From: Methanolobus bombayensis
GTDB lineage: Archaea; Halobacteriota; Methanosarcinia; Methanosarcinales; Methanosarcinaceae
Assembly: GCF_017873415.1 (NCBI RefSeq)
Contig: NZ_JAGGKD010000001.1
Location: 248,001-312,000, forward strand
Reading direction: 5' to 3'
Length of the DNA: 64,000 nt
Within the stretch, counting starts at the first letter, position 1; every line of letters starts with the position of its first letter. The position numbers and the translations under genes were made by a program. Positions 1 to 64,000 of this stretch are shown here, one piece after another. The notes under the pieces were generated by a model. The model saw only the letters and a list, made by a program, of their open reading frames with translations. It ran no database searches and was not told where the DNA came from.

Positions 1-20
1 TTTGGTAATTAATTATATTA

Positions 21-587
21 TTATAACTTACTCTTTTTTGCAGTTTCATTAATCCACTTAAGGAATTCTCCAGAGGGGAACTCATGGATCGTTGTGGCAA
101 TTATCCTTCCTTCACCAAGTTCTTTTACAACCATAAGGGGATTTCCTTCATCATTTTTGAACACGACTTCACCATCGGATTTTGAGAAATATCCATCAAA
201 TTCGACTTCACAGCAGTAGTCTTCTACAAGACACTGAGCTTCATGATCCTGATTCTTGCATATATTGGTGACCTGATGTTTTTGTTTATATTCAAGTTCC
301 ATTGGCAGCCACTTATAATCATATTCAGGGACCACAGGACTGAATACCACTAGATTTCCTCCTCCTCTCACAAATTTCTCAAAACTTTTAGCATTTCGCT
401 CAATGCCGGGTAAGATGTTTGTATATGTTTTATTTGCAAAACCTGTGGGAATTACCACACATTTGCATGGAGGGATGAATGGAGTGCCAATAGAATCAGA
501 TACAATTCTCTGGCATTTGATTCCATGTTCTGTGAATAGTTTTTCGAATAAAAGTGGATTGTCCCAGATAAGCATTACCTCAGTCAT
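21..587 (-). CDS. Conserved hypothetical protein, class I glutamine amidotransferase-like fold
   Basis: This is a 188-residue soluble protein without signal peptide or membrane segment. Residues about 40-85 (VVIPTGFANK, then KFVRGGGNLVVFSP) look like the beta-strand and turn of a ThuA/GATase-1-like Rossmann domain, and the C-terminal VVKELGEGRIIATTIHEFPSG matches the 'gkGrvvat..hp' strand of that fold. I see no clear catalytic Cys-His-Glu triad, so it may be a non-enzymatic relative. The ATG at 587 has no obvious ribosome binding site. It lies downstream of mtrH on the same strand, but a T-run terminator and about 230 bases separate them. Substrate and role are unknown. Confidence 0.7.
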   Translation of the reverse strand: MTEVMLIWDNPLLFEKLFTEHGIKCQRIVSDSIGTPFIPPCKCVVIPTGFANKTYTNILPGIERNAKSFEKFVRGGGNLVVFSPVVPEYDYKWLPMELEYKQKHQVTNICKNQDHEAQCLVEDYCCEVEFDGYFSKSDGEVVFKNDEGNPLMVVKELGEGRIIATTIHEFPSGEFLKWINETAKKSKL

Positions 588-796
588 GCTAGCTGATAGT
601 AGTTGTTGCTTTAATTATTTTCTGTCACGAATTTGTGTAGGTCATCAGTACTGCTGAATTCCAACCGCACTCGTCATAATTAATATATTATTAAATAGTA
701 TATATGATATACATAACTCCTTATTGTATACAAATGATGCAGGTTGGAGAGTGGGGTTCCCTAACAAGCCTGCGGCTCTTTTTTCAGGCAAATTAT

Positions 797-810
797 AAAA
801 AAGAAAAAAA
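797..810 (-). terminator. T-run terminator of the mtr operon
   Basis: Read on the minus strand this is a run of seven T, one C and six T, starting 11 bases after the mtrH stop codon. Oligo-T tracts are the usual archaeal termination signal. The rest of 588-796 holds no gene I can support. Confidence 0.6.
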
Positions 811-821
811 TTGCTGGTTGT

Positions 822-1778
822 TTAGACCAGCTTGTTGAGTGGGTGGTTCTCGTCCTGAACTTCAAGACCGAGTTCCTTAGCAGTTTCTGCAAGCATAATG
901 TCGACCATTGCTGTTGCAGGGAATACCTTGTCTGTGTTCTCGATAGGACCGAAGAGCTGGAAGTTTGATCCGAGTATCTGTGATACAAGGTTAGTTCCGA
1001 TGTCAGTTGGCATGTAGATTGCCTGTCTCTGCTCTTTTGTCTCGAACTGTTTTTTGTATGCCTTCATCCAGTCCCATGCTGAAGCCATGTTGTGATATCC
1101 ACCGCCAACTGGAAGTCCGAGGTGGCCCTTGACGGCAATTACTGCTCTCATGGATGCACCGGAACCTGCGCCAAGTGGAGTTGCAGCGACATCGATTAGT
1201 GGCTTTGTGATTCCACATTCCTTTGCGATCTCGAGCATACCCTTCTCCTGACCAGTACCACCGGTTTCGAGAATCTCAAGCTTTCCTTTTACGCTTGGGT
1301 CTGTTGCGTTGAATGCAAGTACAATAGATGCAGTAATGTCACTGTCTCTGATTGCCTCGATCTCGTCAGCATGGACACTGGCATTGATGGAGTTGTAGAT
1401 AGCTCTGTCAGCTACACCAATCTCTGTTACATACTCTGCTGCTGCTGCACGAACGTCACCAGCGGATGAGTCGATAAGGAATGGTGTCTTGTCGTCGACC
1501 TCTACGAACCAGTCGATATACTTCTTGATCGCTTCAGGTGTTTCTCCGACGATTTGGTTTACTATTGGGTTACCTGTGACTTCGCCCATATCAACCATTG
1601 CCTGCCAGAGTTTGTTTGCAGCTTCTACATCGAAGACACCATTGTCTTCATCAGTCACGATCTTGTGCCTGTTATAGAACATTGTTCCTATAAGCACTGT
1701 GGGGTATTCTCCTGGCTGGCCACCGAATTTGACCCCACCGACGTCGAATACTTCTTGCTTCTTGTCAAATTTGAACAT
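822..1778 (-). CDS. mtrH: Methyl-tetrahydrosarcinapterin:CoM methyltransferase subunit MtrH
   Basis: MtrH (318 residues) is the soluble TIM-barrel subunit. It moves the methyl group between N5-methyl-tetrahydrosarcinapterin and the cob(I)amide of MtrA, the reversible step that links C1 oxidation or reduction to the sodium pump. The sequence is full length: the N-terminus FKFDKKQEVFDVGGVKFGGQ, FLIDSSAGDVRAAA and the glycine-rich PLGAGSGASMRAV are typical, and the end ENHPLNKLV is intact. It is the last gene of mtrEDCBAFGH and lies 18 bases after mtrG. The operon order is that found in other Methanosarcinales. Confidence 0.97.
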   Translation of the reverse strand: MFKFDKKQEVFDVGGVKFGGQPGEYPTVLIGTMFYNRHKIVTDEDNGVFDVEAANKLWQAMVDMGEVTGNPIVNQIVGETPEAIKKYIDWFVEVDDKTPFLIDSSAGDVRAAAAEYVTEIGVADRAIYNSINASVHADEIEAIRDSDITASIVLAFNATDPSVKGKLEILETGGTGQEKGMLEIAKECGITKPLIDVAATPLGAGSGASMRAVIAVKGHLGLPVGGGYHNMASAWDWMKAYKKQFETKEQRQAIYMPTDIGTNLVSQILGSNFQLFGPIENTDKVFPATAMVDIMLAETAKELGLEVQDENHPLNKLV

Positions 1779-1796
1779 ATGAATAACCTCTTTATT

Positions 1797-2033
1797 TTAA
1801 ATACCGAGCATAGGTGCAAGGAACAGTACATAAAGCAGGAACATGATAATTCCGATAACAGCTCCGTAAAGTATTCCTATGTCTCTTCCAACTTTCTTAC
1901 CAATACGCTGTGCAACTTCACTGTTAACAAACTCGATCTTCTCATCTATCTGGTTGAGTTTATCGAGTACTGCCTGGAAGTCTTCCGGGTCTGTGACCAC
2001 ACTTGGTACCCTGTCGCTTCTGTCTTCGGTCAT
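1797..2033 (-). CDS. mtrG: Methyltransferase subunit MtrG
   Basis: MtrG is 78 residues: a hydrophilic coiled-coil-like N-terminal part (VLDKLNQIDEKIEFVNSEV), then one membrane helix at about residues 54-76 (ILYGAVIGIIMFLLYVLF). This is the normal family build, with a single C-terminal anchor that helps dock MtrA and MtrH on the membrane core. It begins one base after the mtrF stop and is followed closely by mtrH, so translation is probably coupled. The exact role of MtrG in the complex is structural as far as known. Confidence 0.95.
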   Translation of the reverse strand: MTEDRSDRVPSVVTDPEDFQAVLDKLNQIDEKIEFVNSEVAQRIGKKVGRDIGILYGAVIGIIMFLLYVLFLAPMLGI

Positions 2034-2034
2034 T

Positions 2035-2262
2035 TTAAATCACCTTCCAGACGAACATAGGGATGATAACTACCATTACGATTGCAAATGCTAATCCTGC
2101 AATGAATCCAGCTAAGCCGGTTGCGGATACACCAGAATCAAGTTTCTGGTTCCTTGCAATGAGCTGGGCTCTGTAACGGATATCCTCGACCACAGCTTCA
2201 ATGGCACCCATCTGTGGGGTAATGACCATTGGTACGCCTTTTCCATATTCTTCTTCTGCCAT
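2035..2262 (-). CDS. mtrF: Methyltransferase subunit MtrF
   Basis: MtrF is a small MtrA-related subunit without the corrinoid domain. I place the start at 2262 ([16 protein letters not shown]), because a GGAGGT ribosome binding site lies just upstream; an open frame continues to 2292 but would overlap mtrA. From 2262 the protein is 75 residues: a cytoplasmic part ([13 protein letters not shown]) and a single C-terminal membrane helix ([19 protein letters not shown]). It lies between mtrA and mtrG in the usual order, with one or no bases of spacing on each side. Confidence 0.93.
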
Positions 2263-2263
2263 A

Positions 2264-2992
2264 TTACTGACCTCCGAACAGTAGCATTCCAAGTAATGCC
2301 AGTGTAATTGCGAGACCGATCATTGCGCCTTCAATCTTTCCTGCGTGGACGCCAGAGTGGAACTTGTTAAAGTTTCCGATAGCCATCATTTCCTTGTTAA
2401 TGGCCAGGATTCTGCTTCTGACGGTTGAGAGTTCAGCTGCCATTGGCTTAAGTCCACCAGCTTCCTCACCATCGCCATCGCCGCCTTCTCCGACTTCAAG
2501 TACCATTGGATCAGCATCGAAAGCTCCCGGGTCCTTTGCTGCATATTCCTTGATCTTTCCAGTAATAGCACCCATATCTTCAGTACCGATGAAATCAATA
2601 CATTCGACCTGTTCCTGGAATCTTGCGATTGCTTCTTCTGAAAGGTTTTCCACATAAGGAATAGCACCTGTTGCGCCTACAATCCTGTTGTCTTTGACAC
2701 CGTTCTTGTGTATCATGACAATTGCTTCACCGGTAATATGACCCTTTACTTCAGAACCTGTTACTATAAGGAATCTGATGTTTGGGTTGGATATTATGTG
2801 AGCAACCACTTTTTCAAGACCAAGGTTCTCTGTCTTACATGGACCTGTCAGACATGCGCCTGCATCGAGTTGAGGGCCTGCTTCAAGGTGTGAACCACAT
2901 GTTACGACAGCAACACAGTTGGTTACATCGCCAACATCGTACTCACCTTTAAGGATTGGCCATCCTGATGCTGGTTCTCTTTTATCTGCCAT
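2264..2992 (-). CDS. mtrA: Methyltransferase corrinoid subunit MtrA
   Basis: MtrA (242 residues) carries the 5-hydroxybenzimidazolyl-type cobamide that is methylated by MtrH and demethylated to coenzyme M. The N-terminal soluble domain has the motif VKGHITGEA, with His85 at the position of the known cobalt-ligating histidine. An acidic glycine-rich linker ([13 protein letters not shown]) joins it to a C-terminal membrane helix ([19 protein letters not shown]) that anchors the domain on the cytoplasmic face. Length and architecture are normal. The stop codon is one base from the mtrF start and mtrB ends one base upstream. Confidence 0.97.
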
Positions 2993-2993
2993 T

Positions 2994-3308
2994 TCACAGT
3001 CCTCCCAATGCGCTCATTACCAGGAGCATAAGTCCTGCAATAACAAGACCTACTATCACTCCGTAGAATGTGTTACCATAGAAACCTGCACTGTATGATG
3101 TATGCTCACGTCCTTCAAAGGTGTTCAGAAGTGGTTTGTCTGGTGACAGAGAATTGATGAGGTCGTCTGCTATTTTATCGAGTTCATCGAGCTGTTCCAT
3201 TATAGGGTCCATTGAATACTGGATTATGTCTTCCCTCTCTTCTGCGAGAAGGGATGTTAGTGGGTCCAGTACAAGGTGTGCCTCTGGGGCTACGTGTACC
3301 ATGCTCAT
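2994..3308 (-). CDS. mtrB: Methyltransferase subunit MtrB
   Basis: MtrB is a 104-residue subunit with a mostly helical soluble part (LASLLAEER-type acidic segment and a helix of [15 protein letters not shown]) and one C-terminal membrane helix ([18 protein letters not shown]). The ATG overlaps the mtrC stop by four bases (ATGA), which points to translational coupling. It is a small anchored subunit of the Mtr complex with no cofactor known. Confidence 0.94.
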
Positions 3309-4114
3309 TCCAATTCCTCCTTAGAAGGCAGCAGTCCACTTCCAACAACAGCATATGCATCTCTCTTTACACGGTCATAGTATCCGCTGAATCCTATATA
3401 CCAGAGTGCAAGTCCTATGAGGATTGTAAGTGCACCTGATGCACCTTCGTTAACTGTTGCAACAATTCCGGCAATTATCATTGCTATTGCGCCCTTTTCC
3501 AGTCCACAAATAAGTGTCCTGTCCTGGGCTTCATCAGGACCAAGGTTTGCGTTGAACGGGTGAAGAATTGCCAGACCACCTGCAATGAAAATTACTGCAA
3601 TGTATCCGGTAGTTATTACCTGGCTGAGTATAACAGGGAAATCAAATGTTCCTGTCATAGAAATAGCAAGACCGATGATTGTTATTGTACCTGCTGTTGC
3701 AATCTCTGTCATGGATACTTCCATGATAGGGATTCCCATCTTGAGTACCTTGTTTGCAAGGACACCAACCATAAGACCGATAATTGCTGCTGTGATTAGT
3801 GCAATTACAGGTCCTGCAACACCACCGACTGCAAGGCCGAATGTTGCTGCAAGTACACCCATACCGAGTGCAAGCATACCGATTGAAGGTACACCGGTAC
3901 CAAGGCCGTAACTTGCTACTCTTCTAACTGCTGCTGCGCCCCATATCATACCGCATATTGCGCCAAGTGCACCGATGAAGGACATATACTGCCCGACCAT
4001 GTCCACAAGGAAATATGCTGCGTAAATTCCGATAAGTCCGCCTGCAACACCGAAAGCTATTATGTTATTCTGTGGAATTGCCTCTGCGGCTGCTCCACTT
4101 CCGCCTGCTGACAT
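3305..4114 (-). CDS. mtrC: Methyltransferase membrane subunit MtrC
   Basis: MtrC (269 residues) is one of three multi-helix membrane subunits (C, D, E) that form the core of the complex and are thought to carry the sodium path. At least seven hydrophobic stretches can be seen, for example [20 protein letters not shown] at residues 18-37 and [17 protein letters not shown] in the middle. The cytoplasmic C-terminus is short and charged ([11 protein letters not shown]). It overlaps mtrB by four bases and follows mtrD with one base between them. Confidence 0.96.
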
Positions 4115-4115
4115 T

Positions 4116-4835
4116 TTACAGACCTCCTATTGCTAATACGCTTATAAGTGCACAGAATAAGGTAGCTACAAGGGATGCTACTACTGCCTTTGGGAACCTC
4201 TTGAACTTTGGATCATGGAAACCTTCAATGGTTCCTCCAATGTTATAGGATGGAATTACTGCGTTCACAAAGAAAATACCTACTGCGAAAACACTGGCCA
4301 TACCTACAAGGTCTGCAAGAGCAAGTTGATTTGTAACACTCATGAGTGAATAGTATACAACTGAACCGCCGATACCTCCTAGAGCACCACCGATCACACC
4401 ACTTACATATGATACAGTTGGAAGTCCGTGTCCTTCAGTACCCTGTGAGACATAGAGATCCTGTCTATCCTTTGTAATTGGGTCATACTTTACTTTTGCT
4501 GATGCTGGAGGACATCCGACACCATATATGTATACCCATGTTCCTACTATCATTGTCACAGCTATCATGATCATTGCACCGGCTGCACCGGATGCAATTA
4601 CGAGTGCTGCGTTGTTTGTTATCTGCATCATTGCACCGGCTGTTACAAGCCCTGTAAGACCTGCACCAGCTGCAAGCTGTACGGTACCTGTACCGATACC
4701 TGTTGCCTGTGCCATAGCTGCCGGAGCACCACCTACTGGTACGAAGTGAACACTCCATGAGATAAGTACTCCACCTAATGTGATAAGGATCACGTAGAGT
4801 ATATTCTGCATTAAAATTCCTGCAACATCAATCAT
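4116..4835 (-). CDS. mtrD: Methyltransferase membrane subunit MtrD
   Basis: MtrD (239 residues) is a polytopic core subunit of the sodium-pumping methyltransferase. It has about six membrane segments, beginning with [16 protein letters not shown] and ending with [21 protein letters not shown] hydrophilic loop with [20 protein letters not shown] lies between the third and fourth segments. The ATG at 4835 overlaps the mtrE stop (ATGA). Alanine- and glycine-rich segments and full length agree with the family. Confidence 0.96.
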
Positions 4836-5746
4836 GCAGCCACCTCTGCTTCTGCTTCATCTTCTTTGTATGTTCCATATGCAGCACGGGCAGCAACTTC
4901 CATGTTTCTGTTCCACAATATCAAAATAAGTACTATAATTATACCAGCAATGACTGAAACCCAGCCAATTGCATCTCCTTTTGTAGCATCGAAAACTGTT
5001 GTGATCCAGCCACTAAGGAAAACGGTCATTCCAAAAGCGAGACCTGTTACAGGTCCACCGAATTTTGCACAGAACCATGAATTGTCGATACCATTTCTAA
5101 GACCTGATTCTGCTTTTCTCACGATGTTACCTGAGTTTGCAGCATTAAGGCCGGATCCGTATTCGACGTTCTGGAATTGTCTTTCTGCACCGTAGTGTAC
5201 ATCACCGGTTGATGATCCAATTGCACCAACGGTAATTCCCCAAATGAATGCCAGAAGTGGCAGTGGGAATGGGTGTGCCAAAACGGTTGCCATAAGATAT
5301 GATACCACAAGGATACAGAATGTTGTGATAAATGCATATCCCATGATGACGGGTATGTGACTTCTCATCACATCAAGATAAACTGGTTGTTTGAAACGTT
5401 TCTGACTTGCTGATCTGCCCATATATGCAGTAGCTGAATAAGTACCGTGTATTGCTGCAGCCACAATTGCTCCAATTGCAAGTGCGAGGGCAGCAGATGC
5501 ACCAGTGGTTATAAGCACAGATGCAGTTGTTCCACCAATAGCACACATTAATGCATTTGATGGTGGTTCACCAGAAACAGCTTTACTGTGTATCCTGTGT
5601 GGATACATCATCTGGGGCGCTAACTGCACTTGGGAATTCGGGTTACTCTGTGACCCTACATCTGACTCAAGGTCTTCAGAGGCTCCTGCAATAGTTGCAG
5701 CAGCTCCCATGAGTGCCAGTACGCCCATACCTGTGAGCGGTTCCAT
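4832..5746 (-). CDS. mtrE: Methyltransferase membrane subunit MtrE
   Basis: MtrE (304 residues) is the first gene of the operon and the largest of the membrane core subunits. The N-terminus [21 protein letters not shown] is followed by a loop ([20 protein letters not shown]) and several long helices. The soluble stretch [20 protein letters not shown] is conserved in MtrE and lies near the proposed MtrA docking side. The start is fixed by a strong AGGAGG site about eight bases upstream. In Methanosarcinales this operon is among the most highly expressed, because every route of methanogenesis from methyl compounds or CO2 passes through it. Confidence 0.96.
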
Positions 5747-5865
5747 TCACATTTCCTCCTTTTTTACGTTGTATTAAATTAGCGTAAATCGTGCCAAAAT
5801 TACAATATTTTACTTCAAATCCTTATCATAATTAATATGGCGTAGACTAACGTCAGGTGGTTTGC

Positions 5866-5878
5866 ATTATATTAAATA
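5866..5878 (-). promoter_or_regulatory. Probable TATA element of the mtr operon
   Basis: On the minus strand TATTTAATATAAT lies about 120 bases upstream of the mtrE start. A transcript starting about 25 bases downstream would have a leader of roughly 100 bases. Other AT-rich words lie in the same gap, so the assignment is tentative. Confidence 0.4.
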
Positions 5879-5903
5879 CTTCTTAAACCTTTCGAATGGA
5901 ACA

Positions 5904-5928
5904 AGGCAAAATACGGGTCTTTTTGCCT
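5904..5928. repeat. Perfect 8-bp hairpin upstream of the mtr promoter
   Basis: AGGCAAAA (5904-5911) and TTTTGCCT (5921-5928) are exact reverse complements around a nine-base loop. The element lies about 25-60 bases upstream of the TATA candidate for mtrE and 75 bases past the end of the gene at 6003. It could be a terminator for that gene or a protein-binding dyad for mtr. Confidence 0.5.
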
Positions 5929-6002
5929 GGACTATTTAAAAAATTCCGATAGCAACAAACGGTATAAATATATATTTCAAAAAATATTGAAAAAACAGTA
6001 TC

Positions 6003-6389
6003 TTATTCTCTGCGCAGGAAGTTAAGTATATATATGTCAGGTCTTGGTCTCTTACCACTGCCTCTTGAAAAGTCCATATAGCATCTATTGCAAAGCACTC
6101 TGCTGTTAAGCGAAGCCACTTCTGCTGTACCGGGCACAAGTCTTGCAAAAAGGAAAGAAGGCTCTACTTCAAGATCTTCAGATGTCTTTTCCAAGTACTC
6201 ATTAATGTGCTCTTCAAAGATCTCCAGGTCATCATATTGCAATCCTCTGGTGTTGATAGTTAATCCTTTGCATCCGCATGGAAGAGCAAAAGCATCCATC
6301 TCGATAAGGAAAACAGGCTTTGCAAGAAGGCTCCTTAACTTATTCTCAAGTTCACCACGGTTCTTTGCCAGTGTTTCTGTAATTGTCAT
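6003..6389 (-). CDS. Conserved hypothetical protein with paired cysteines
   Basis: I place the start at 6389 (MTITETLAKNRGELE) because a GGAGGAC ribosome binding site lies just upstream; the longer frame adds a basic stretch inside the preceding gene. The product is 128 residues, soluble, with LPCGCKGL at about residue 37 and LCNRCYMDFSRGSGKR near the C-terminus; together these two Cys pairs could bind a metal. It overlaps the stop of the U32-family gene by one base (TAATG), so the two are co-translated and probably act together. I do not recognise a named family. Confidence 0.75.
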   Translation of the reverse strand: MTITETLAKNRGELENKLRSLLAKPVFLIEMDAFALPCGCKGLTINTRGLQYDDLEIFEEHINEYLEKTSEDLEVEPSFLFARLVPGTAEVASLNSRVLCNRCYMDFSRGSGKRPRPDIYILNFLRRE

Positions 6390-7420
6390 TATTGTCCTCC
6401 TTCTCTTTTTAGGGGTTTTAGTATATTGTCGCATCCTTCAGTAGTATATACCTTGATTATCTTCTCTGCAAGTCTTTCACAGTATCCGCATTTATTGCAG
6501 ATTTTATTGCATTGCTTCCACTGGTCAATAGCACCATCCAGTTCTTTATTCGGTATATAGAAAAGGTCACGAATATCTTTTGGACAATCAAGCAAGTCCA
6601 TAAGGTTTCCGTCATATGACTCATTTGAATAAGCCTGTATATTATTCAGTATCCAGTTAGGGAAGTGTGTCCTCCCTCCTATCTTGAATATATCTGTAAT
6701 GTGTTTGTATTCTTTCAGATCTTCCGGTCTTATCCATGGAGATTTAATCAACTGTTGGGAATCACTGATCCTGAGTGAAAGGCACTTGTAGTAATAATAG
6801 TCATCCAGAACATTCAGTTTTGGTCCCGGACCATTGGCATGGGAAAAGAAATTGAAGTGCGCATATCTGAAAGGACACTGGTAAAGGCATCCTTCATTAA
6901 CAAGAAGTTTCAGTTCACAGGATACAGAATCTCTGATCGCTTCAAGCTTTTCAAAATCCCTGTTTATCACAGGATCTATTACTATAGTATCTGCACCAAG
7001 TTGTTCATAGAACTCAGCTTTTTGCGGAGAATCTACAAAGGACAGGACCGAGACAACGACTTCCATATCAAAGTCTTTAGAAAGCATCTCTATAAAATAA
7101 GGCTCGGCAACAGTTACTGCATCAACACCTATGTTATGAAGCTGTGTAAAATACCAGTTAATCCTGTTGTAACCTTCAGGAGTAAGGTGCTGCCCACCCA
7201 TACATGAACTGTTCAGAACCACTTCCATCTTCACATTATTCTCATGGGCGCGTGCTGTCTGCTCAGCAATCTCTTCAAGTCCTGGCGAACTAAGATTTGT
7301 CCTTCCGGTACCAACATAGTCAGGTGTGCCTGCCATATAGATGCCATAGATATCTTTAGAACCGGTAAGAAGCTCTTCAAGTGCTTCGAGGTGTCCTACA
7401 TGTGGCGCATACAGTTTCAT
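6389..7420 (-). CDS. U32-family protein (peptidase U32-like, probable Fe-S protein)
   Basis: The 343-residue protein has the U32 signature: an N-terminal TIM-barrel part (MKLYAPHVGHLEALEELL, then VVLNSSCMGG) and the motif LLVNEGCLYQCPFRYAH near residue 195. A second Cys cluster, CNKICNKCGYC, lies near the C-terminus. Bacterial relatives (UbiU/UbiV, TrhP, RlhA) are RNA- or quinone-hydroxylation factors with Fe-S clusters rather than peptidases, so 'peptidase' should not be taken literally. I chose ATG 7420 because the frame upstream opens only with a TTG at 7477 and its extra residues do not fit the family. The 91 bases to the next gene hold divergent promoters. Confidence 0.8.
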   Translation of the reverse strand: MKLYAPHVGHLEALEELLTGSKDIYGIYMAGTPDYVGTGRTNLSSPGLEEIAEQTARAHENNVKMEVVLNSSCMGGQHLTPEGYNRINWYFTQLHNIGVDAVTVAEPYFIEMLSKDFDMEVVVSVLSFVDSPQKAEFYEQLGADTIVIDPVINRDFEKLEAIRDSVSCELKLLVNEGCLYQCPFRYAHFNFFSHANGPGPKLNVLDDYYYYKCLSLRISDSQQLIKSPWIRPEDLKEYKHITDIFKIGGRTHFPNWILNNIQAYSNESYDGNLMDLLDCPKDIRDLFYIPNKELDGAIDQWKQCNKICNKCGYCERLAEKIIKVYTTEGCDNILKPLKREGGQ

Positions 7421-7511
7421 TGCTTTGCTGGTTCTCTTTAATTTAGATAAGTATTTTGGTTCCTTCTGTGAAAGCAAAAACCTTATGAATTACTACAATG
7501 ACCATTTAACC

Positions 7512-8327
7512 ATGATACTGGGTGCCTCATCATTTGCAGGAAGTTTTTCAGATATCGCTTCTGAATTGGAATCAGTTGAACTCTACATGCCTAAACTTGG
7601 CATATATAAAGATTCCATATTGCAAAAAGATATTCTGGAGTCATTACTTGATGAACTGTCGACAACTGATCTTAAAACTTCAATACATGCTCCTTATTTT
7701 GCAGATGTTCCGACTTATCCGAAGGATGTGATTGTTGACATGGCATCAATGGGTGAAAAGGAATTCCGTCTGATGCGTGAATCCATTGAACTGGCATCAA
7801 GACTGGGATCTGCTGCAATAGTATTACATCCTGGAAGATTTGGTACCGAGGATGATCGTGAATCATGTTTTAACAGGATGGTTACAAATCTGAGAACTCT
7901 GGCAAAAGATGCAGAGGATTCTGGAGTGATGCTCGGGCTTGAGAACAAGGAAGGTACTTCAAGAGGCAATCTGTGTTGTGATGTTGTAGAACTTGTGAAT
8001 GCAGTTGAAGCTGTAAATTCCGATAATCTGGGTGCAACATTCGATATAGGTCATGCAAATCTTACCTGTGGTGGTGACAGTGACAAGCTCAGGAAGTTCG
8101 TAAAAACCCTGGGTCCACATGTGATACATGTCCACGTTCATGACAATGGTGGAGTATGGTCAGATGAGTATGACGGTGACCAGCACCTGGCTCCCGGAAA
8201 AGGGACTATAGATTACACTGTTCTTAAGGAACTGAAGAATTATAAGGGAATTATCAACATGGAGGTTTTCTCCATGGATGACGTGCACACAGGAAAGGCT
8301 ACAATAAAAAAAGCCCTCAAAGATTGA
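7512..8327 (+). CDS. Sugar phosphate isomerase/epimerase-like TIM-barrel protein
   Basis: A 271-residue protein of the AP endonuclease 2/xylose isomerase-like superfamily. Metal-binding motifs can be followed in order: SIHAPYF at about residue 60, VLHPGRF at about 100, GLENKEG, ATFDIGHANL (the conserved Asp-Ile-Gly-His) and HVHVHDN with a later GKGTIDY and NMEVFS. These place two or three divalent metals in the barrel. The start is the ATG at 7512 (MILGASSF); the longer frame has no family character. The substrate is not predictable from sequence. The gene is divergent from the U32 gene. Confidence 0.82.
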   Translation: MILGASSFAGSFSDIASELESVELYMPKLGIYKDSILQKDILESLLDELSTTDLKTSIHAPYFADVPTYPKDVIVDMASMGEKEFRLMRESIELASRLGSAAIVLHPGRFGTEDDRESCFNRMVTNLRTLAKDAEDSGVMLGLENKEGTSRGNLCCDVVELVNAVEAVNSDNLGATFDIGHANLTCGGDSDKLRKFVKTLGPHVIHVHVHDNGGVWSDEYDGDQHLAPGKGTIDYTVLKELKNYKGIINMEVFSMDDVHTGKATIKKALKD

Positions 8328-8378
8328 TATTTAAAAGCATAGCTCAGAAATCATCAAAAATGTTCTGAAATTTCGGGC

Positions 8379-8789
8379 TTATATATTATAATTGGGTGGT
8401 ACAACAAGCACCAGTACCTCAGATATCTGAAGTACTTTTTCGGTAACTGATCCTACTATTTTTTTAAGCCCGCTTTTTCCCTGCGTACCGATTACTATGC
8501 GGTCCACTCCTTCATTTTTTGCAATTTCCACTATTTTTTCAGGAGCACTGCCATCCTCTATTATGGTATCTATCCTGTCTTGATCACATCCTTCTTCAGT
8601 GAGGATATCTACAATTGTTGATATTACGCTTTCAGCTCCTTCTTTCTGCCAGGTCTTTCTGGAAAACCCCTTGTCTGGAACTACATGGAGGACAATAAGT
8701 CTATAATCATGGTTCTGAGCTATCTTTGAAGCTACTTTCGCAGCATTTGAAGAATACATTGAGCCATCGGTTGGGATGAGTATTTTCAT
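8379..8789 (-). CDS. Universal stress protein (UspA family)
   Basis: A single Usp domain of 136 residues. The start MKILIPTDGSMYSSNAA is typical, and the nucleotide-binding motif IGTQGKSGLKKIVGSVTEKVL matches the G-2X-G-9X-G(S/T) pattern of ATP-binding members. It lies convergent with the epimerase-like gene and probably is transcribed alone. The exact role is unknown; such proteins are common and multiple in methanogens. Confidence 0.88.
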   Translation of the reverse strand: MKILIPTDGSMYSSNAAKVASKIAQNHDYRLIVLHVVPDKGFSRKTWQKEGAESVISTIVDILTEEGCDQDRIDTIIEDGSAPEKIVEIAKNEGVDRIVIGTQGKSGLKKIVGSVTEKVLQISEVLVLVVPPNYNI

Positions 8790-8905
8790 TCAAAAGCTGA
8801 ATTGTACAGGTTATTATTAAATATATTGGATTCATTGTGTAATACAATGGCTGCAATACTTTTAATTTGTATGCTACATATAAATTCTGACATGGGTGAA
8901 TGGCG

Positions 8906-9376
8906 ATGAATAAGTATCAGAAATTCAAAAAAATGAACAACAAAAGTTACTCCGATGTAACTCGTTTTTTAAAAGAAACTACTCATCTTACAGCACGTGA
9001 ATGGGTGATATCCAGAATGTGTGCGGATTTCAAGAATCTCTCCAACCACTCAGAAATGACCTGGATAGGTGAGAACCTCCCGGAACTTGTTCCATTTATG
9101 GATGAGGAATATTCCAGGCAGGAAGTCTCGAATGCACGTGCATCATTCAAGAAAAAGGTCCAGCGTAGTGGGACAACATTCTTTTACGCATATTATGCCG
9201 GTCTTATCACTCAGGAAGAAATCCTTCAAATTATACACCAGATGGTAAAGGATATCAAAAAACTAATGGATACCGAGGGTAGTGAAATCCCCGGGGAGCA
9301 TGCAACTGAGGTTCAGATGCTTGTTGCCGAGGTGCTGAGAAATATCAATGAATCTCTGGATGAGGATTATTACTAA
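8906..9376 (+). CDS. Conserved hypothetical archaeal protein
   Basis: A soluble, helix-rich protein of 156 residues with no cysteine cluster and no membrane segment. Two ATGs compete: 8900 sits directly against the GGTGA ribosome binding site, while 8906 (MNKYQKFKKMNNKSYSDV) is six bases away, so I prefer 8906. The middle region (FKKKVQRSGTTFFYAYYAG, then LITQEEILQIIHQMV) and the acidic tail (NESLDEDYY) are the best recognisable blocks. I cannot assign a function. Confidence 0.72.
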   Translation: MNKYQKFKKMNNKSYSDVTRFLKETTHLTAREWVISRMCADFKNLSNHSEMTWIGENLPELVPFMDEEYSRQEVSNARASFKKKVQRSGTTFFYAYYAGLITQEEILQIIHQMVKDIKKLMDTEGSEIPGEHATEVQMLVAEVLRNINESLDEDYY

Positions 9377-9413
9377 TACAATTAAAAATTTAGTTAAATC
9401 TTAATATGTGATC

Positions 9414-9686
9414 TCAGGGTTCGATCCCATTTCTGTTACAGTAGTTTAGATATCCAAGAAGCATTCTCATATTTATTTGTCGAATGTACCTTGCCTGTAC
9501 TTTGGATACATGCAGTGTATTCTCTCCGATTTCAAGTTTTATGTCGGAGTCTTTTGGTATGCTCATGTCAGCAGTAACAATAGCCGGTCCCCCGCAGGTG
9601 GTGCAAAGTCTGTAGTCCTTCTTTGACTTGCGGATAAAATCTTCTACCTCTGTTTCAACCTTTATTTCTCTTGGCACTTCTATCAT
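9414..9686 (-). CDS. Small conserved hypothetical protein with CxxC
   Basis: A 90-residue protein. The N-terminal part is charged (IKVETEVEDFIRKSKKDY), then comes LCTTCGGPAIVTADM, one CxxC pair that could form half of a zinc site or dimer bridge. The C-terminal half (HVSKVQARYIRQINMRMLLGYL) is helical. The gene is convergent with the one before it and has no partner on its strand. Function unknown. Confidence 0.6.
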   Translation of the reverse strand: MIEVPREIKVETEVEDFIRKSKKDYRLCTTCGGPAIVTADMSIPKDSDIKLEIGENTLHVSKVQARYIRQINMRMLLGYLNYCNRNGIEP

Positions 9687-9875
9687 GGGTACAAAGCAGC
9701 ATTTAGTATACTTAAATTTAATCCATCATTTCTATTCAATCTATCATTTTAGATTCTTGGGTGATCCGCTTATTATTTTACCAGGCAGTATCATATTTTC
9801 CTCCCGATTCTTTTATGGAGGGTTTTGTATGTTTTATTATACTATGGAAATACAATCATTAAAAAAGGTGATTAT

Positions 9876-10196
9876 TTGGCTGAATTTACTGTAAATTCTG
9901 CAGTTTGTGACTTTGTTCATAAGGTACGTGGCGTGAAAGATGGAAAATCAATCATTATTGATATCGAAACTCCCTGTGAGAAAATCAAAAAGATATCTCA
10001 TATGGAAGTCCCTATGATGGAAATTCTGGATATAAAGAACAACTATGTAATTGACAGAGCACATGAGGCCGGATGTTCTGCAAACTGCCTTGTTCCATGC
10101 GCAGTTATCAATCTATGCAGGATGGAGGCAGGTTTCCTTGCGAAATCCCTGGTTAAAAAATCCGGTGGAATCAATATTGAATTCAATGAAGTTTAA
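9876..10196 (+). CDS. Conserved methanogen protein with TTG start and three-cysteine motif
   Basis: The open frame runs from 9825, but the best start is the TTG at 9876, four bases after AGGTGA, giving 106 residues beginning (M)AEFTVNSAVCDFVHKV. The C-terminal half has AGCSANCLVPCAVINLCRMEAGF, a run of four cysteines typical of a small methanogen family that may bind a metal or cluster (I think DUF6951, from memory). There is no membrane segment. It has its own upstream region and no operon partner. Confidence 0.65.
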   Translation: MAEFTVNSAVCDFVHKVRGVKDGKSIIIDIETPCEKIKKISHMEVPMMEILDIKNNYVIDRAHEAGCSANCLVPCAVINLCRMEAGFLAKSLVKKSGGINIEFNEV

Positions 10197-10350
10197 AAAT
10201 ATCCAATCCTGTTTCATATGGTGTAATTGATATTAAAGAAAAGAGCTTGCAGCTGAAAGGGTAAAAATCATTTTGAAAATGTGTGGTGAGGGTGACTTAT
10301 TATATTGTCTCTTTTCAGGATTCTTGTATATTATATTTATTTATGTACAT

Positions 10351-10617
10351 CTAAAGACAGAAATACACATTATTAAGACCATTTTCCTTGTATACATCAC
10401 ATTCCGGGCATATGCACCCTTTCTGCTCTTCAATACATTTGCTCTTTCCAAAAGCGCAGAATAATCCTTCCATATGTTCTGCGTTAGCTATGTCTCCTTT
10501 TAACATATTCACAGCACTTTCAGGTATTGCTTTGATTTTACATGCAAATGAATAACTTGGACATTTTATACATATGCACTTTCTTACATTATCTTTACTT
10601 TTTTCCACATTCCCCAT
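10351..10617 (-). CDS. DUF2769-type cysteine-rich protein
   Basis: The start is ATG 10617 (MGNVEKSKDNVRKC), preceded by an AAGGTGAT site; the longer open frame to 10680 lacks such a site. The 88-residue product has CICIKCPSYSFACKIK followed by FCAFGKSKC and CICPECDVYKENGL, i.e. at least eight cysteines in the arrangement of DUF2769, a family seen mostly in methanogens. A metal- or Fe-S-binding role is likely but not shown. It stands alone between a convergent gene and srp19. Confidence 0.75.
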   Translation of the reverse strand: MGNVEKSKDNVRKCICIKCPSYSFACKIKAIPESAVNMLKGDIANAEHMEGLFCAFGKSKCIEEQKGCICPECDVYKENGLNNVYFCL

Positions 10618-10845
10618 ATTTATCACCTTTTTATTGACTGTGCTACAATATCTATAGTAACTCAATCCTGTTCTCAGCATTTAATTTATTTCCATTCCAC
10701 CCTCGTTAAAAAATGTGTATTTTTTGTACTTAGCATTATTGCTTTGTCAGTTTATTTCTATTAAGAGTACCATCCTAAATTTCGACTTAACTGAAATATC
10801 ATTTTCAGGTCAAATTTAAATCGAATGAGTTGTATTGTAAAACCC

Positions 10846-11136
10846 ATGATGATGAAAGACAGGGGAAAACTGGTAATCTGGCCGGCATACATTGATAAGA
10901 CTAAATCCAGAAAGGATGGTCGTATTGTTTCCAGAAAGACCTCTGTGGAATCCCCTACACTAAATGAAATTAACCATGCGGCAGCAAAGCTTGGAATGAA
11001 TCCTGAAATTGAAGCAGACAAAGTCTATCCTCGAAGCTGGTGGGATACAAAGGGCAGAGTGCTTATAGATAACACTGCGCCAAAAACTCATCATTGCAGA
11101 AGGATATGTGCGGCTATCAAAGAAATGCGTTCATGA
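10846..11136 (+). CDS. srp19: Signal recognition particle 19 kDa protein
   Basis: SRP19 binds the tips of helices 6 and 8 of the 7S RNA and prepares it for SRP54. The sequence KLVIWPAYIDKTKSRKDGR followed by SWWDTKGRVLID is diagnostic for the family. Three ATGs follow one another (10846, 10849, 10852). A TATA-like AAATTTAAAT at 10812-10821 puts the transcript start almost on the first, so the mRNA may be leaderless; MKDRGK at 10852 would be the typical N-terminus of relatives. Length (94-96 residues) is normal. Confidence 0.93.
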   Translation: MMMKDRGKLVIWPAYIDKTKSRKDGRIVSRKTSVESPTLNEINHAAAKLGMNPEIEADKVYPRSWWDTKGRVLIDNTAPKTHHCRRICAAIKEMRS

Positions 11137-11221
11137 TAGCATAAGCTATTTTTCTCTGTTTGATTTTAATTTAAAATTAAAAGGAATGTTAATGTGGCTG
11201 TTGCGTCAGCAACATACAGAT

Positions 11222-11404
11222 TTAAACTACTGGCCACATTCCAAAGTTTGCATCAAGTATAAGAATAGCAAGACCAACAACAACGCCGATAGCGACCACT
11301 GTCTTAGGGTCTATATGTATTGCTTTTTTGTCGGCTTCGTAGTATCTCATAAGACCGGCAGATGACATCAAGCCGTTGCCGCCACTGGATTTCTTTTTTG
11401 TCAT
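11222..11404 (-). CDS. Preprotein translocase subunit Sec61-beta
   Basis: A 60-residue tail-anchored protein. The cytosolic part has [20 protein letters not shown], the conserved patch that precedes the single helix [15 protein letters not shown]. This is the archaeal SecG/Sec61-beta form and works with SecY and SecE in the membrane. The gene is convergent with srp19, so two parts of the secretion route lie side by side. Confidence 0.93.
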
Positions 11405-11529
11405 AATATCTCCATTTAGTGTTAATGATTGTTTAATGAATAATATAAACTTTATATTAACCGTTTATGGTGGTCATCATTAATTTACCTGTTCCTTCCA
11501 TGTATTTCATGATTTAAAAGACTGCGCAT

Positions 11530-12549
11530 TCATGCCAGAAGTTCATCCAGCAGGAATGGTGGATAGAATACTCCCTTCTCTGTGATCACTGCAGTGACGT
11601 TCTCCATTGGCGTAGCATCAAAAGCAGGGTTGTAAACTTTGACATCTGCAGGTGCGATTTGAACGTCCTTGAAAAAACGCAGTTCATTCGCATCTCTCTG
11701 CTCGATAGTGACAGTGTCCTCCCAGTTGTTAGGGTCAAAGGTCGAGATAGGTGCCGCAACGAAGAATGGAACCTCATGTTCCCTTGCAAGGATTGAGTGT
11801 GTGTATGTACCTATCTTGTTGAAAACTGCATCTCCTGTTATTCTGTCAGCTCCCACAATCACTTTGTCTACCATGCCTTTGTTCATCACATGGCCGGACA
11901 TTGAGTCAGAAATGAGTGTAACGTCAATATTGTCCTGCATGAGTTCCCATGTCGTGATCCTGCCTCCCTGGTTAAGTGGTCTTGTCTCACAGGCGATGAC
12001 CTTGATATCTTTACCTGTTTCAACAGCAGAGCGGATAACTCCAAGTGCGGTTCCCCAGTCAACACATGCCATCTTTCCGGCATTGCAGTGTGTCATAACA
12101 GTGTCACCATCTTCCAGCAGTTTTGCCCCGTTCTTGCCAAGTTTCTTATTAGTCTCAACATCCTCGTCTGCAATATTCTTAGCTTCTGCCAGCACCACAT
12201 CTTTGATTCCATTTAGGTCGTATGCATCTGAGATCGCACTCATAGTCCTTTCAACACCCCATGCTAGGTTAACTGCTGTTGGTCTTGTTGCTATAATGGT
12301 TTTTGCAGCAACATTTAGGTCTTTTATGAGTGCTTCCATATCACTTGCGCTACTCAGGGTTGCGGCAAGTGCAACACCATAGGCACCGGCTGCCCCAAGA
12401 GCAGGAGCTCCCCGTACACGCAGGGACTTTATTGCTTCACATAGAGAAGCAAGCGTTTTGCATTCAATGACCTTGTACTCCATTGGAAGGAGTGTCTGGT
12501 CTATCATTACAATTGAATTAGAGTCATCATTCCAGTCTATGGTTCTCAT
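11530..12549 (-). CDS. mtnA: S-methyl-5-thioribose-1-phosphate isomerase-type protein
   Basis: A 339-residue member of the MtnA/eIF2B-alpha family. It converts the ring form of a ribose-1-phosphate to the ribulose form in methionine salvage. Motifs are SLRVRGAPALGAAGAYG, THCNAGKMACVDWG with the catalytic Cys, ETRPLNQGGRIT and VGADRITGDAVFNKIG with the catalytic Asp. The start ATG 12549 (MRTIDWNDDSN) is preceded by a GAGAGG site. Archaeal relatives include ribose-1,5-bisphosphate isomerase of the AMP pathway; the close match to MtnA motifs makes methylthioribose-1-phosphate the better guess. Confidence 0.88.
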   Translation of the reverse strand: MRTIDWNDDSNSIVMIDQTLLPMEYKVIECKTLASLCEAIKSLRVRGAPALGAAGAYGVALAATLSSASDMEALIKDLNVAAKTIIATRPTAVNLAWGVERTMSAISDAYDLNGIKDVVLAEAKNIADEDVETNKKLGKNGAKLLEDGDTVMTHCNAGKMACVDWGTALGVIRSAVETGKDIKVIACETRPLNQGGRITTWELMQDNIDVTLISDSMSGHVMNKGMVDKVIVGADRITGDAVFNKIGTYTHSILAREHEVPFFVAAPISTFDPNNWEDTVTIEQRDANELRFFKDVQIAPADVKVYNPAFDATPMENVTAVITEKGVFYPPFLLDELLA

Positions 12550-12676
12550 GCTATCTGCCTCTCTAAATGTCATAACCGGGATAAAAATGTAAAGGTCGAT
12601 GTTCAATCTTCATTTTATCAGAATAACTGGCTCATTTGCCTTTCATTTATATACTCTCTCTTCATATTATCAGCCA

Positions 12677-14506
12677 ATGCAAAAACCTCTGATTATTCAC
12701 GACCCTGTACACAAGACTATCATACTTGATGAGTTCGAGCAGATGGTGTTGAATACAAAACATGTCCAGAGACTCAGAAATATTCAGCAGCTCGGACTTG
12801 TGGATCATGTCTATCCCGGTGCCAATCATACACGTTTTGAGCACAGCATAGGCACAATGCACATGGCATCGGTCATAGGTCAGTCCCTGTCATTTGAAGA
12901 TGAGGATATTCGCAAAATAAGACTTGCAGGACTTCTGCATGACGTGGGTCATTCTGCATTCTCACATGCCGTGGAGAATGTACTCAAACGCAATCCTCAG
13001 TTGCAACCGGTGATTGAAGGGAAGAAGTTCATAAAACATGAGGCTTTTTCAAAAGACATTATTTCTCGTATACTGCCTCAGGATAATTATATCTCAGGAC
13101 ACGTTGAATCTGAATTCGGAATGGATGCATTCGACTTTTTTGATGAAATATCTAAAATAGCAACCGGTGACTCACGTTCCATATCAAAACCATATCTTGC
13201 ACAGGTAATTGCAGGTGATGTGGATGCCGACAGGATTGATTTCCTGTTGCGTGACTCATATCATACAGGTGTTTCATTCGGACTTATAGATGTAGATCAG
13301 ATTATCAGCAGTCTAATTATAAAGGATGAAAATATCGTTCTTGGAAGCACAGATGGTTCGAGCTATGGTAACGATATGGCATTGACGGCCGCTGAATCTA
13401 TGCTCATATCTCGTGCTCACCACTATACTGCAATAATTCATAATCCAAAAACCCAGGCTGCAAGGGTGATGTTGCTCTATGCACTTGAAGACGCCCTGGA
13501 ACAATTCAAAGACAAATCCGGAATCAATGCAGCAAAAGATGAGATTGTCCGCTTTTTCACAGAATATAATGACAACGACCTTCTCAATTTCATAAGGTCG
13601 AATGCATCTGAAAAATCACTTGCTTTAATTGACAATCTTCGTGAAGGCAGGTTGTATGAACCTGTTGCAAGGCTTAGCCAGAAGATACTCAGGCCATCCA
13701 CCAGGATGTCACTCTCAACAATTGCCCGGCATGGTGTGGCTACAAAGAGGTTTGAAACTAGGCTTGCAAATGAACTTGGAGACGTACTTGTGGATCTCAC
13801 AGTTGCATCGGGTGTTCCTAAAAGCATGCGAATTGCAATGGATGATGAAGATGGTTTTTTCTATGATGAGTCTGCACTTGCCAATGGACTTGTCCGTGCA
13901 ATATCACGTCAGCTATCACTGACAGCATTTTCACATCCTGATGTTGTTGTCAATAAAGATTCATCCACTGTGCTCTCTGAACTTCGCAGGGTTGTTGATG
14001 ACCTTTCTCCAAGACTTCTGCATTATACAAGAGAGGATCAATATCTCCCAATAGAGGGTATTATCCTGCTGTTCTATGCAGTCCACAGTATTTTTGTGGA
14101 TGAAAAACCGGGATTCGTTTCAATTCCCAGGCTAAGGCATATTACATGGCTTTATCGCACAATTCAGAAACTCGGCACTTTCTCAAGGCTCAAGAATCTT
14201 TTTGATTATTCATTCCATGAAAGGTATGGTTTCCCTTATTCTGAAAAAGTCTTTGAGGATATTCAGGTTCTGGTTGCTATGGGCATAGTTGACGAGGACC
14301 TTCGCTATTATGAAAAAGACGGAAGGTTCCGGCAGAGTTATGAATATGTGCTTACATGGGAAGGGGTTGAATATGCAGGGACACTTGCAGATGCATATCG
14401 TCCGGAATTTGAAGAAATGATGTCTCATCTTTCGATGGTCAAGCATTCTATTAAAAGAGATATAGTTACTATTCCGTCAAACAGGTATGTAGCTAAAAAA
14501 CGGTAA
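12677..14506 (+). CDS. HD-domain phosphohydrolase (SAMHD1-like)
   Basis: The N-terminal 250 residues form an HD domain: DPVHKTIILDEFEQ, NHTRFEHSIGTMHMA (His of the first motif), GLLHDVGHSAFSHA (His-Asp pair) and GDVDADRIDFLLRD (last Asp). This is the build of SAMHD1-like and dGTPase-like phosphohydrolases acting on nucleotides. About 350 further residues are of unknown fold. ATG 12677 is the family start; TTTATATA at 12645-12652 lies about 27 bases upstream, so the mRNA is probably leaderless. The trmI gene follows 14 bases later as an operon partner. The substrate cannot be read from sequence. Confidence 0.85.
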   Translation: MQKPLIIHDPVHKTIILDEFEQMVLNTKHVQRLRNIQQLGLVDHVYPGANHTRFEHSIGTMHMASVIGQSLSFEDEDIRKIRLAGLLHDVGHSAFSHAVENVLKRNPQLQPVIEGKKFIKHEAFSKDIISRILPQDNYISGHVESEFGMDAFDFFDEISKIATGDSRSISKPYLAQVIAGDVDADRIDFLLRDSYHTGVSFGLIDVDQIISSLIIKDENIVLGSTDGSSYGNDMALTAAESMLISRAHHYTAIIHNPKTQAARVMLLYALEDALEQFKDKSGINAAKDEIVRFFTEYNDNDLLNFIRSNASEKSLALIDNLREGRLYEPVARLSQKILRPSTRMSLSTIARHGVATKRFETRLANELGDVLVDLTVASGVPKSMRIAMDDEDGFFYDESALANGLVRAISRQLSLTAFSHPDVVVNKDSSTVLSELRRVVDDLSPRLLHYTREDQYLPIEGIILLFYAVHSIFVDEKPGFVSIPRLRHITWLYRTIQKLGTFSRLKNLFDYSFHERYGFPYSEKVFEDIQVLVAMGIVDEDLRYYEKDGRFRQSYEYVLTWEGVEYAGTLADAYRPEFEEMMSHLSMVKHSIKRDIVTIPSNRYVAKKR

Positions 14507-14520
14507 ATAGGTGTAAAATA

Positions 14521-15273
14521 ATGTTAACAGGCGAATTGGTTTTGCTGAAGACCTCCAGCAGGGGCAGGGTCAAAGAGTTCATCGCGAAAGTTTCCGATGA
14601 TCAGTTGCACACGAATTTCGGAATAATTGAGCTGTCATCTCTTGTGGATAAGGGACCAGGTGATACAGTTGTATCTCATATGGGCCAGGAATTCATTATC
14701 CAGCGTCCTAAGATGCCTGATTTCTTCAGGCATGCGAAAAGAACCGGAGCACCAATGATGCCAAAGGATATTGGCATGATAATTGCTTACACCGGACTTA
14801 ACAAAAATGATGTTGTTCTTGATGCAGGCACAGGTTCAGGAATTCTTACAATGTACCTTGGTTCTATTGCAAAAAGAGTTGTCACATATGAAGTGAATGA
14901 GGAATTCATGAAGGTTGCAGCCAAGAATGTGCAGAGTGCAGGTCTTGATAATGTGGAACTTCGCTGTGGTGATATTGTTGATGAGATCAAGGATATCGAT
15001 GAAATGTTCGATGTTGTAACCCTCGATACTCAGAACACTAAAGATGTCATTCCAAATGTCAGGAAAATACTTTATCCGGGTGGCTTTATTGCAACGTATT
15101 CTCCGTTCTTTGAGCAGACAAAGGAGATACGCGATGCACTTGATGCTGAAGGGTTCGATGAAGTTATGACGATGGAATTCTCTGAACGCGAGATCTCATT
15201 TTCTTCAAGGGGAACTCGTCCTTCAACTTCAAAAGTAGGTCATACAGGCTTTATAACAATAGCAAGAGCCTGA
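14521..15273 (+). CDS. trmI: tRNA (adenine-N1)-methyltransferase TrmI
   Basis: TrmI methylates adenine 58 (in archaea also 57) in the T-loop of tRNA using S-adenosylmethionine. The 250-residue protein shows the small N-terminal domain, then KRTGAPMMPKDIGMI and the AdoMet site VVLDAGTGSGILTMYLG, followed by VTYEVNEEFMKVAAKN (acidic loop) and VVTLDTQN. The C-terminal FSSRGTRPSTSKVGHTGF is conserved in archaeal TrmI. It follows the HD gene closely. Confidence 0.94.
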   Translation: MLTGELVLLKTSSRGRVKEFIAKVSDDQLHTNFGIIELSSLVDKGPGDTVVSHMGQEFIIQRPKMPDFFRHAKRTGAPMMPKDIGMIIAYTGLNKNDVVLDAGTGSGILTMYLGSIAKRVVTYEVNEEFMKVAAKNVQSAGLDNVELRCGDIVDEIKDIDEMFDVVTLDTQNTKDVIPNVRKILYPGGFIATYSPFFEQTKEIRDALDAEGFDEVMTMEFSEREISFSSRGTRPSTSKVGHTGFITIARA

Positions 15274-15314
15274 ATATTTTGTCAAAATCTATTATTTTTT
15301 CAGTTGTTTTGGAA

Positions 15315-15980
15315 CTACCTTACACCTTCATTGGTGATTGTAAATTCACAGGTGCCACCTTCCGGAAGTGAACGGTGTTTCCAGAGTTTTGCACGTCTTT
15401 TTCCATCTCCTGTTTTTTCAAGCTGGATTATGGTCTTTGAGATGTGCTCGATCCCACTACCTCCTATGGGTCTTACGCCGCCTGCCATGTCGTTGTAGAC
15501 CTGGTTTGTCATGACAGCCACAATTCTGTGTTTGCGTGCTATAGCATGTACAAATCCTATCTGGTTTGCAAGCTCTCTTCTTGTCCTGATGCCTGATTCT
15601 TCCTGGTCAAGTTCGAATCTGTAAAATGCAGTTGCAGAGTCAATCAGTATGAGCCCTATCTTATCTGATATGAGTTTTTCGATTTCCTTTACTGCTGCAT
15701 ATTGTTCTTCAAAATTATGAGGCTCAAAGATAATTATCTGCTGTGCTATCTCTTTGGCATTCTCTCCTGCGATCTGCCTGAATCTGGCTGGTGAGATAGC
15801 TTCGGTATCTATGTAGATAACTTTTTTTCCTTTTTTGACACATTCCACTGCAAGCTGAAGGCACAGGTTTGTCTTTCCACTTCCTGCTTCTCCGAATATC
15901 TGTGTAACTACGCCTGCTTCAAATCCTCCGCCTAAAAGATCATCAATGGGCTTGCAGCCGGAACTTAATTGTTCAGTTAT
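15315..15980 (-). CDS. radB: DNA repair and recombination protein RadB, apparent ATA start
   Basis: RadB is a RecA/RadA paralogue that assists homologous recombination. The frame contains the Walker A site GEAGSGKTNLC and Walker B LILIDSATAFYR. If translation began at the first ATG (15848) it would lack Walker A, which cannot be right. The frame continues upstream through LSSGCKPIDDLLGGGFEAG to a TAG, without any ATG, GTG or TTG. AGAGGTG lies five bases before an ATA at 15980-15978, and from there the protein reads (M)TEQLSSGCK, 221 residues, the normal RadB N-terminus. A TATA element at 16020-16029 fits a short leader. Confidence 0.85.
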   Translation of the reverse strand: MTEQLSSGCKPIDDLLGGGFEAGVVTQIFGEAGSGKTNLCLQLAVECVKKGKKVIYIDTEAISPARFRQIAGENAKEIAQQIIIFEPHNFEEQYAAVKEIEKLISDKIGLILIDSATAFYRFELDQEESGIRTRRELANQIGFVHAIARKHRIVAVMTNQVYNDMAGGVRPIGGSGIEHISKTIIQLEKTGDGKRRAKLWKHRSLPEGGTCEFTITNEGVR

Positions 15981-16428
15981 CTTTACACCTCTTGGTAGAA
16001 TTATCTGCTATAATCGGGTTTATAATATACATCTTTTGGCACTGGTAATGTGTTTTCTTTTATGTCTTTTTCTTTTTAATTTTTTTTTGTTTTTGTATTT
16101 TCTACATTTAATGTTTTTATTTTGTTTTCTAACTGCTTTGGTGAGAAAATATAGGATCATGTTCGTTTCATTTTATTTATCATATATGTTTTTTCATTGT
16201 TTCATATTTGATAACAAACATGGTGTGTTATACTCTACTGTATATTCAAATGCAGTTTGAAAAACCATTATTAAGCTATAAGCCATTTCTATAATTTACC
16301 TTCTGGAAACAGGAGTTCCAATGACTACAATGCCTTTTGGATGCGTTTTTCAATCTGGCATTGTTGTTCCTCTCCAGAATGGGACTAATATAATAGTTTA
16401 TTTATATACAATCGAGGGACGCGAGAAA
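15981..16428. other. Divergent intergenic region between radB and the glutaredoxin gene
   Basis: This 448-base gap holds the radB ribosome binding site (15986-15991) and TATA element (TATATTATAA, minus, 16020-16029), a pyrimidine-rich tract full of T-runs at about 16060-16135, and a TATA-like TTTATATAC at 16401-16409 about 25 bases before the glutaredoxin start. AGGAG at 16311-16315 precedes an in-frame ATG at 16321. Weak open frames exist in the T-rich part but look random. I see no RNA gene. Confidence 0.6.
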
Positions 16429-16680
16429 ATGGTTGAAGTGGTTATATATACAACACAGACTTGCCCGAAATGCGAGCAATTAAAAAAGCTACTTAATTCA
16501 AAGGGAGTTGCATTTGCAACAGCAGATATGTCTACTCCTGAAGCTTTGACCGAATTAAAATTCAATGGTGTTTTCACCATGACTGCCCCGGTACTCCAGA
16601 TCGGCGATGAGTTTTTAACTCATAAGGAACTGTTCAGTGGTCCTGACGTGAACCTGGAAGCATTGGGCAGCATACTATAA
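16429..16680 (+). CDS. Glutaredoxin/NrdH-like redox protein
   Basis: An 83-residue thioredoxin-fold protein with the active site TCPKC (Cys12, Cys15) and the cis-proline region TAPVLQIGDEFL. It lies 25 bases before nrdD. In Methanosarcina such a redoxin supplies electrons to the class III ribonucleotide reductase, instead of formate, through a ferredoxin-dependent disulfide reductase; I infer the same here from position. A TATA element at 16401 supports ATG 16429. An alternative ATG at 16321, with its own AGGAG, would add 36 hydrophobic residues; I think this less likely but cannot exclude it. Confidence 0.85.
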   Translation: MVEVVIYTTQTCPKCEQLKKLLNSKGVAFATADMSTPEALTELKFNGVFTMTAPVLQIGDEFLTHKELFSGPDVNLEALGSIL

Positions 16681-16705
16681 GTGCAATCTAACTGAGGTGG
16701 GAATG

Positions 16706-19105
16706 ATGGACGTATGTGCTACTAATATTAAGGACAAGGTCGAACTTGAAAATGCAGATTTGGGAACTGACATGCAGGTTCGCGCAGAGGAAGATGAGAG
16801 GACAGATACCAGTATGACAACACTCACAAAACAGCATGCTATACAGAAGACGCTTGATGGTCATGATATTTCCATAATGCCAAAAGTGCGTACCACTGCA
16901 GGGCATATGGTGGACTGGGATCGCAGTATTATTGTGGACCAGTTGTTAAAGGAAACAAAACTTGCCGAGAGATTCCACGGCAAGCCAGGTATTGAAAAGG
17001 AAGACGCACTTGAAATTGCAAAGGACGTAGAGCGCCGTATAAGAAGTCTTGACCTCAAATTCCTTTCAGGTCCGCTTATCAGGGAGATCGTCAACATGGA
17101 ACTCCTTCAGAGAGGTCATGTTGAATGGAGGAATATTTCTACCAGAATAGGTACTCCTGTATATGATGCATGTGAGATTGACCTTGGAAGCGGCTTCGAG
17201 GCAAATGACAATGCAAATCTTCAGGAAAATGCAGAAACCTCACACAAGAAGAAGGCAGACAAGATCTCAAAGGAACAGTATCTTCTTCTCTTGCCACCAA
17301 AGCTTGCAGACCTTCACCTCAATGGTGACCTTCACATTCATGATCTTGAATACCTTGGAACCCGTGCATTCTGTCAGGACTGGGACCTCAGATATTTCTT
17401 CTACTATGGTCTCATGCCGGATGGTTCAGGTGCAAAGGCAAGTGTTGCCGGTCCTGCAATGAAGGCAGAGGTCGCGATCCTCCACGCAGTTAAAGCTCTG
17501 GGAAGTGCCCAGACAAATTTCGCAGGTGGTCAGGGATTCTACAACTTCCTTACATTCCTTGCTCCATACTTTGAGGGTAAGAGTTACGGTGACATAAAGC
17601 AGCTCATGCAGATGTTCGTGTATGAGATGACCCAGATGATGGTAGCACGTGGTGGACAGGTGGTATTCTCATCAGTCCAGCTTTCCCCAGGTGTACCAAA
17701 ACTCTGGAGGGACAAGCCTGTTGTGTACAAGGGACGTGTCCACAATGGTGAGAATGATACTCAGAAGCGCACATACGGTGAATTCGAGCGTGAGGTTCGT
17801 CTTGCATTCAAGGCACTCATGGACGTAATGATCGAAGGTGATAACTGGGGCAAGCCTTTCAACTTCCCAAAACCTGAGATCTCTCTTGAACCTGACTTCA
17901 TGGAAGAGGATGATTTCTACAATATGGCACATCCTGACCTGCCAACATACGAAGAACTCTATGACATGACCTTCGAGCTTGCGGCTAAGTTCGGAACACC
18001 ATATTTCGATAATCAGTTACCAGAATACAGGGGCGCAGGCGAGGGCATATCCTGCTATCAGTGCTGTGCATACCAGTTCTCCGCAAATGCTGATGCAGAT
18101 GACAGTTTTGAGGATAAGCTCCTGTTCAAGGATGGCCAACATTTCTCAATGGGTTCCTGGCAGGTAGTCTCTCTTAACTGCCCAAGAGCGGCATACAGGG
18201 CAGGCGGGGATGATTCTGCTCTGTTTGCTGACCTCAAACAACTGATGGACCAGTGTATACAGCTCTTTAAGACAAAGCGAAACTGGATGGAAAACATAAT
18301 TGAGAACAACAGGATGCCATTCGCAACACAGAGACCAAAGGACCCTATAACAGGTGAGAAAGGATGCGTTGCAGTGGATATTGATTCACTTGTATGCACC
18401 ATCGGTGTTATAGGTATCAATGAGATGGTCCAGTATCACACCGGTTCACAGTTGCATGAATCAAAAGATGCGTTCAAGTTTGCCATCAGGGTAATGACAG
18501 AGATGGAAATGTATGCACACGAGCTCAGCCAGAAACATGGTCTTGAGATCGCTCTTGCACGTACTCCGGCTGAGACAACAGGTCAGAGATTCTCTGTATC
18601 CGACATGCTCCATGATGAATTCAGGGACTGTGTCCTTGAAGTTGTAAAGGGTGACAAGGAAGCTGCTCTTGCAAATCTCAGAAAGACCACGGATCTTCCT
18701 GTTTACTACACCAATGGTACACATGTACCACCAGGGGCTAATGTCTCACTTATTGACAGGATAAACCTTGAACATGTGTTCTTCCCTATTGTTGATGGAG
18801 GAAACATCTGCCACATCTGGATGGGTGAAGGTTCACCTGATGCAAAGGGACTTAAAGAGTTTGCAATGAATATTGCAAAGAACACTCAGATCGGTTACTT
18901 TGCATTCACCAAAGATATGACAGTTTGTCTTAATGACTTCCACATGATGTCAGGTCTTAAGTGCACATGTGAGAACTGTGGTTCCACCAATGTCGAGCAG
19001 ATGTCCAGGGTAACAGGATATGTTCAGGCAGTAGGTGGCTGGAACAATGGTAAGAGGCAGGAGCTTGAAGACAGGATGCGCTACAGTTCCTCGGACATGA
19101 TCTGA
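16706..19105 (+). CDS. nrdD: Anaerobic (class III) ribonucleoside-triphosphate reductase
   Basis: NrdD makes deoxyribonucleotides from NTPs with a glycyl radical. From ATG 16706 (six bases after GAGGTG) it has 799 residues. Residues about 55-150 are an ATP-cone regulatory domain (VRTTAGHMVDWDRSIIVDQL onward). The ten-stranded barrel follows, with LHIHDLEYLGTR, CQDWDLRYFFYYG and CYQCCAYQF containing candidate active-site cysteines. The C-terminus has CTCENCG, then RVTGY with the radical Gly at about residue 771. The tail is intact. Redoxin upstream and activase downstream complete the system. Confidence 0.96.
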   Translation: MDVCATNIKDKVELENADLGTDMQVRAEEDERTDTSMTTLTKQHAIQKTLDGHDISIMPKVRTTAGHMVDWDRSIIVDQLLKETKLAERFHGKPGIEKEDALEIAKDVERRIRSLDLKFLSGPLIREIVNMELLQRGHVEWRNISTRIGTPVYDACEIDLGSGFEANDNANLQENAETSHKKKADKISKEQYLLLLPPKLADLHLNGDLHIHDLEYLGTRAFCQDWDLRYFFYYGLMPDGSGAKASVAGPAMKAEVAILHAVKALGSAQTNFAGGQGFYNFLTFLAPYFEGKSYGDIKQLMQMFVYEMTQMMVARGGQVVFSSVQLSPGVPKLWRDKPVVYKGRVHNGENDTQKRTYGEFEREVRLAFKALMDVMIEGDNWGKPFNFPKPEISLEPDFMEEDDFYNMAHPDLPTYEELYDMTFELAAKFGTPYFDNQLPEYRGAGEGISCYQCCAYQFSANADADDSFEDKLLFKDGQHFSMGSWQVVSLNCPRAAYRAGGDDSALFADLKQLMDQCIQLFKTKRNWMENIIENNRMPFATQRPKDPITGEKGCVAVDIDSLVCTIGVIGINEMVQYHTGSQLHESKDAFKFAIRVMTEMEMYAHELSQKHGLEIALARTPAETTGQRFSVSDMLHDEFRDCVLEVVKGDKEAALANLRKTTDLPVYYTNGTHVPPGANVSLIDRINLEHVFFPIVDGGNICHIWMGEGSPDAKGLKEFAMNIAKNTQIGYFAFTKDMTVCLNDFHMMSGLKCTCENCGSTNVEQMSRVTGYVQAVGGWNNGKRQELEDRMRYSSSDMI

Positions 19106-19115
19106 ACCTAAGAAT

Positions 19116-19904
19116 ATGAAAGTAAATTACGGGAGTTCCGTTCCCATATCAACGGTAGATTGGCACGGAAAGGTGTCAATCGTTTTCTTTTTACGAGGAT
19201 GTCCTTACCTGTGTCCTTATTGTCAGAATCACGAGCTTCTTTTTGAAAGTAATCTTGTTGATACTTCGTTGCTCGAAGCTGAGATGAAGAAGTCCCGACC
19301 CTTTGTAAGCAGTGTGGTTTTTTCAGGTGGTGAACCCCTGATGCAGAAAGATGCAGTAATGCATCTTGCAGGATTCGCAAAGAAAATAGGTCTGCTTGTA
19401 GGTATTCATACAAACGGTTATTATCCTCACGTAATGGCCGAACTTATGGAAAAGGGGCTTGTGGACAAATTCTTCATCGATGTAAAAGCTCCTCTGGATG
19501 ATGCTCAAAAGTATGCAAAAGCAATTGGATGTATTGATTATAATGACATTCATATTGATCCACAAAATGTGGTTGAAAGGGTGTGTGAATCTATCAATCT
19601 TGTTCTGGAAAAGGATATTGAACTGGAATTGAGGACTACCATTATCCGTGATTTTATGGGAAGTCCGGATGAAGTCTCAGAAATTTCAAAATCACTCAAT
19701 GAACTTACCGGCAGTCGTGAACCTGTTTATGTTCTCCAGCAGGGTTTTGCAGAAAATGCAATGATGGAGTCTCTCAGGGGTATAAAGCCGTTGAGTAGGG
19801 ATGAACTCCTTGAACTTGCAGATGTTGCTCATAAGTTCCTGAATAACATATATGTCAGGACAAAAGAAAAAGGCAACGAAAAGGTTAACTTCGAATCTGT
19901 TTGA
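19116..19904 (+). CDS. nrdG: Anaerobic ribonucleotide reductase activating protein
   Basis: NrdG is a radical SAM enzyme that makes the glycyl radical on NrdD. The 262-residue sequence has FLRGCPYLCPYCQNHELL, giving the Cx3Cx2C site for the 4Fe-4S cluster, then VVFSGGEPLMQ (the GGE motif) and FIDVKAPLDDA. It starts 10 bases after nrdD. It is longer than the bacterial form (about 155 residues) and resembles the archaeal type with an added C-terminal helical part. Confidence 0.93.
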   Translation: MKVNYGSSVPISTVDWHGKVSIVFFLRGCPYLCPYCQNHELLFESNLVDTSLLEAEMKKSRPFVSSVVFSGGEPLMQKDAVMHLAGFAKKIGLLVGIHTNGYYPHVMAELMEKGLVDKFFIDVKAPLDDAQKYAKAIGCIDYNDIHIDPQNVVERVCESINLVLEKDIELELRTTIIRDFMGSPDEVSEISKSLNELTGSREPVYVLQQGFAENAMMESLRGIKPLSRDELLELADVAHKFLNNIYVRTKEKGNEKVNFESV

Positions 19905-19969
19905 AGTTTAAACAATTTTTTAATACTTTCCTGTCAATCATTTAATCAGACTTAAAAAGGTGTGATTAA

Positions 19970-20833
19970 ATGAAACTAAAATTCAGTAGCATTGCAGTAT
20001 TAATTATACTTCTGGCAGCTACCTTTGTATCGGGTTGTGCAAGTAATTATAAAGAGTCTACTGTGCAGTCAGCTGACTATGTCGTAACTGAAGAGTATGA
20101 TGAATCCTATGCAAGAAATGCTATGGGTGAAGCGGAGTATGGTGATTCCGGCGGAGCTTCAAGTGTTTCTGTAGACCGTAAGACAATAACTACTGTGGAC
20201 ATGACCATAAAGGTAAGTGATGCCTCAGAGGGCATTGATGAGATATCTAAAATGGCAGTTGCTTCTGGTGGATATGTTTCCAGTTCTTCTATCCACGATT
20301 CTTATTATGACTCAATTGAAGCTAAAGAAGGATACATCACTGTAAGAGTGCCGGAATCTGAATATTCATCTTTCCTTGAGGATGTAGGTGAACTGGGTGA
20401 AGTAACAAGTAAAAGTGTAAATGCACAGGATGTTACGGAAGAGTATATTGATGTAAGTGCGCGCCTGGATAATCTTGAAAGGCAGGAATCCCGTCTTCAG
20501 GAAATTCTCAATATGACTGAAACTGTTGAGGATGTCCTGGCAGTTGAAAAGGAACTTGAAAGGGTTCGCGGTGAGATTGAAAGTCTGACTGGAAGATTGA
20601 ACTATCTTGATGATCGTGTCGAGTTTTCAACTATCAACATACGTGTAACAGAACCAAGGCCAATAGCTCATTCATGGGGTATTCGGGATGCACTATCAGA
20701 ATCAGTTAATGGTTTCATATCAATGGTCAATGCCCTGATCGTACTTGTCGGTTATCTTTTGCCACTTGTAATTGTTTTAATATTCTTCGGAGGTGCCGGT
20801 TTGTTAATCAGGAGGAGAATTAGAAAACAGTAA
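19970..20833 (+). CDS. DUF4349-type surface lipoprotein with C-terminal membrane helix
   Basis: A 287-residue protein with a lipobox (FVSGC, Cys23), a Tyr/Glu-rich linker, then the DUF4349 domain: TTVDMTIKVSDASEGIDEI, VASGGYVSSSS, YITVRVPESEYSSFLEDV and a long coiled coil (RLDNLERQESRLQEILN; VEKELERVRGEIESL). A membrane helix at about 248-280 (VLVGYLLPLVIVLIFFGGAGLL) with RRRIRK at its end anchors it. Bacterial and archaeal members are of unknown function. A GGTGTGAT ribosome binding site precedes the ATG. A hairpin and T-run end the transcript. Confidence 0.85.
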   Translation: MKLKFSSIAVLIILLAATFVSGCASNYKESTVQSADYVVTEEYDESYARNAMGEAEYGDSGGASSVSVDRKTITTVDMTIKVSDASEGIDEISKMAVASGGYVSSSSIHDSYYDSIEAKEGYITVRVPESEYSSFLEDVGELGEVTSKSVNAQDVTEEYIDVSARLDNLERQESRLQEILNMTETVEDVLAVEKELERVRGEIESLTGRLNYLDDRVEFSTINIRVTEPRPIAHSWGIRDALSESVNGFISMVNALIVLVGYLLPLVIVLIFFGGAGLLIRRRIRKQ

Positions 20834-20858
20834 GTTTAAATCTGAATTTCTTTATTAA

Positions 20859-20878
20859 GCTGGTATTTAAATGCCAGC
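20859..20878 (+). terminator. Hairpin and T-run after the DUF4349 gene
   Basis: GCTGG (20859-20863) pairs with CCAGC (20874-20878), with an additional T-G pair inside, around ATTTAAAT. TTTTTCAGGTTTTT follows. It lies 26 bases after the stop codon. Confidence 0.55.
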
Positions 20879-20903
20879 AAAATTAATTTTTCAGGTTTTT
20901 AGT

Positions 20904-20922
20904 ATTGATATTTAGTATCAAT
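20904..20922. promoter_or_regulatory. Perfect dyad upstream of thiL
   Basis: ATTGATA and TATCAAT are exact inverted repeats separated by five bases. The dyad sits 50 bases before the thiL ATG and just upstream of the TATA-like TTATTTATA at 20939-20947, a usual place for a regulator site. No TPP riboswitch-like sequence is present in this gap. Confidence 0.4.
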
Positions 20923-20971
20923 GCTTCTTTGCCAAGTAATTATTTATAGAACGTTAAAATAGCAGATAACT

Positions 20972-21964
20972 ATGAATGACCCTACTTCTGTATCTGAATT
21001 GGGTGAACGCCCGCTTATCAGTCGATTGTCCGGTGTTTTTGGCTCAGTTCATAATCCCGATGTTCCGTTAGGTGCCGGACCTGATGATTGTGCTGTTATC
21101 GATATTTCTGAAGATGAATATATGGTAATAACAACTGATATGCTTCACCGTAAGACGGATTTTCCTTTATGCATGACTCCATGGCAGATCGGCTGGATGT
21201 CTGCTGCGGTAAATTTCAGTGATGTTGCTTCAATGGGTGCCAGGCCGATAGGTTTTCTCTCAGCAATGGGTTTTTCTAAAGACACCGATCTTTCATTTGT
21301 TGATGAAGTTTCAAGGGGAATGAATGATTGTGCAAGATTCTGTGGAACTTCTGTCATAGGTGGTGACATAGACACCCATGATGAGCTGACAATAACAGGT
21401 ACTTGTCTTGGAAAGGTAAAAAAATCAGAGCTTCTGACCCGAAGAGGTGCAAAACCTGGCGACATTGTATGTGTGACCGGTTTTGCAGGTTCTGCCGGAG
21501 CTGCACTGCATGCTCTTGAAAATGATATAGACATACCTGATAGTCTTCTTAATACTCTTCTTGAGCCTGTACCAAGAGTAAGCGAAGCTCAGAAACTTGC
21601 CCTTACAGGTGCCGTAACAAGTATGATGGATACAAGTGACGGACTGGCAATGTCACTTCATGACCTTGCAGACCTCAATAATGTGGGATTCAGAATTGAT
21701 GAGGATTCACTTCCTATACAAAAAGAAATTGAAGATCATGTGACATCTGAAAGTTCAGAACTTACTGATTTTGCACTTTACACTGGTGGGGATTTTGAGC
21801 TTCTCTTCACAGTTTCTCCTGATATGCTTGAGGTGGCACAAACCGCATGTTATTTAAATGTTATAGGGAATGTAGTTGACCGGGAAGTTGGTACTATACT
21901 TAGGTGCCATAGCGGAAAAAACCTGACGATAAATCGAAAAGGTTATCTGCAATTGGGGAATTAA
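20972..21964 (+). CDS. thiL: Thiamine-monophosphate kinase
   Basis: ThiL phosphorylates thiamine monophosphate to the diphosphate cofactor. The 330-residue protein has the AIR synthase-like fold: LGAGPDDCAVIDI, VITTDMLHRKTDF, AVNFSDVASMGARPIGFL (Mg-ATP binding), SVIGGDIDTHDELTIT and later MMDTSDGLAMSLHDLA and YTGGDFELLFTV. All expected Asp-rich motifs are present. It has its own promoter and a terminator before it, and is not clustered with other thiamine genes here. Confidence 0.93.
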   Translation: MNDPTSVSELGERPLISRLSGVFGSVHNPDVPLGAGPDDCAVIDISEDEYMVITTDMLHRKTDFPLCMTPWQIGWMSAAVNFSDVASMGARPIGFLSAMGFSKDTDLSFVDEVSRGMNDCARFCGTSVIGGDIDTHDELTITGTCLGKVKKSELLTRRGAKPGDIVCVTGFAGSAGAALHALENDIDIPDSLLNTLLEPVPRVSEAQKLALTGAVTSMMDTSDGLAMSLHDLADLNNVGFRIDEDSLPIQKEIEDHVTSESSELTDFALYTGGDFELLFTVSPDMLEVAQTACYLNVIGNVVDREVGTILRCHSGKNLTINRKGYLQLGN

Positions 21965-22031
21965 CATTAGGCAGGATTAGTTTACGATATTTAATTATAC
22001 AGTTCAATCTAATATTTAAGGAAGGTTTAGA

Positions 22032-25000
22032 ATGCGAAATAAGTTTAAATTAATTTTAATTGCATTTTCATTAATGTTTTTGTGCAGTTCGATTGCTTCG
22101 GCTGCAAATGTTACAGCAGATTTCAGTGCGAATGTAACTTCCGGTGATAATCCTCTTTCTGTTCAATTCACCGATGCATCTTTCAATGCAACTGAATGGT
22201 ACTGGGATTTTAATAATGATGGAACAAATGATTCAACAACTCAGAATCCAGTTTTCACTTACAGTTCCGATGGGACTTATACTGTCGTGCTGACAGCCGT
22301 GAATGGAACTGAAAGTGATGTGGAAACTAAAACAGATTACATTACTGTTACTACTGCTTCCACTTACGCTACACCAGTTGCTGATTTCAGTGCCAACGTG
22401 ACGTCCGGAGATAATCCTCTAGCTGTCCAGTTTACCGATGCATCTACCAATGCAACTGAATGGTACTGGGATTTTGATAACGACGGAACCAATGATTCAA
22501 CTACTCAGAATCCAGTTTTCACTTACAGTTCCGATGGGACTTATACTGTCGTGCTGACAGCCGTGAATGGAACTGAAAGTGATGTGGAGACAAAAACAGA
22601 TTACATTACTGTTACTACTGCTTCCACTTACGCTACACCAGTTGCTGATTTCAGTGCTAACGTGACGTCCGGAGATAATCCTCTAGCTGTCCAGTTTACC
22701 GATACATCTACCAATGCAACTGAATGGTACTGGGATTTTGATAACGACGGAACCAATGATTCAACTACCCAGAATCCTGTTTTCACTTATACTTCCGATG
22801 GAACTTACACTGTTGTACTTACGGCTGTGAATGGTACTGAAAGTGACGTAGAGACAAAAACAGATTATATTACAGTATCAACTCCTTCATCCAATCCACC
22901 AGTTGCGTCTTTTGATACAAGTGCAACATCTGGTGCGGTTCCATTTACTGTAACTTTCAACGATACCTCTACTAACAGTCCTACCTCATGGTCATGGGAC
23001 TTTGATGATGGAGACACTTCAACAGAGCAACATCCTGTACATACTTTTGATACAGTTGGGACCTACAACGTAACTCTGGAAGCTACAAATGGAGATGGGG
23101 CTGATACATCTGATGTCACAACGATCACAGTTTATCCACAGACCTATTACACCGGTGACCGAATATGGGACGAGAATGCCGATCAATCAGAAGACAAGTA
23201 CACCTGGGATGCAAAATCCTTCTCAGGATTCTTCTATGATCTTGAATCTGGACTTAGCTCTGAGAACATGACCATTTATGATATCGATCGTTCACTTGGT
23301 GATGGTGATATTGTTTACCAGACAAGACCAGTTGAGACAGATTTCGAAAACTCTGATTGGGGTTCTTATCAGATTATTGGTTTTATGGCAGAGAAATACT
23401 TTGCGGGATATACCGGTAACACAACAATTGACGGTGTTGATGAAGTAAGTCTTATGTCTGCAGGTCAGTTATCTAAAATTCTCCTTGATGTAGATGACAA
23501 AGAGTCTGTTTATTCCGGTTCATCACTGATCCTTGAGGATGGCTATGAACTGAATGTCATAGAAGTTGATGTGAATGGTGAAAGCGTATATGTAACCCTG
23601 ACACAAGACGGAGATGAAGTTGACAGTGGTGTAATTTCCAGTGGTGATGATTATGTCTATGAGACTGATCTTGGAGATGCAGATGATGTGGCACTGATAA
23701 TTGTTCATTTCGATGAGGTTTTCAGTGGTACTGAAACAAATGCTGTTTTCGTTGAAGGTGTCTTCCAGATATCAGATGATTACATTGAACTTGATGACGG
23801 TGAAACCTATGGTGAAATGGAAATTACTTCCATAAGTGATGAACTTATAGAAATGGAAAATGAGGATACGGTCTCCCTCTCAAAAGGTGACTCGATCACC
23901 CTTATGGGTAAGATCAAGATAGAAGTTGCTGACAATGATGACTTAAGATTTGCACCTTATGTTGACATGTCCGACCCAGGTACTTATGAACTTCGTGGTA
24001 CGGTTGCAGAAGAAGATGACCTTCTCACATGGACACCATTGAATTTTGAAGGCTTCTACTATGATATCGATGAGGGTATACAGACTGAAAAACTTGAATT
24101 AACTGCCATATCCGGAAGGACAATTGATGATGGCGACCTTGTTTATACAAGCACGCCTGATTCCGTTGATTTCGAATATTCCAGCTGGGGAGAATTCGAA
24201 GTAATAGGATTTATGGCTGAGAAGTATTTTGCAGGTTATACAGATGACACAGATATCGATGGTGTTGACGAAATAAGTCTCATGTCCAATGGTCAGCTCT
24301 CAAAAGTTCTACTGGACGATGATGACGAATCATCTGTTTACTCAGGTTCTTCACTGATTCTTGAGGAAGGCTACACTCTGGATGTAATTGAAGTCGACAC
24401 TAATGGAGAGAGTGTTCTTATTGAATTGTATCAGGATGGAGATGAGGTTGATACAGGAATAGTATCTGCCAACGATGATTATGTCTATGAGACTGATCTT
24501 GGTGATGCGGATGACGTACCTATCATCATAGTACACTTTAATGAGGTATTTGCTGGTACTGAGTCAAACGCTGTATTCATTGAGGGTGTTTTCCAGATAT
24601 CTGAAGATTATATCAGTCTCGAGGATGGAGATTCCTATGGTGAGATGGAGATCACCAGCTACGGTGAAGATTCCATTGTCATGAAGAATGAGGATTCCAT
24701 ATCCCTTTCAAGTGATAAGGATATCAGTCTCATGGGAGAAGTTGGTATAAGAGTTGCCGATTCAGGTACACTAAGATACTATCCATATGTTGAAGTTACA
24801 ACAGCAGCTTCCCAGGCACTCAGCATTGATCTTAGTGAATCAACAGTAACAGAAGGCGATGAGGTAACTATTACTGTTACTTCACGTGGTTCACAAATAT
24901 CAGATGCCACAGTCAAGGTGGAAGGTACAACCATTGGAACCACCGATGATGAAGGTACAATTGATTATGATGCAGATGAAGTTGGTACTTTTGAGATAAC

Positions 25001-25751
25001 TGCTTCAAAGGATGGTTACACATCAGATTCTCAAGACCTTGAGGTAATCGATCCTGATGATGAAACCAGAAAGATGAGCATTGAAGTATCTCCTGATGAG
25101 GTTTATGAGGGAAGCTCCATTACTATATTTGTCCTGCAGGCAATTGGAGGAAACCCTGTTTCCGGTGCAACGGTTACTTTTGATGGTGCATCAATAGGTA
25201 CCACTGACAGTGATGGAACTGTAACCTATACTACAACTGAGACAGGAACACATTCTATTGAAGCTACCAAGGATGGTATGAATGATGCTGAACTTGATCT
25301 GAAGGTCAATGAACTTGCCGCAGAATTTGAATTCAGTAATCTGGAGATAAGTCCTCTTGAGATTAAACAGGGACAGGAAGCAATCATAAGTGCTGATGTT
25401 ATCAACACGGGTACTGCCGAAGGTTCCTATAATGTTGAGCTTAAGGTAAATGGCGTAGTTGTAGATTCACAGACAATAACACTTTCAGTAGGTAATTCCA
25501 CAACCGTTGAGTTCACACATGAGGAAGAAGAGCCCGGTACCTATGAAGTAGAACTGGGAGACCTTACAACCACCTATGAGGTCTTTGAAAGATCCGGTAC
25601 AGTGTGGTATGTCCTTGGAGCAGTTGGTCTTGCAGCCATTGGAGGAGTTGCATATCTGTTCACAGCAGGTGGATGGACTGTGGAAATTGCACAGGCCAAG
25701 GCTGCAGAAGCAATAGAAGCACTTAAAGAGTTGATCGGACAATACCGATAA
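22032..25751 (+). CDS. Large surface protein with PKD domains and two S-layer domains
   Basis: A 1,239-residue exported protein. Signal peptide: residues 1-25. Residues about 28-375 are four PKD domains (WYWDFNNDGTNDSTTQNP; WSWDFDDGDTSTEQHP), the first three almost identical. Residues about 376-950 are two Methanosarcina-type S-layer domains (PF07752-like), each with MAEKYFAGYT and VYSGSSLILE. Two Ig-like and one CARDB-like segment follow. A membrane helix (VWYVLGAVGLAAIGGVAYLF) is followed by an amphipathic tail (IAQAKAAEAIEALKELIGQYR). Many NxT/NxS sites suggest glycosylation. It may be the main S-layer protein or a PKD-bearing adhesin woven into it. A strong RBS (GGAAGG) precedes the ATG, and long T-runs follow at 25755-25785. 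Confidence 0.9.
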   Translation: MRNKFKLILIAFSLMFLCSSIASAANVTADFSANVTSGDNPLSVQFTDASFNATEWYWDFNNDGTNDSTTQNPVFTYSSDGTYTVVLTAVNGTESDVETKTDYITVTTASTYATPVADFSANVTSGDNPLAVQFTDASTNATEWYWDFDNDGTNDSTTQNPVFTYSSDGTYTVVLTAVNGTESDVETKTDYITVTTASTYATPVADFSANVTSGDNPLAVQFTDTSTNATEWYWDFDNDGTNDSTTQNPVFTYTSDGTYTVVLTAVNGTESDVETKTDYITVSTPSSNPPVASFDTSATSGAVPFTVTFNDTSTNSPTSWSWDFDDGDTSTEQHPVHTFDTVGTYNVTLEATNGDGADTSDVTTITVYPQTYYTGDRIWDENADQSEDKYTWDAKSFSGFFYDLESGLSSENMTIYDIDRSLGDGDIVYQTRPVETDFENSDWGSYQIIGFMAEKYFAGYTGNTTIDGVDEVSLMSAGQLSKILLDVDDKESVYSGSSLILEDGYELNVIEVDVNGESVYVTLTQDGDEVDSGVISSGDDYVYETDLGDADDVALIIVHFDEVFSGTETNAVFVEGVFQISDDYIELDDGETYGEMEITSISDELIEMENEDTVSLSKGDSITLMGKIKIEVADNDDLRFAPYVDMSDPGTYELRGTVAEEDDLLTWTPLNFEGFYYDIDEGIQTEKLELTAISGRTIDDGDLVYTSTPDSVDFEYSSWGEFEVIGFMAEKYFAGYTDDTDIDGVDEISLMSNGQLSKVLLDDDDESSVYSGSSLILEEGYTLDVIEVDTNGESVLIELYQDGDEVDTGIVSANDDYVYETDLGDADDVPIIIVHFNEVFAGTESNAVFIEGVFQISEDYISLEDGDSYGEMEITSYGEDSIVMKNEDSISLSSDKDISLMGEVGIRVADSGTLRYYPYVEVTTAASQALSIDLSESTVTEGDEVTITVTSRGSQISDATVKVEGTTIGTTDDEGTIDYDADEVGTFEITASKDGYTSDSQDLEVIDPDDETRKMSIEVSPDEVYEGSSITIFVLQAIGGNPVSGATVTFDGASIGTTDSDGTVTYTTTETGTHSIEATKDGMNDAELDLKVNELAAEFEFSNLEISPLEIKQGQEAIISADVINTGTAEGSYNVELKVNGVVVDSQTITLSVGNSTTVEFTHEEEEPGTYEVELGDLTTTYEVFERSGTVWYVLGAVGLAAIGGVAYLFTAGGWTVEIAQAKAAEAIEALKELIGQYR
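22116..22904 (+). repeat. Three tandem 264-bp PKD-coding repeats
   Basis: Units start at 22116, 22380 and 22644, an exact 264-base (88-codon) period; the third is one codon shorter. Units two and three are nearly identical even at silent sites, while unit one differs at more silent sites. A more divergent fourth PKD follows from 22905. The pattern points to recent duplication or gene conversion. Confidence 0.85.
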
Positions 25752-25792
25752 ACTCTTTTTTTATCTTTTTTTATTTTTATTCAGATCCAAAT

Positions 25793-26314
25793 TCAGCTTA
25801 TTTTCTTAGCCACAAGTTCGATAGCTTCAAGCAGGCTGTTTTTAGGCATAATGGTTGCAACGGGTATGCTCAGTATCTTCTCTACTGTGGGGCTGACTAT
25901 TGGTGCGCATACAAGAGCTTTTGCTCCTTCTCTCTCGGCACGGACAGCAGCAATGATGGCTTCTTCCATGGAAGTTGCAGAATACTCTCTGATAGTGCAT
26001 AAATTTCCAGATATCTTTCTTTTAGTTTCGCTGATGTTATCAAGCACCGGTCTTGCAGCAATCACTGCTATGAATTCACCCTTTTCTGATCCTTCCAGCC
26101 TTTTGATCGTTTTGATTATTTGTCTTAATGTTTTGACATTAGGTTCTCTTTTACCGGACATGATTTTATAAAGTGTACTGGCAGGAACATCTGCCTCCTC
26201 GGCAAATTCTGCCATGTTCATGTTCAGTTCTTCCTTTATGGTACTGGAAAGGGCATTCCTGAAATCTTCATCTGATTCAAAAACAGCTTGTATTATTTTG
26301 TCTACTGTGCTCAT
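25793..26314 (-). CDS. HTH transcriptional regulator with PrpR-N-like effector domain
   Basis: A 173-residue regulator. Residues about 28-70 form an XRE-type helix-turn-helix (MNMAEFAEEADVPASTLYKI, then REPNVKTLRQII). The C-terminal part (VIAARPVLDNI, then EREGAKALVCAPIVSPTVEKIL) resembles the PrpR N-terminal fold, in which 'GxxVVVxGPxxxPLVEK'-like stretches bind small ligands; that assignment is an inference. It is divergent from an ABC transporter with 149 bases between, so it probably controls that transporter and itself. It is convergent with the S-layer-type gene. Confidence 0.8.
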   Translation of the reverse strand: MSTVDKIIQAVFESDEDFRNALSSTIKEELNMNMAEFAEEADVPASTLYKIMSGKREPNVKTLRQIIKTIKRLEGSEKGEFIAVIAARPVLDNISETKRKISGNLCTIREYSATSMEEAIIAAVRAEREGAKALVCAPIVSPTVEKILSIPVATIMPKNSLLEAIELVAKKIS

Positions 26315-26346
26315 CTTTTATCTCCCGACACACTATAAGCCCACCT

Positions 26347-26373
26347 AGGCAAATCAATTTAAAAAATTAGCCT
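26347..26373. promoter_or_regulatory. Imperfect inverted repeat in the regulator/ABC intergenic region
   Basis: AGGCAAAT (26347-26354) and ATTAGCCT (26366-26373) pair at seven of eight positions, 19 bases centre to centre, around a TTTAAAAAA core that could be the TATA element of the divergent regulator. It is a plausible autoregulatory operator. Confidence 0.4.
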
Positions 26374-26463
26374 TTTTAGGTTATATATCTTACGGATTGT
26401 GGAAATATATATAATATATAGGCTCATGCAAACAAATTATCTAACATTATTTAAGGTGGTAAT

Positions 26464-27489
26464 GTGAACCAGACAAAGACAATTAAATTAGCTTCTACTT
26501 TATTTCTTGTGATGGCACTTGTCCTTGCTGTATTCGTATCAGGATGCACAGAGGACACTGCTGATCAGGAAGAAGAACAGGCAGATGCTATTACTGAACT
26601 TACTTTTGGTTATCAGCCAAGTACACATCAGATAGCATACATGACTGCCAGAGAAAAAGGCTGGTGGCTTGAAGACCTTGAGCCTTATGGCATAGAATCC
26701 ATTGATGACAATCTTTTCCCAACAGGTGCACCTGAAATGCAGTCCATGCTTGCAGGTGAGATAGACGTAGCATATGTTGGTGCAGCTCCTGTTATAGCTG
26801 CTCTTGCAAATGGTCTTGATGCAAAGATCGTAGCTGCTGTACAGATACAGGGTTCAGATCTTGTACTCAGAACCGATCTTCCTTATGAGAGTCCGGAAGA
26901 CCTCAGAGGACTTACAATAGCAACATTCCCTGCAGGAACTATCCAGGACACCCTCATCAGGGACTGGTTGCAGGAAAACGGAATTGACCCGGAAACAGAA
27001 GTAGACATAAAAGGAATGGGTCCTGGAGATGCAATGACAGCTATCTCTGCAGGCCAGGTAGATGCGGTATTCCTTCCTCATCCGGCACCAGTAATGATCG
27101 AGAGTGAAGGTACTGGCAGGTCAGTGGTATCATCAGGTGAAATGCTTCAGGATCATGCATGCTGTGTTGTTGCTGTAAGTGGTGATCTCATAAGGAATCA
27201 TCCTGACGTTGTCCAGCAGATAGTTGAAACTCATGTGCATGCAACAGAGTACAATTCTGAGAATCTTGGTGAAGCAGCACAGATATTTGCTGATGATCAG
27301 GACTGGGACGTTGAACTGGTAAATCAGTCACTCAATGACTGGGATGGTTCATGGGTAGCTGATCCGAATCTGATAGTCAACTCAACAGTTGATTACGCAC
27401 AGGTTCAGTATGAACTTGGATATATCAGCACACCTCTCACACAGGAAGATATATTTGATCTGAGCTTCTATGATGCTCTGGATCAATAA
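26464..27489 (+). CDS. ABC transporter substrate-binding lipoprotein (TauA/SsuA/NrtA type)
   Basis: A 341-residue lipoprotein: hydrophobic signal, lipobox FVSGC (Cys28), acidic linker, then the NMT1/SsuA-type binding domain (LTFGYQPSTHQIAYMTAREKGWW, MQSMLAGEIDVAYVGAAPVIAAL, IATFPAGTIQDTLI, SAGQVDAVFLPHP). Such proteins bind nitrate, sulfonates, taurine, cyanate or pyrimidine precursors; the substrate here is unknown. The start is GTG 26464, four bases after AGGTGG; the ATG two bases upstream reads into a stop. T-runs after the gene may lower expression of the permease relative to the binding protein. Confidence 0.88.
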   Translation: MNQTKTIKLASTLFLVMALVLAVFVSGCTEDTADQEEEQADAITELTFGYQPSTHQIAYMTAREKGWWLEDLEPYGIESIDDNLFPTGAPEMQSMLAGEIDVAYVGAAPVIAALANGLDAKIVAAVQIQGSDLVLRTDLPYESPEDLRGLTIATFPAGTIQDTLIRDWLQENGIDPETEVDIKGMGPGDAMTAISAGQVDAVFLPHPAPVMIESEGTGRSVVSSGEMLQDHACCVVAVSGDLIRNHPDVVQQIVETHVHATEYNSENLGEAAQIFADDQDWDVELVNQSLNDWDGSWVADPNLIVNSTVDYAQVQYELGYISTPLTQEDIFDLSFYDALDQ

Positions 27490-27582
27490 TCTTTTTTTTC
27501 TTTTTTGATACTAACTTAAATAATAAGTACACATTTCTATGTTTGTCCGGAGTCTTATAGTCTCCGATCAACCGGAGGATCC

Positions 27583-28410
27583 ATGACAAAAAACAACATC
27601 CATGTCCTGAAAGATAAAAGCGTGGAAATCATATCCATATGCTCTGCGATCGTTCTCTGGCAAATAATAGCAGTTTATGTTGTAGGTAACAAGTTCTATC
27701 TGCCAAGTTTCACGGATGTGATCGGTGCATTAGCTGAAATTATGTCAAGAGATTCAAACCTGGTTATAATGGGTCTTAACATGCAGCTTCCGATGTTACT
27801 GGTTGATTTCTTCTATAGTATGATGCACTTTAGCATAGGCCTGATAGCTGCTCTTGTCATAGGGATTCCAATAGGTATGATCATGGGTTGGTTCCGCACG
27901 ATAGATCGTATTGTTGATCCTATTGTAGAAATGGTACGTCCAATTCCTCCGCTTGCATGGATACCCTTTGCAATTATCTGGATAGGTCTGAATCCCTTCG
28001 CTGCAGGCTTTCTCATATTCATCGGTGCAGTTTTCCCGATCATGATCAACACTTTTACAGGTTTTAAGAGTGTATCCAGAGTATATGTAGAAGCAGCAAA
28101 AGTATTAGGTTGTAACAATAATCATGAACTCATACGCTATGTGGCTTTCCCGTCAGCTCTTCCTTCCATTGCTGCAGGCATAAGAATAGCAATGGGCGTA
28201 GGCTGGATGTGCCTTGTTGCTGCTGAAATGTTTGGAGTAAGCAGGAACGGTCTCGGTTATCAGATGTGGCATTTCTATGATCTTCACAGAATGGAATTTG
28301 TGCTTTTGTATATGCTTATTCTTGGTTTCCTCGGACTTTTCATTGACCGGCTGCTGAGGTACTATATTGATGGCAAGCTCCTTAAATGGCGAAAAGGTGT
28401 GGTGATCTGA
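27583..28410 (+). CDS. ABC transporter permease (SsuC/TauC type)
   Basis: A 275-residue permease with about six membrane helices (IICSAIVLWQIIAVYVV at the start; VLLYMLILGFLGLFIDRLL near the end). The cytoplasmic coupling loop EAAKVLGCNNNHELIRYVAFPSALP has the EAA signature, and PIPPLAWIPFAIIWIGL is typical of this subfamily. ATG 27583 follows CGGAGG. It ends in TGA directly against the ATG of the ATPase gene. Confidence 0.9.
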   Translation: MTKNNIHVLKDKSVEIISICSAIVLWQIIAVYVVGNKFYLPSFTDVIGALAEIMSRDSNLVIMGLNMQLPMLLVDFFYSMMHFSIGLIAALVIGIPIGMIMGWFRTIDRIVDPIVEMVRPIPPLAWIPFAIIWIGLNPFAAGFLIFIGAVFPIMINTFTGFKSVSRVYVEAAKVLGCNNNHELIRYVAFPSALPSIAAGIRIAMGVGWMCLVAAEMFGVSRNGLGYQMWHFYDLHRMEFVLLYMLILGFLGLFIDRLLRYYIDGKLLKWRKGVVI

Positions 28411-29169
28411 ATGGGTAGTGTAAAAGTAAGGAATGTATCCCGGAATTTCACAAAGGATGAAGATACTTCAACTCTGGCACTTGATAATGTTAGTCTTGAG
28501 GTTGAAGACAAGGATTTTGTTTGCTTTGTAGGTCCATCAGGATGTGGAAAGACCACCTTGCTAAGGATAATATCCGGCCTTGATAAACCGGACAGTGGTG
28601 AAGTTTATCTTGATGGTACAAGAATAGATTCTCCCGGCCCTGACAGAGGCATGGTTTTTCAGGAATACTCACTTTTCCCCTGGAAAACAGTTATTGACAA
28701 CATTATATTTGGCCCACAGATGAGTGGGAAAAAAAAGAAAGATGCTATTGTTGAAAGTGAAAAATACCTTGAACTGGTTGGCCTTCAGCAATTCCGGGAC
28801 AGCTATCCATACGAACTTTCAGGCGGTATGAAGCAGAGAGTTGCTATTGCAAGGGCACTTGCCAATGAGCCTGCAGTACTTCTAATGGATGAACCCTTTG
28901 GTGCACTTGATGCCCAGACACGTAATATACTCCAGCAGGAGTTACTGGACATATGGCAAAAAAAGAGCATTACCGTTCTTTTTGTTACGCACAGCGTGGA
29001 CGAAGCTGTTTTCCTTGCAGATAAAATAGTGCTGATGAGTGCACGTCCGGGTAAAGTAAAGGAAGTAATAGATGTGAACCTTCCACGACCAAGGGACAGG
29101 ACAAGCCCCGAAGCCAATAGGCTCCGAGATCGGATTCTAAAATCTCTTCTCAAGGAACAGGGTCATTGA
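28411..29169 (+). CDS. ABC transporter ATP-binding protein (SsuB/TauB type)
   Basis: A 252-residue ATPase with Walker A GPSGCGKTTLL, Q-loop MVFQEYSLFPW, signature LSGGMKQRVAIARAL, Walker B VLLMDEPFGALD and H-loop VTHSVDEA. It belongs to the nitrate/sulfonate/taurine group, like its operon partners, and completes the importer. The last segment (PRPRDRTSPEANRLRDRI) is typical of the subfamily. Confidence 0.93.
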   Translation: MGSVKVRNVSRNFTKDEDTSTLALDNVSLEVEDKDFVCFVGPSGCGKTTLLRIISGLDKPDSGEVYLDGTRIDSPGPDRGMVFQEYSLFPWKTVIDNIIFGPQMSGKKKKDAIVESEKYLELVGLQQFRDSYPYELSGGMKQRVAIARALANEPAVLLMDEPFGALDAQTRNILQQELLDIWQKKSITVLFVTHSVDEAVFLADKIVLMSARPGKVKEVIDVNLPRPRDRTSPEANRLRDRILKSLLKEQGH

Positions 29170-29177
29170 GAATTTGT

Positions 29178-29609
29178 TCATTCAGAGCGCACAATTACTT
29201 TTGTTCCTGACTCAATCTCTTTAATGCTGACCTTTCCTACCAGTTCCATTGTTTTACTGGCTTTTGCAAATCCAATATCAGACCCCGGGCGTACAAACAT
29301 CTGTTCTCCTGCAATGGCAGATCCATTTATTTTTACCGAATCGAATATTTTGAGGTCCCCGGCTACTTCTATACTTCCGTTTATCTCTGATCTTGCACCC
29401 ACAATAGCTTCATCTGCTTTGACATCTCCTTTTACAAAAGTACCTTTTCCAAGTTTCAGTATTCCTTTTACATTGATACCTTTCCAGAAATTGGAACCTG
29501 ATCCGACTATAAGGTTTCCATCTACATTGATGTCCTTCTCAAAATAGCTGTTTTTGCGGGTAATATAAGTGTTTGATTCCTCATGGTATTTTATTGGATT
29601 TTCACTCAT
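29178..29609 (-). CDS. Bactofilin-family polymer-forming protein
   Basis: A 143-residue protein whose middle is a right-handed beta-helix of repeating short strands: KDINVDGNLIVGSGS, KGINVKGILKLGKGT, KGDVKADEAIVGARS, NGSIEVAGDLKIFDS. This is the polymer-forming core of bactofilins, which build filaments without a nucleotide. N- and C-terminal tails are short. The ATG follows GGTGACC. Archaeal bactofilins are scarcely studied. The gene is convergent with the ABC ATPase gene and divergent from the histidine kinase gene. Confidence 0.8.
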   Translation of the reverse strand: MSENPIKYHEESNTYITRKNSYFEKDINVDGNLIVGSGSNFWKGINVKGILKLGKGTFVKGDVKADEAIVGARSEINGSIEVAGDLKIFDSVKINGSAIAGEQMFVRPGSDIGFAKASKTMELVGKVSIKEIESGTKVIVRSE

Positions 29610-29862
29610 CTAAGGTCACCATTGTACTTCAATAGTTTTTTCTGATTATAAATCCTACTCTGAATAATAGCTTATTGTCGTATTTTGTTCACAGATTGAC
29701 ATACAAATATATGAATGACAAGTTTCTTTATTTTATTATAATTTATATACTTAGAATATTAGGTGCCAACTATTATATATTATATATTCAATATAATTAC
29801 TTATATTTGAGATATGTTGATGCAGTTTTCACAGCTTTCCTGACGTATCCAAAGGTGTACAG

Positions 29863-31860
29863 ATGGTCATAAACAAAAACACACATGATTTTGAGAATGA
29901 CAATAGTGCTCATTCAACAGACATAGGGGAATCCCTGTCGTTGCCAGTGAGTGAAATCTCTTTTTCAGATATCGCACATTCTCAGACATTTTATGACCTG
30001 CTTGATCAGCTTGTGCTTATTGTCGATGAAAATGACTCTATTATTATGGCCAACAAAAAAGCACAGGATTATCTGGGTTTTGATCATAGTACAGAAAGTG
30101 GTAAATTCACAGAAAAATATGTTCCTGAAGACGAAAAAGAATATGCTACATCCTTTTTATCTTCATTTTTCCAGGAAAATAAAGATGAACTGGCACTTTC
30201 ATTTTCTACTGAGTTTTTAATAAAAGGTTCAGATGATACAATAACAACTTTTCTTGTTAATGTAAGTCTCCTAAAAGATGCTGATTCTCCTGAAAAAGCA
30301 CTTCTACTTTCCTTTATAGATATCCAGGAAAAAAATGATGTGCAAAATGAAATGCTAAAAGATATTGAAAAATTGTTCATTCATCTTGATTCAATTCCTT
30401 ATGCACTTGTTTTTTCTGATCATACCGGTAAAATTACTTTCTGGAACCGCAACGCAACCCGACTTTTTGGTTATAAGGAAGATGAGATTGTTGGTCAAAA
30501 TATAACCCGTATAATGCCAAAAAGATATCGTAAGGCACATGAAGGCTGGGAGGAACTAATATCTATTGGAAAGTCTCCTGTTGTTGGCAAGATCATAGAA
30601 GTTGCCGGTCTGCGCAAGGATGATACTGAATTCCCTATAGAACTTGCAATCACTACTACCCGCTATAAGGGTGATATTTTCCATGGAGCTATCATCAACG
30701 ATATTTCTCAGAGGAAAATGAAAGAGAGGCTCACAAGCATTGCAAAGAATAAATACCGTATGATGTTCGAAAAATCACCTCTTGGTATTTTCCACTTTGA
30801 TGAGAATGGCACAATAACGCAATGCAATGAGATATTGGTCCGGATTTTAGGAGTCCCTGAGGAACAGGTGATCTCAAAGATAATAGGTTTCAATATTATT
30901 GATTCTTTCAGTGAGGACAATGAGATCAAAAAAGCTATAAAGCAGGTTCTTGCAGGAATTCCTGCAAGATATGAAGATGACTTCTATTCTCCATTTTCAG
31001 ATAAGGTTATACCTATAAAGGCAGAGTTCAGTCCGGTGGTGTCCGATGAAGGCAAATTTATGGGTGGAGTCTGTGTGGTCGAGGATTTCACAGAAAGAAA
31101 AGCCGCAGAAGAAGCCCTTAATAAATATGCTGAGGACCTTGCCAGAGCAAATGAGGAATTAACATCTCTTGATCGCATGAAAGACGAGTTCATTTCTAAC
31201 CTCAGGCATGAATTAAAGACACCATTGATCCCTATCAAAGGTTATAGTGAACTTATGTATGAAGGTTCGCTTGGTGAATTGAACCAGAAACAGAAAGATG
31301 CAGTTGAAAAGATGATGCTGAGCTCTGAAAGGCTGAAGAGGCTCATTGATTCTCTTCTCTATGTAAGCATTACTGAAGGTGGCAATGTGGAGTACACATT
31401 TGTACCTTTAAGAATATGTGAAGTTATTGATTCTGCACTTCATGATCGTTCTCCTGAGATCTCAAGCAAAGCTCACACAGTAGAAAAGTCCATTCCCTGT
31501 GATATTCCATTGATAGATGGTGATCTGGATTACCTTGAAGAGGTTTTTGTCAATTTGATCGATAATTCCATAAAATTCATGAATGACGGTGGAAAGATAA
31601 AAATATCTGCTGTGCTACAGGAAAATACTAAAATCCACATAAAGATATCCGACGAGGGAATAGGTATTTCCGAAGAAAATCTTCCTCACATCTTCAACAG
31701 GTTCTATCAGGTTGATGGCTCTTCAACACGTAAATACGGCGGAAATGGCCTTGGTCTGTATATATGTAAAAAGATAATAGAGGCTCACAATGGTGAGATA
31801 TGGGCTGAGAGTGATGGAAGTAAAGGCGCCACCATTCACATTCTCCTTCCGGTTAAGTGA
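29863..31860 (+). CDS. PAS-domain sensor histidine kinase
   Basis: A 665-residue cytoplasmic kinase with no membrane segment. Three PAS domains can be seen: residues about 40-150 (LVLIVDENDSIIMANKKAQD), 165-285 (LVFSDHTGKITFWNRNATRLFGY) and 295-415 (GIFHFDENGTITQCNEIL). A coiled linker leads to the HisKA motif SNLRHELKTPL with phospho-acceptor His449, then the ATPase N-box NLIDNSIKFM, the G1 box DEGIGISEENLPHIFNRFY and G2 GGNGLGLYICKKI. No response regulator is nearby, as is common for methanogen kinases. The 250-base upstream gap is very AT-rich with no gene I can support. Confidence 0.9.
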   Translation: MVINKNTHDFENDNSAHSTDIGESLSLPVSEISFSDIAHSQTFYDLLDQLVLIVDENDSIIMANKKAQDYLGFDHSTESGKFTEKYVPEDEKEYATSFLSSFFQENKDELALSFSTEFLIKGSDDTITTFLVNVSLLKDADSPEKALLLSFIDIQEKNDVQNEMLKDIEKLFIHLDSIPYALVFSDHTGKITFWNRNATRLFGYKEDEIVGQNITRIMPKRYRKAHEGWEELISIGKSPVVGKIIEVAGLRKDDTEFPIELAITTTRYKGDIFHGAIINDISQRKMKERLTSIAKNKYRMMFEKSPLGIFHFDENGTITQCNEILVRILGVPEEQVISKIIGFNIIDSFSEDNEIKKAIKQVLAGIPARYEDDFYSPFSDKVIPIKAEFSPVVSDEGKFMGGVCVVEDFTERKAAEEALNKYAEDLARANEELTSLDRMKDEFISNLRHELKTPLIPIKGYSELMYEGSLGELNQKQKDAVEKMMLSSERLKRLIDSLLYVSITEGGNVEYTFVPLRICEVIDSALHDRSPEISSKAHTVEKSIPCDIPLIDGDLDYLEEVFVNLIDNSIKFMNDGGKIKISAVLQENTKIHIKISDEGIGISEENLPHIFNRFYQVDGSSTRKYGGNGLGLYICKKIIEAHNGEIWAESDGSKGATIHILLPVK

Positions 31861-32563
31861 TCATTGAACTCATATATTCGTGAAGTGTGATAAGCGACAG
31901 AGATGTTGTGTTAATATCACCATTCTCTTTTCCCCAGGAGCCGTTATCATTCAGATTTTCCAGTAACCATCTTACAGGTTCTTTTACCTCACTTTTATAT
32001 CCTGCAATCATCAGTGACTGAATAACAATATTGGTGGTTGCCGGTGTTTTCCATGAACCGTTTTTTTGCTTTTTTGATATTATCCATCTGGCCTTCTCTT
32101 CAACAAACTCATTGTAAATATCTACTTTTTCAATTTTTTGCTGTTTGATAAGTGCTTTGATTATAAGAGCAGTTGTTCCGGGATGTTCCCATTTTTCCCC
32201 GTAATTCTCAACAAGCCATTTGCATCCACCGGGATTAAAGGATCCAATGTCTGCAAGTGCTGCAAGGGCATATGTGCTGTCATAGACATCCTCATTCCAT
32301 GAACCATTTTTCTGCTTTGACAGTATCCACTCTCCGGTTTCATTTAAAACAGTACCTGCTTGTGCAAGAACAGAAGTTACGCGTGAAGTATCTCTCAGGT
32401 CATCATCCCATGAATCTCCCTTGCGTAAATTCAGAAGTTTCTCCATGTAGCCGTTTTCCTCTTTCCAGAGATAACTTGCCTGAACTACACGTGCAAGGTC
32501 TTTCACTTTTGTTATCTTTTGTGAATAAAGCCAGTTGAAAGACGCTTCACTTTTGAAAATCAT
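31853..32563 (-). CDS. Prenyltransferase/squalene-cyclase repeat protein (small)
   Basis: A 236-residue protein with five alpha/alpha-toroid repeats, each ending in a QW-like turn: KGDSWDDD, KNGSWNED, KNGSWKTP and DNGSWGKE. Helices such as YALAALADIG and IVIQSLMIAG lie between. Full triterpene cyclases have over 600 residues and an acid motif DxDD; here only about half a barrel is present and the acid motif is not convincing, so catalysis is doubtful. No signal peptide. It overlaps the kinase gene tail to tail by eight bases. Confidence 0.75.
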   Translation of the reverse strand: MIFKSEASFNWLYSQKITKVKDLARVVQASYLWKEENGYMEKLLNLRKGDSWDDDLRDTSRVTSVLAQAGTVLNETGEWILSKQKNGSWNEDVYDSTYALAALADIGSFNPGGCKWLVENYGEKWEHPGTTALIIKALIKQQKIEKVDIYNEFVEEKARWIISKKQKNGSWKTPATTNIVIQSLMIAGYKSEVKEPVRWLLENLNDNGSWGKENGDINTTSLSLITLHEYMSSMIT

Positions 32564-32598
32564 GATTGTTCAGACGGTCTGTGGATTTATCTATCTTT

Positions 32599-32814
32599 CT
32601 ACCTGTATTCCACCCTGTATCTGTGACGTTCTCCGTATTCTCTTACCTTTCCGGGACTCCAGTTATTTACATGGCCATAGTAGCCCGTGACTCTGAATAT
32701 ATTGTCAGTGATCTTTCTCTGACAATGCGGGCATATTTCCTGTATTCCTCTGGAAATATTTCCTTTATTATATGTAAATTTATTCAGGAAGAATAAATCT
32801 TCCTGACAATTCAT
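32599..32814 (-). CDS. Free-standing NrdD-type glycyl-radical domain protein
   Basis: A 71-residue product overlapping the end of mrp by four bases (ATGA). Residues 28-71 read CPHC, nine residues, RVTGY, then W..GK..E...R.RY. The C-terminus of the NrdD in this window has the same CxxC-x9-RVTGY spacing and the same W..GK..E...R.RY pattern, 13 of 26 residues identical from Arg41 on. Gly44 is thus a candidate radical site. It lacks the barrel and any catalytic cysteine. Function unknown; a spare-part role like bacterial GrcA is possible. No ribosome binding site is clear at the ATG. Confidence 0.7.
   Translation of the reverse strand: MNCQEDLFFLNKFTYNKGNISRGIQEICPHCQRKITDNIFRVTGYYGHVNNWSPGKVREYGERHRYRVEYR
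32785..32805. repeat. Perfect 8-bp hairpin at codons 4-10 of the glycyl-radical gene
   Basis: CAGGAAGA (32785-32792) and TCTTCCTG (32798-32805) are exact reverse complements with a five-base loop. It lies just after the mrp stop codon. It may be a weak terminator for mrp or may limit translation of the small downstream gene. Confidence 0.55.
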
Positions 32815-33644
32815 TTCTTGAAATTCTCAACAGAATCTACAATGGAAGCGAATTCCTTGCCCCAGAGCATTTCTTCGTTGATATCGGTGTGGACTTTTCC
32901 GCTGTCCTCGATCTCTGCTATCTTTGGGTCCATTGGAAGTTCACCAAGAATTGGTATGTTGAAATCTGTGGATGCTTTTTCAACTCCACCTTTGCCGAAA
33001 ATATCTATTTTTTCATCACAGTGTGGACAGATAATTCCTGCCATGTTCTCTACGATGCCGATCACAGGTACTTTCAGGATCTCTGCGAATTTGATGGATT
33101 TCCTGACACTCACAAGAGCAACATCCTGTGGTGTTGTTACAACAACTGCACCTTCCATTTTTTCGATGAGCTGTGCAATGCTAAGTGGCTCATCACCGGT
33201 CCCGGGTGGCAGGTCAACGATCAGGTATTCAAGGTCGCCCCAGGAGACATCTTCAAGGAATTGTTTGATGGCTGCCATCTTTGCAGGACCTCTCCATATG
33301 ACAGGTGCATCCTTGTCTTCAAGAAGGAGTGCCACAGACATGACTACAAGGTTTTCGGTGACGCTGATAGGCACGATGCCATTTTCATCAACACCAGGTC
33401 TTATGTCTTCGATACCAAACATCTTTGGGATGCTTGGTCCGTGTATATCTGCATCAAGAAGCCCAACCTTGTGTCCACGTTCAGCAAGCTTTGCAGCCAG
33501 GTTTGCGGCAACGGTACTTTTTCCTACTCCACCTTTACCACTCATGACCATTATTTTCTTTTTAATGGCTCTCATGTTCCTGATAAGCTTTGGTTCCTCC
33601 GGCTTCTTTAAAAGGTCTTCTGTAGTCTGGATATTTTGTGTCAT
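32811..33644 (-). CDS. Mrp/NBP35-type Fe-S carrier ATPase
   Basis: A 277-residue P-loop protein of the ApbC/Mrp/Nbp35 group, which holds a bridging 4Fe-4S cluster at the dimer interface and passes it to apo-proteins. The deviant Walker A MSGKGGVGKSTVAANLA, VGLLDADIHGPSIPKMFG, DLPPGTGDEPLS and the ICPHCDEKIDIFG motif with the cluster-binding CxxC are all present. In the minus-strand cluster it follows a DUF134 regulator gene. Adjacent divergent genes also concern metal clusters. Confidence 0.93.
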   Translation of the reverse strand: MTQNIQTTEDLLKKPEEPKLIRNMRAIKKKIMVMSGKGGVGKSTVAANLAAKLAERGHKVGLLDADIHGPSIPKMFGIEDIRPGVDENGIVPISVTENLVVMSVALLLEDKDAPVIWRGPAKMAAIKQFLEDVSWGDLEYLIVDLPPGTGDEPLSIAQLIEKMEGAVVVTTPQDVALVSVRKSIKFAEILKVPVIGIVENMAGIICPHCDEKIDIFGKGGVEKASTDFNIPILGELPMDPKIAEIEDSGKVHTDINEEMLWGKEFASIVDSVENFKK

Positions 33645-33702
33645 ATGATCTCCTTTAGAATGTTGGTGTGGCGATTACGGACAATAAATAATGTTAAGGC
33701 AA

Positions 33703-34008
33703 CTATTCCGTGTCCAGCGGATTTTTGCCGGTAATTTCAATAGCTTTGCCCTCTATGAGTGCCTGAGCCACTTTTTTTCTTGCGTTCTGAAGATCCTGCC
33801 AGAATGCCCTCCTTGAAATGCCCATGCTGATAGCTGCTTCTTCCTGCTGCAATCCTTCAAGATCAGCAAGACGCAGGGCTTCAAGTTCTTCAATGGCAAG
33901 GGTCACGGTTTCAAGTTCCTTTAGTGGCACTCCACGTGGTTTAAAATATAATACGTCCGGGGAGCACTCTATTCTTCTGGGTGCTTTGGGTCTTCCTCTG
34001 CAAGTCAT
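33703..34008 (-). CDS. DUF134 (UPF0251) family DNA-binding protein
   Basis: A 101-residue protein with the family start [26 protein letters not shown] and a helix-turn-helix ([21 protein letters not shown]). DUF134 proteins often occur beside Mrp and NifX-like genes, as here, and are taken to be regulators, though this is little tested. It lies 58 bases upstream of mrp, on the same strand. Confidence 0.88.
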
Positions 34009-34101
34009 TGTTATGAACTCAATAAATGATGTTTTATTTATATGTAATCCAATAGCTTTATATATTTATTCTCTTTTGTGCGATATTCAATCTAAAGTCT
34101 A

Positions 34102-34902
34102 TCATCCCACAAAATATGCCAGAATGCTGATCACTCCCAGAACAATACAGAATTTTGAGAAATCTATCTTTCTGGCTGCTTTTATGAAGAGATCAATTGT
34201 AAGTATACCTGAAAGGAATGCGCAGAAAAGTGCCAGTATTGAATTCACATTAATTTTCAAAAGCCCCATGGCTCCCATTCCAACATCTGCTGCCATAACT
34301 GCCGGAATGCTCATGAGGAAGCTGAGCTTCAAAGCCTGCTCAGGTTCTATGTTTCTCAAAAGTAAAGTGGATACAGTAATTCCTGATCTGCTGACTCCCG
34401 GCAGGGCTGCAAATCCCTGTGTAGTACCAACAATCAGTGAATCCTTGATCCCGGCTTTTTCCCGGTGGATCGTATTCTTTGAGGCAGACATTTGAAGTAG
34501 TCCTGTAAATATGAGCAATCCTCCGATAACTGCAGTTGCAAGTCTGCCGGAAAAATCATTCATTTCGGTGGCAAAGAGAATTAATGGCAGTCCAATTATT
34601 CCGGTTATTAAAGTTGCTACGAGTAAGAATGTGATCAGGCTATCTTTTTTCTCCTGCATATCTCTGTTTTTTACGTATTGAGGGATATCTGTGATTATTT
34701 CTCTGATATCCTTTCTGAAAAATACTACTGCTGAAAGTAATGTTCCTGTATGCAACCATATGGCTATGGGAAGAGCATCTTTAAGGGGCTTATCAAAAAA
34801 ATTAAGCATGACTAGTGTAGTCATACCTTCGCTGCTGATAGGTAACCACTCAGCTAATCCCTGTACTATACCAAGTACGATTGCCTCAAAAACTGTTAAC
34901 AT
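34102..34902 (-). CDS. uppP: UppP/BacA-type polyprenyl-diphosphate phosphatase
   Basis: A 266-residue membrane protein with about eight helices. The two catalytic motifs are EWLPISSEGM (residues 18-27) and LPGVSRSGITVSTLLLR. Family enzymes hydrolyse undecaprenyl or other polyprenyl diphosphate to recycle the glycan lipid carrier, which in archaea would be dolichol-type. Bacterial enzymes have SSTGH where this one has SSEGM, so the conserved His is replaced by Met. The ATG 34902 opens a transcript with a TATATATA element just upstream. Confidence 0.85.
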   Translation of the reverse strand: MLTVFEAIVLGIVQGLAEWLPISSEGMTTLVMLNFFDKPLKDALPIAIWLHTGTLLSAVVFFRKDIREIITDIPQYVKNRDMQEKKDSLITFLLVATLITGIIGLPLILFATEMNDFSGRLATAVIGGLLIFTGLLQMSASKNTIHREKAGIKDSLIVGTTQGFAALPGVSRSGITVSTLLLRNIEPEQALKLSFLMSIPAVMAADVGMGAMGLLKINVNSILALFCAFLSGILTIDLFIKAARKIDFSKFCIVLGVISILAYFVG

Positions 34903-35084
34903 CCTGTGCCATTTTAGCTTTATTTGTATATATAAAAGGTGGTTCTATCCTGGTTATTGTTACTATTATTGTGATGTCGGTTATCACTCTATTGTGAGTA
35001 AATATATAAACAAAACCCAAAATCTATTTATACTTTATCTCTTATGTGTGTATTAATCATTTATTTGTCTTCAGGAGTACATCA

Positions 35085-35447
35085 ATGAAAATATGTGTTA
35101 CATCAAAAGGTTCTGACCTGGATGCCCCGACGGTTCCTCATTTCGGCAGATGCAAATTCTTCCTGATAGTGGATCCGGATACTATGGAATTCGAAGCTAT
35201 AGGGAATAATCAGGGTTCAGCGTCAGGAGGTGCAGGTGTCCAGGCAGCCCAGCAGGTTATCGGTAAAGGAATAAATGTACTGGTAACAGGTAGTGTAGGT
35301 CCGAATGCATTCACATTGCTGGAATCCGAAGGCATTGAGATGAATATATTCTCCGGCGGTTCTGTGAAAGAGGCAATTGATGCTTTTAACTCAGGGTCAC
35401 TGGAGAGTATAGATGCACCAAATTCTGCCGGTAAATCAAGAAGATGA
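35085..35447 (+). CDS. NifX/NafY-type dinitrogenase cofactor-binding family protein
   Basis: A 120-residue single-domain protein (PF02579-like): MKICVTSKGSDLDAP, PHFGRCKFFLIVDPDT, then GSASGGAGVQAAQQVIGKGINVLVTGSVGPNAF. In nitrogenase systems the domain binds FeMo-cofactor; stand-alone archaeal copies are common in organisms without nitrogenase, and probably handle other clusters. ATG 35085 is chosen because AGGAG lies before it. A second member follows 62 bases later. Confidence 0.88.
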   Translation: MKICVTSKGSDLDAPTVPHFGRCKFFLIVDPDTMEFEAIGNNQGSASGGAGVQAAQQVIGKGINVLVTGSVGPNAFTLLESEGIEMNIFSGGSVKEAIDAFNSGSLESIDAPNSAGKSRR

Positions 35448-35509
35448 GCTGGCTTGAAATTCTAATTACAATATCAGTATATCAAATTATCACAAAAGAG
35501 GTGTGAATT

Positions 35510-35896
35510 ATGAAATTATGTATACCTTCAATGGGACAGAACGGAATGGAAGATACTGTAGGCCAGCATTTTGGAAAAGTACCTTTCTACACATTATATG
35601 ACACCGAAACAAAGGAAACTTCTGTAATATCAAATACAAGCGAACACAATGGTGGCACAGGACTTCCACCTGAGATCATGGCAAAGGAAAATGTTGATGT
35701 AATGCTCTGTGGTGGTCTTGGAAGAAAAGCAGTCCAGATGTTCGAGCAGTACGACATCGATGTATTCATCGGTGCAACAGGTAGCATTCAGGATGCTGTT
35801 GCTGCATGGGAAAACTCCAGTCTTTCAAAGGCAACTCAGAATAACTCATGTGCAGGCCATGGTCATGACCACGGCCCCGATGGTCACTGCCACTAA
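35510..35896 (+). CDS. NifX/NafY-type protein with His-rich tail
   Basis: A 128-residue paralogue of the gene before it: MKLCIPSMGQNGMEDTVGQHFG, FYTLYDTETKETSVISN, VMLCGGLGRKAVQMF. It differs by a C-terminal extension AGHGHDHGPDGHCH, six histidines and one Cys in 14 residues, probably a metal-binding tail. It lies 22 bases before the first ferredoxin-ATPase gene, so the cluster is likely one operon for assembly or transfer of metal clusters. Confidence 0.88.
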   Translation: MKLCIPSMGQNGMEDTVGQHFGKVPFYTLYDTETKETSVISNTSEHNGGTGLPPEIMAKENVDVMLCGGLGRKAVQMFEQYDIDVFIGATGSIQDAVAAWENSSLSKATQNNSCAGHGHDHGPDGHCH

Positions 35897-35918
35897 AATT
35901 GATATGGGTGCATGATAC

Positions 35919-36797
35919 ATGAAAATAGCTATCGCAAGTGGCAAAGGTGGTACCGGGAAGACCACGGTGGCTGTGAACTTTGCCCTTGCGATTGGCAACG
36001 TTCAGCTTTTTGATTGCGATGTGGAAGAGCCCAATTGTAATCTTTTCCTTGGTCTTGATCTTGAAAAACAGGAGGATGTCAGTATTTCTGTTCCTAAGAT
36101 CGATGCTGAAAAATGTAGCCTTTGCGGAAAATGCGCAGAATTCTGCCGCTACAATGCAATAGCAAATCTCCCTCAACGTATCATGCTTTTTCCTAAACTC
36201 TGCCACGGCTGTGGTGGCTGTCAAATAGTCTGTCCTGAAAATGCGATCACAGAAGAACTCAGGTCAATCGGGAAAATTGAAAAAGGTGAAGATTCTAATT
36301 CCGGGATAAGTTTCTTTCAGGGAACACTTGAAATAGGTGAGCCAATGGCAACTCCTGTAATCAGGCAGTTACAGGCACACATAGATGGAACTACGGTTGC
36401 AGTCATCGACTCTCCTCCGGGGACAGCATGTCCCGTCATAGCAACCGTTGGGGATATGGATTACTGTGTGCTTGTAACCGAACCCACTCCATTTGGGCTC
36501 AATGATCTCATCCTTGCAGTAGACGTTTTAAGGCAACTTGGAGTTCCATTTGGAGTCATAATTAACAGGCATGGTTCAGGAGATGATCGTGTAGAGGAAT
36601 ATTGTCATAAAGAAAATATTCCGTTACTGATGAAAATTCCATATAAAAGGGAAATAGCAGTTCTCTATTCAGAAGGCATTCCTTTTGTTGAGCATATGCC
36701 GGAATGGAAAGAAAAATTCAGGAAATTGTATCATGAGATCTGTTCCATTTCATCAGAAAACACATTACAACAATCCTGTACAAAGGTGAGCAGTTAA
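35919..36797 (+). CDS. MinD/ParA-type ATPase with inserted 2[4Fe-4S] ferredoxin domain (first copy)
   Basis: A 292-residue P-loop protein. Walker A ASGKGGTGKTTVAV at residues 5-18, then an inserted ferredoxin domain at about 60-110 with CSLCGKCAEFC and CHGCGGCQIVCPENAI, eight cysteines for two 4Fe-4S clusters. Switch motif IDSPPGTACPV follows. The family (COG1149-like) is widespread beside NifX-type genes in anaerobes but has no proven function; ATP-dependent cluster transfer is the usual guess. It overlaps the next gene by one base (TAATG). Confidence 0.9.
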   Translation: MKIAIASGKGGTGKTTVAVNFALAIGNVQLFDCDVEEPNCNLFLGLDLEKQEDVSISVPKIDAEKCSLCGKCAEFCRYNAIANLPQRIMLFPKLCHGCGGCQIVCPENAITEELRSIGKIEKGEDSNSGISFFQGTLEIGEPMATPVIRQLQAHIDGTTVAVIDSPPGTACPVIATVGDMDYCVLVTEPTPFGLNDLILAVDVLRQLGVPFGVIINRHGSGDDRVEEYCHKENIPLLMKIPYKREIAVLYSEGIPFVEHMPEWKEKFRKLYHEICSISSENTLQQSCTKVSS

Positions 36798-37696
36798 TGG
36801 TAAAAAAGTTGACTGTTATAAGTGGAAAAGGTGGCACCGGAAAGACTACTTTTACTTCGTCTTTTGTTGCTCTTGCAGAAAATGCTGTTATCGCTGACTG
36901 TGATGTTGATGCTGCTGACATGCATTTGATATTGCAACCTGAAATATCCGAAACATACGATTTCTATGGTCTTGATGTTGCCAGCATTGATAGAGAATTA
37001 TGTACTGGTTGTGGAACTTGTATCTCTTCCTGTAAGTTCGCTGCAATAGGCCCTGAACTTGTAGTTGATACTTACAAGTGTGAAGGATGCGGGGTTTGTG
37101 AGTATATCTGTCCCATGGATGCAGTCAGCATGCTTGCAAAGAAGGCCGGTGAATATTATTGTTCAAATACAAGATTTGGTCCGCTTGTTCATGCTAAGCT
37201 CGGAGTTGGTGAAGAAGCAAGTGGCAAACTTGTCTCGGACGTTCGCCACCGTGCATCTGAGCTCGCAGAACAAAATAGCAAAGATATGATACTCATAGAT
37301 GGCCCACCGGGAACCGGATGTGCTGTCATAGCTGCAATCACGGGTACTGATATGGTACTTGTGGTAACAGAACCAACAAAATCGGGCATTCATGATCTTG
37401 AAAGAGTTGTACAGGTAGCCAAACATTTCCGAATACCCGTTGCAGTCTGTATCAACAAGTGTGATATCAACGAGCAGATCTCTGAATCTATCAATGATTA
37501 TTGTGAAGATAATGGCATTCCTGTTCTGGGAATGCTCCCTTATGATGATGTAGTTATTGAAGCCATGGTTGCAGGAAAGACTGTTGTTGAGTATTCTGAC
37601 GGTAAAATCTCAGAAGATATCAGGTCTGTCTGGGATGAAATTATGAATGTTCTCTTTCGCCAGGAGAAAAAAGACCTTGTCAAATTGGTACAGTGA
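36797..37696 (+). CDS. MinD/ParA-type ATPase with inserted 2[4Fe-4S] ferredoxin domain (second copy)
   Basis: A 299-residue paralogue of the gene before it, with Walker A ISGKGGTGKTTFTSS, ferredoxin motifs CTGCGTCISSCKFAAI and CEGCGVCEYICPMDAV, and switch IDGPPGTGCAV. Such genes nearly always occur in pairs, which suggests that the two proteins form a heterodimer. The start ATG overlaps the stop of the first copy. A hairpin terminator follows. Confidence 0.9.
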   Translation: MVKKLTVISGKGGTGKTTFTSSFVALAENAVIADCDVDAADMHLILQPEISETYDFYGLDVASIDRELCTGCGTCISSCKFAAIGPELVVDTYKCEGCGVCEYICPMDAVSMLAKKAGEYYCSNTRFGPLVHAKLGVGEEASGKLVSDVRHRASELAEQNSKDMILIDGPPGTGCAVIAAITGTDMVLVVTEPTKSGIHDLERVVQVAKHFRIPVAVCINKCDINEQISESINDYCEDNGIPVLGMLPYDDVVIEAMVAGKTVVEYSDGKISEDIRSVWDEIMNVLFRQEKKDLVKLVQ

Positions 37697-37751
37697 AACC
37701 ACTGAACAATATGAACGAATGGTAAAAATCTAATTCTAAAAAGAAAGGTAT

Positions 37752-37774
37752 CCGGGAGCAAAAATGCTCTCCGG
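37752..37774. terminator. Hairpin between convergent genes
   Basis: CCGGGAGC and GCTCTCCGG pair with one bulged base around AAAAAT. It lies between the ATPase gene and the convergent PGF-CTERM gene and may serve both. Confidence 0.55.
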
Positions 37775-37789
37775 CAAAATTCATTCTAT

Positions 37790-39235
37790 TTATTCTTTAG
37801 TTCTTCTGAGAAGGAATGCCATACCAAGCATTGAAACAAGTGTCATTGCTTCAAATCCTGGAAGACCTGAGCTTTCCTCAGCAGTCTCATCTTCTGCTTC
37901 TTCAGATTCCATTGTTGACTCCTCAGTGGCATCGCTTTCAACAACATTCTCCGTTTCTGCTTCTGTACTTACTGCTTCTTCCTGAACTACTATGGCAAAC
38001 GGTGAGAATCCCGGAGTTGATGCGGTGAAGTAAACATACTCTTCATCCTCGTCCGTAACTTCTGTATCAAGTTCATCCCACTGAGATGTATATCTCATCA
38101 ATCTGACATTAGCAGTATCAATACCATTCTCATTAAGCCATGATTTCTCAACTGCAAAAGAGATCTCAGATTCAGATATTGTGTCAGAGTTTGCCCATCC
38201 GGTCTTTCCGACCCATATGTTCATCTGCCTGTAGATCTTTCCTTCAGGCTCTGTGTTTGCAAAACTGGATTTGTCATGCAATACTTCAATGGTCACATCA
38301 GTATATCCTGCATTGACCTGTGGCATGAATGAAACTCCCTTTATAGGATTTTCTGCTTCAGGGAAATCATATTCAGTTTTTACATCCTTTTGCACATAGA
38401 CTTTTTTCACATCTTTAAAGGCGATGTTCTCGTACTCTTCACCGGAGGCACCACCGCCACCTCCTCCGCCACTGCTACTACTACTTGAGCTTGTTGTGTC
38501 TGTGCTGGAAGAAGGTCCGGTAACTGAAGAGCTTGTTGTTACACTCCCTCCCGGCACTGTTGAAGTGACGGTAAGTGTAAAGCTATTAGTTGATGAAGGG
38601 CTGTCAGCAGTAATTGTCCATGAACCTGAACTTGATGCTGCAGGTGCTATGGTTCCCAGGGTCACGGGATCAGTTCCGCTGCTTAGACTCCATCCACCTG
38701 GCAATGTCAGGTCTACTTTTACATTTGTAGCGTCTGCAGCACCTGTAGAAGCACTGTTAGATACTACATAGCTTAGTATAACATCATCTCCTGCACTGAC
38801 GGACGATACGTCCGTGCTGGAATCAACTGTCAATACCGGTCTGTCCTTTACGGTAATGGCTGATGATGCGGTTTTTGCTGTACTGCTGCCATCATCACCT
38901 GAAGCTGATATTGTAAAAGGCGAAGAACTTGTTCCAGTTGATTCGGCCGTAATGGTCCATGTTACTGATTTGGTACCGTCACTTGTGAACTGTACCTGCT
39001 GGGTTGGACTTGGTATGGTGAATTGATCAGAGTTGTCAGTGAGGGTCACATCCACTGTCAGGGTACCGGATACACTCGCAGCAGTAACAGTTGATGTTAC
39101 AGTAATACTCTCATCTTTCACAACGCTTGTATCGTAGTTGATACTTCCAATGCTAAGGGAAGCTTCAGCAGATGCAGTCGGGATGGTCCCGACTGCTATT
39201 AGCATAGCCATTAAAAATACAGCTAGCTTTTTCAT
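37790..39235 (-). CDS. Surface protein with PGF-pre-PGF domain and PGF-CTERM sorting signal
   Basis: A 481-residue exported protein: signal peptide to about residue 23 (PTASAEA), two or three beta-rich NEW3/CARDB-like domains, a Ser/Gly-rich hinge (SSSSSSSGGGGGGGASGEEY), a PGF-pre-PGF domain (VYVQKDVKTEYDFPEAENP; SWLNENGIDTANVRLMRY; GFSPFAIVV), an acidic Glu-rich linker and a C-terminal LPGFEAMTLV helix ending in LLRRTKE. That tail is the signal cut by an archaeosortase. Its ATG overlaps the stop of the large gene before it (TAATG). The pair is likely co-expressed. Confidence 0.9.
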   Translation of the reverse strand: MKKLAVFLMAMLIAVGTIPTASAEASLSIGSINYDTSVVKDESITVTSTVTAASVSGTLTVDVTLTDNSDQFTIPSPTQQVQFTSDGTKSVTWTITAESTGTSSSPFTISASGDDGSSTAKTASSAITVKDRPVLTVDSSTDVSSVSAGDDVILSYVVSNSASTGAADATNVKVDLTLPGGWSLSSGTDPVTLGTIAPAASSSGSWTITADSPSSTNSFTLTVTSTVPGGSVTTSSSVTGPSSSTDTTSSSSSSSGGGGGGGASGEEYENIAFKDVKKVYVQKDVKTEYDFPEAENPIKGVSFMPQVNAGYTDVTIEVLHDKSSFANTEPEGKIYRQMNIWVGKTGWANSDTISESEISFAVEKSWLNENGIDTANVRLMRYTSQWDELDTEVTDEDEEYVYFTASTPGFSPFAIVVQEEAVSTEAETENVVESDATEESTMESEEAEDETAEESSGLPGFEAMTLVSMLGMAFLLRRTKE

Positions 39236-42200
39236 TAGAATTCACCTCCCATATCGCCTTCATCACCCATGCCTCCACCACTTGCGGGGCCTTCATCTTC
39301 ATACATATCCATCATTTCCTCATCAACTCTGAAGAAATTCATCTTCAGGGCTTCTGATCCTCCTGTTTCTTTTTCGATTGTAACAACAGCTGTGAACTCA
39401 CCAAAGTCATAGTTTATTCCGTCCATGTCATCCGGCAGTATCTCAAGTACACCTTCTCCGTCGACAAGAGTTGTATTGATCATTTCAGAACTCATGTCCC
39501 ATGAGATCGGGAGGTTGTCAGCAGGTCCTTCATCGAAGTATCCTCCAAACATCATTTTCAGTGACTGCAATTCGGCAGTACCGTTTATCGGTGTACCGTC
39601 AAATTCCCTTGCTGTGAGGTATATTGTGATGCTTTCGTTGGAATCGAAGTCATATACCGGTGCAAAGGATTTGAGTGTCGCAGTGTTATCACCTTCGTTA
39701 ATATTGAGGGTTGGGAATGCAAGTGGCCAGTTTTCCATATTTCCTGAACCAATATCCCATGCCTCACCTTCCGACATGTTCATGGTCACAATGGATTCTT
39801 CAAAGAAGTCTGGTATAGAGTCACCATATCCACTCTCATTTGTGTACAGGTCATAGATTGAACTCGTGTCCATATAGTTCTCCCAGTCACGCAATGTCGT
39901 AAGATCTGCATCGTCGTCATATATTGCCTGGGTGGGTATATTGACTCCATTAAAGAGATTGTCTATGAGCAATATATGATAGCGGTCATCAGAAGTGATC
40001 TCACCTACTCCCTCTGGCAGTTCATCCTCATCGAAGTCGTTACCTGCAGTTGCAAGGTCCAGTTCGACATCTTGATCACTGAATTTACCTGCATAGAAAA
40101 CCGGTTCGTCAGCAGTCCATTCCGGTATTGGATACACCTGTGTGGCGCTTCCGTTAAGCAGTATGAACCTGCCTCCCCATTTGGCTACAGATGCTACATA
40201 GTAATTGTTGAATTCACTGATGTTCTCGCCAATGCGATATACATTCGCATCACCGGAATCGCTTGCATTGACCACAAGCACACGATCCTTTGTCGGAATA
40301 TATGATTGAGGCATAAGGTCATACATGGTACCGGATTCATCTTCATAACCGAAGATGTAGTAGTCCTGGCTGTTGAAGTTCACCTGTGTGGCAGCTCCGG
40401 AGTAGGATGTCATTTCACCGTTGGATGTATTGTCATCCATCAAAGTTCCGGCAGCTTCCATTGAAGTAATTATCAACGGATACCTGAGGGTGAGTTCCAC
40501 GCTGTCATTATTGATCGAGCTGACATTGAAATCATATCCTCCCATCCAGTATGTTTCACCGGGAGAGAATGTCTGAGTTTCAGGTCCGGAACCTCCGTCG
40601 TTTCCTGGTATTGTCCACGGCCATCCCTGATATGACATGGCTATGGTTGCTGATGTTCCTTCCGAGCACTCTGTCAGAGTAAAGTTCCACAGGTTTCCGT
40701 AGAATTGATTACTGTCACTCAGGTTCAGGATTATCGTGTCACCTGTGTTGTTAACCTGGATCACAGAGTAGTCCAGTGCAAGGTTTGAACGGCTTGAGTT
40801 GATTGTCGCATTGGTACCGATTGCTCCTGGTTCAAGGGTGGATCCTTCGTCAGTGGAATAGTTGAATGAACCTGTGGTGCTGTTGTAATACCACTCATTG
40901 AAAGGCCAGTTCATATTGTAGAGATCCTGGGATCCCCAATTATAAGCTGCAATACCTCTCTTGAATTCCACTTCGTCTCCATATGCAAGGAGCATATTAT
41001 TTCCTGGCATACCATCGCCGGAATCATCGTCACTCAATTTTATGAGGTCTATCTGGCCCGGTGTTCCAAGTGATCCTGAAACAACGAAGTTACGCAGCTC
41101 AAAGCGAGTGAGTTCCCAGAACATCTCCTCATTTGCAACTGCATACTCATCTCCGATGGTGACATTATAATGTATCATCCATGAGCCTGTTGGTATGCTC
41201 TGTTCGGATGTATTGATCTCAATGAGTGCCAGTCCGCTTGATGTGGTAGTTGTATTGACGTTATTGAGGTTGTACACCAGCTTACTTTCGTCTATAAGGT
41301 AATCCACTTTCACTTCCTTGTTTGTAAGAGGTTCACCTGAAGGTGTTGTTACAAGGAATGGTACCTTTATCACAGAACCATTCTGGAATGTTCCGATATG
41401 CATTCCGTTCCAGCCTTCTTCATATGTGTTGAACTCCAGGTTATATGCAGAGGACTGATACTTGTTACTGAGCAGGTATATCGGATCTCCTCCGAACTGT
41501 ATCGGTTCTCCGGCACTTGCGTCTATATAACCTGCGGAGAAGTTGTATGAATTACTGATAAGTACCTTATCGTACTTTCCGGCAGTAGTTGAATCTGCCA
41601 TGAGTATGATGTAATTATCATCATAGTATTCTCCGTCTCCGTCAAGGTCTATGTTCCTCCATTCTTCGTCATGGAAATTGCTCATGAGGAATTTCCCTGA
41701 CTTGCTCATTGCCATAATGCTATCATTCAGCAGAAGTCCGTTCTTAAGGGTATTCTGCCCTTCAAGTTCGATGGTTCCGTCTGCTTTGATATTGGTGATG
41801 GTCCATGTCCTTCCTGTGTAGTCCGTGAAAGAAGAACCTGCGGATACGTTGAACACCTGTGTGCTTGTGTCGTTGGAAAGGTTACCTACTGGTGGTTGTC
41901 CACTGTTTTCATATTCAATGTATACGGTATCATGGATTGTATCTATTGCAACCATTGTGTAATATGGTACGAAAGTATGGTTCCATGAATCATCGCCCAT
42001 GATCTCATAACTACTTGTAACAGGTGACATATCATCACCGCCGATTACTCTTCCGCTTATCTTTCCGGCACTGATGTTGCCAATACTTGCCAGCTGGCTC
42101 TGTTTTGTGAGTATGTCAGATGTGGCATTGATGGAAGTCGCATTGGTGTAGAACTGTGCGGCATTGATACTGATCTCCATTGGATTTGTCACAGTGACAC

Positions 42201-43572
42201 TTGCCAGTTCAAGCTGGAACCAGAAGTCAGTGTAAACTTCGCTGCCTTCATCATCGGTGACCTTCAGTGTCATCATGTAGGCACCCTGTGACCATCCGCT
42301 GGTATTGACAGATAAGTTGATCTCATTTGGATTTCCTCCAGCTTCTGTAGTAGTGATGCCGCCCATCTGGCTCTTTGTCTTGTAACTTGTCATCCACATG
42401 CCTTCCTGCATCACTTTCTCCACAGTTACGTTTGTGATGTTATGAGGCGTGCTTCCCCACATCTGGTCATCGGATGCTTTTACCGTGACATTGATGAAAC
42501 CGTTTATCGGGAAATCATATTCCCAGTTTGAATCCACCCATGAGACAAAGGCTGTTGTGTGCACCCATGCTCTTCCGACTTCTGTGGAATTGCCGTCAGT
42601 TGCCTCGAATACGAATTCAAAGTTACCACCTCTGGAAAGTCCCGGATATTCGTAATATCCTGTTCCGTTGATAGTTCCGATCTCGATATCCGTGTCATTG
42701 TACATTGTCGGAGGTGTCATCATGTCCCAGTCACCCATTGAAATGATCTTTGTTAGGGTCACATTAACTTCCTTTGAATCAAAACTGCTGTCAAAGGCGT
42801 TCAATGTGAAGTTTATGGGTTGATCAATTCCGACTTCCCACGATGTTGAATACGGATAGAATATGAAGTTACTGACCTCGAACCATCCGTTACCGTAGTC
42901 TGTCACTCCATCTTGGGTGGTCATTTTTATTCTGACGTTGTAGAATCCTGACTTAAGGCTGTTCTCAGGGGAAATTTCCAGTGTAGCTTTACCGTTGGTA
43001 TTTGTAGTAACTGAACTTGTGGCATCTGTCACAGGGATGGTTTCTCCTGTCATTCCGTACTTCACGCTTTCAACTTCAATGGATGCAGTTGATACATTGT
43101 TTCCACTGATATCTTCCACATGTACTGCAAGTTCGATTGTGTCATCCGATCCGAATACCTTAAACATGTTCGAATCTTCATCAAACACCGGTTTTGCTTT
43201 GATATTATAGAGTTTCTCATCGAACCAGGCATCGCCCATGACCATCTTTGGAGATCCGTCTACTGTTGCATTGACCCAGAATTTAACGTAGTGGAATCCA
43301 AGGTAGGAATCTGTAACATTGAATTTGAGAACTTTCTTGTCACCAACAAAAGGAACGTTCACAGTATCGAGTACCGGATCCTCCATGTATTCCGTAACTA
43401 CTTCAGAAGCACTGTCACTCCATACTTCTACAAGTCCTGCCTCATGTATGTCAGCTGCAGGTATCTCGGATCCTGTTGAAGGATCGAATGCAGTTATCAT
43501 AATTCTTGCAGTGGAATTAGGAGCTACTGTAGGACTGAACCATCCGTTCTTATTGACAGGTTCTCCATGCAC
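39235..43572 (-). pseudogene. Very large surface protein, 5' end missing
   Basis: The open frame gives 1,445 residues from a GTG at 43572 and is open to 43599. It is rich in Asn, Thr, Ser, Asp and NxS/T sites, with repeated beta-sandwich segments of the 'yxlxxxATDxxG' type (KVTDDEGSEVYTDFWF; VEDISGNNVSTASIEVES) and a late DLDGDGEYYDDNY segment; it ends in a Gly/Met/Glu-rich tail (GPASGGGMGDEGDMGGEF). There is no signal peptide: the frame begins within a domain (GEPVNKNGWFSPTV) directly inside the tail of an MBL-fold gene. Such a protein needs export, so the gene seems to have lost its 5' part. AGGA nine bases before the GTG might allow translation. Confidence 0.7.
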
Positions 43573-44230
43573 GAAAAGATCCTGTACTGTGATACTCCTT
43601 CATCAGGAGTGCATAGTTGTATTTCTTTTCATATCCCATTGTGCTGCTTCTTTTTGATGCCATTGCCCTTCCGCAAAGAGATCCTGCTCCGTGCGCCGGG
43701 TATATTTCGCAGAATTCAGGCAGATTCAGTAATTTTTCATGGAGTGTGTCATATAATTTTGAAGCAAGCTCTTCGGCTCTTCCGGGGAAGAGGTCCGGTC
43801 TTCCCACATCTCCTACAAACATTGTGTCGCCACAGAAAACTGCAACCGGTTCTTTTCCTCTTGTTATGTCTGTAACTATGTAGGATATGTGTTCAGGTGT
43901 ATGGCCCGGAGTTTCTATAATGTTGAGTTTTATGTCCTCGATCTCAATGGAATCTCCTTCTGAAAGAGGAACATGTTCAAAATCACAATTCGCTTTTTCA
44001 GGTGCGTATATAGGTGCACCTGTTCGTTTTGCAAGGTCCATGTGTCCGGAAATAAAATCTGCATGAAGGTGTGTTTCAAGGATATGTGTGATCTTAATTC
44101 CCATGTCTCTTGTAATATCAAGATATATGTCAATATCTCTTCTTGGATCAATTATGGCACAGGTTTTGTCGCCCGCAAGTATGTATGAACTATGTGCTAT
44201 TTTTTCAGTGAATATCTGTTGTATTAGCAT
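43550..44230 (-). CDS. MBL-fold sulfur enzyme (persulfide dioxygenase/rhodanese type), 3' truncated
   Basis: From ATG 44230 (MLIQQIFTEKIAHSS) the product has 226 residues. Motifs are ETHLHADFISGH (metal site), IETPGHTPEHISY, FCGDTMFVGDVGRPDLF and YPAHGAGSLCGRAM, those of ETHE1-like persulfide dioxygenase/MBL-rhodanese proteins. The family block SKRSSTMGYEKKYNYAL is present, but then the sequence turns to MKEYHSTGSFRAWRTCQ and stops. Relatives normally continue for over 200 residues with a linker and rhodanese domain. The 3' end overlaps the headless surface gene, so both genes are cut at one junction. Confidence 0.75.
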   Translation of the reverse strand: MLIQQIFTEKIAHSSYILAGDKTCAIIDPRRDIDIYLDITRDMGIKITHILETHLHADFISGHMDLAKRTGAPIYAPEKANCDFEHVPLSEGDSIEIEDIKLNIIETPGHTPEHISYIVTDITRGKEPVAVFCGDTMFVGDVGRPDLFPGRAEELASKLYDTLHEKLLNLPEFCEIYPAHGAGSLCGRAMASKRSSTMGYEKKYNYALLMKEYHSTGSFRAWRTCQ

Positions 44231-44326
44231 TTCTAACCCCACTATTTATTCGGTATTTTAGTTTTAGTATTTTATGCTGTATCCGGTTTTATCTCTCTAT
44301 TTGTTCTTTTGTCTATATATCATTTG

Positions 44327-44373
44327 TTTGGTATATATGCAAAAATATGGTCTATTTTTGACTAAAATTCAAA
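44327..44373. promoter_or_regulatory. Two TTTG-N9-CAAA sites upstream of the DtxR-type gene
   Basis: TTTGGTATATATGCAAA (44327-44343) and TTTGACTAAAATTCAAA (44357-44373) are 30 bases apart, centre to centre. The first overlaps a TATA-like stretch. Similar sites lie before znuA. Confidence 0.55.
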
Positions 44374-44407
44374 AAGCATATATATCCCTTCTATATTATG
44401 GAGTAGC

Positions 44408-44830
44408 ATGCAGGAAATTACAGGTTTGGAGCTCTCTCCCAAAAAAGTGGAATATCTAAAGTTCCTTCTTAAGAAAGGCGACCTGGTAAAGACTACGGAT
44501 ATATCCACGGAATTAAATGTTGATCCTTCAACTTCTACAAAGACGATTAATGATCTTTCAGAATCAGGTTATGTGGATCACATTCCGTATCGTGGTGTGC
44601 GTCTTACTGAAATTGGTCGGGAATTTGCAGAATTCTTTGTTAACCGTCATAACATCCTGAGTCTGATGTTGAGTCATTATGGCCTTTCTTCCGATGATGC
44701 CTGTATTGAAGTATCACGCTTTGAAGCATTTGTTTCAAAGGATGCTATTGATACTATATGTGGTGCAATGGGTCACCCGACTGTAAGTGTTTGTGGGAAG
44801 ATTAAACATTCTTCGTGTAATTTACATTGA
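44408..44830 (+). CDS. DtxR/MntR-family metal-dependent regulator
   Basis: A 140-residue repressor-type protein. A winged helix at about residues 10-70 (KKVEYLKFLLKKGDLVKTTD; STSTKTINDLSESGYVDHIPYRG) is followed by the metal-binding and dimer domain (IEVSRFEAFVSKDAIDTICGAMGHP). The C-terminus is short, CGKIKHSSCNLH, with extra Cys and His that may take part in metal binding. No SH3-like domain. It lies just before znuABC on the same strand and shares operator-like repeats with it, which makes zinc or manganese control of that operon likely. Confidence 0.85.
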   Translation: MQEITGLELSPKKVEYLKFLLKKGDLVKTTDISTELNVDPSTSTKTINDLSESGYVDHIPYRGVRLTEIGREFAEFFVNRHNILSLMLSHYGLSSDDACIEVSRFEAFVSKDAIDTICGAMGHPTVSVCGKIKHSSCNLH

Positions 44831-44881
44831 TTTTTTTTATTATGGTATTGTGTTGATGTAAGTCGAATTATCTGGTAATAA

Positions 44882-44918
44882 TTTGGAATATATGCAAATA
44901 ATTTGGTTATAATACAAA
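44882..44918. promoter_or_regulatory. Two tandem TTTG-N9-CAAA sites upstream of znuA
   Basis: TTTGGAATATATGCAAA (44882-44898) and TTTGGTTATAATACAAA (44902-44918) lie 20 bases apart, i.e. two helical turns, and cover TATA-like words 40-75 bases before the znuA ATG. The first differs at only one of 17 bases from the site at 44327 in the DtxR-gene promoter. Confidence 0.6.
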
Positions 44919-44956
44919 AATAACGGTAAATCTATATCATTAAGTGGTGTGTTGCT

Positions 44957-45976
44957 ATGAATAAAATAAGAACGCTATTAATTACTTTTCTTTTAATGGG
45001 TGTCGTTCTGACAGCCGGCTGCGTAGATGAACAAAGCTCCTCTGAAACTGTATCCGATACTGATGCTATTATTGTAGGTGTTAGTATTGTTCCACAACAG
45101 GAATTCGTTGAAAAAATTGCAGGCGACAATGTTGAAGTCGTTGTAATGGTCCCTCCGGGTGCCTCTCCTCACTCTTATGAACCAACACCAAGCCAACTTA
45201 CAGCTCTTAGCAAAGCAAAAATGTATGCAATGGTTGGTTCCGGGATCACAGTTGAAGATACTATGATGAATAAACTTACAGACTTAAATTCTAATATGCT
45301 CATTGTCGATTGTTCTGAAGGTATCATTCTCCATGAAATGGAAGCTCATGATCACGAAGATGAATCTCATGACGCAGAAGATGAACACATGAATGAGTCT
45401 GCCTTTATTAATTCTTCAGAAGGACATGATCATGAAGCTGAAGATGAAGAGCATGAACATGAAGCTGAAGATGAAGAGCATGACCACACAAGTCTTGACC
45501 CACACATCTGGACCTCACCGGATAACGTGGAAGTCATGGTTGAGAATATCTATGAAGGACTGGTGGAGATTGATCCCGAAAATCAGGAAACCTATCTTGC
45601 CAATAAGAATGCATATCTTGCAGAACTAGCTGAACTTGATGATCAGATCCAAACTACACTTGAAGGCAAAGAGGGAAGCAGCTTCATGGTCTATCATCCT
45701 GCATGGGGCTATTTCGCCAACCACTATGGTTTGAATCAGGTCGCTGTCGAGATCGAAGGTAAGGAACCAAGTGTAAAGGACATGCAGGCTGTAATTGATC
45801 TGGCAAATGAGAAAGGTATTAAAGTTATTTTCGTGCAGTCAGGTTTTAGTACTGTCAGCGCAGAAGCTATAGCAAGTGAGATTGACGGAGAAGTTGTAGA
45901 AATAGATCCTTTGGCAAAGGATTATATAGACAATCTTGCAAAGGTAGCAGAAGCGTTTGAAAAAGGACTGGCTTAA
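44957..45976 (+). CDS. znuA: Zinc/manganese ABC transporter substrate-binding lipoprotein
   Basis: A 339-residue lipoprotein (lipobox LTAGC, Cys22) of the cluster A-I metal-binding family: VSIVPQQEFVEKIAGDNVEV, PPGASPHSYEPTPSQL (metal-ligating His) and SLDPHIWTSPDNV. Between them is a long loop of His, Asp and Glu (HDHEDESHDAEDEH; EDEEHEHEAEDEEHDH), typical of zinc-specific ZnuA. Zinc is therefore the best guess, though manganese cannot be excluded. It is the first gene of the operon and ends one codon before the ATPase gene. Confidence 0.92.
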   Translation: MNKIRTLLITFLLMGVVLTAGCVDEQSSSETVSDTDAIIVGVSIVPQQEFVEKIAGDNVEVVVMVPPGASPHSYEPTPSQLTALSKAKMYAMVGSGITVEDTMMNKLTDLNSNMLIVDCSEGIILHEMEAHDHEDESHDAEDEHMNESAFINSSEGHDHEAEDEEHEHEAEDEEHDHTSLDPHIWTSPDNVEVMVENIYEGLVEIDPENQETYLANKNAYLAELAELDDQIQTTLEGKEGSSFMVYHPAWGYFANHYGLNQVAVEIEGKEPSVKDMQAVIDLANEKGIKVIFVQSGFSTVSAEAIASEIDGEVVEIDPLAKDYIDNLAKVAEAFEKGLA

Positions 45977-46726
45977 ATGGAAAATGTGATTGATGTTAAG
46001 GATGTATGGGTAAGTTATGATGGTGTCAGGGTTCTTGAGTCAGTGAACCTGACTGTTAAGGATAAAGATTTCCTGGCTATTATAGGTCCCAATGGTGGAG
46101 GCAAAAGCACTCTTCTAAAGGTCATCCTTGGATTGATCAAACCTGATAAAGGTTCTGTAACTTTATTGGGTGGCAGACCCACAAAAACAAGAAAAGATGT
46201 GGGTTATGTCCCCCAATATCATTCTTCTAATCTTGATTTTCCCGTAACTGTATGGGATGTTGTCCTGATGGGCCGTCTGAGTCACAAAGGTCCTCTCCAG
46301 CGATATAATGATGAAGATCGCAATGCAGCCCTTGAAGCTCTTAAAACTGTAGGTATGCTTGATTTTAAAGACAGGCAGATAGGTGAGCTTTCAGGAGGGC
46401 AGAAACAGAGGGTTTTCATTGCCCGTTCCCTTGTTACGAAACCGAAACTGTTAATACTGGATGAACCGTCCACTGGTATAGATTCCAGAATGCAGAAGGA
46501 GTTCTATGAGCTTCTCAATAAGCTAAAATCTGAGATTGCTATTGTAATGGTTACTCATGATATCAGTGCAGTCTCGGTCTATGTTGATAAAATAGGCTGT
46601 CTGAACAGGAAGTTCCATTATCACGATGACAAAGAAATTAGTCCGCATGATCTGGAAGTATCATATCAGTGCCCGGTTGAATTAATTGCACATGGTGTGC
46701 CACACAGGGTATTGAAAGAGCACTGA
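45977..46726 (+). CDS. znuC: Zinc/manganese ABC transporter ATP-binding protein
   Basis: A 249-residue ATPase: Walker A GPNGGGKSTLLK, DVGYVPQYHSSNLDFPV (Q-loop, family-typical), LSGGQKQRVFIARSL, Walker B LLILDEPSTGID, and the H-loop VTHDISAV. The C-terminus CLNRKFHYHDDKEISP is typical of the metal importer class. ATG follows the TAA of znuA directly. Confidence 0.94.
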   Translation: MENVIDVKDVWVSYDGVRVLESVNLTVKDKDFLAIIGPNGGGKSTLLKVILGLIKPDKGSVTLLGGRPTKTRKDVGYVPQYHSSNLDFPVTVWDVVLMGRLSHKGPLQRYNDEDRNAALEALKTVGMLDFKDRQIGELSGGQKQRVFIARSLVTKPKLLILDEPSTGIDSRMQKEFYELLNKLKSEIAIVMVTHDISAVSVYVDKIGCLNRKFHYHDDKEISPHDLEVSYQCPVELIAHGVPHRVLKEH

Positions 46727-46736
46727 GGTTAAAACT

Positions 46737-47552
46737 ATGCTTGAAGTACTCCAGTATGATTTCATGAGGAATGCAATTCTAGCTGCTATCCTTGCAAGTA
46801 TTGCTTGTGGTATAATAGGTGTCTATGTTGTAGTTAAAAAAATAGTTTTCATCAGTGGTGGTATTACTCACGCATCATTTGGTGGCATTGGTCTTGGTTA
46901 CTATCTTGGAATCAATCCGCTATTTGGACTTATTCCTTTCAGTCTTTTCTCTGCAATAATAATGGGTCTTGTCAGCAAACGTGCAAAAGTAGCTGAAGAC
47001 ACTGCAATAGGTATATTATGGTCACTGGGAATGGCCCTTGGTATTATTCTTATTTACTGGACTCCCGGCTATGCTCCAGATCTTATGACCTATCTTTTTG
47101 GTAATATCCTGACAGTTCCGATGTCTGATATATATCTGATGCTGGGACTGGATCTTGTAATTATACTTGTTGTCTATGCCTATTACAAGCATTTCATGGC
47201 ACTTTGTTTTGATGAGGAATTCACCACAGTATCCGGATTATCAGCAGAAAAGCTTTATTTGCTTTTACTTTGTCTTATCGCACTTACCATAGTACTTCTG
47301 ATCAAGGTAGTCGGAATCATCCTTATCATTGCACTTCTTACCATGCCTGCATCTCTTAGCAGGCATTACACCAACAATCTTGGAAAAATGATGTATCTTG
47401 CAATTATATTTGGTATTTTTTTCAGTCTGGCTGGCCTGTTCCTGTCATACTTCTTTGATGCACCTTCAGGTGCCACAATAATTCTGTCAATGTCAACAGT
47501 TTATATACTTCATTTCCTGTATGACGGCCTTAAACCAAAAATAGCATCATGA
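46737..47552 (+). CDS. znuB: Zinc/manganese ABC transporter permease
   Basis: A 271-residue ABC-3 family permease with about eight membrane helices. Family motifs are VVKKIVFISGGITHASFGGIGLGYYLG and VVGIILIIALLTMPASLSRHYTNN. It starts 10 bases after the ATPase gene and completes the importer. It is convergent with tfuA. Confidence 0.94.
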   Translation: MLEVLQYDFMRNAILAAILASIACGIIGVYVVVKKIVFISGGITHASFGGIGLGYYLGINPLFGLIPFSLFSAIIMGLVSKRAKVAEDTAIGILWSLGMALGIILIYWTPGYAPDLMTYLFGNILTVPMSDIYLMLGLDLVIILVVYAYYKHFMALCFDEEFTTVSGLSAEKLYLLLLCLIALTIVLLIKVVGIILIIALLTMPASLSRHYTNNLGKMMYLAIIFGIFFSLAGLFLSYFFDAPSGATIILSMSTVYILHFLYDGLKPKIAS

Positions 47553-47577
47553 TCATTTCAAAATAATGATTCAACAA

Positions 47578-48237
47578 TCATTCAATCATCTTTTTTATTT
47601 TTTCAAGAACAAGAATAGCATCCTCTCTTTTTATATCACATTCATTCTCTTTGCAGAATTGAAGGAGGCTTTCAGCCTTCTTTCCTGATATTATTCCTTC
47701 CTTTTCTGCTGTTCTTGAAATTCCAAAATAGCTTCTTTCCGTGTAATGTGTGTTTTTGGCAAGTTGGGTTATAAGCCTGCACTCATCGTCGTCTATTATG
47801 CCCGCATCCCGGCTAGCTTTCAACGTTTCCCTGATATTGACCATGGGACTGGAAACAGGTTCGAAAGTATCGGGGTTTGTGGCAACAGCAACCTCATCAT
47901 CATCCTCGATAACTTCGTCCCTGTACCATTCATATATTGTTCCGACACCTTCCATTCCATGAATATCAAGTTCTGATGCCCTCAGAGCTCCCATACTACA
48001 GCCGCCAACAACAGTAACTCCCTGCTTCATCACTTTTATTATCTCTTTGTGGGCTGCAGCTGCTCTGCTGAAAAAGATGCCATCTATGATGCCTATTATT
48101 TTGTATCCTTTACTGGCAGCTTTTTCAATATCTCCTCTGGATATTGGTGGCCAGTATGTTGCATCAAGGATCTGTGCTGAATCTTCATGACTGATGCTTG
48201 TGCCGGCAAATACAAGGATCTCTGATTTTGTATTCAT
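47578..48237 (-). CDS. tfuA: TfuA-related McrA-glycine thioamidation protein
   Basis: A 219-residue TfuA domain protein: VFAGTSISHEDSAQIL, YWPPISRGDIEKAASKG, GIIDGIFFSRAAAAHKEI and GCSMGALRASEL. In Methanosarcina acetivorans tfuA and ycaO are both needed for the thioglycine in the alpha subunit of methyl-coenzyme M reductase; TfuA is thought to deliver sulfide. The ATG overlaps the ycaO stop (ATGA). Length is normal. Confidence 0.93.
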   Translation of the reverse strand: MNTKSEILVFAGTSISHEDSAQILDATYWPPISRGDIEKAASKGYKIIGIIDGIFFSRAAAAHKEIIKVMKQGVTVVGGCSMGALRASELDIHGMEGVGTIYEWYRDEVIEDDDEVAVATNPDTFEPVSSPMVNIRETLKASRDAGIIDDDECRLITQLAKNTHYTERSYFGISRTAEKEGIISGKKAESLLQFCKENECDIKREDAILVLEKIKKMIE

Positions 48238-49511
48238 CTTCTACGTCCTTTTCTCCAGGGTCTTTCCTGTGGAGTCATTTTCTTTCTGGGACCGGACTTT
48301 GCCCTTTTACCGACTCTTTCCCTGTCAAGCGTGTACATTTCAAAACCCGGGATTATCACTCTTACAACCGGAACAGCCACGTTTTCACGAGAAAGATCCA
48401 CTACAACAGCTGAATCTGTAACTTTTTTGAGCTGCCCGGCAATCACATCAATGCTTTCTGCAGGTGTGGTCTTTGACAGGTCCTTCAGGTCTTTCATGGA
48501 TATTTGTTCTCCATCTTCGTACCAGTATTTATTCATACGCTTGATCCTGTCATATCCTATTTCCCTGACAAATTTCTCACGTTCGGTGTCTTCTCTGGCA
48601 CCATGTATCTGTACGACCCTTGACTGTGCAGCTTCTGTGAGAGCTCTTCTTACTGCAATTTCAGGTTTAAGATGTGCGCCTGCTCCCATTACAAGAAGTG
48701 CAGCATCTTTGAGCCTTACATCGTCTGTTACCGCAACAACCGTTGTGATCTCTGTGTCATGGTTGAGTGCCCAGAGTTTAACAGCAACTTCGTTATCTGT
48801 GAATTTGCGAAGGATTTCATAATTTTCCCCGTCTTCTTCTGTAAGGATGATTTCCTTTCCGGGATTTCTGCCAAATTCTGCAGTACTGAGTGCATCTCTT
48901 TCAATCACTTCCAGGAGACCATGAAAAATCGCTTCCTCTATGGTATTTCCGGCGGCAAGTCCGTTTGTGTTACTCCTGAAGAGTTTCAGTGTTCTTCCTG
49001 GTTCGTCGTAAGGGTGGTATACTGAGTTTGCCGGTACAAATGTTTCTTCATTTTTCAGAAGATCCCATGCATGTATCCATTCGATAAGGGCCTGTGGGTC
49101 ATAGTTTTCCGCAATAAGCAGGGAAGGTGGATTTATTGCGTTTCCATTTCCGGAAAGATTGTCATAACTATCAATTGTGTGAATTGATGAGATGTTTTCC
49201 TTTACGTTCTCATTCAGTCCCTGTCTTTCAGCAAGACAACGTTCAAAACCTTCCATCATGGCTGAAATTCTTGCCTGCGTTTCAGTGCTTCCTTTTCCGG
49301 AGTATACTGAGATAGCACCCTCTGCAGCACTTGGTCTTATAGTTGAGAATACGGGTATGCCAAGTCTGTCAAGATCAGTGATACTTGCTATCCTGGTAAC
49401 ACCTATGCTTTTGAGCTTATCTTTTGTTCTTTCAAGTGTGTTATTTTCATCAAGGACTCGTTGCGTACCCTCTATAAAGCTTAGTGATCTATCAATGTTT
49501 ATCTCTGGCAT
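48234..49511 (-). CDS. ycaO: YcaO-type ATP-dependent thioamidation enzyme
   Basis: YcaO activates the peptide carbonyl by ATP-dependent phosphorylation; with TfuA it makes the thioglycine of McrA. I prefer ATG 49511 (MPEINIDRSLSF), giving 425 residues; ATG 49532 adds seven. A TATA-like AAAGATATAAT about 27 bases before 49511 would make the shorter form leaderless. Motifs: SAAEGAISVYSGKG, ARISAMMEGFERCLAE, EEAIFHGLLEVIERDA (Mg-ATP acidic residues) and VRVIIPGFEMY. The C-terminus is Pro/Arg-rich (TPQERPWRKGRRR), as in methanogen YcaO. Confidence 0.93.
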   Translation of the reverse strand: MPEINIDRSLSFIEGTQRVLDENNTLERTKDKLKSIGVTRIASITDLDRLGIPVFSTIRPSAAEGAISVYSGKGSTETQARISAMMEGFERCLAERQGLNENVKENISSIHTIDSYDNLSGNGNAINPPSLLIAENYDPQALIEWIHAWDLLKNEETFVPANSVYHPYDEPGRTLKLFRSNTNGLAAGNTIEEAIFHGLLEVIERDALSTAEFGRNPGKEIILTEEDGENYEILRKFTDNEVAVKLWALNHDTEITTVVAVTDDVRLKDAALLVMGAGAHLKPEIAVRRALTEAAQSRVVQIHGAREDTEREKFVREIGYDRIKRMNKYWYEDGEQISMKDLKDLSKTTPAESIDVIAGQLKKVTDSAVVVDLSRENVAVPVVRVIIPGFEMYTLDRERVGKRAKSGPRKKMTPQERPWRKGRRR

Positions 49512-49613
49512 GATTAGCGAGAGTCTCTGCATATATTATATCTTTTACGACAAGTGAGCTTTCTAAGTAATAATTATATATTACAGGGTGAGTCTTTTAT
49601 AAGGGGTTATAAT

Positions 49614-50135
49614 ATGAAAATCAAAACAATCATGCTTTTAGTCCTGATATCGGCTATTGGTATCTCTGGTTGTGCAGACTATAATGGTAGCGAAGAAGAT
49701 GCAATGGCAGATGATGAACTGGATGCTCAGGTGTCGGAACCTGATGCTGCAGCTATTTTTTCGAAAATAACTGATGTTGATGGCTACAAAGAATGGAGTA
49801 TCTGGCCAGGTAATGAATCGTTGGAAGAGGGTACAGGAGTTCATGGTGAATACGTAACTGTATATGTTTCTGACAATGCAATATCTTCGGCTGAATCCGG
49901 CGGTGAGATGCTGCCCTATGAAACGATGGTTGTAAAAGAAGGTTTCAATGCAGATGAGGAACTAACGGGAATCTATCTGATGTATAAAATAGAGGATTAC
50001 GATCCTGGGAACAATGACTGGTTCTGGGCAGCTTATTCTCCCGATGGAAGTGTCAACGCCGAAGGCAGGGTTGATGGTTGTATCAATTGTCATTATGATG
50101 TAAACGCTGCTGACTATGTCTTTTATAATGCTTGA
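49614..50135 (+). CDS. Cytochrome P460-type lipoprotein with one c-type heme site
   Basis: A 173-residue protein with a lipobox (GISGC, Cys20), an acidic linker, and a cytochrome P460 domain: GYKEWSIWPGNESLEEGTGVHGEYVTVYV, MLPYETMVVKEGFN, and YDPGNNDWFWAAYSPDGSV. Near the end is CINCHYD, a CxxCH heme-attachment motif. In bacteria P460 enzymes oxidise hydroxylamine or serve as NO-related heme proteins. The ATG at 49614 follows AAGGGG, and a TATA element lies about 40 bases upstream. The heme would be outside the membrane. Role in a methanogen unknown. Confidence 0.85.
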   Translation: MKIKTIMLLVLISAIGISGCADYNGSEEDAMADDELDAQVSEPDAAAIFSKITDVDGYKEWSIWPGNESLEEGTGVHGEYVTVYVSDNAISSAESGGEMLPYETMVVKEGFNADEELTGIYLMYKIEDYDPGNNDWFWAAYSPDGSVNAEGRVDGCINCHYDVNAADYVFYNA

Positions 50136-50317
50136 TTCTTTCTTACTTTTTTTATCTATATATGCCGGTATGTTTTTATAGTATTATGGCTAATAGATAT
50201 GTTTAACTCGTGGGTGTATAATTAATATTGTTCAGAAGATATAATACTCTTTATATCATCGTACAATCTTCAATACGCTTGCGGATAAATTAACGAAGAG
50301 AGACAGGAGGTAAAATT

Positions 50318-50458
50318 ATGAGAGACACAAAGAAAAAAAGATATGTGGATATTTCTAAAGACTGCCATGATGTAGTTGGAGGGATATCAACCGATAAACT
50401 CAACGCCGAAGAAATGGAGCTATATCGCTTCATGGTAGGCGGTGTGCAGGCCAAGTAG
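50318..50458 (+). CDS. Small 46-residue protein with strong Shine-Dalgarno
   Basis: ATG 50318 follows the near-perfect AGGAGGT (50305-50311) by six bases. The product, 46 residues, starts MRDTKKKRYVDISKDCHDVV and ends LYRFMVGGVQAK before TAG; the N-terminus is basic and the middle is acidic. A TATA-like CTTTATATC lies at 50250-50258. The cysteine desulfurase gene starts 40 bases later, so they may be one operon. No family recognised. Confidence 0.65.
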   Translation: MRDTKKKRYVDISKDCHDVVGGISTDKLNAEEMELYRFMVGGVQAK

Positions 50459-50498
50459 CCTGCAAAACTATTTTTATTTTCTCTGCATAGGGCTTGCT

Positions 50499-51677
50499 AT
50501 GTATGATGTTCTCAGTGTAAGGGAAGATTTTCCCGTTTTGAAAGAAGTTATTTATCTTGATAATGCAGCCACTACCCAGACACCAGTCCAGGCTGTTTCT
50601 GCGATGCAGGATTACTTTTTCAAGTACGCAGCAAATCATGGGCGTGGTGCTCACAGACTTGCAAGAGAAACAACCAATCACTATGAAGACGCAAGGGAAT
50701 CAGTAGCTTCATTTCTTAATATTGATGCTGATAAAACTATATTCACAAAGAATGCAACGGAAAGTGTCAATATTATTTCACGTGGTTTCCCATGGAAAAA
50801 AGGGGACCATGCAATAGTAACACTTGTAGAACACCATTCAAACCTGTTACCATGGATGCGGCTGAAGGATATTGGTGTTGAGGTAACTGTTATTGATGTT
50901 GGCCAAACAGGTGTTGTAGATCCGGAACAGATCAGAAGATCAATTAAGGAAAATACCCGGCTTATAGCCGTAAATCATGTTTCAAATGTATTCGGCTCGA
51001 TACAGGATATTGATAAGATTAGTAAGATCGCAAAGAAAGTCGGTGTTAAAATACTGATAGACGGCTCACAGTCAGCCGGAAACCTGTCAATAGATATGAA
51101 ATCACTTGATCCTGATTTCTTTGTCTGCCCGGGGCACAAGGGTTTGCTTGGTCCTCAGGGAACAGGTGTTCTGTATATTAAAGAACCGGATGAGATCGAC
51201 CCATTGTTCCTTGGTGGCGGAATGGTAGGTTCTGTTACAAAGGACACTTTTAAAATGGAATCAAGCCCTGCAAAGTTTGAGGCAGGCACTCCTAATATTC
51301 CCGGTGCGATAGGTCTTGGGCGTGCAGTAGAATATGTTGCGGAATTAGGTGTTGCTTCTATCCAGAAACATGAATTTAAACTTGCAAGGGAGGCAGCCTC
51401 ACGTCTAAATGATATAGAGGGTGTAGATGTATATGGTCCTGAAAAGCGTGCCGGAGTTGTTCCATTCAATGTTACTGGTATGAATGCCCATGATGTTGCA
51501 ATGATACTTGACCAGACACGCGGTATTTGTGTAAGGAGCGGTTATCATTGTGCAATGCCAGGTATTGATAATCTTGGTGTTAATGGTACTGTGAGGGCAT
51601 CATTTGGATTATATAATACGGAAGATGAGCTTGAATCTCTTGTGAAAACAGTTTCAGACATAACAGCTCTTGTATGA
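50499..51677 (+). CDS. sufS: Cysteine desulfurase (SufS/CsdA type)
   Basis: A 392-residue class V aminotransferase-fold PLP enzyme. Start MYDVLSVREDFPVL (50499). Motifs: YLDNAATTQTP, FTKNATESVNIISRGF, VEHHSNLLPW, ILIDGSQSAGNL (PLP Asp) and CPGHKGLLGPQGTGVLY with the PLP lysine; RSGYHCAMPG contains the active-site Cys. This is the group II (SufS) form with the short Cys loop. It supplies sulfur for Fe-S clusters or other thiol products; in this window it sits near tfuA-ycaO. Confidence 0.93.
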   Translation: MYDVLSVREDFPVLKEVIYLDNAATTQTPVQAVSAMQDYFFKYAANHGRGAHRLARETTNHYEDARESVASFLNIDADKTIFTKNATESVNIISRGFPWKKGDHAIVTLVEHHSNLLPWMRLKDIGVEVTVIDVGQTGVVDPEQIRRSIKENTRLIAVNHVSNVFGSIQDIDKISKIAKKVGVKILIDGSQSAGNLSIDMKSLDPDFFVCPGHKGLLGPQGTGVLYIKEPDEIDPLFLGGGMVGSVTKDTFKMESSPAKFEAGTPNIPGAIGLGRAVEYVAELGVASIQKHEFKLAREAASRLNDIEGVDVYGPEKRAGVVPFNVTGMNAHDVAMILDQTRGICVRSGYHCAMPGIDNLGVNGTVRASFGLYNTEDELESLVKTVSDITALV

Positions 51678-51863
51678 TGCAATTCCATTGTTGTGTCTGG
51701 TCGATCTTTGGGACAAAAGCAAAAAGTTATTATGCGCAAATAATTATATTAGTCTTGCAAATTAGTATTCTAAAAAACATACGGATTATCATATTGTGAA
51801 AAAAGGCAACTAACAATGGTTATCAGTAATGAGGACTAAATATCTGCAAAGAGAGGAGTTCAA

Positions 51864-52976
51864 TTGAGCGAAGATATGCTTCTGTGGGATGAGACAATTT
51901 TCAGCAACGGCGAGATACTGGAATTTGACTACCTGCCGGAGTATTTTGCACACAGGGATTCCCAGATGCAGGCTCTTCGATTCAGTCTAAAACCTGCCTT
52001 AAGGGGCATGCGCCCGGTTAACTGCCTTGTAAAAGGTCCGCCGGGAACAGGGAAGACAACTGCTGTAATGAAGGTCTTCAATGAAGTGAAGGAATTTACC
52101 GATAGTGTTGCTTTTGTAAAGGTTAATTGCCAGATGGATTCAACAAGGTTTGCAGTTGTATCCAGAATTTATGAAGAACTTGTGCATATCACACCCCCCT
52201 CATCCGGCATCTCATTCAGGAGACTTTTTGAGAAGGTAATAAAGTATCTTCTTGACTCGAACAAGACGCTTGTGGTAGCCCTTGATGATATCAATTACCT
52301 TTTCCCCGAAGGCCATGCGGATGAGGTTATGTACTCACTTTTGCGGGCTCATGAACAGTATCCTGGGGCAAGGATATCGGTAATCGCTATTATCAGTGAT
52401 GTGGGTATTCCTTACAGTTTCGACCCACGTGTAGGCTCGGTATTTTTGCCAGAAGAGATTGCTTTTCCACGATATGAAATATCAGAGATTGCTGATATTA
52501 TTTCCAACCGTGTGAAACATGCCTTTTTCAAGGATGTTGTTTCTGATGAAGCACTGGACAAGGTTGTTACTCATGTGGACAGGACAGGAGATTTAAGGAT
52601 TGGTATTGATCTTTTGAAGCGTTCCGGTCTTAATGCAGAGAGGAGGGCAAGTCGTACAGTTTCTATTGAAGATGTTGATAAAGCATATGAAGCTTCAAGG
52701 CTCCTGCATTTGTGTCGCAATATCAAGTCGCTTTCTGATCATGAGAAAACACTGTTAGGTCTGGTAGCAAAGGACAGCAGTCTTCCGACTGGTGAGCTTT
52801 ACAAGACATTCCATGAAGTTACGGGACTTGGATATACCCGCTTCTATGAGATTATTGAGAAAATGCATGTATCAAGACTGATTGATGCTGATTTCTCAGG
52901 AAAGGGTATGCGTGGAAGAACCAGGTATGTAGCACCTGCCTATGATTCCGAAGATATACTCAAATGTCTTGAGTGA
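51864..52976 (+). CDS. cdc6: Orc1/Cdc6-family replication initiator
   Basis: A 370-residue AAA+ protein: Walker A GPPGTGKTTAV at about residue 56, Walker B VVALDDINYLF, sensor region VIAIISDVGIPYSFDPR, then a C-terminal winged helix (ITGLGYTRFYEII-like, VSRLIDADFSGKGMRGRTRYV). The start is TTG 51864 after GAGAGGAG. Archaeal origins usually lie near such genes; I did not find clear origin-recognition-box repeats in the flanks. The gene is preceded by 186 bases and followed by a T-rich region. Confidence 0.92.
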   Translation: MSEDMLLWDETIFSNGEILEFDYLPEYFAHRDSQMQALRFSLKPALRGMRPVNCLVKGPPGTGKTTAVMKVFNEVKEFTDSVAFVKVNCQMDSTRFAVVSRIYEELVHITPPSSGISFRRLFEKVIKYLLDSNKTLVVALDDINYLFPEGHADEVMYSLLRAHEQYPGARISVIAIISDVGIPYSFDPRVGSVFLPEEIAFPRYEISEIADIISNRVKHAFFKDVVSDEALDKVVTHVDRTGDLRIGIDLLKRSGLNAERRASRTVSIEDVDKAYEASRLLHLCRNIKSLSDHEKTLLGLVAKDSSLPTGELYKTFHEVTGLGYTRFYEIIEKMHVSRLIDADFSGKGMRGRTRYVAPAYDSEDILKCLE

Positions 52977-53031
52977 TTTTTTATATATGTATATATATAT
53001 AGATATTTAATATTTTTTAAAAAAGAACAGT

Positions 53032-53062
53032 TTTGCGCAGAATTCAAATGAACCTGCGCAAA
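53032..53062 (-). terminator. Perfect 9-bp hairpin with T-run after the thermosome gene
   Basis: TTTGCGCAG (53032-53040) and CTGCGCAAA (53054-53062) are exact reverse complements with a 13-base loop. Read on the minus strand the stem lies 33 bases past the thermosome stop and is followed by CTGTTCTTTTTT. Confidence 0.65.
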
Positions 53063-53094
53063 TGAGTCATTTAATTGTTTGTTGTTCAGGATAT

Positions 53095-54762
53095 TTACAT
53101 ATCCATGCCTGGCATACCTGGCATTCCTCCAGGTGGCATGCCTGGAACCATGTCCTCTGCTGAAGGTCCTGCTGGTCCCTGCTTGGATGCAATGATATCA
53201 TCAATCCTGAGGATCATGACTGCGGATTCTGCTGCTGCGTTGATTGCCTGGGTCTTTACCCTGAGTGGCTCTACTACGCCAGCTTCCCACATGTCGATTA
53301 CCTGTCCTTCGTAGACGTTGAGACCTGCTGTCTTCACGCCCTTCTCGTGGTGTGCACGGAGCTCCATGAGCATGTCTATTGGGTCAAGACCTGCGTTCTC
53401 TGCAAGGGTTCTTGGAACTACTTCAAGAGCCTCTGAGAATGCCTTGACTGCGAGCTGCTCCCTGCCGCTGAGTGTTGCTGCGTATTCCTGGAGTCTGAGT
53501 GCAACCTCTACTTCAGGTGATCCACCGCCAGCTACGAGCTTCTCATCTTCGATTGCTACGCCGACTACTCTGAGTGAGTCATTGAGTGCTCTCTCGATGT
53601 TGTCTATGACGTGCTCTGTTCCGCCACGGAGAAGGATTGAAACTGCCTTTGGATTGTCACAGCCTGTTACGAAGGTCATTGGGTCGCCGCCAATCTTCTT
53701 CTCTTCTACAAGGTCTGCTTTACCCATGTCAGCGTCTGTGATCTCGTCAACGTTTGTGATGAGTTTTGCACCAGTTGCTCTTGCGAGTTTCTGCATATCA
53801 CTCTTCTTTACACGCCTGATTGCGAAGACACCTGCCTTTGCAAGGTAGTGCTGTGCCATGTCATCGATACCTTTCTGGCAGAATACGACATTTGCGCCAC
53901 TTTTTGTTACCTTGTCGACAAGTTCCTTGATCATCTTTTCTTCCTGATCAAGGAATGACTGAAGCATTTCAGGGGATGTGATTGAGATCTCAGCATCGAC
54001 TTCTGTATCTTTAAGTTCGATTGCTGTGTTGATAAGAGCGATCTTTGCGTTCTCGATCTTCTTTGGCATGTTGGTGTGGACACGCTCTTTGTCGATGATC
54101 ATTCCCTTGATAAGCTCTGTATCCTCAATACGTGCACCGACCTTTTTCTCTACCTTGATGTTTTCCATGTCGACATTGTTGTCTTCGTCAGCAATGCTGA
54201 TGATTGCGTCAACAGTAACATTTGCAAGGACTTCCTTTGTTGCTTCTGCACCCTTTCCGGTCATTGCTGTTCCGGAAATGTTGATGAGTACATCCCTGTT
54301 CTCTCTGGTGACTGACTTTGCGAGTGTCTTAATGATCTCGCCTGCCTTCTCTGAAGCCATTCTGTAACCGGATGCGATAATTGTTGGGTGTACGTCCTGC
54401 TCGATAAGCTCTTCTGCTTTCTTGAGGAGTTCACCGGCAATTACAGCAGCTGTTGTTGTTCCATCTCCAACTTCATCGTCCTGGGTCTTGGAAACTTCAA
54501 CGATCATCTTTGCTGCCGGATGCTCGATGTCCATCTCTTTAAGGATGGTTGCACCATCGTTTGTGATAACAACATCTCCGAGACTGTCTACAAGCATCTT
54601 GTCCATACCTTTTGGACCAAGTGTTGTTCTGACAGCTTCAGCGACTGCCTTAGCAGCCATGATGTTGTTGCTCTGTGCTTCTCTGCCTCTGGTTCTCTGG
54701 CTTCCTTCTCTTAATATGAAAATAGGCTGTCCAGCCATCTGTCCAGCCATTTGTCCTGCCAT
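53095..54762 (-). CDS. Thermosome subunit (group II chaperonin)
   Basis: A 555-residue CCT/TCP-1-like chaperonin subunit. Family motifs: [52 protein letters not shown] and [13 protein letters not shown]; the C-terminal tail is Gly/Met-rich ([15 protein letters not shown]). The N-terminus has three MAGQ repeats ([13 protein letters not shown]), each with a possible start. The first (54762) is the best, with AGGAGG ten bases upstream. Its TATA element is at 54836-54843. It probably assembles with other subunits encoded elsewhere. Confidence 0.96.
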
Positions 54763-54835
54763 AATTGTCTATCCTCCTATGTTATGAAATTAGAATGACA
54801 TTTACTTTCAAGTCGTTTTTTAATGTTTGTAGTTC

Positions 54836-54843
54836 TATATAAA
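54836..54843 (-). promoter_or_regulatory. TATA element of the thermosome gene
   Basis: TTTATATA on the minus strand lies about 75 bases upstream of the start codon, allowing a leader of about 50 bases that contains the AGGAGG site. A short CGGG...CCCG inverted repeat lies just upstream at 54849-54867. Confidence 0.55.
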
Positions 54844-54957
54844 CGTATCGGGCCTTTTATGTCCCGAAGGAAGAAAAAACAAGTTAACAAAAAACTAAAA
54901 AACAAGTCAATAGGTCGTGAATGTATAAAAAAAGTATTGAAGGTAAAGTGAATTTAA

Positions 54958-55131
54958 TCACTTTACAATTGATTTTGGTGACCTGTTAAGGAACCTTCTC
55001 TTAGCACCGGATGATGTGTATCTCTGTGCAGGTCCTGGGTGAGCTTTTCCTTCCCTGCACTTTGGTACCTTGATTGTCCTTCCTTTACGTCCTTTTACTT
55101 TTGCCCATTCAATGCTTCCTGTCTTACCCAT
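54958..55131 (-). CDS. Small basic protein (DUF5350-like)
   Basis: A 57-residue gene with ATG 55131, preceded by AGAGGAT. The product starts [20 protein letters not shown] and contains [20 protein letters not shown], ending SPKSIVK. It is strongly basic and matches my memory of DUF5350, a short family conserved in methanogens. The high Lys/Arg content and [10 protein letters not shown] segment suggest binding to RNA or ribosome, but that is inference. It lies upstream of the thermosome gene on the same strand with its own RBS. Confidence 0.85.
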
Positions 55132-55367
55132 GATATAATCCTCTTGAATAATATTATTGAAATTTGTTGTAATTATTATGTAAATAATGTAACTTCCGAT
55201 TTCTTAAGTCACATCAAGTTTAACCTAGATATATAAATCTAGTCATTGAGTTTACCTTTAGACGTAATGCTTATTATTAAAGCTTGCGGGAAATCAGACC
55301 AAAATTACTTTTAGACAGCAGGGATTATGGCGTGATAATAAAGGAGTTGATCACGGTTACATCAGCA

Positions 55368-56048
55368 ATGGAGAAACAGCTTGAGACAGTAATTGAAGAG
55401 CTTAAAGGTGTGCAGGAGTATCCCATGGACAAACTTGTGTCCATCATACAGGAAGTTGGTTTTGAATGTGATCTCTGTGCACGCTGCTGCACCCGTGAGT
55501 TCAACGACCACGTGTTCCTGCTCACAGATGACACTAAAAGAGTGAAGGAACTAAATCCTGATTACCTGGAGCCTGCTCCATACTATGAGCTGTGCGATCA
55601 GCATGGGAACTTTTACGTATCCGGTTACGCCCTTAAAGCAAAAGAAGATGGTTCCTGCATCTTTCTGGACAACAAAAGGTGCACAATATATGATAAGCGG
55701 CCGACCATTTGCAGACTTTATCCTTACATGCTACATCGTGAACCCGATGAAGATGGCAACGTAGACTGGAGACAGATAAGCGGCCTGAACCAGCACGGCC
55801 ACTATCACGTGAATATCAATGATGATGAGGCTACTGCGATCGCCGGACTTATCAAGTCCTATGAAACTGCATATCTTAAGCAGTTAATTGCTTTTTACAG
55901 AAAGGCACAGGAACATTTCAGTAAGAACAAACTCAAACATGTAAAGGGTGTTTATGACAGGGAAATGCGCAAATTCAATAAAGGCGGGGAAATTACTGTA
56001 TTTGTCCTTTCCAATGGTGAATTTACAGAGCACAGGGTCCTAAAATGA
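55368..56048 (+). CDS. YkgJ-family Cys-cluster protein
   Basis: A 226-residue protein with a CxxCxxCC cluster (FECDLCARCCTREF at about residue 48) and a second group, CIFLDNKRCTIYDKRPTICRLYPYML. This is the zinc/iron-chelating YkgJ pattern. The frame opens from a TTG at 55284, but ATG 55368 (MEKQLETVIEEL) begins the helical part; the start is uncertain. It overlaps the MFS gene by four bases, so the two are coupled. Substrate or partner unknown. Confidence 0.82.
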   Translation: MEKQLETVIEELKGVQEYPMDKLVSIIQEVGFECDLCARCCTREFNDHVFLLTDDTKRVKELNPDYLEPAPYYELCDQHGNFYVSGYALKAKEDGSCIFLDNKRCTIYDKRPTICRLYPYMLHREPDEDGNVDWRQISGLNQHGHYHVNINDDEATAIAGLIKSYETAYLKQLIAFYRKAQEHFSKNKLKHVKGVYDREMRKFNKGGEITVFVLSNGEFTEHRVLK

Positions 56049-57202
56049 AAGATGGAAAGCTCGATCTCCCGTTAATCTGTCTGGTCGCATTTTTCGCAAT
56101 GTCAGCCGGAGCCCTGCTCGGACCTGTACTGCCTTTCATGGTTGAACCCCTGAACACTTCCCGTGAAGCTGTTGGCCTGATACTTGGAATGTACACTTTC
56201 TCCACAGCTCTTTCCATGATAGGTGTGAGTTTTATAACTGATCGGGTGGGACGCAAGAAAATACTGGTCCCATGCCTGCTAATAAATGGAATCGCAGGTG
56301 TGGCATGTTACTTCTCAACAGACATGACAACACTTCTGGCTTTACGTTTTATACAGGGAATAGGTATCGCAGGAATGCTGCCAATAGCCATGACAATGAT
56401 AGGTGAGCTTTACACTGGTCTTGACAGAGTAAACGCAATGGGTATAATGAGTATGACAACTGGCTTTGGTGCGGTATCTGCACCACTTATAGGTGGTATC
56501 CTCGCATCCTTTGCATGGAATGTGCCCTTCCTTTTCTATGGTCTAAGTGTTCCACTTGCGATTATTGTGGCATTTGTGCTTCCTGAGACAAATCCTCATG
56601 AGAACAGGTCCAAAAACAGGAATTCAATAATAAAGGCAATTGCAGAATTCAGGGTATTGTACACAATAATCCTCAGTTTTTCAATCTTCTTTCTGCTTTA
56701 TACTATTGTAATATATGTGCCGTTCATACTCAAGGACAATTACGGCTTCACAGCCAGCCAGGCAGGACTTGCACTTGGAATTGAAGGAATAGCAATGGCA
56801 ACGGTCTCTTCCCGTGCCCGAGTGCTGGCAGCAAAGTTCGGAAAACAAAAAATGCTCATGGCAGGATTTGCCACCACAGGACTCTCCATTGGTGGTCTCA
56901 TTTTTGCCGGCTCACTTTACCATGTACTGGCTTTGTTACTGATTTTCGGTGCAGGTTTTGGAATGGTACAACCCCAGCTAAACACACTGGCAACCCAGGT
57001 GGCACCACCGGGAATGATGGGAAGTATTGTCTCGGTTTTCAATATTATGAAATATGCAGGACAGACCGCAGCTCCGCTGGTACTTGCAGTTGTTTTATTG
57101 AACAGTAATATGCATATGGTGTTTGCAACATCCTGCACATTCGCATTTCTGGTTTCCCTTTCAGCTTATTTTTTCAAGGATATTTACAGAAGTCTGGATT
57201 GA
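56045..57202 (+). CDS. Major facilitator superfamily transporter
   Basis: A 385-residue protein with about 12 membrane helices. The A-loop signature ITDRVGRKKILVPCLL lies after the second helix, and the second-half repeat is recognisable (AAKFGKQKMLMAGFATTGLSIGG). It is like drug or sugar efflux carriers. ATG overlaps the stop of the YkgJ-type gene (ATGA). The transported compound is unknown. Confidence 0.9.
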   Translation: MKDGKLDLPLICLVAFFAMSAGALLGPVLPFMVEPLNTSREAVGLILGMYTFSTALSMIGVSFITDRVGRKKILVPCLLINGIAGVACYFSTDMTTLLALRFIQGIGIAGMLPIAMTMIGELYTGLDRVNAMGIMSMTTGFGAVSAPLIGGILASFAWNVPFLFYGLSVPLAIIVAFVLPETNPHENRSKNRNSIIKAIAEFRVLYTIILSFSIFFLLYTIVIYVPFILKDNYGFTASQAGLALGIEGIAMATVSSRARVLAAKFGKQKMLMAGFATTGLSIGGLIFAGSLYHVLALLLIFGAGFGMVQPQLNTLATQVAPPGMMGSIVSVFNIMKYAGQTAAPLVLAVVLLNSNMHMVFATSCTFAFLVSLSAYFFKDIYRSLD

Positions 57203-57214
57203 CTGAAATGATAC

Positions 57215-58321
57215 TTATTCCCATGTCCCGGTAGCCTTACCTGTCAATGCAAGTTTTCCCATCACTTTTTTGTAGCGCTTGCTAACAGGTGATGTTCTCA
57301 CATCAGCAAAAGGAGTTCCCGGCAATGGTGTGAGATAGTGCGAATGCACATTTCCGCCTTTTTTGCATATCCACTGGATAAGTTCGAGGCTCATGTCCTG
57401 TTCTTCTTCTGTTTCATCAGGGAACCCAACCATGAAATCCACCACAGGTGTAATTCCATGATCAAAACAGAGTTCGAGACTTTGTACAACATCATCTACT
57501 GTGTGCCCTCTTAATATCTCTCGTAGGATTCTGTCACTTCCTGACTGGGCCCCAAGGCTCACTTTTGTGTTGGCACAGTACTTTGTGATTAGTTCCAGTG
57601 ACCCATCTGTAACAAATTCCGGTCTTACCTCTGACGGAAAAGTCCCGAAGAAAATATTTCTATCTCCTGTATTTTTAAGTGCTGACAGGAGTCTTTCCAC
57701 CCTGTCAAAACGTGGATGAATTCCATCACTTCCATAGGCCATTGAATTTGAAGACGTAAATCTCAGATCTCGATAGTATTTTGCATATTTCACAATGGAA
57801 TCTATACTTCTGTGCCGCATTTTATTTCCAAAAAGACGTGGAGTCTGGCAGTATCTGCACCTGAAAGGGCATCCTCTGCTGATCTCAAGCGGTGCCATAA
57901 CAATATTTGGGTCAAAACATGGATACTTGTCAAGGTCAATAGTTTCTCTTTTTTCAGTAATGATGGTTTTCCCAGCATCATCCTTGTAAGCTATTCCTTT
58001 AACGCCGGATACGTCTTTTCCTGCTTTAATGGTGTCTATAAGTTCAGGTAAAGTTTCCTCGCCCTCGCCTATAACCACGTAATCAAAATGGTCAAGAGTT
58101 TCTTCCGGTGCACCTGAAGGGTGAGGACCGCCTGCTATGTATATGGATTCAGTGTCTGCTTTTTTTACTTCGCTAAAAATAGAATCCTTCTGTCTGGTGG
58201 CGAAGCTGTATATCATTACTCCATCTTGAGGTTTCTTTACCTTCAAAGCCCCAGGCACAAGAGGTGCCAGTGCAGCAAGGCTGTAGGTGTTCTTCTTATT
58301 CCAGCGAAAGCAGACATCCAT
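57215..58321 (-). CDS. B12-binding/radical SAM protein (MJ_1487-like)
   Basis: A 368-residue protein. The N-terminal part resembles a cobalamin-binding Rossmann domain (SIYIAGGPHPSGAPEETLDHFDYVVIGEGEETLPEL, split here by function), then the radical SAM core with ISRGCPFRCRYCQTPRLFG (Cx3Cx2C). PVVDFMVGFPDETEEEQDMSL follows. It resembles a methanogen family (TIGR04013). The typical DxHxxG B12 ligand motif is not clear. It lies 12 bases after the aconitase-X small subunit gene, on the same strand, so it is likely co-transcribed with the mevalonate genes. Confidence 0.85.
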   Translation of the reverse strand: MDVCFRWNKKNTYSLAALAPLVPGALKVKKPQDGVMIYSFATRQKDSIFSEVKKADTESIYIAGGPHPSGAPEETLDHFDYVVIGEGEETLPELIDTIKAGKDVSGVKGIAYKDDAGKTIITEKRETIDLDKYPCFDPNIVMAPLEISRGCPFRCRYCQTPRLFGNKMRHRSIDSIVKYAKYYRDLRFTSSNSMAYGSDGIHPRFDRVERLLSALKNTGDRNIFFGTFPSEVRPEFVTDGSLELITKYCANTKVSLGAQSGSDRILREILRGHTVDDVVQSLELCFDHGITPVVDFMVGFPDETEEEQDMSLELIQWICKKGGNVHSHYLTPLPGTPFADVRTSPVSKRYKKVMGKLALTGKATGTWE

Positions 58322-58333
58322 GAATTAATCTCT

Positions 58334-58735
58334 TTACTTGTTGATCTCGACAAAGGCTTCAGTGCTGTTTACAAAAACCATGTCCCCATTTTTCAGCACT
58401 TTGTATGGGTCCTTCTCAAGTCTGTCAACAAGTGGTATTTCAGATATTATAGCTCCAACAGCTACGATTGGCTCCGATTCAAGGTTAATCATTGCAGCAG
58501 GTGCAACACCATTCTTGAAAAGCTGATAGATAACATAAGAACCAACAGTAGAACCTTTTCCATGTGGGAATACAAGGACCTTTCCGGCAATTGACTGCCC
58601 GTAAAGTTCGTGCTGGGGTTCAACAATCTCTCCGGTCTCAGGGTCAACATTTCCAAGGAATGAGATTGCATCGTTTGTCAGAAGTACTTCTCCTTCTGCA
58701 ACACCTCTGGAAATTGTCCTGCAATTAATTTTCAT
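58334..58735 (-). CDS. Phosphomevalonate dehydratase (aconitase X) small subunit
   Basis: The 133-residue 'swivel' subunit of aconitase X: MKINCRTISRGVAEGEVLLTN, GQSIAGKVLVFPHGKGSTVGSYVIYQ and NLESEPIVAVGAI. With the large subunit it dehydrates 5-phosphomevalonate to trans-anhydromevalonate-5-phosphate in the archaeal mevalonate route. ATG 58735 is preceded by AGGTGTT and overlaps the large-subunit gene by 11 bases; the longer frame to 58777 is not needed. Confidence 0.92.
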   Translation of the reverse strand: MKINCRTISRGVAEGEVLLTNDAISFLGNVDPETGEIVEPQHELYGQSIAGKVLVFPHGKGSTVGSYVIYQLFKNGVAPAAMINLESEPIVAVGAIISEIPLVDRLEKDPYKVLKNGDMVFVNSTEAFVEINK

Positions 58736-59909
58736 CGAGAACACCTGCCTCTTTGATACAGTCCTCAATGCTTGCATACTTTGCTGCTACCTTACACATA
58801 CTTGGAACATAGGCAAGTGCCTTTCCTGAGTTCACGGTTATTGAAGCATACTTGTTCGTGGCAGGTGAAACTACCATACATGTGTCACATACTACTTTTG
58901 CACCACTTTTCTCAATTCTCAGTACGAGGTCGGGATTCTTTTCTGCAACTTCTCTTGCAGTGCATACCCACATCTCTTTTTGCAATTTTTTCCCTTCGAC
59001 AAGTTCTGCTATTTCTTCCAGTTCTTCAGGCGAGCAGTGTGGACATCCCACGGTTATGATCTCGCTGGATAGTATGTCCTTATTAGTTTCATAGACCTCA
59101 TCAATCTGTGTTCTCTCCACAGGAATGACCTCATCAGGTCTTGTAAATTTGTTCCTGACCGCCTCAGGTGTCACGCCTTCTATATGATAGAGTGCTACCG
59201 CACCGGATGCTGCAAGTGCTGCACCGAGGGATTTCATCTCGTTCTTTGAAGGCTCGTTCTTCATGTAGAATATTGGAACTCTGCTTCCTATCTCTTTGCC
59301 GACAACGTAGCCAAGTGCACCGAAGTCAGAGCCTGACAGTTCGCAATCAACATCTACGGCTATTACAGGTTCTCTCATCTCATCAAGGTGATATCCATAG
59401 TTTGCAGTCTTACCCACAAGTGCAGCGGAGAGTGCTGAAGGACCACCTTCACGATTTGTCCTTGCACCGATGACGGAGTTGGCATATGAAACTGCTGAGG
59501 ATTCACTCCATGCTACATGGTCATCCATCTTAACATCGAAACCTTCAAGATAGTAAGGTGTGCAGGTACATTTTGTTCTGATTCCCAGTTTTGCGTAAGC
59601 TTCGATTATTTCCTGCTGCTTCTTTGCGAAATCCGGTTCTATTCCCATTTCCTCCCATCTGACTATGTCCATGCCGGCAGGGTTGAGTACGGAAGGGATC
59701 TTGACTTTTCCTTCAAGGTCGGATATCCACTCAAGGCCTGCATCTCCGATTGTCTTATAAGATACTCCGGCTATCTGAGCGCTCTTTACGGGAATAAGTT
59801 TGTCAGCACCGTAGATGTCTCCAAGTGCTACAAGAATTTCTATGGCTTTCTGGAGACTTTCTCCGTATTCACCGTTAAGTGTTTTTTCTTCTTCAGGTGT
59901 AAGATACAT
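58725..59909 (-). CDS. Phosphomevalonate dehydratase (aconitase X) large subunit
   Basis: A 394-residue aconitase-X catalytic subunit: MYLTPEEEKTLNGEYGESL, KCTCTPYYLEG with cluster cysteines, SNREGGPSALSAAL-like ARTNREGGPSA, VGCPHCSPEELEE and CDTCMVVSP. These give the cysteines that hold a 4Fe-4S (or 3Fe-4S) cluster. It acts with the small subunit downstream. The gene follows that of the UbiD-type decarboxylase by 23 bases. Length is as expected. Confidence 0.93.
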   Translation of the reverse strand: MYLTPEEEKTLNGEYGESLQKAIEILVALGDIYGADKLIPVKSAQIAGVSYKTIGDAGLEWISDLEGKVKIPSVLNPAGMDIVRWEEMGIEPDFAKKQQEIIEAYAKLGIRTKCTCTPYYLEGFDVKMDDHVAWSESSAVSYANSVIGARTNREGGPSALSAALVGKTANYGYHLDEMREPVIAVDVDCELSGSDFGALGYVVGKEIGSRVPIFYMKNEPSKNEMKSLGAALAASGAVALYHIEGVTPEAVRNKFTRPDEVIPVERTQIDEVYETNKDILSSEIITVGCPHCSPEELEEIAELVEGKKLQKEMWVCTAREVAEKNPDLVLRIEKSGAKVVCDTCMVVSPATNKYASITVNSGKALAYVPSMCKVAAKYASIEDCIKEAGVLDEN

Positions 59910-59932
59910 TTTTTCACCGTTGTGTTCAACTC

Positions 59933-61192
59933 TTACTCAGGCATCTTTGCACGTTCGAAGTTCTGAGCTTCTTTCAGAACCTTGGTTGCATCAATACCCA
60001 TCTTGGTCGTGGTTCCGTCAGATGCACCACGTGGGTCAAGTGAACTTCCTCTCACATTTGGTATTATCATAACGTCCATGTCACCCTTCACTCTGGTGGC
60101 AATGGCAAATTCAACATCATGCAGGTCAAAGATGTCGATATCGTCATCAACTACAACCACATGCTTCAGGCTTGTATGAGCTGCAAAGGCTGCCATAATG
60201 GCGTTCTTTCCGTCACCTTCTGTCTGTTTCTCTATCTGCACCACTGCATGCAGGTAACAGCATCCGCCTTCTGTGAGCACCACATTCTTGACGGTTGTGA
60301 CTTCACTTACAGCATTGAATATCCTTGGTTCGTATGGAACTCCCATCATGAGCAAGTGTTCAGGACCTGCCGGGAGGATTCCGTGGTAGATCGGGTCTTT
60401 GCGGTGCAGTATTCTTGTGATGTGTATGACGGGTTCCTGTCTCACAAGGTCGTAGGTTCCTGTGATGTCCACGAATGGTCCTTCATCTACTCTTTCAACC
60501 GGGTCGATGTAACCTTCAAGTACAATTTCTGCATGAGGAACTTTGATTCCGTTTGAGCATTCGAAGAGTTCTACGGGTCTGCCACGAAGTGCAGCAGCGT
60601 AGTTGAATTCCTTGCCAGCCGGTACACGTGTGGTTGATGCGAATGTAACTGTTGGGTCTGCACCAAGAACGATTGCTACAGGTAATTTTTCTCCTTTATC
60701 GGATGCTTTCTTGTGCATGACGTAGCTGTGCCTTGGAGCTACAAGACGTGCTGCAAGTCTTGTTTTATCCACTGCAAGAAGTCTGTGGATAGCTGCATTC
60801 ATGACACCATCGTATTCTGTTACAACAACTCCGGCTGTAAGATATGGTCCTGCATCCTTTTCGAAGTGTGTCATTATGGGGAGTTTTGTGAGGTCCACAT
60901 CATCCTCGATGACTTCCATTGTTGGTGAGTTTTCTACAATAACTACCTCACCGTCTGGTGATACTTCTGAGAGTCTCTTGATGATCTTGTCTTTGTCCAC
61001 ACCAAACATCGTTGCAAGTTCATCCCTTGAGCCAAGCACGTTCATAATGGCTTTGTTGCCGTCAATATCATGGAACAGCACCGGTCCGGGTGTCTTCTTT
61101 GCAATACGCGGTGCTTCGAACACCTTTGAAACAGGCTCTGTGATTTCAACAAGTTTCCCGTTCTTCCTGAGCTGGTCGATAAATTCCCTCAT
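59933..61192 (-). CDS. UbiD-family anhydromevalonate-phosphate decarboxylase
   Basis: A 419-residue UbiD-type enzyme. Context makes it the prenyl-FMN-dependent decarboxylase that turns trans-anhydromevalonate-5-phosphate into isopentenyl phosphate, the step after aconitase X. Motifs: MREFIDQLRKNGKLVEI, NAAIHRLLAVDKTRLAARL (cofactor and metal binding), EIVLEGYIDPVERVDEGPFVD with the Glu needed in UbiD catalysis, and a C-terminal KMGIDATKV. It is the first gene of this operon. The prenyl-FMN synthase (UbiX) and isopentenyl phosphate kinase are not in the window. Confidence 0.92.
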   Translation of the reverse strand: MREFIDQLRKNGKLVEITEPVSKVFEAPRIAKKTPGPVLFHDIDGNKAIMNVLGSRDELATMFGVDKDKIIKRLSEVSPDGEVVIVENSPTMEVIEDDVDLTKLPIMTHFEKDAGPYLTAGVVVTEYDGVMNAAIHRLLAVDKTRLAARLVAPRHSYVMHKKASDKGEKLPVAIVLGADPTVTFASTTRVPAGKEFNYAAALRGRPVELFECSNGIKVPHAEIVLEGYIDPVERVDEGPFVDITGTYDLVRQEPVIHITRILHRKDPIYHGILPAGPEHLLMMGVPYEPRIFNAVSEVTTVKNVVLTEGGCCYLHAVVQIEKQTEGDGKNAIMAAFAAHTSLKHVVVVDDDIDIFDLHDVEFAIATRVKGDMDVMIIPNVRGSSLDPRGASDGTTTKMGIDATKVLKEAQNFERAKMPE

Positions 61193-61497
61193 GGTATCAT
61201 CCGTGTAAAAGTTGTAATATATTAGTGTAATCTCATTTTTGGGCTAGAATATGAGCCAATTATATTTGAATGCATATACTAAAAGAGAATTGTGTGGGTG
61301 GAAGTTCTTCCTTAATCTGGCAAGACGGAGATTAAGAGAATTATGGGAAATATCATTAATCCCATCAATAACAGGTTTTTTACCACAGCATCTGAAAAAG
61401 AAATTATCGAGTGACTCTCCTTATTAGGCAATCATTTCTTCATTTACGATTTCCACATTGAAAATCCTTAAATAAATTCATATTCTAATTTGAGTGT
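61193..61497. other. Intergenic region between the UbiD-type gene and hicB
   Basis: This 305-base gap holds the divergent promoters. TAATATATT at 61215-61223 is a TATA candidate. A 58-codon frame lies at 61251-61427 (listed separately). ATGGGA (61343-61348) and TCCCAT (61360-61365) form a short dyad. I see no RNA gene. Confidence 0.5.
61251..61427 (+). CDS. Possible small basic protein of 58 residues
   Basis: ATG 61251 opens a 58-codon frame ending in TAG: MSQLYLNAYTKRELCGWKFF, then a basic helix (NLARRRLRELWEISL) and LPQHLKKKLSSDSPY. A TATA-like element about 30 bases before the ATG would fit a leaderless mRNA; no ribosome binding site is present. It could equally be chance. No family recognised. 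Confidence 0.25.
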   Translation: MSQLYLNAYTKRELCGWKFFLNLARRRLRELWEISLIPSITGFLPQHLKKKLSSDSPY

Positions 61498-61734
61498 ATG
61501 AAATACAAATTTTCTGCAACAATCCACAAAGAGGATGACTGGTATGTATCCTGGTGCCCTGAACTGGATGTGGCAAGCCAGGGGAAAACAGTGGAAGAAG
61601 CCCTTGAAAATTTAAGGGAAGCTGTGGAGTTATACTTAGAAGATGAAGATGTTTCGATACCACAGGAAACTACCTTTCTGACCACCACTTTTGAGGTATC
61701 TTATGACAAAGCTTCCCATCCTGTCAGCACGTGA
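61498..61734 (+). CDS. hicB: HicB-type antitoxin
   Basis: A 78-residue HicB: the partially degraded RNase H-fold domain MKYKFSATIHKEDDWYVSWCPELDVASQGKTVEEALENLREAVELY is intact, followed by a short tail (LTTTFEVSYDKASHPVST). There is no separate DNA-binding domain, so it belongs to the short HicB class. HicB neutralises HicA. It lies upstream of hicA and overlaps it. Confidence 0.9.
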   Translation: MKYKFSATIHKEDDWYVSWCPELDVASQGKTVEEALENLREAVELYLEDEDVSIPQETTFLTTTFEVSYDKASHPVST

Positions 61735-61933
61735 AATCATCAAGGCTTTGGAAAGAGCAGGTTTTCAGTTTGTGTCCCAAAAGGGAAGTCACATTAAAAT
61801 GAAGAAAAAAGAGGATTGCAGTACTTCTGTTGTCATTATCCCAAATCATGACGAAATAGCAACGGGCACTCTTAAATCTATTATCAGGCAGTCTAAGTTA
61901 ACACCTGAAGAGTTCATATCTCTGTTCCGATAG
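61703..61933 (+). CDS. hicA: HicA-type mRNA interferase toxin
   Basis: A 76-residue toxin with the double-stranded RNA-binding-like fold: MTKLPILSAREIIKALERAGF, VSQKGSHIKMKKK with the catalytic His (GSH), and IPNHDEIATGTLKSIIRQSKL. ATG 61703 follows GAGGTATC and lies within the end of hicB (32-base overlap). Such pairs act as stress or anti-plasmid and anti-phage modules. Both genes look intact. Confidence 0.9.
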   Translation: MTKLPILSAREIIKALERAGFQFVSQKGSHIKMKKKEDCSTSVVIIPNHDEIATGTLKSIIRQSKLTPEEFISLFR

Positions 61934-61970
61934 GGTTTCAGACGATTTCATTTTTTACTTATGTTATTTT

Positions 61971-62033
61971 GCATTCTTGCTGTTGTGCGCTTCTCCTAAT
62001 TATTAAAAATTCTTCTTTTCTAAGCAAGAATGC
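61971..62033. repeat. Perfect 11-bp inverted repeat between hicA and an ABC ATPase gene
   Basis: GCATTCTTGCT (61971-61981) and AGCAAGAATGC (62023-62033) are exact reverse complements, separated by 41 bases with T-rich segments. It lies between convergent genes. It may be a long-loop terminator or the remains of a small mobile element; no target duplication is visible. Confidence 0.5.
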
Positions 62034-62089
62034 CAATCTTATTCTTCAATATGGTAGCTACAACTGTTTTTTAGGATAGATGTGCCTTC

Positions 62090-62917
62090 TCAGCACCAAG
62101 CATGATAATATCCCTTATCCTTCCCAACCTCGACAGGAACTCCAAATAACTCCGTCAGTTTCTCGGCAGTAAGAATATCCTCAATATCTCCGTCTGCAAA
62201 TATCCTTCCATCCTTCAGAAGAACCGCACGGTTGATTTCAGGAACAATATCCTCAAGGTCGTGGGTTACAAGGATTATGCTCTTTCCGGCAGCTGCGATC
62301 TTGCTCACAGTTTCCCTGAACACATGCTTGCTTTTCAGGTCAAGGCTGTTCGTCGGTTCGTCCAGAACAAGTATCATGGGGTCGTGGACAAGTGCCCTTC
62401 CGATGAGAACTCTTCTTGCTTCACCGGTTGAAAGGTGGGATATGTTCTTACCGGCAAGATGTCTTATCTCAAGGAAATCAATGATATCTGCTGTCCTTTG
62501 CAGCATGTAAGGTTCGATCTTCATGTTAGGATAGATGCCAATGCTGCTGAAAAAACCTGAAAGGACTACTTCAACTACTGAGATGTCCCTCATGTAATCC
62601 AGTTGAAGATCGCCTGATACAATTCCCATGAGTTTTTTCAGGTCAGAGATGACCCATCTGTCCTTTTCCATAATCCTGAAAACCATTCCTTCCGTGTCTG
62701 CAATTGGGCGGTAGTCCCCGATAATAGTTTTGATGATAGATGACTTGCCGGAGCCATTGGGTCCGATGAGTGCGATATTTTCACCTTTCTTAATGTTGAA
62801 ACATAAAGAATCAAGGATAAGTCTGTCATTTTTCCTGACAACAATATTCTTCATCTCAACAAGAGATTCAGGTATATATTCGCTATTTATCTCTGTGTTT
62901 TTTTGTGTATCTGTCAT
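62090..62917 (-). CDS. ABC transporter ATP-binding protein, orphan
   Basis: A 275-residue ATPase: VVRKNDRLILDSLCFNIKKGE, Walker A GPNGSGKSSIIK, LSTGEARRVLIGRAL (ABC signature) and Walker B ILVLDEPTNSLD, VTHDLEDI. The sequence resembles the ModF/YcfA-like class found without permeases. Neither a permease nor a binding protein is nearby, so it may have a soluble or regulatory task or serve a permease encoded elsewhere. It is convergent with the hic genes. Confidence 0.82.
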   Translation of the reverse strand: MTDTQKNTEINSEYIPESLVEMKNIVVRKNDRLILDSLCFNIKKGENIALIGPNGSGKSSIIKTIIGDYRPIADTEGMVFRIMEKDRWVISDLKKLMGIVSGDLQLDYMRDISVVEVVLSGFFSSIGIYPNMKIEPYMLQRTADIIDFLEIRHLAGKNISHLSTGEARRVLIGRALVHDPMILVLDEPTNSLDLKSKHVFRETVSKIAAAGKSIILVTHDLEDIVPEINRAVLLKDGRIFADGDIEDILTAEKLTELFGVPVEVGKDKGYYHAWC

Positions 62918-63156
62918 CTACTGGTCACATGTTTCCTTTCTGCTTGGTGACGTCCGGTTATTTGTCCAGAGGTAATAATTCTTTTGCAGTATTGGATGAA
63001 TGTACGTCTGAAACGTTTTTGCTATTTGATTTCATAGAAAAAACAAAAGACAATCTTTATATATTTATTACTTTATACGTTTATTATTATCATCTATGGT
63101 TGTAATTCTATGTTACAGAAGTGGTTTCAATTCAATAGATGGCAAGGAGGTTTCCT

Positions 63157-63627
63157 ATGGATGATGAAATCATCGGAATAGTTCCGAATTTGAAGAAAAG
63201 TAAGATGCTGGGTATGTCCTATGACATGTTCACTTTGATCGCAACGCCTGATACTACCGTCATAGCAAAGGTTACACGTGAAATGCTGAATCAGGTTATA
63301 AAAGATTCCCGTGCACAGGCCAAAGCTGAAGGTAAAGGCTTCTTTGGTCAGTGGGGTGCTCAGATATCCGGTGCGAACAAATATGCAGAAAGATATGCAG
63401 GCATGAGTGCACAGACTGCGCTGTCAGAGGATAAAGCAAATTTTGCAATTCCTAACTCAACTATAAGTTCTGTCAAGGTCAAGAAAAAGACCAGATCGGA
63501 TGACGATGGTATAACTCAAACAACCTGGGAGATTATCATCAAGGCGGATTCAGGGAAACTGAAGTACAAAACCGATTTTGATCCAAAGGGGCATTTGCAA
63601 GCTATATACGGCAACAGGGTAAATTGA
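63157..63627 (+). CDS. Conserved hypothetical protein
   Basis: From ATG 63157 (MDDEIIGIVPNLKKSK), placed by AAGGAGG seven bases upstream, the product is 156 residues. The C-terminal half (ISSVKVKKKTRSDDDGITQTTWEIII, KLKYKTDFDPKGH) has alternating strands like a PH- or GRAM-type fold, and the middle is helical and Ala-rich. No membrane segment. Two upstream TATA-like words lie near 63055-63085. I do not recognise its function. Confidence 0.65.
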   Translation: MDDEIIGIVPNLKKSKMLGMSYDMFTLIATPDTTVIAKVTREMLNQVIKDSRAQAKAEGKGFFGQWGAQISGANKYAERYAGMSAQTALSEDKANFAIPNSTISSVKVKKKTRSDDDGITQTTWEIIIKADSGKLKYKTDFDPKGHLQAIYGNRVN

Positions 63628-63691
63628 TCAGTACATGGAATCTTGTTCTTTGTTAAGTACAGGATACTTTCAGGTATGTGGTACAAGGCCA

Positions 63692-63714
63692 GAACATGTG
63701 ATTAATTCATGTTC
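63692..63714 (+). terminator. Hairpin and T-run after the hypothetical gene
   Basis: GAACATG (63692-63698) and CATGTTC (63708-63714) are perfect inverted repeats around nine bases; GGGTTAATTTTTATTTTTATC follows, split by function as a weak stem and T-rich tail. Confidence 0.6.
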
Positions 63715-63821
63715 GGGTTAATTTTTATTTTTATCATTTAATATATATATATATGTTTATAAATTTTTGATGCATAACAACAAATAATTGAATTCTTTTT
63801 AAATAAAGTGTTGGTGGTAAA

Positions 63822-64000
63822 TTGAGAATATATGTTGTTCTGATTATGTTACTTATCCTGCTCTGCCCTCTTGTTTCTGCCGGACAGAATGCCAGGATAG
63901 AAATGCCAGATAATGTGGTGTCAGGTGAAATATTTCAGGTAAAACTGGTCATTGATGATCCTATGTTACGGGAACTTACACATAGGATCAGTGTGGGTAC
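63822..64000 (+). CDS. Exported protein, N-terminal part, cut by the window end
   Basis: A frame starting at TTG 63822, three bases after GGTGGT, reads (M)RIYVVLIMLLILLCPLVSAG, a clear signal peptide, and then QNARIEMPDNVVSGEIF and on to the window edge with no stop (59 codons visible). The beta-like mature part suggests a surface or secreted protein. Length and function cannot be told. Confidence 0.55.
   Translation, partial: MRIYVVLIMLLILLCPLVSAGQNARIEMPDNVVSGEIFQVKLVIDDPMLRELTHRISVG

Follow-up and report, generated by a model that had tools for sequence, protein, structure and literature searches.

Our analysis suggests that the DtxR-family regulator encoded at 44408 has its operators in four 17-bp dyads of the window (the whole 64-kb stretch of DNA that was analysed), and that it would act as a zinc-loaded repressor of its own gene and of the importer genes znuACB; we put the probability of this reading, which is built on sequence comparison, at about 85%. 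The earlier note had proposed such an operator, with the regulator controlling its own gene and the importer under metal control, and the proposal is supported by phylogenetic footprinting, by the fixed spacing of the sites and by a scan with a trained profile. Moreover, the dyad stays with znuA where the importer is unlinked from the regulator, and is absent where the regulator is absent.

We infer that the regulator binds the dyads with zinc as its effector and represses by blocking TBP/TFB. When zinc is ample, a metal-loaded dimer would occupy the 17-bp dyad TTTGG-N7-CCAAA and, with the sites 30 or 20 bp apart, two dimers per promoter would sit on nearly the same face of the DNA. The bound dimers would exclude TBP/TFB from the BRE/TATA elements that overlap or abut the dyads, and this exclusion would shut down both the regulator gene and znuACB. 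When zinc is scarce, the repressor would be released, allowing expression of the importer, of the regulator and of a His-rich COG0523 metallochaperone.

Four dyads in two promoters

All four 17-base sites, which had been picked out by eye at 44327, 44357, 44882 and 44902, were found in the sequence (Table 1), with the sites at 44327 and 44882 identical at 16 of 17 bases and with start-to-start spacings of 30 bp in the regulator promoter and 20 bp in the znuA promoter, just as described. These spacings had also been taken for whole helical turns, which is only approximately true (2.9 and 1.9 turns, respectively, for a turn of 10.5 bp), but both distances are conserved. The dyads do overlap TATA-like words, as had been claimed: regulator dyad 2 enters a BRE/TATA-like element about 25 bp 5' of the regulator ATG, and the znuA pair spans AT-rich core-promoter candidates. 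The weakest of the four sites is regulator dyad 2, with a profile score of 7.2 bits.

Table 1. Positions of the proposed operator dyads, the promoter element and the genes within the window.
Feature	Position	Strand	Sequence, domain or remark
Operator dyad 1, regulator promoter	44327..44343	+	TTTGGTATATATGCAAA
Operator dyad 2, regulator promoter	44357..44373	+	TTTGACTAAAATTCAAA; start 30 bp downstream of dyad 1
BRE/TATA-like element, regulator gene	44370..44385	+	CAAAAAGCATATATAT; overlaps dyad 2; kept in relatives; putative promoter role
ZntR-type DtxR-family regulator, 140 aa	44408..44830	+	PF01325 and PF02742 above cut-off
Operator dyad 1, znuA promoter	44882..44898	+	TTTGGAATATATGCAAA
Operator dyad 2, znuA promoter	44902..44918	+	TTTGGTTATAATACAAA; start 20 bp downstream of dyad 1
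znuA, zinc-type substrate-binding lipoprotein with His-rich loop	44957..45976	+	PF01297
znuC, importer ABC ATPase	45977..46726	+	PF00005
znuB, importer ABC-3 permease	46737..47552	+	PF00950

The short word TTTG-N9-CAAA alone is not diagnostic, occurring 6 times in the 64-kb window (2.96 expected) and 147 times in the 3.12-Mb genome, as compared with 80 times for the reversed pattern; what is diagnostic is the clustering of the sites. When the two intergenic regions were shuffled with their dinucleotide counts preserved, they yielded on average 0.002 and 0.007 sites per shuffle, and two sites appeared in none of 20,000 such shuffles for either promoter. Four dyads within 592 bp spanning two promoters are not a product of chance. 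Moreover, genome matches to TTTGGTATATATGCAAA with at most one mismatch are confined to these two promoters.

The genes flanking this cluster lie on the minus strand. A metallo-beta-lactamase-fold hydrolase gene (43550-44242) encodes a protein whose alignment with relatives ends at residue 216 and whose final residues extend into the beginning of a surface-protein-like ORF of 1445 aa (39235-43572), in which no N-terminal signal peptide was seen; this looks like a rearrangement or an assembly junction near 43,595. Downstream of znuB, and on the opposite strand to it (47578-49532), a TfuA-related McrA-glycine thioamidation gene lies beside a larger ORF of YcaO-like appearance.

The regulator, its predicted targets and the effector metal

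The regulator has the DtxR/MntR-family architecture of an N-terminal winged helix and a metal-binding/dimerisation domain, its Pfam matches being of the DtxR type only, with no Fur-family domain among them, and its structural model (pLDDT 90.8) finds its best PDB match in the manganese repressor DR2539 (TM-score 0.85). A DtxR-like match is present in all 112 family genomes searched, and most of them have a close ortholog of this regulator. Over residues 3-137 it is 65% identical to the ortholog at 30,277 in the relative G074, which we take to be M. acetivorans, and we assign it as the Methanolobus ortholog of ZntR (MA0022).

At the same time, the canonical regulatory metal ligands of MntR/DtxR are not intact in the region of MntR E99, E102 and H103, where the regulator has S103, E106 and A107. 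In the alignment with B. subtilis MntR, S103 and A107 occupy the places of E99 and H103, and two ligands survive, H77 as H81 and E102 as E106. Across 97 orthologs, Ser/Ala and Ala/Ser/Gly prevail at the positions of S103 and A107, respectively, whereas H81, C99, E101, E106, C118, C129 and H134 are invariant (97/97) and H123 (96/97) and C137 (94/97) are nearly so. We make no claim on the ligands corresponding to MntR D8/E11, because the register of the N-terminal part differs between phmmer and MAFFT. We would give even odds to the idea that ZntR is a DtxR fold that has lost its ancestral Mn/Fe regulatory site and gained a new Cys/His zinc site in its stead, acting on tandem operators whose spacing is genus-specific (20 versus 40 bp, each step being roughly two turns). 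Candidate zinc residues of such a site, as a hypothesis, would be C99, C118, H123, C129 and H134, together with H81 and E106; if true, ZntR would sense metal through an arrangement of its own among DtxR-family proteins.

The importer itself appears to be of the zinc type, the nearest solved relative of its ZnuA being the zinc-uptake protein 1pq4 (E=5e-67), and the genome has no PF01297 gene besides znuA. A further dyad (G000:C3:147345-147361) lies 84 bp upstream of a gene for a His-rich COG0523 GTPase. This gene, which carries long His-rich stretches, is the first of two adjacent COG0523 genes (G000:C3:145308-147277, minus strand; L182, L190). Its dyad is present in 12 of 13 orthologs, this one included, and in none of seven paralogs, and the gene is the predicted third target of the regulon. 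Since several bases separate this dyad from the BRE position downstream of it, simple blocking of TBP/TFB is less obvious at this promoter. In another genome, the pair of COG0523 genes has a second copy of the regulator (G059:C2:129020-129433; L123), 82% identical, about 10 kb away.

Zinc is the most likely effector metal, favoured by the zinc-type ZnuA, by the His-rich COG0523 target and by the altered metal residues of the regulator, and backed as well by the published ZntR prediction (PMC2770081). An operator of the same regulator with a different effector (manganese, iron or some other metal), as for MntR, IdeR and DtxR, would agree with the fold and with the closest solved relatives, which are Mn/Fe regulators, and with the ability of ZnuA-family importers to carry manganese or iron. 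Such an effector is nevertheless unlikely, given the loss of MntR E99 and H103 (S103 and A107 here), the Cys/His residues invariant in the 97 orthologs, the better match of ZnuA to zinc-uptake proteins, and the co-targeting of COG0523, which is typical of zinc regulons (PMC2770081).

Conservation in relatives and genome-wide scans

Footprinting covered 97 distinct regulator promoters (ten of them from Methanoregula-type genomes) and 70 znuA promoters, with a dyad called at 9 or more of 10 matches to TTTGG...CCAAA in a 16- or 17-bp form. By this measure the dyad is present in 72 of the 97 regulator promoters, the one studied here included (1.9 expected from shuffles), and in 63 of the 70 znuA promoters (2.5 expected), although these counts are not independent events, since the sequences are mutually related. 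Between genera, divergence is too large to align unconstrained promoter DNA. Sites of 17 bp with at least 8 matches numbered 132 and 105 in the two promoter sets, as compared with 12.5 and 9.9 after shuffling; no excess over shuffles was seen in either set at a dyad length of 14 bp, and the matches counted at lengths of 16, 17 and 18 bp overlap one another. Spacing is conserved as well: znuA promoters contain 27 pairs spaced by exactly 20 bp and another 20 pairs spaced by exactly 40 bp (the shuffled total over all spacings from 17 to 60 bp is 0.6), regulator promoters contain 23 pairs at exactly 30 bp, and in Methanolobus relatives regulator dyads 1 and 2 lie at about -81 and about -51 from the start codon.

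In the alignment of Methanolobus-like genomes, symmetric TTGG/CCAA arms are nearly invariant while the centre is variable, and the operator is therefore written TTTGG-N7-CCAAA; the form given in the earlier note, TTTG-N9-CAAA, is present in the sequence but is superseded by this sharper consensus. A TATA-like box directly follows the right arm CCAAA in many relatives, and the position before the TATA box is where TFB would touch the BRE. In Methanosarcina (L085-L098, L139) the dyad beside the regulator TATA box is TTTG-N8-CAAA (for example, TTTGGTATATGGCAAA), one base shorter than the 17-bp znuA dyads of the same genomes. In Methanoregula and other Methanomicrobiales (L099-L108), a second methanogen order, the regulator has a single dyad before its own gene, and in some of these genomes znuA adjoins the regulator and also bears the dyad.

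Regulator promoters of genus g10 (L135, L144, L148, L151) contain no good dyad, while znuA, located elsewhere in those genomes, mostly keeps one. Autoregulation has apparently been lost in this genus with control of the target kept, and thus would not be universal in the family. In some genera znuA is unlinked from the regulator, and the dyad still precedes most of these znuA genes. Conversely, none of six readable znuA upstream regions from family genomes without a close regulator ortholog contains the dyad, the absence of the regulator being only probable there because the assemblies are drafts.

These distributions also bear on whether the dyads might serve another regulator, with the 44408 gene a mere neighbour. 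The motif alone does not identify its binding protein, and a second DtxR-type protein of this genome (contig C22) keeps the classical Cys-x-x-Glu-His motif intact. Yet the dyad precedes the 44408-type gene in most of the family and in Methanoregula, and znuA lacks it in genomes that have other DtxR-like proteins and no close 44408 ortholog, which makes a different binding protein quite improbable.

A profile (R1) trained on 68 sites, all from other genomes, ranked 44325-44345 first, 44880-44900 second and 44901-44920 seventh in the genome, the ranks being those among the 150 of 1,906 first-look candidates that were fully scored. TTTGG-N7-CCAAA with one mismatch shows no genome-wide excess (82 versus 83 in the control), and regulon membership must therefore rest on conservation and not on counts. 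Among other high-scoring sites, C2:322683 and C1:169253 are not claimed as targets because they fall within coding sequence, nor is C17:36232, which has no convincing promoter context. One more hit, C2:171049, with the site ATTGGATTATATCCAAA (G000:C2:171051-171067; L241), lies about 70 bp 5' of a short ORF whose product looks like the N-terminal portion of a corrinoid-binding methyltransferase subunit; it is a possible further target, and we do not claim it as one. Finally, that the dyads are chance AT-rich words or low-complexity sequence, an origin ruled out by the shuffles and the footprinting, or a conserved BRE/TATA core promoter without a dedicated regulator, is hardly credible, for although the loose word is frequent and the right arm of regulator dyad 2 merges with the A-rich BRE/TATA-like stretch, the shuffles, the conserved spacing, the symmetric arms around a variable centre and the two top-ranking sites all stand against it.

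Comparison with known systems

Palindromic motifs for archaeal DtxR-family regulons (FetR, MntR and ZntR) were reportedly described by Leyn and Rodionov in 2015, with the ZntR class said to control uptake of the TroA/ZIP type. Our literature search found no experimental test of the ZntR system. Among bacterial proteins, MntR (DR2539 and B. subtilis MntR) and DtxR/IdeR share with the 44408 regulator the winged-helix and metal-binding/dimerisation fold and, as proposed here, the repression of importers through palindromes, but Ser and Ala stand in the places of MntR E99 and H103 (DtxR C102 and H106), and a different Cys/His set is invariant. Bacterial Zur, of the Fur family, has a like role in zinc control of znuABC and COG0523, but its protein family and operator are unrelated to those described here, and the regulator would do a Zur-like job without being a Zur.

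The closest known system is ZntR (MA0022) of Methanosarcina, which Haas et al. 2009 predicted to control znuABC, the predicted targets being znuABC, its own gene and a COG0523 gene (PMC2770081). The same paper names the methanol:CoM methyltransferases of methanogens as zinc enzymes, hence the importance of zinc (PMC2770081). Methanolobus has an orthologous DtxR-like regulator and the same predicted targets as in that paper (PMC2770081), and sites are present upstream of znuABC, of the regulator's own gene and of the COG0523 gene. On the other hand, znuA pairs are spaced by 20 bp in Methanolobus and by 40 bp in Methanosarcina (the motif being compared through the genomes), and the Methanolobus regulator is preceded by two dyads at a distance of 30 bp, unlike Methanosarcina ZntR. 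The G074 genome contains four perfect TTTGG-N7-CCAAA words, two of which lie upstream of znuA, while no recognisable zinc gene adjoins the other two (3.65 and 5.38 Mb).

The Methanolobus case is a member of this already predicted ZntR kind, well conserved and fairly ordinary, and as the core idea was published as a prediction in 2009, the gain is one of detail and confidence and not a new system. What began as a motif seen by eye becomes a well-supported predicted zinc regulon for Methanolobus and the rest of its family, with a sharp consensus, a conserved spacing and a third target, and the regulator emerges as an archaeal DtxR-type protein whose metal site may have been rewired.
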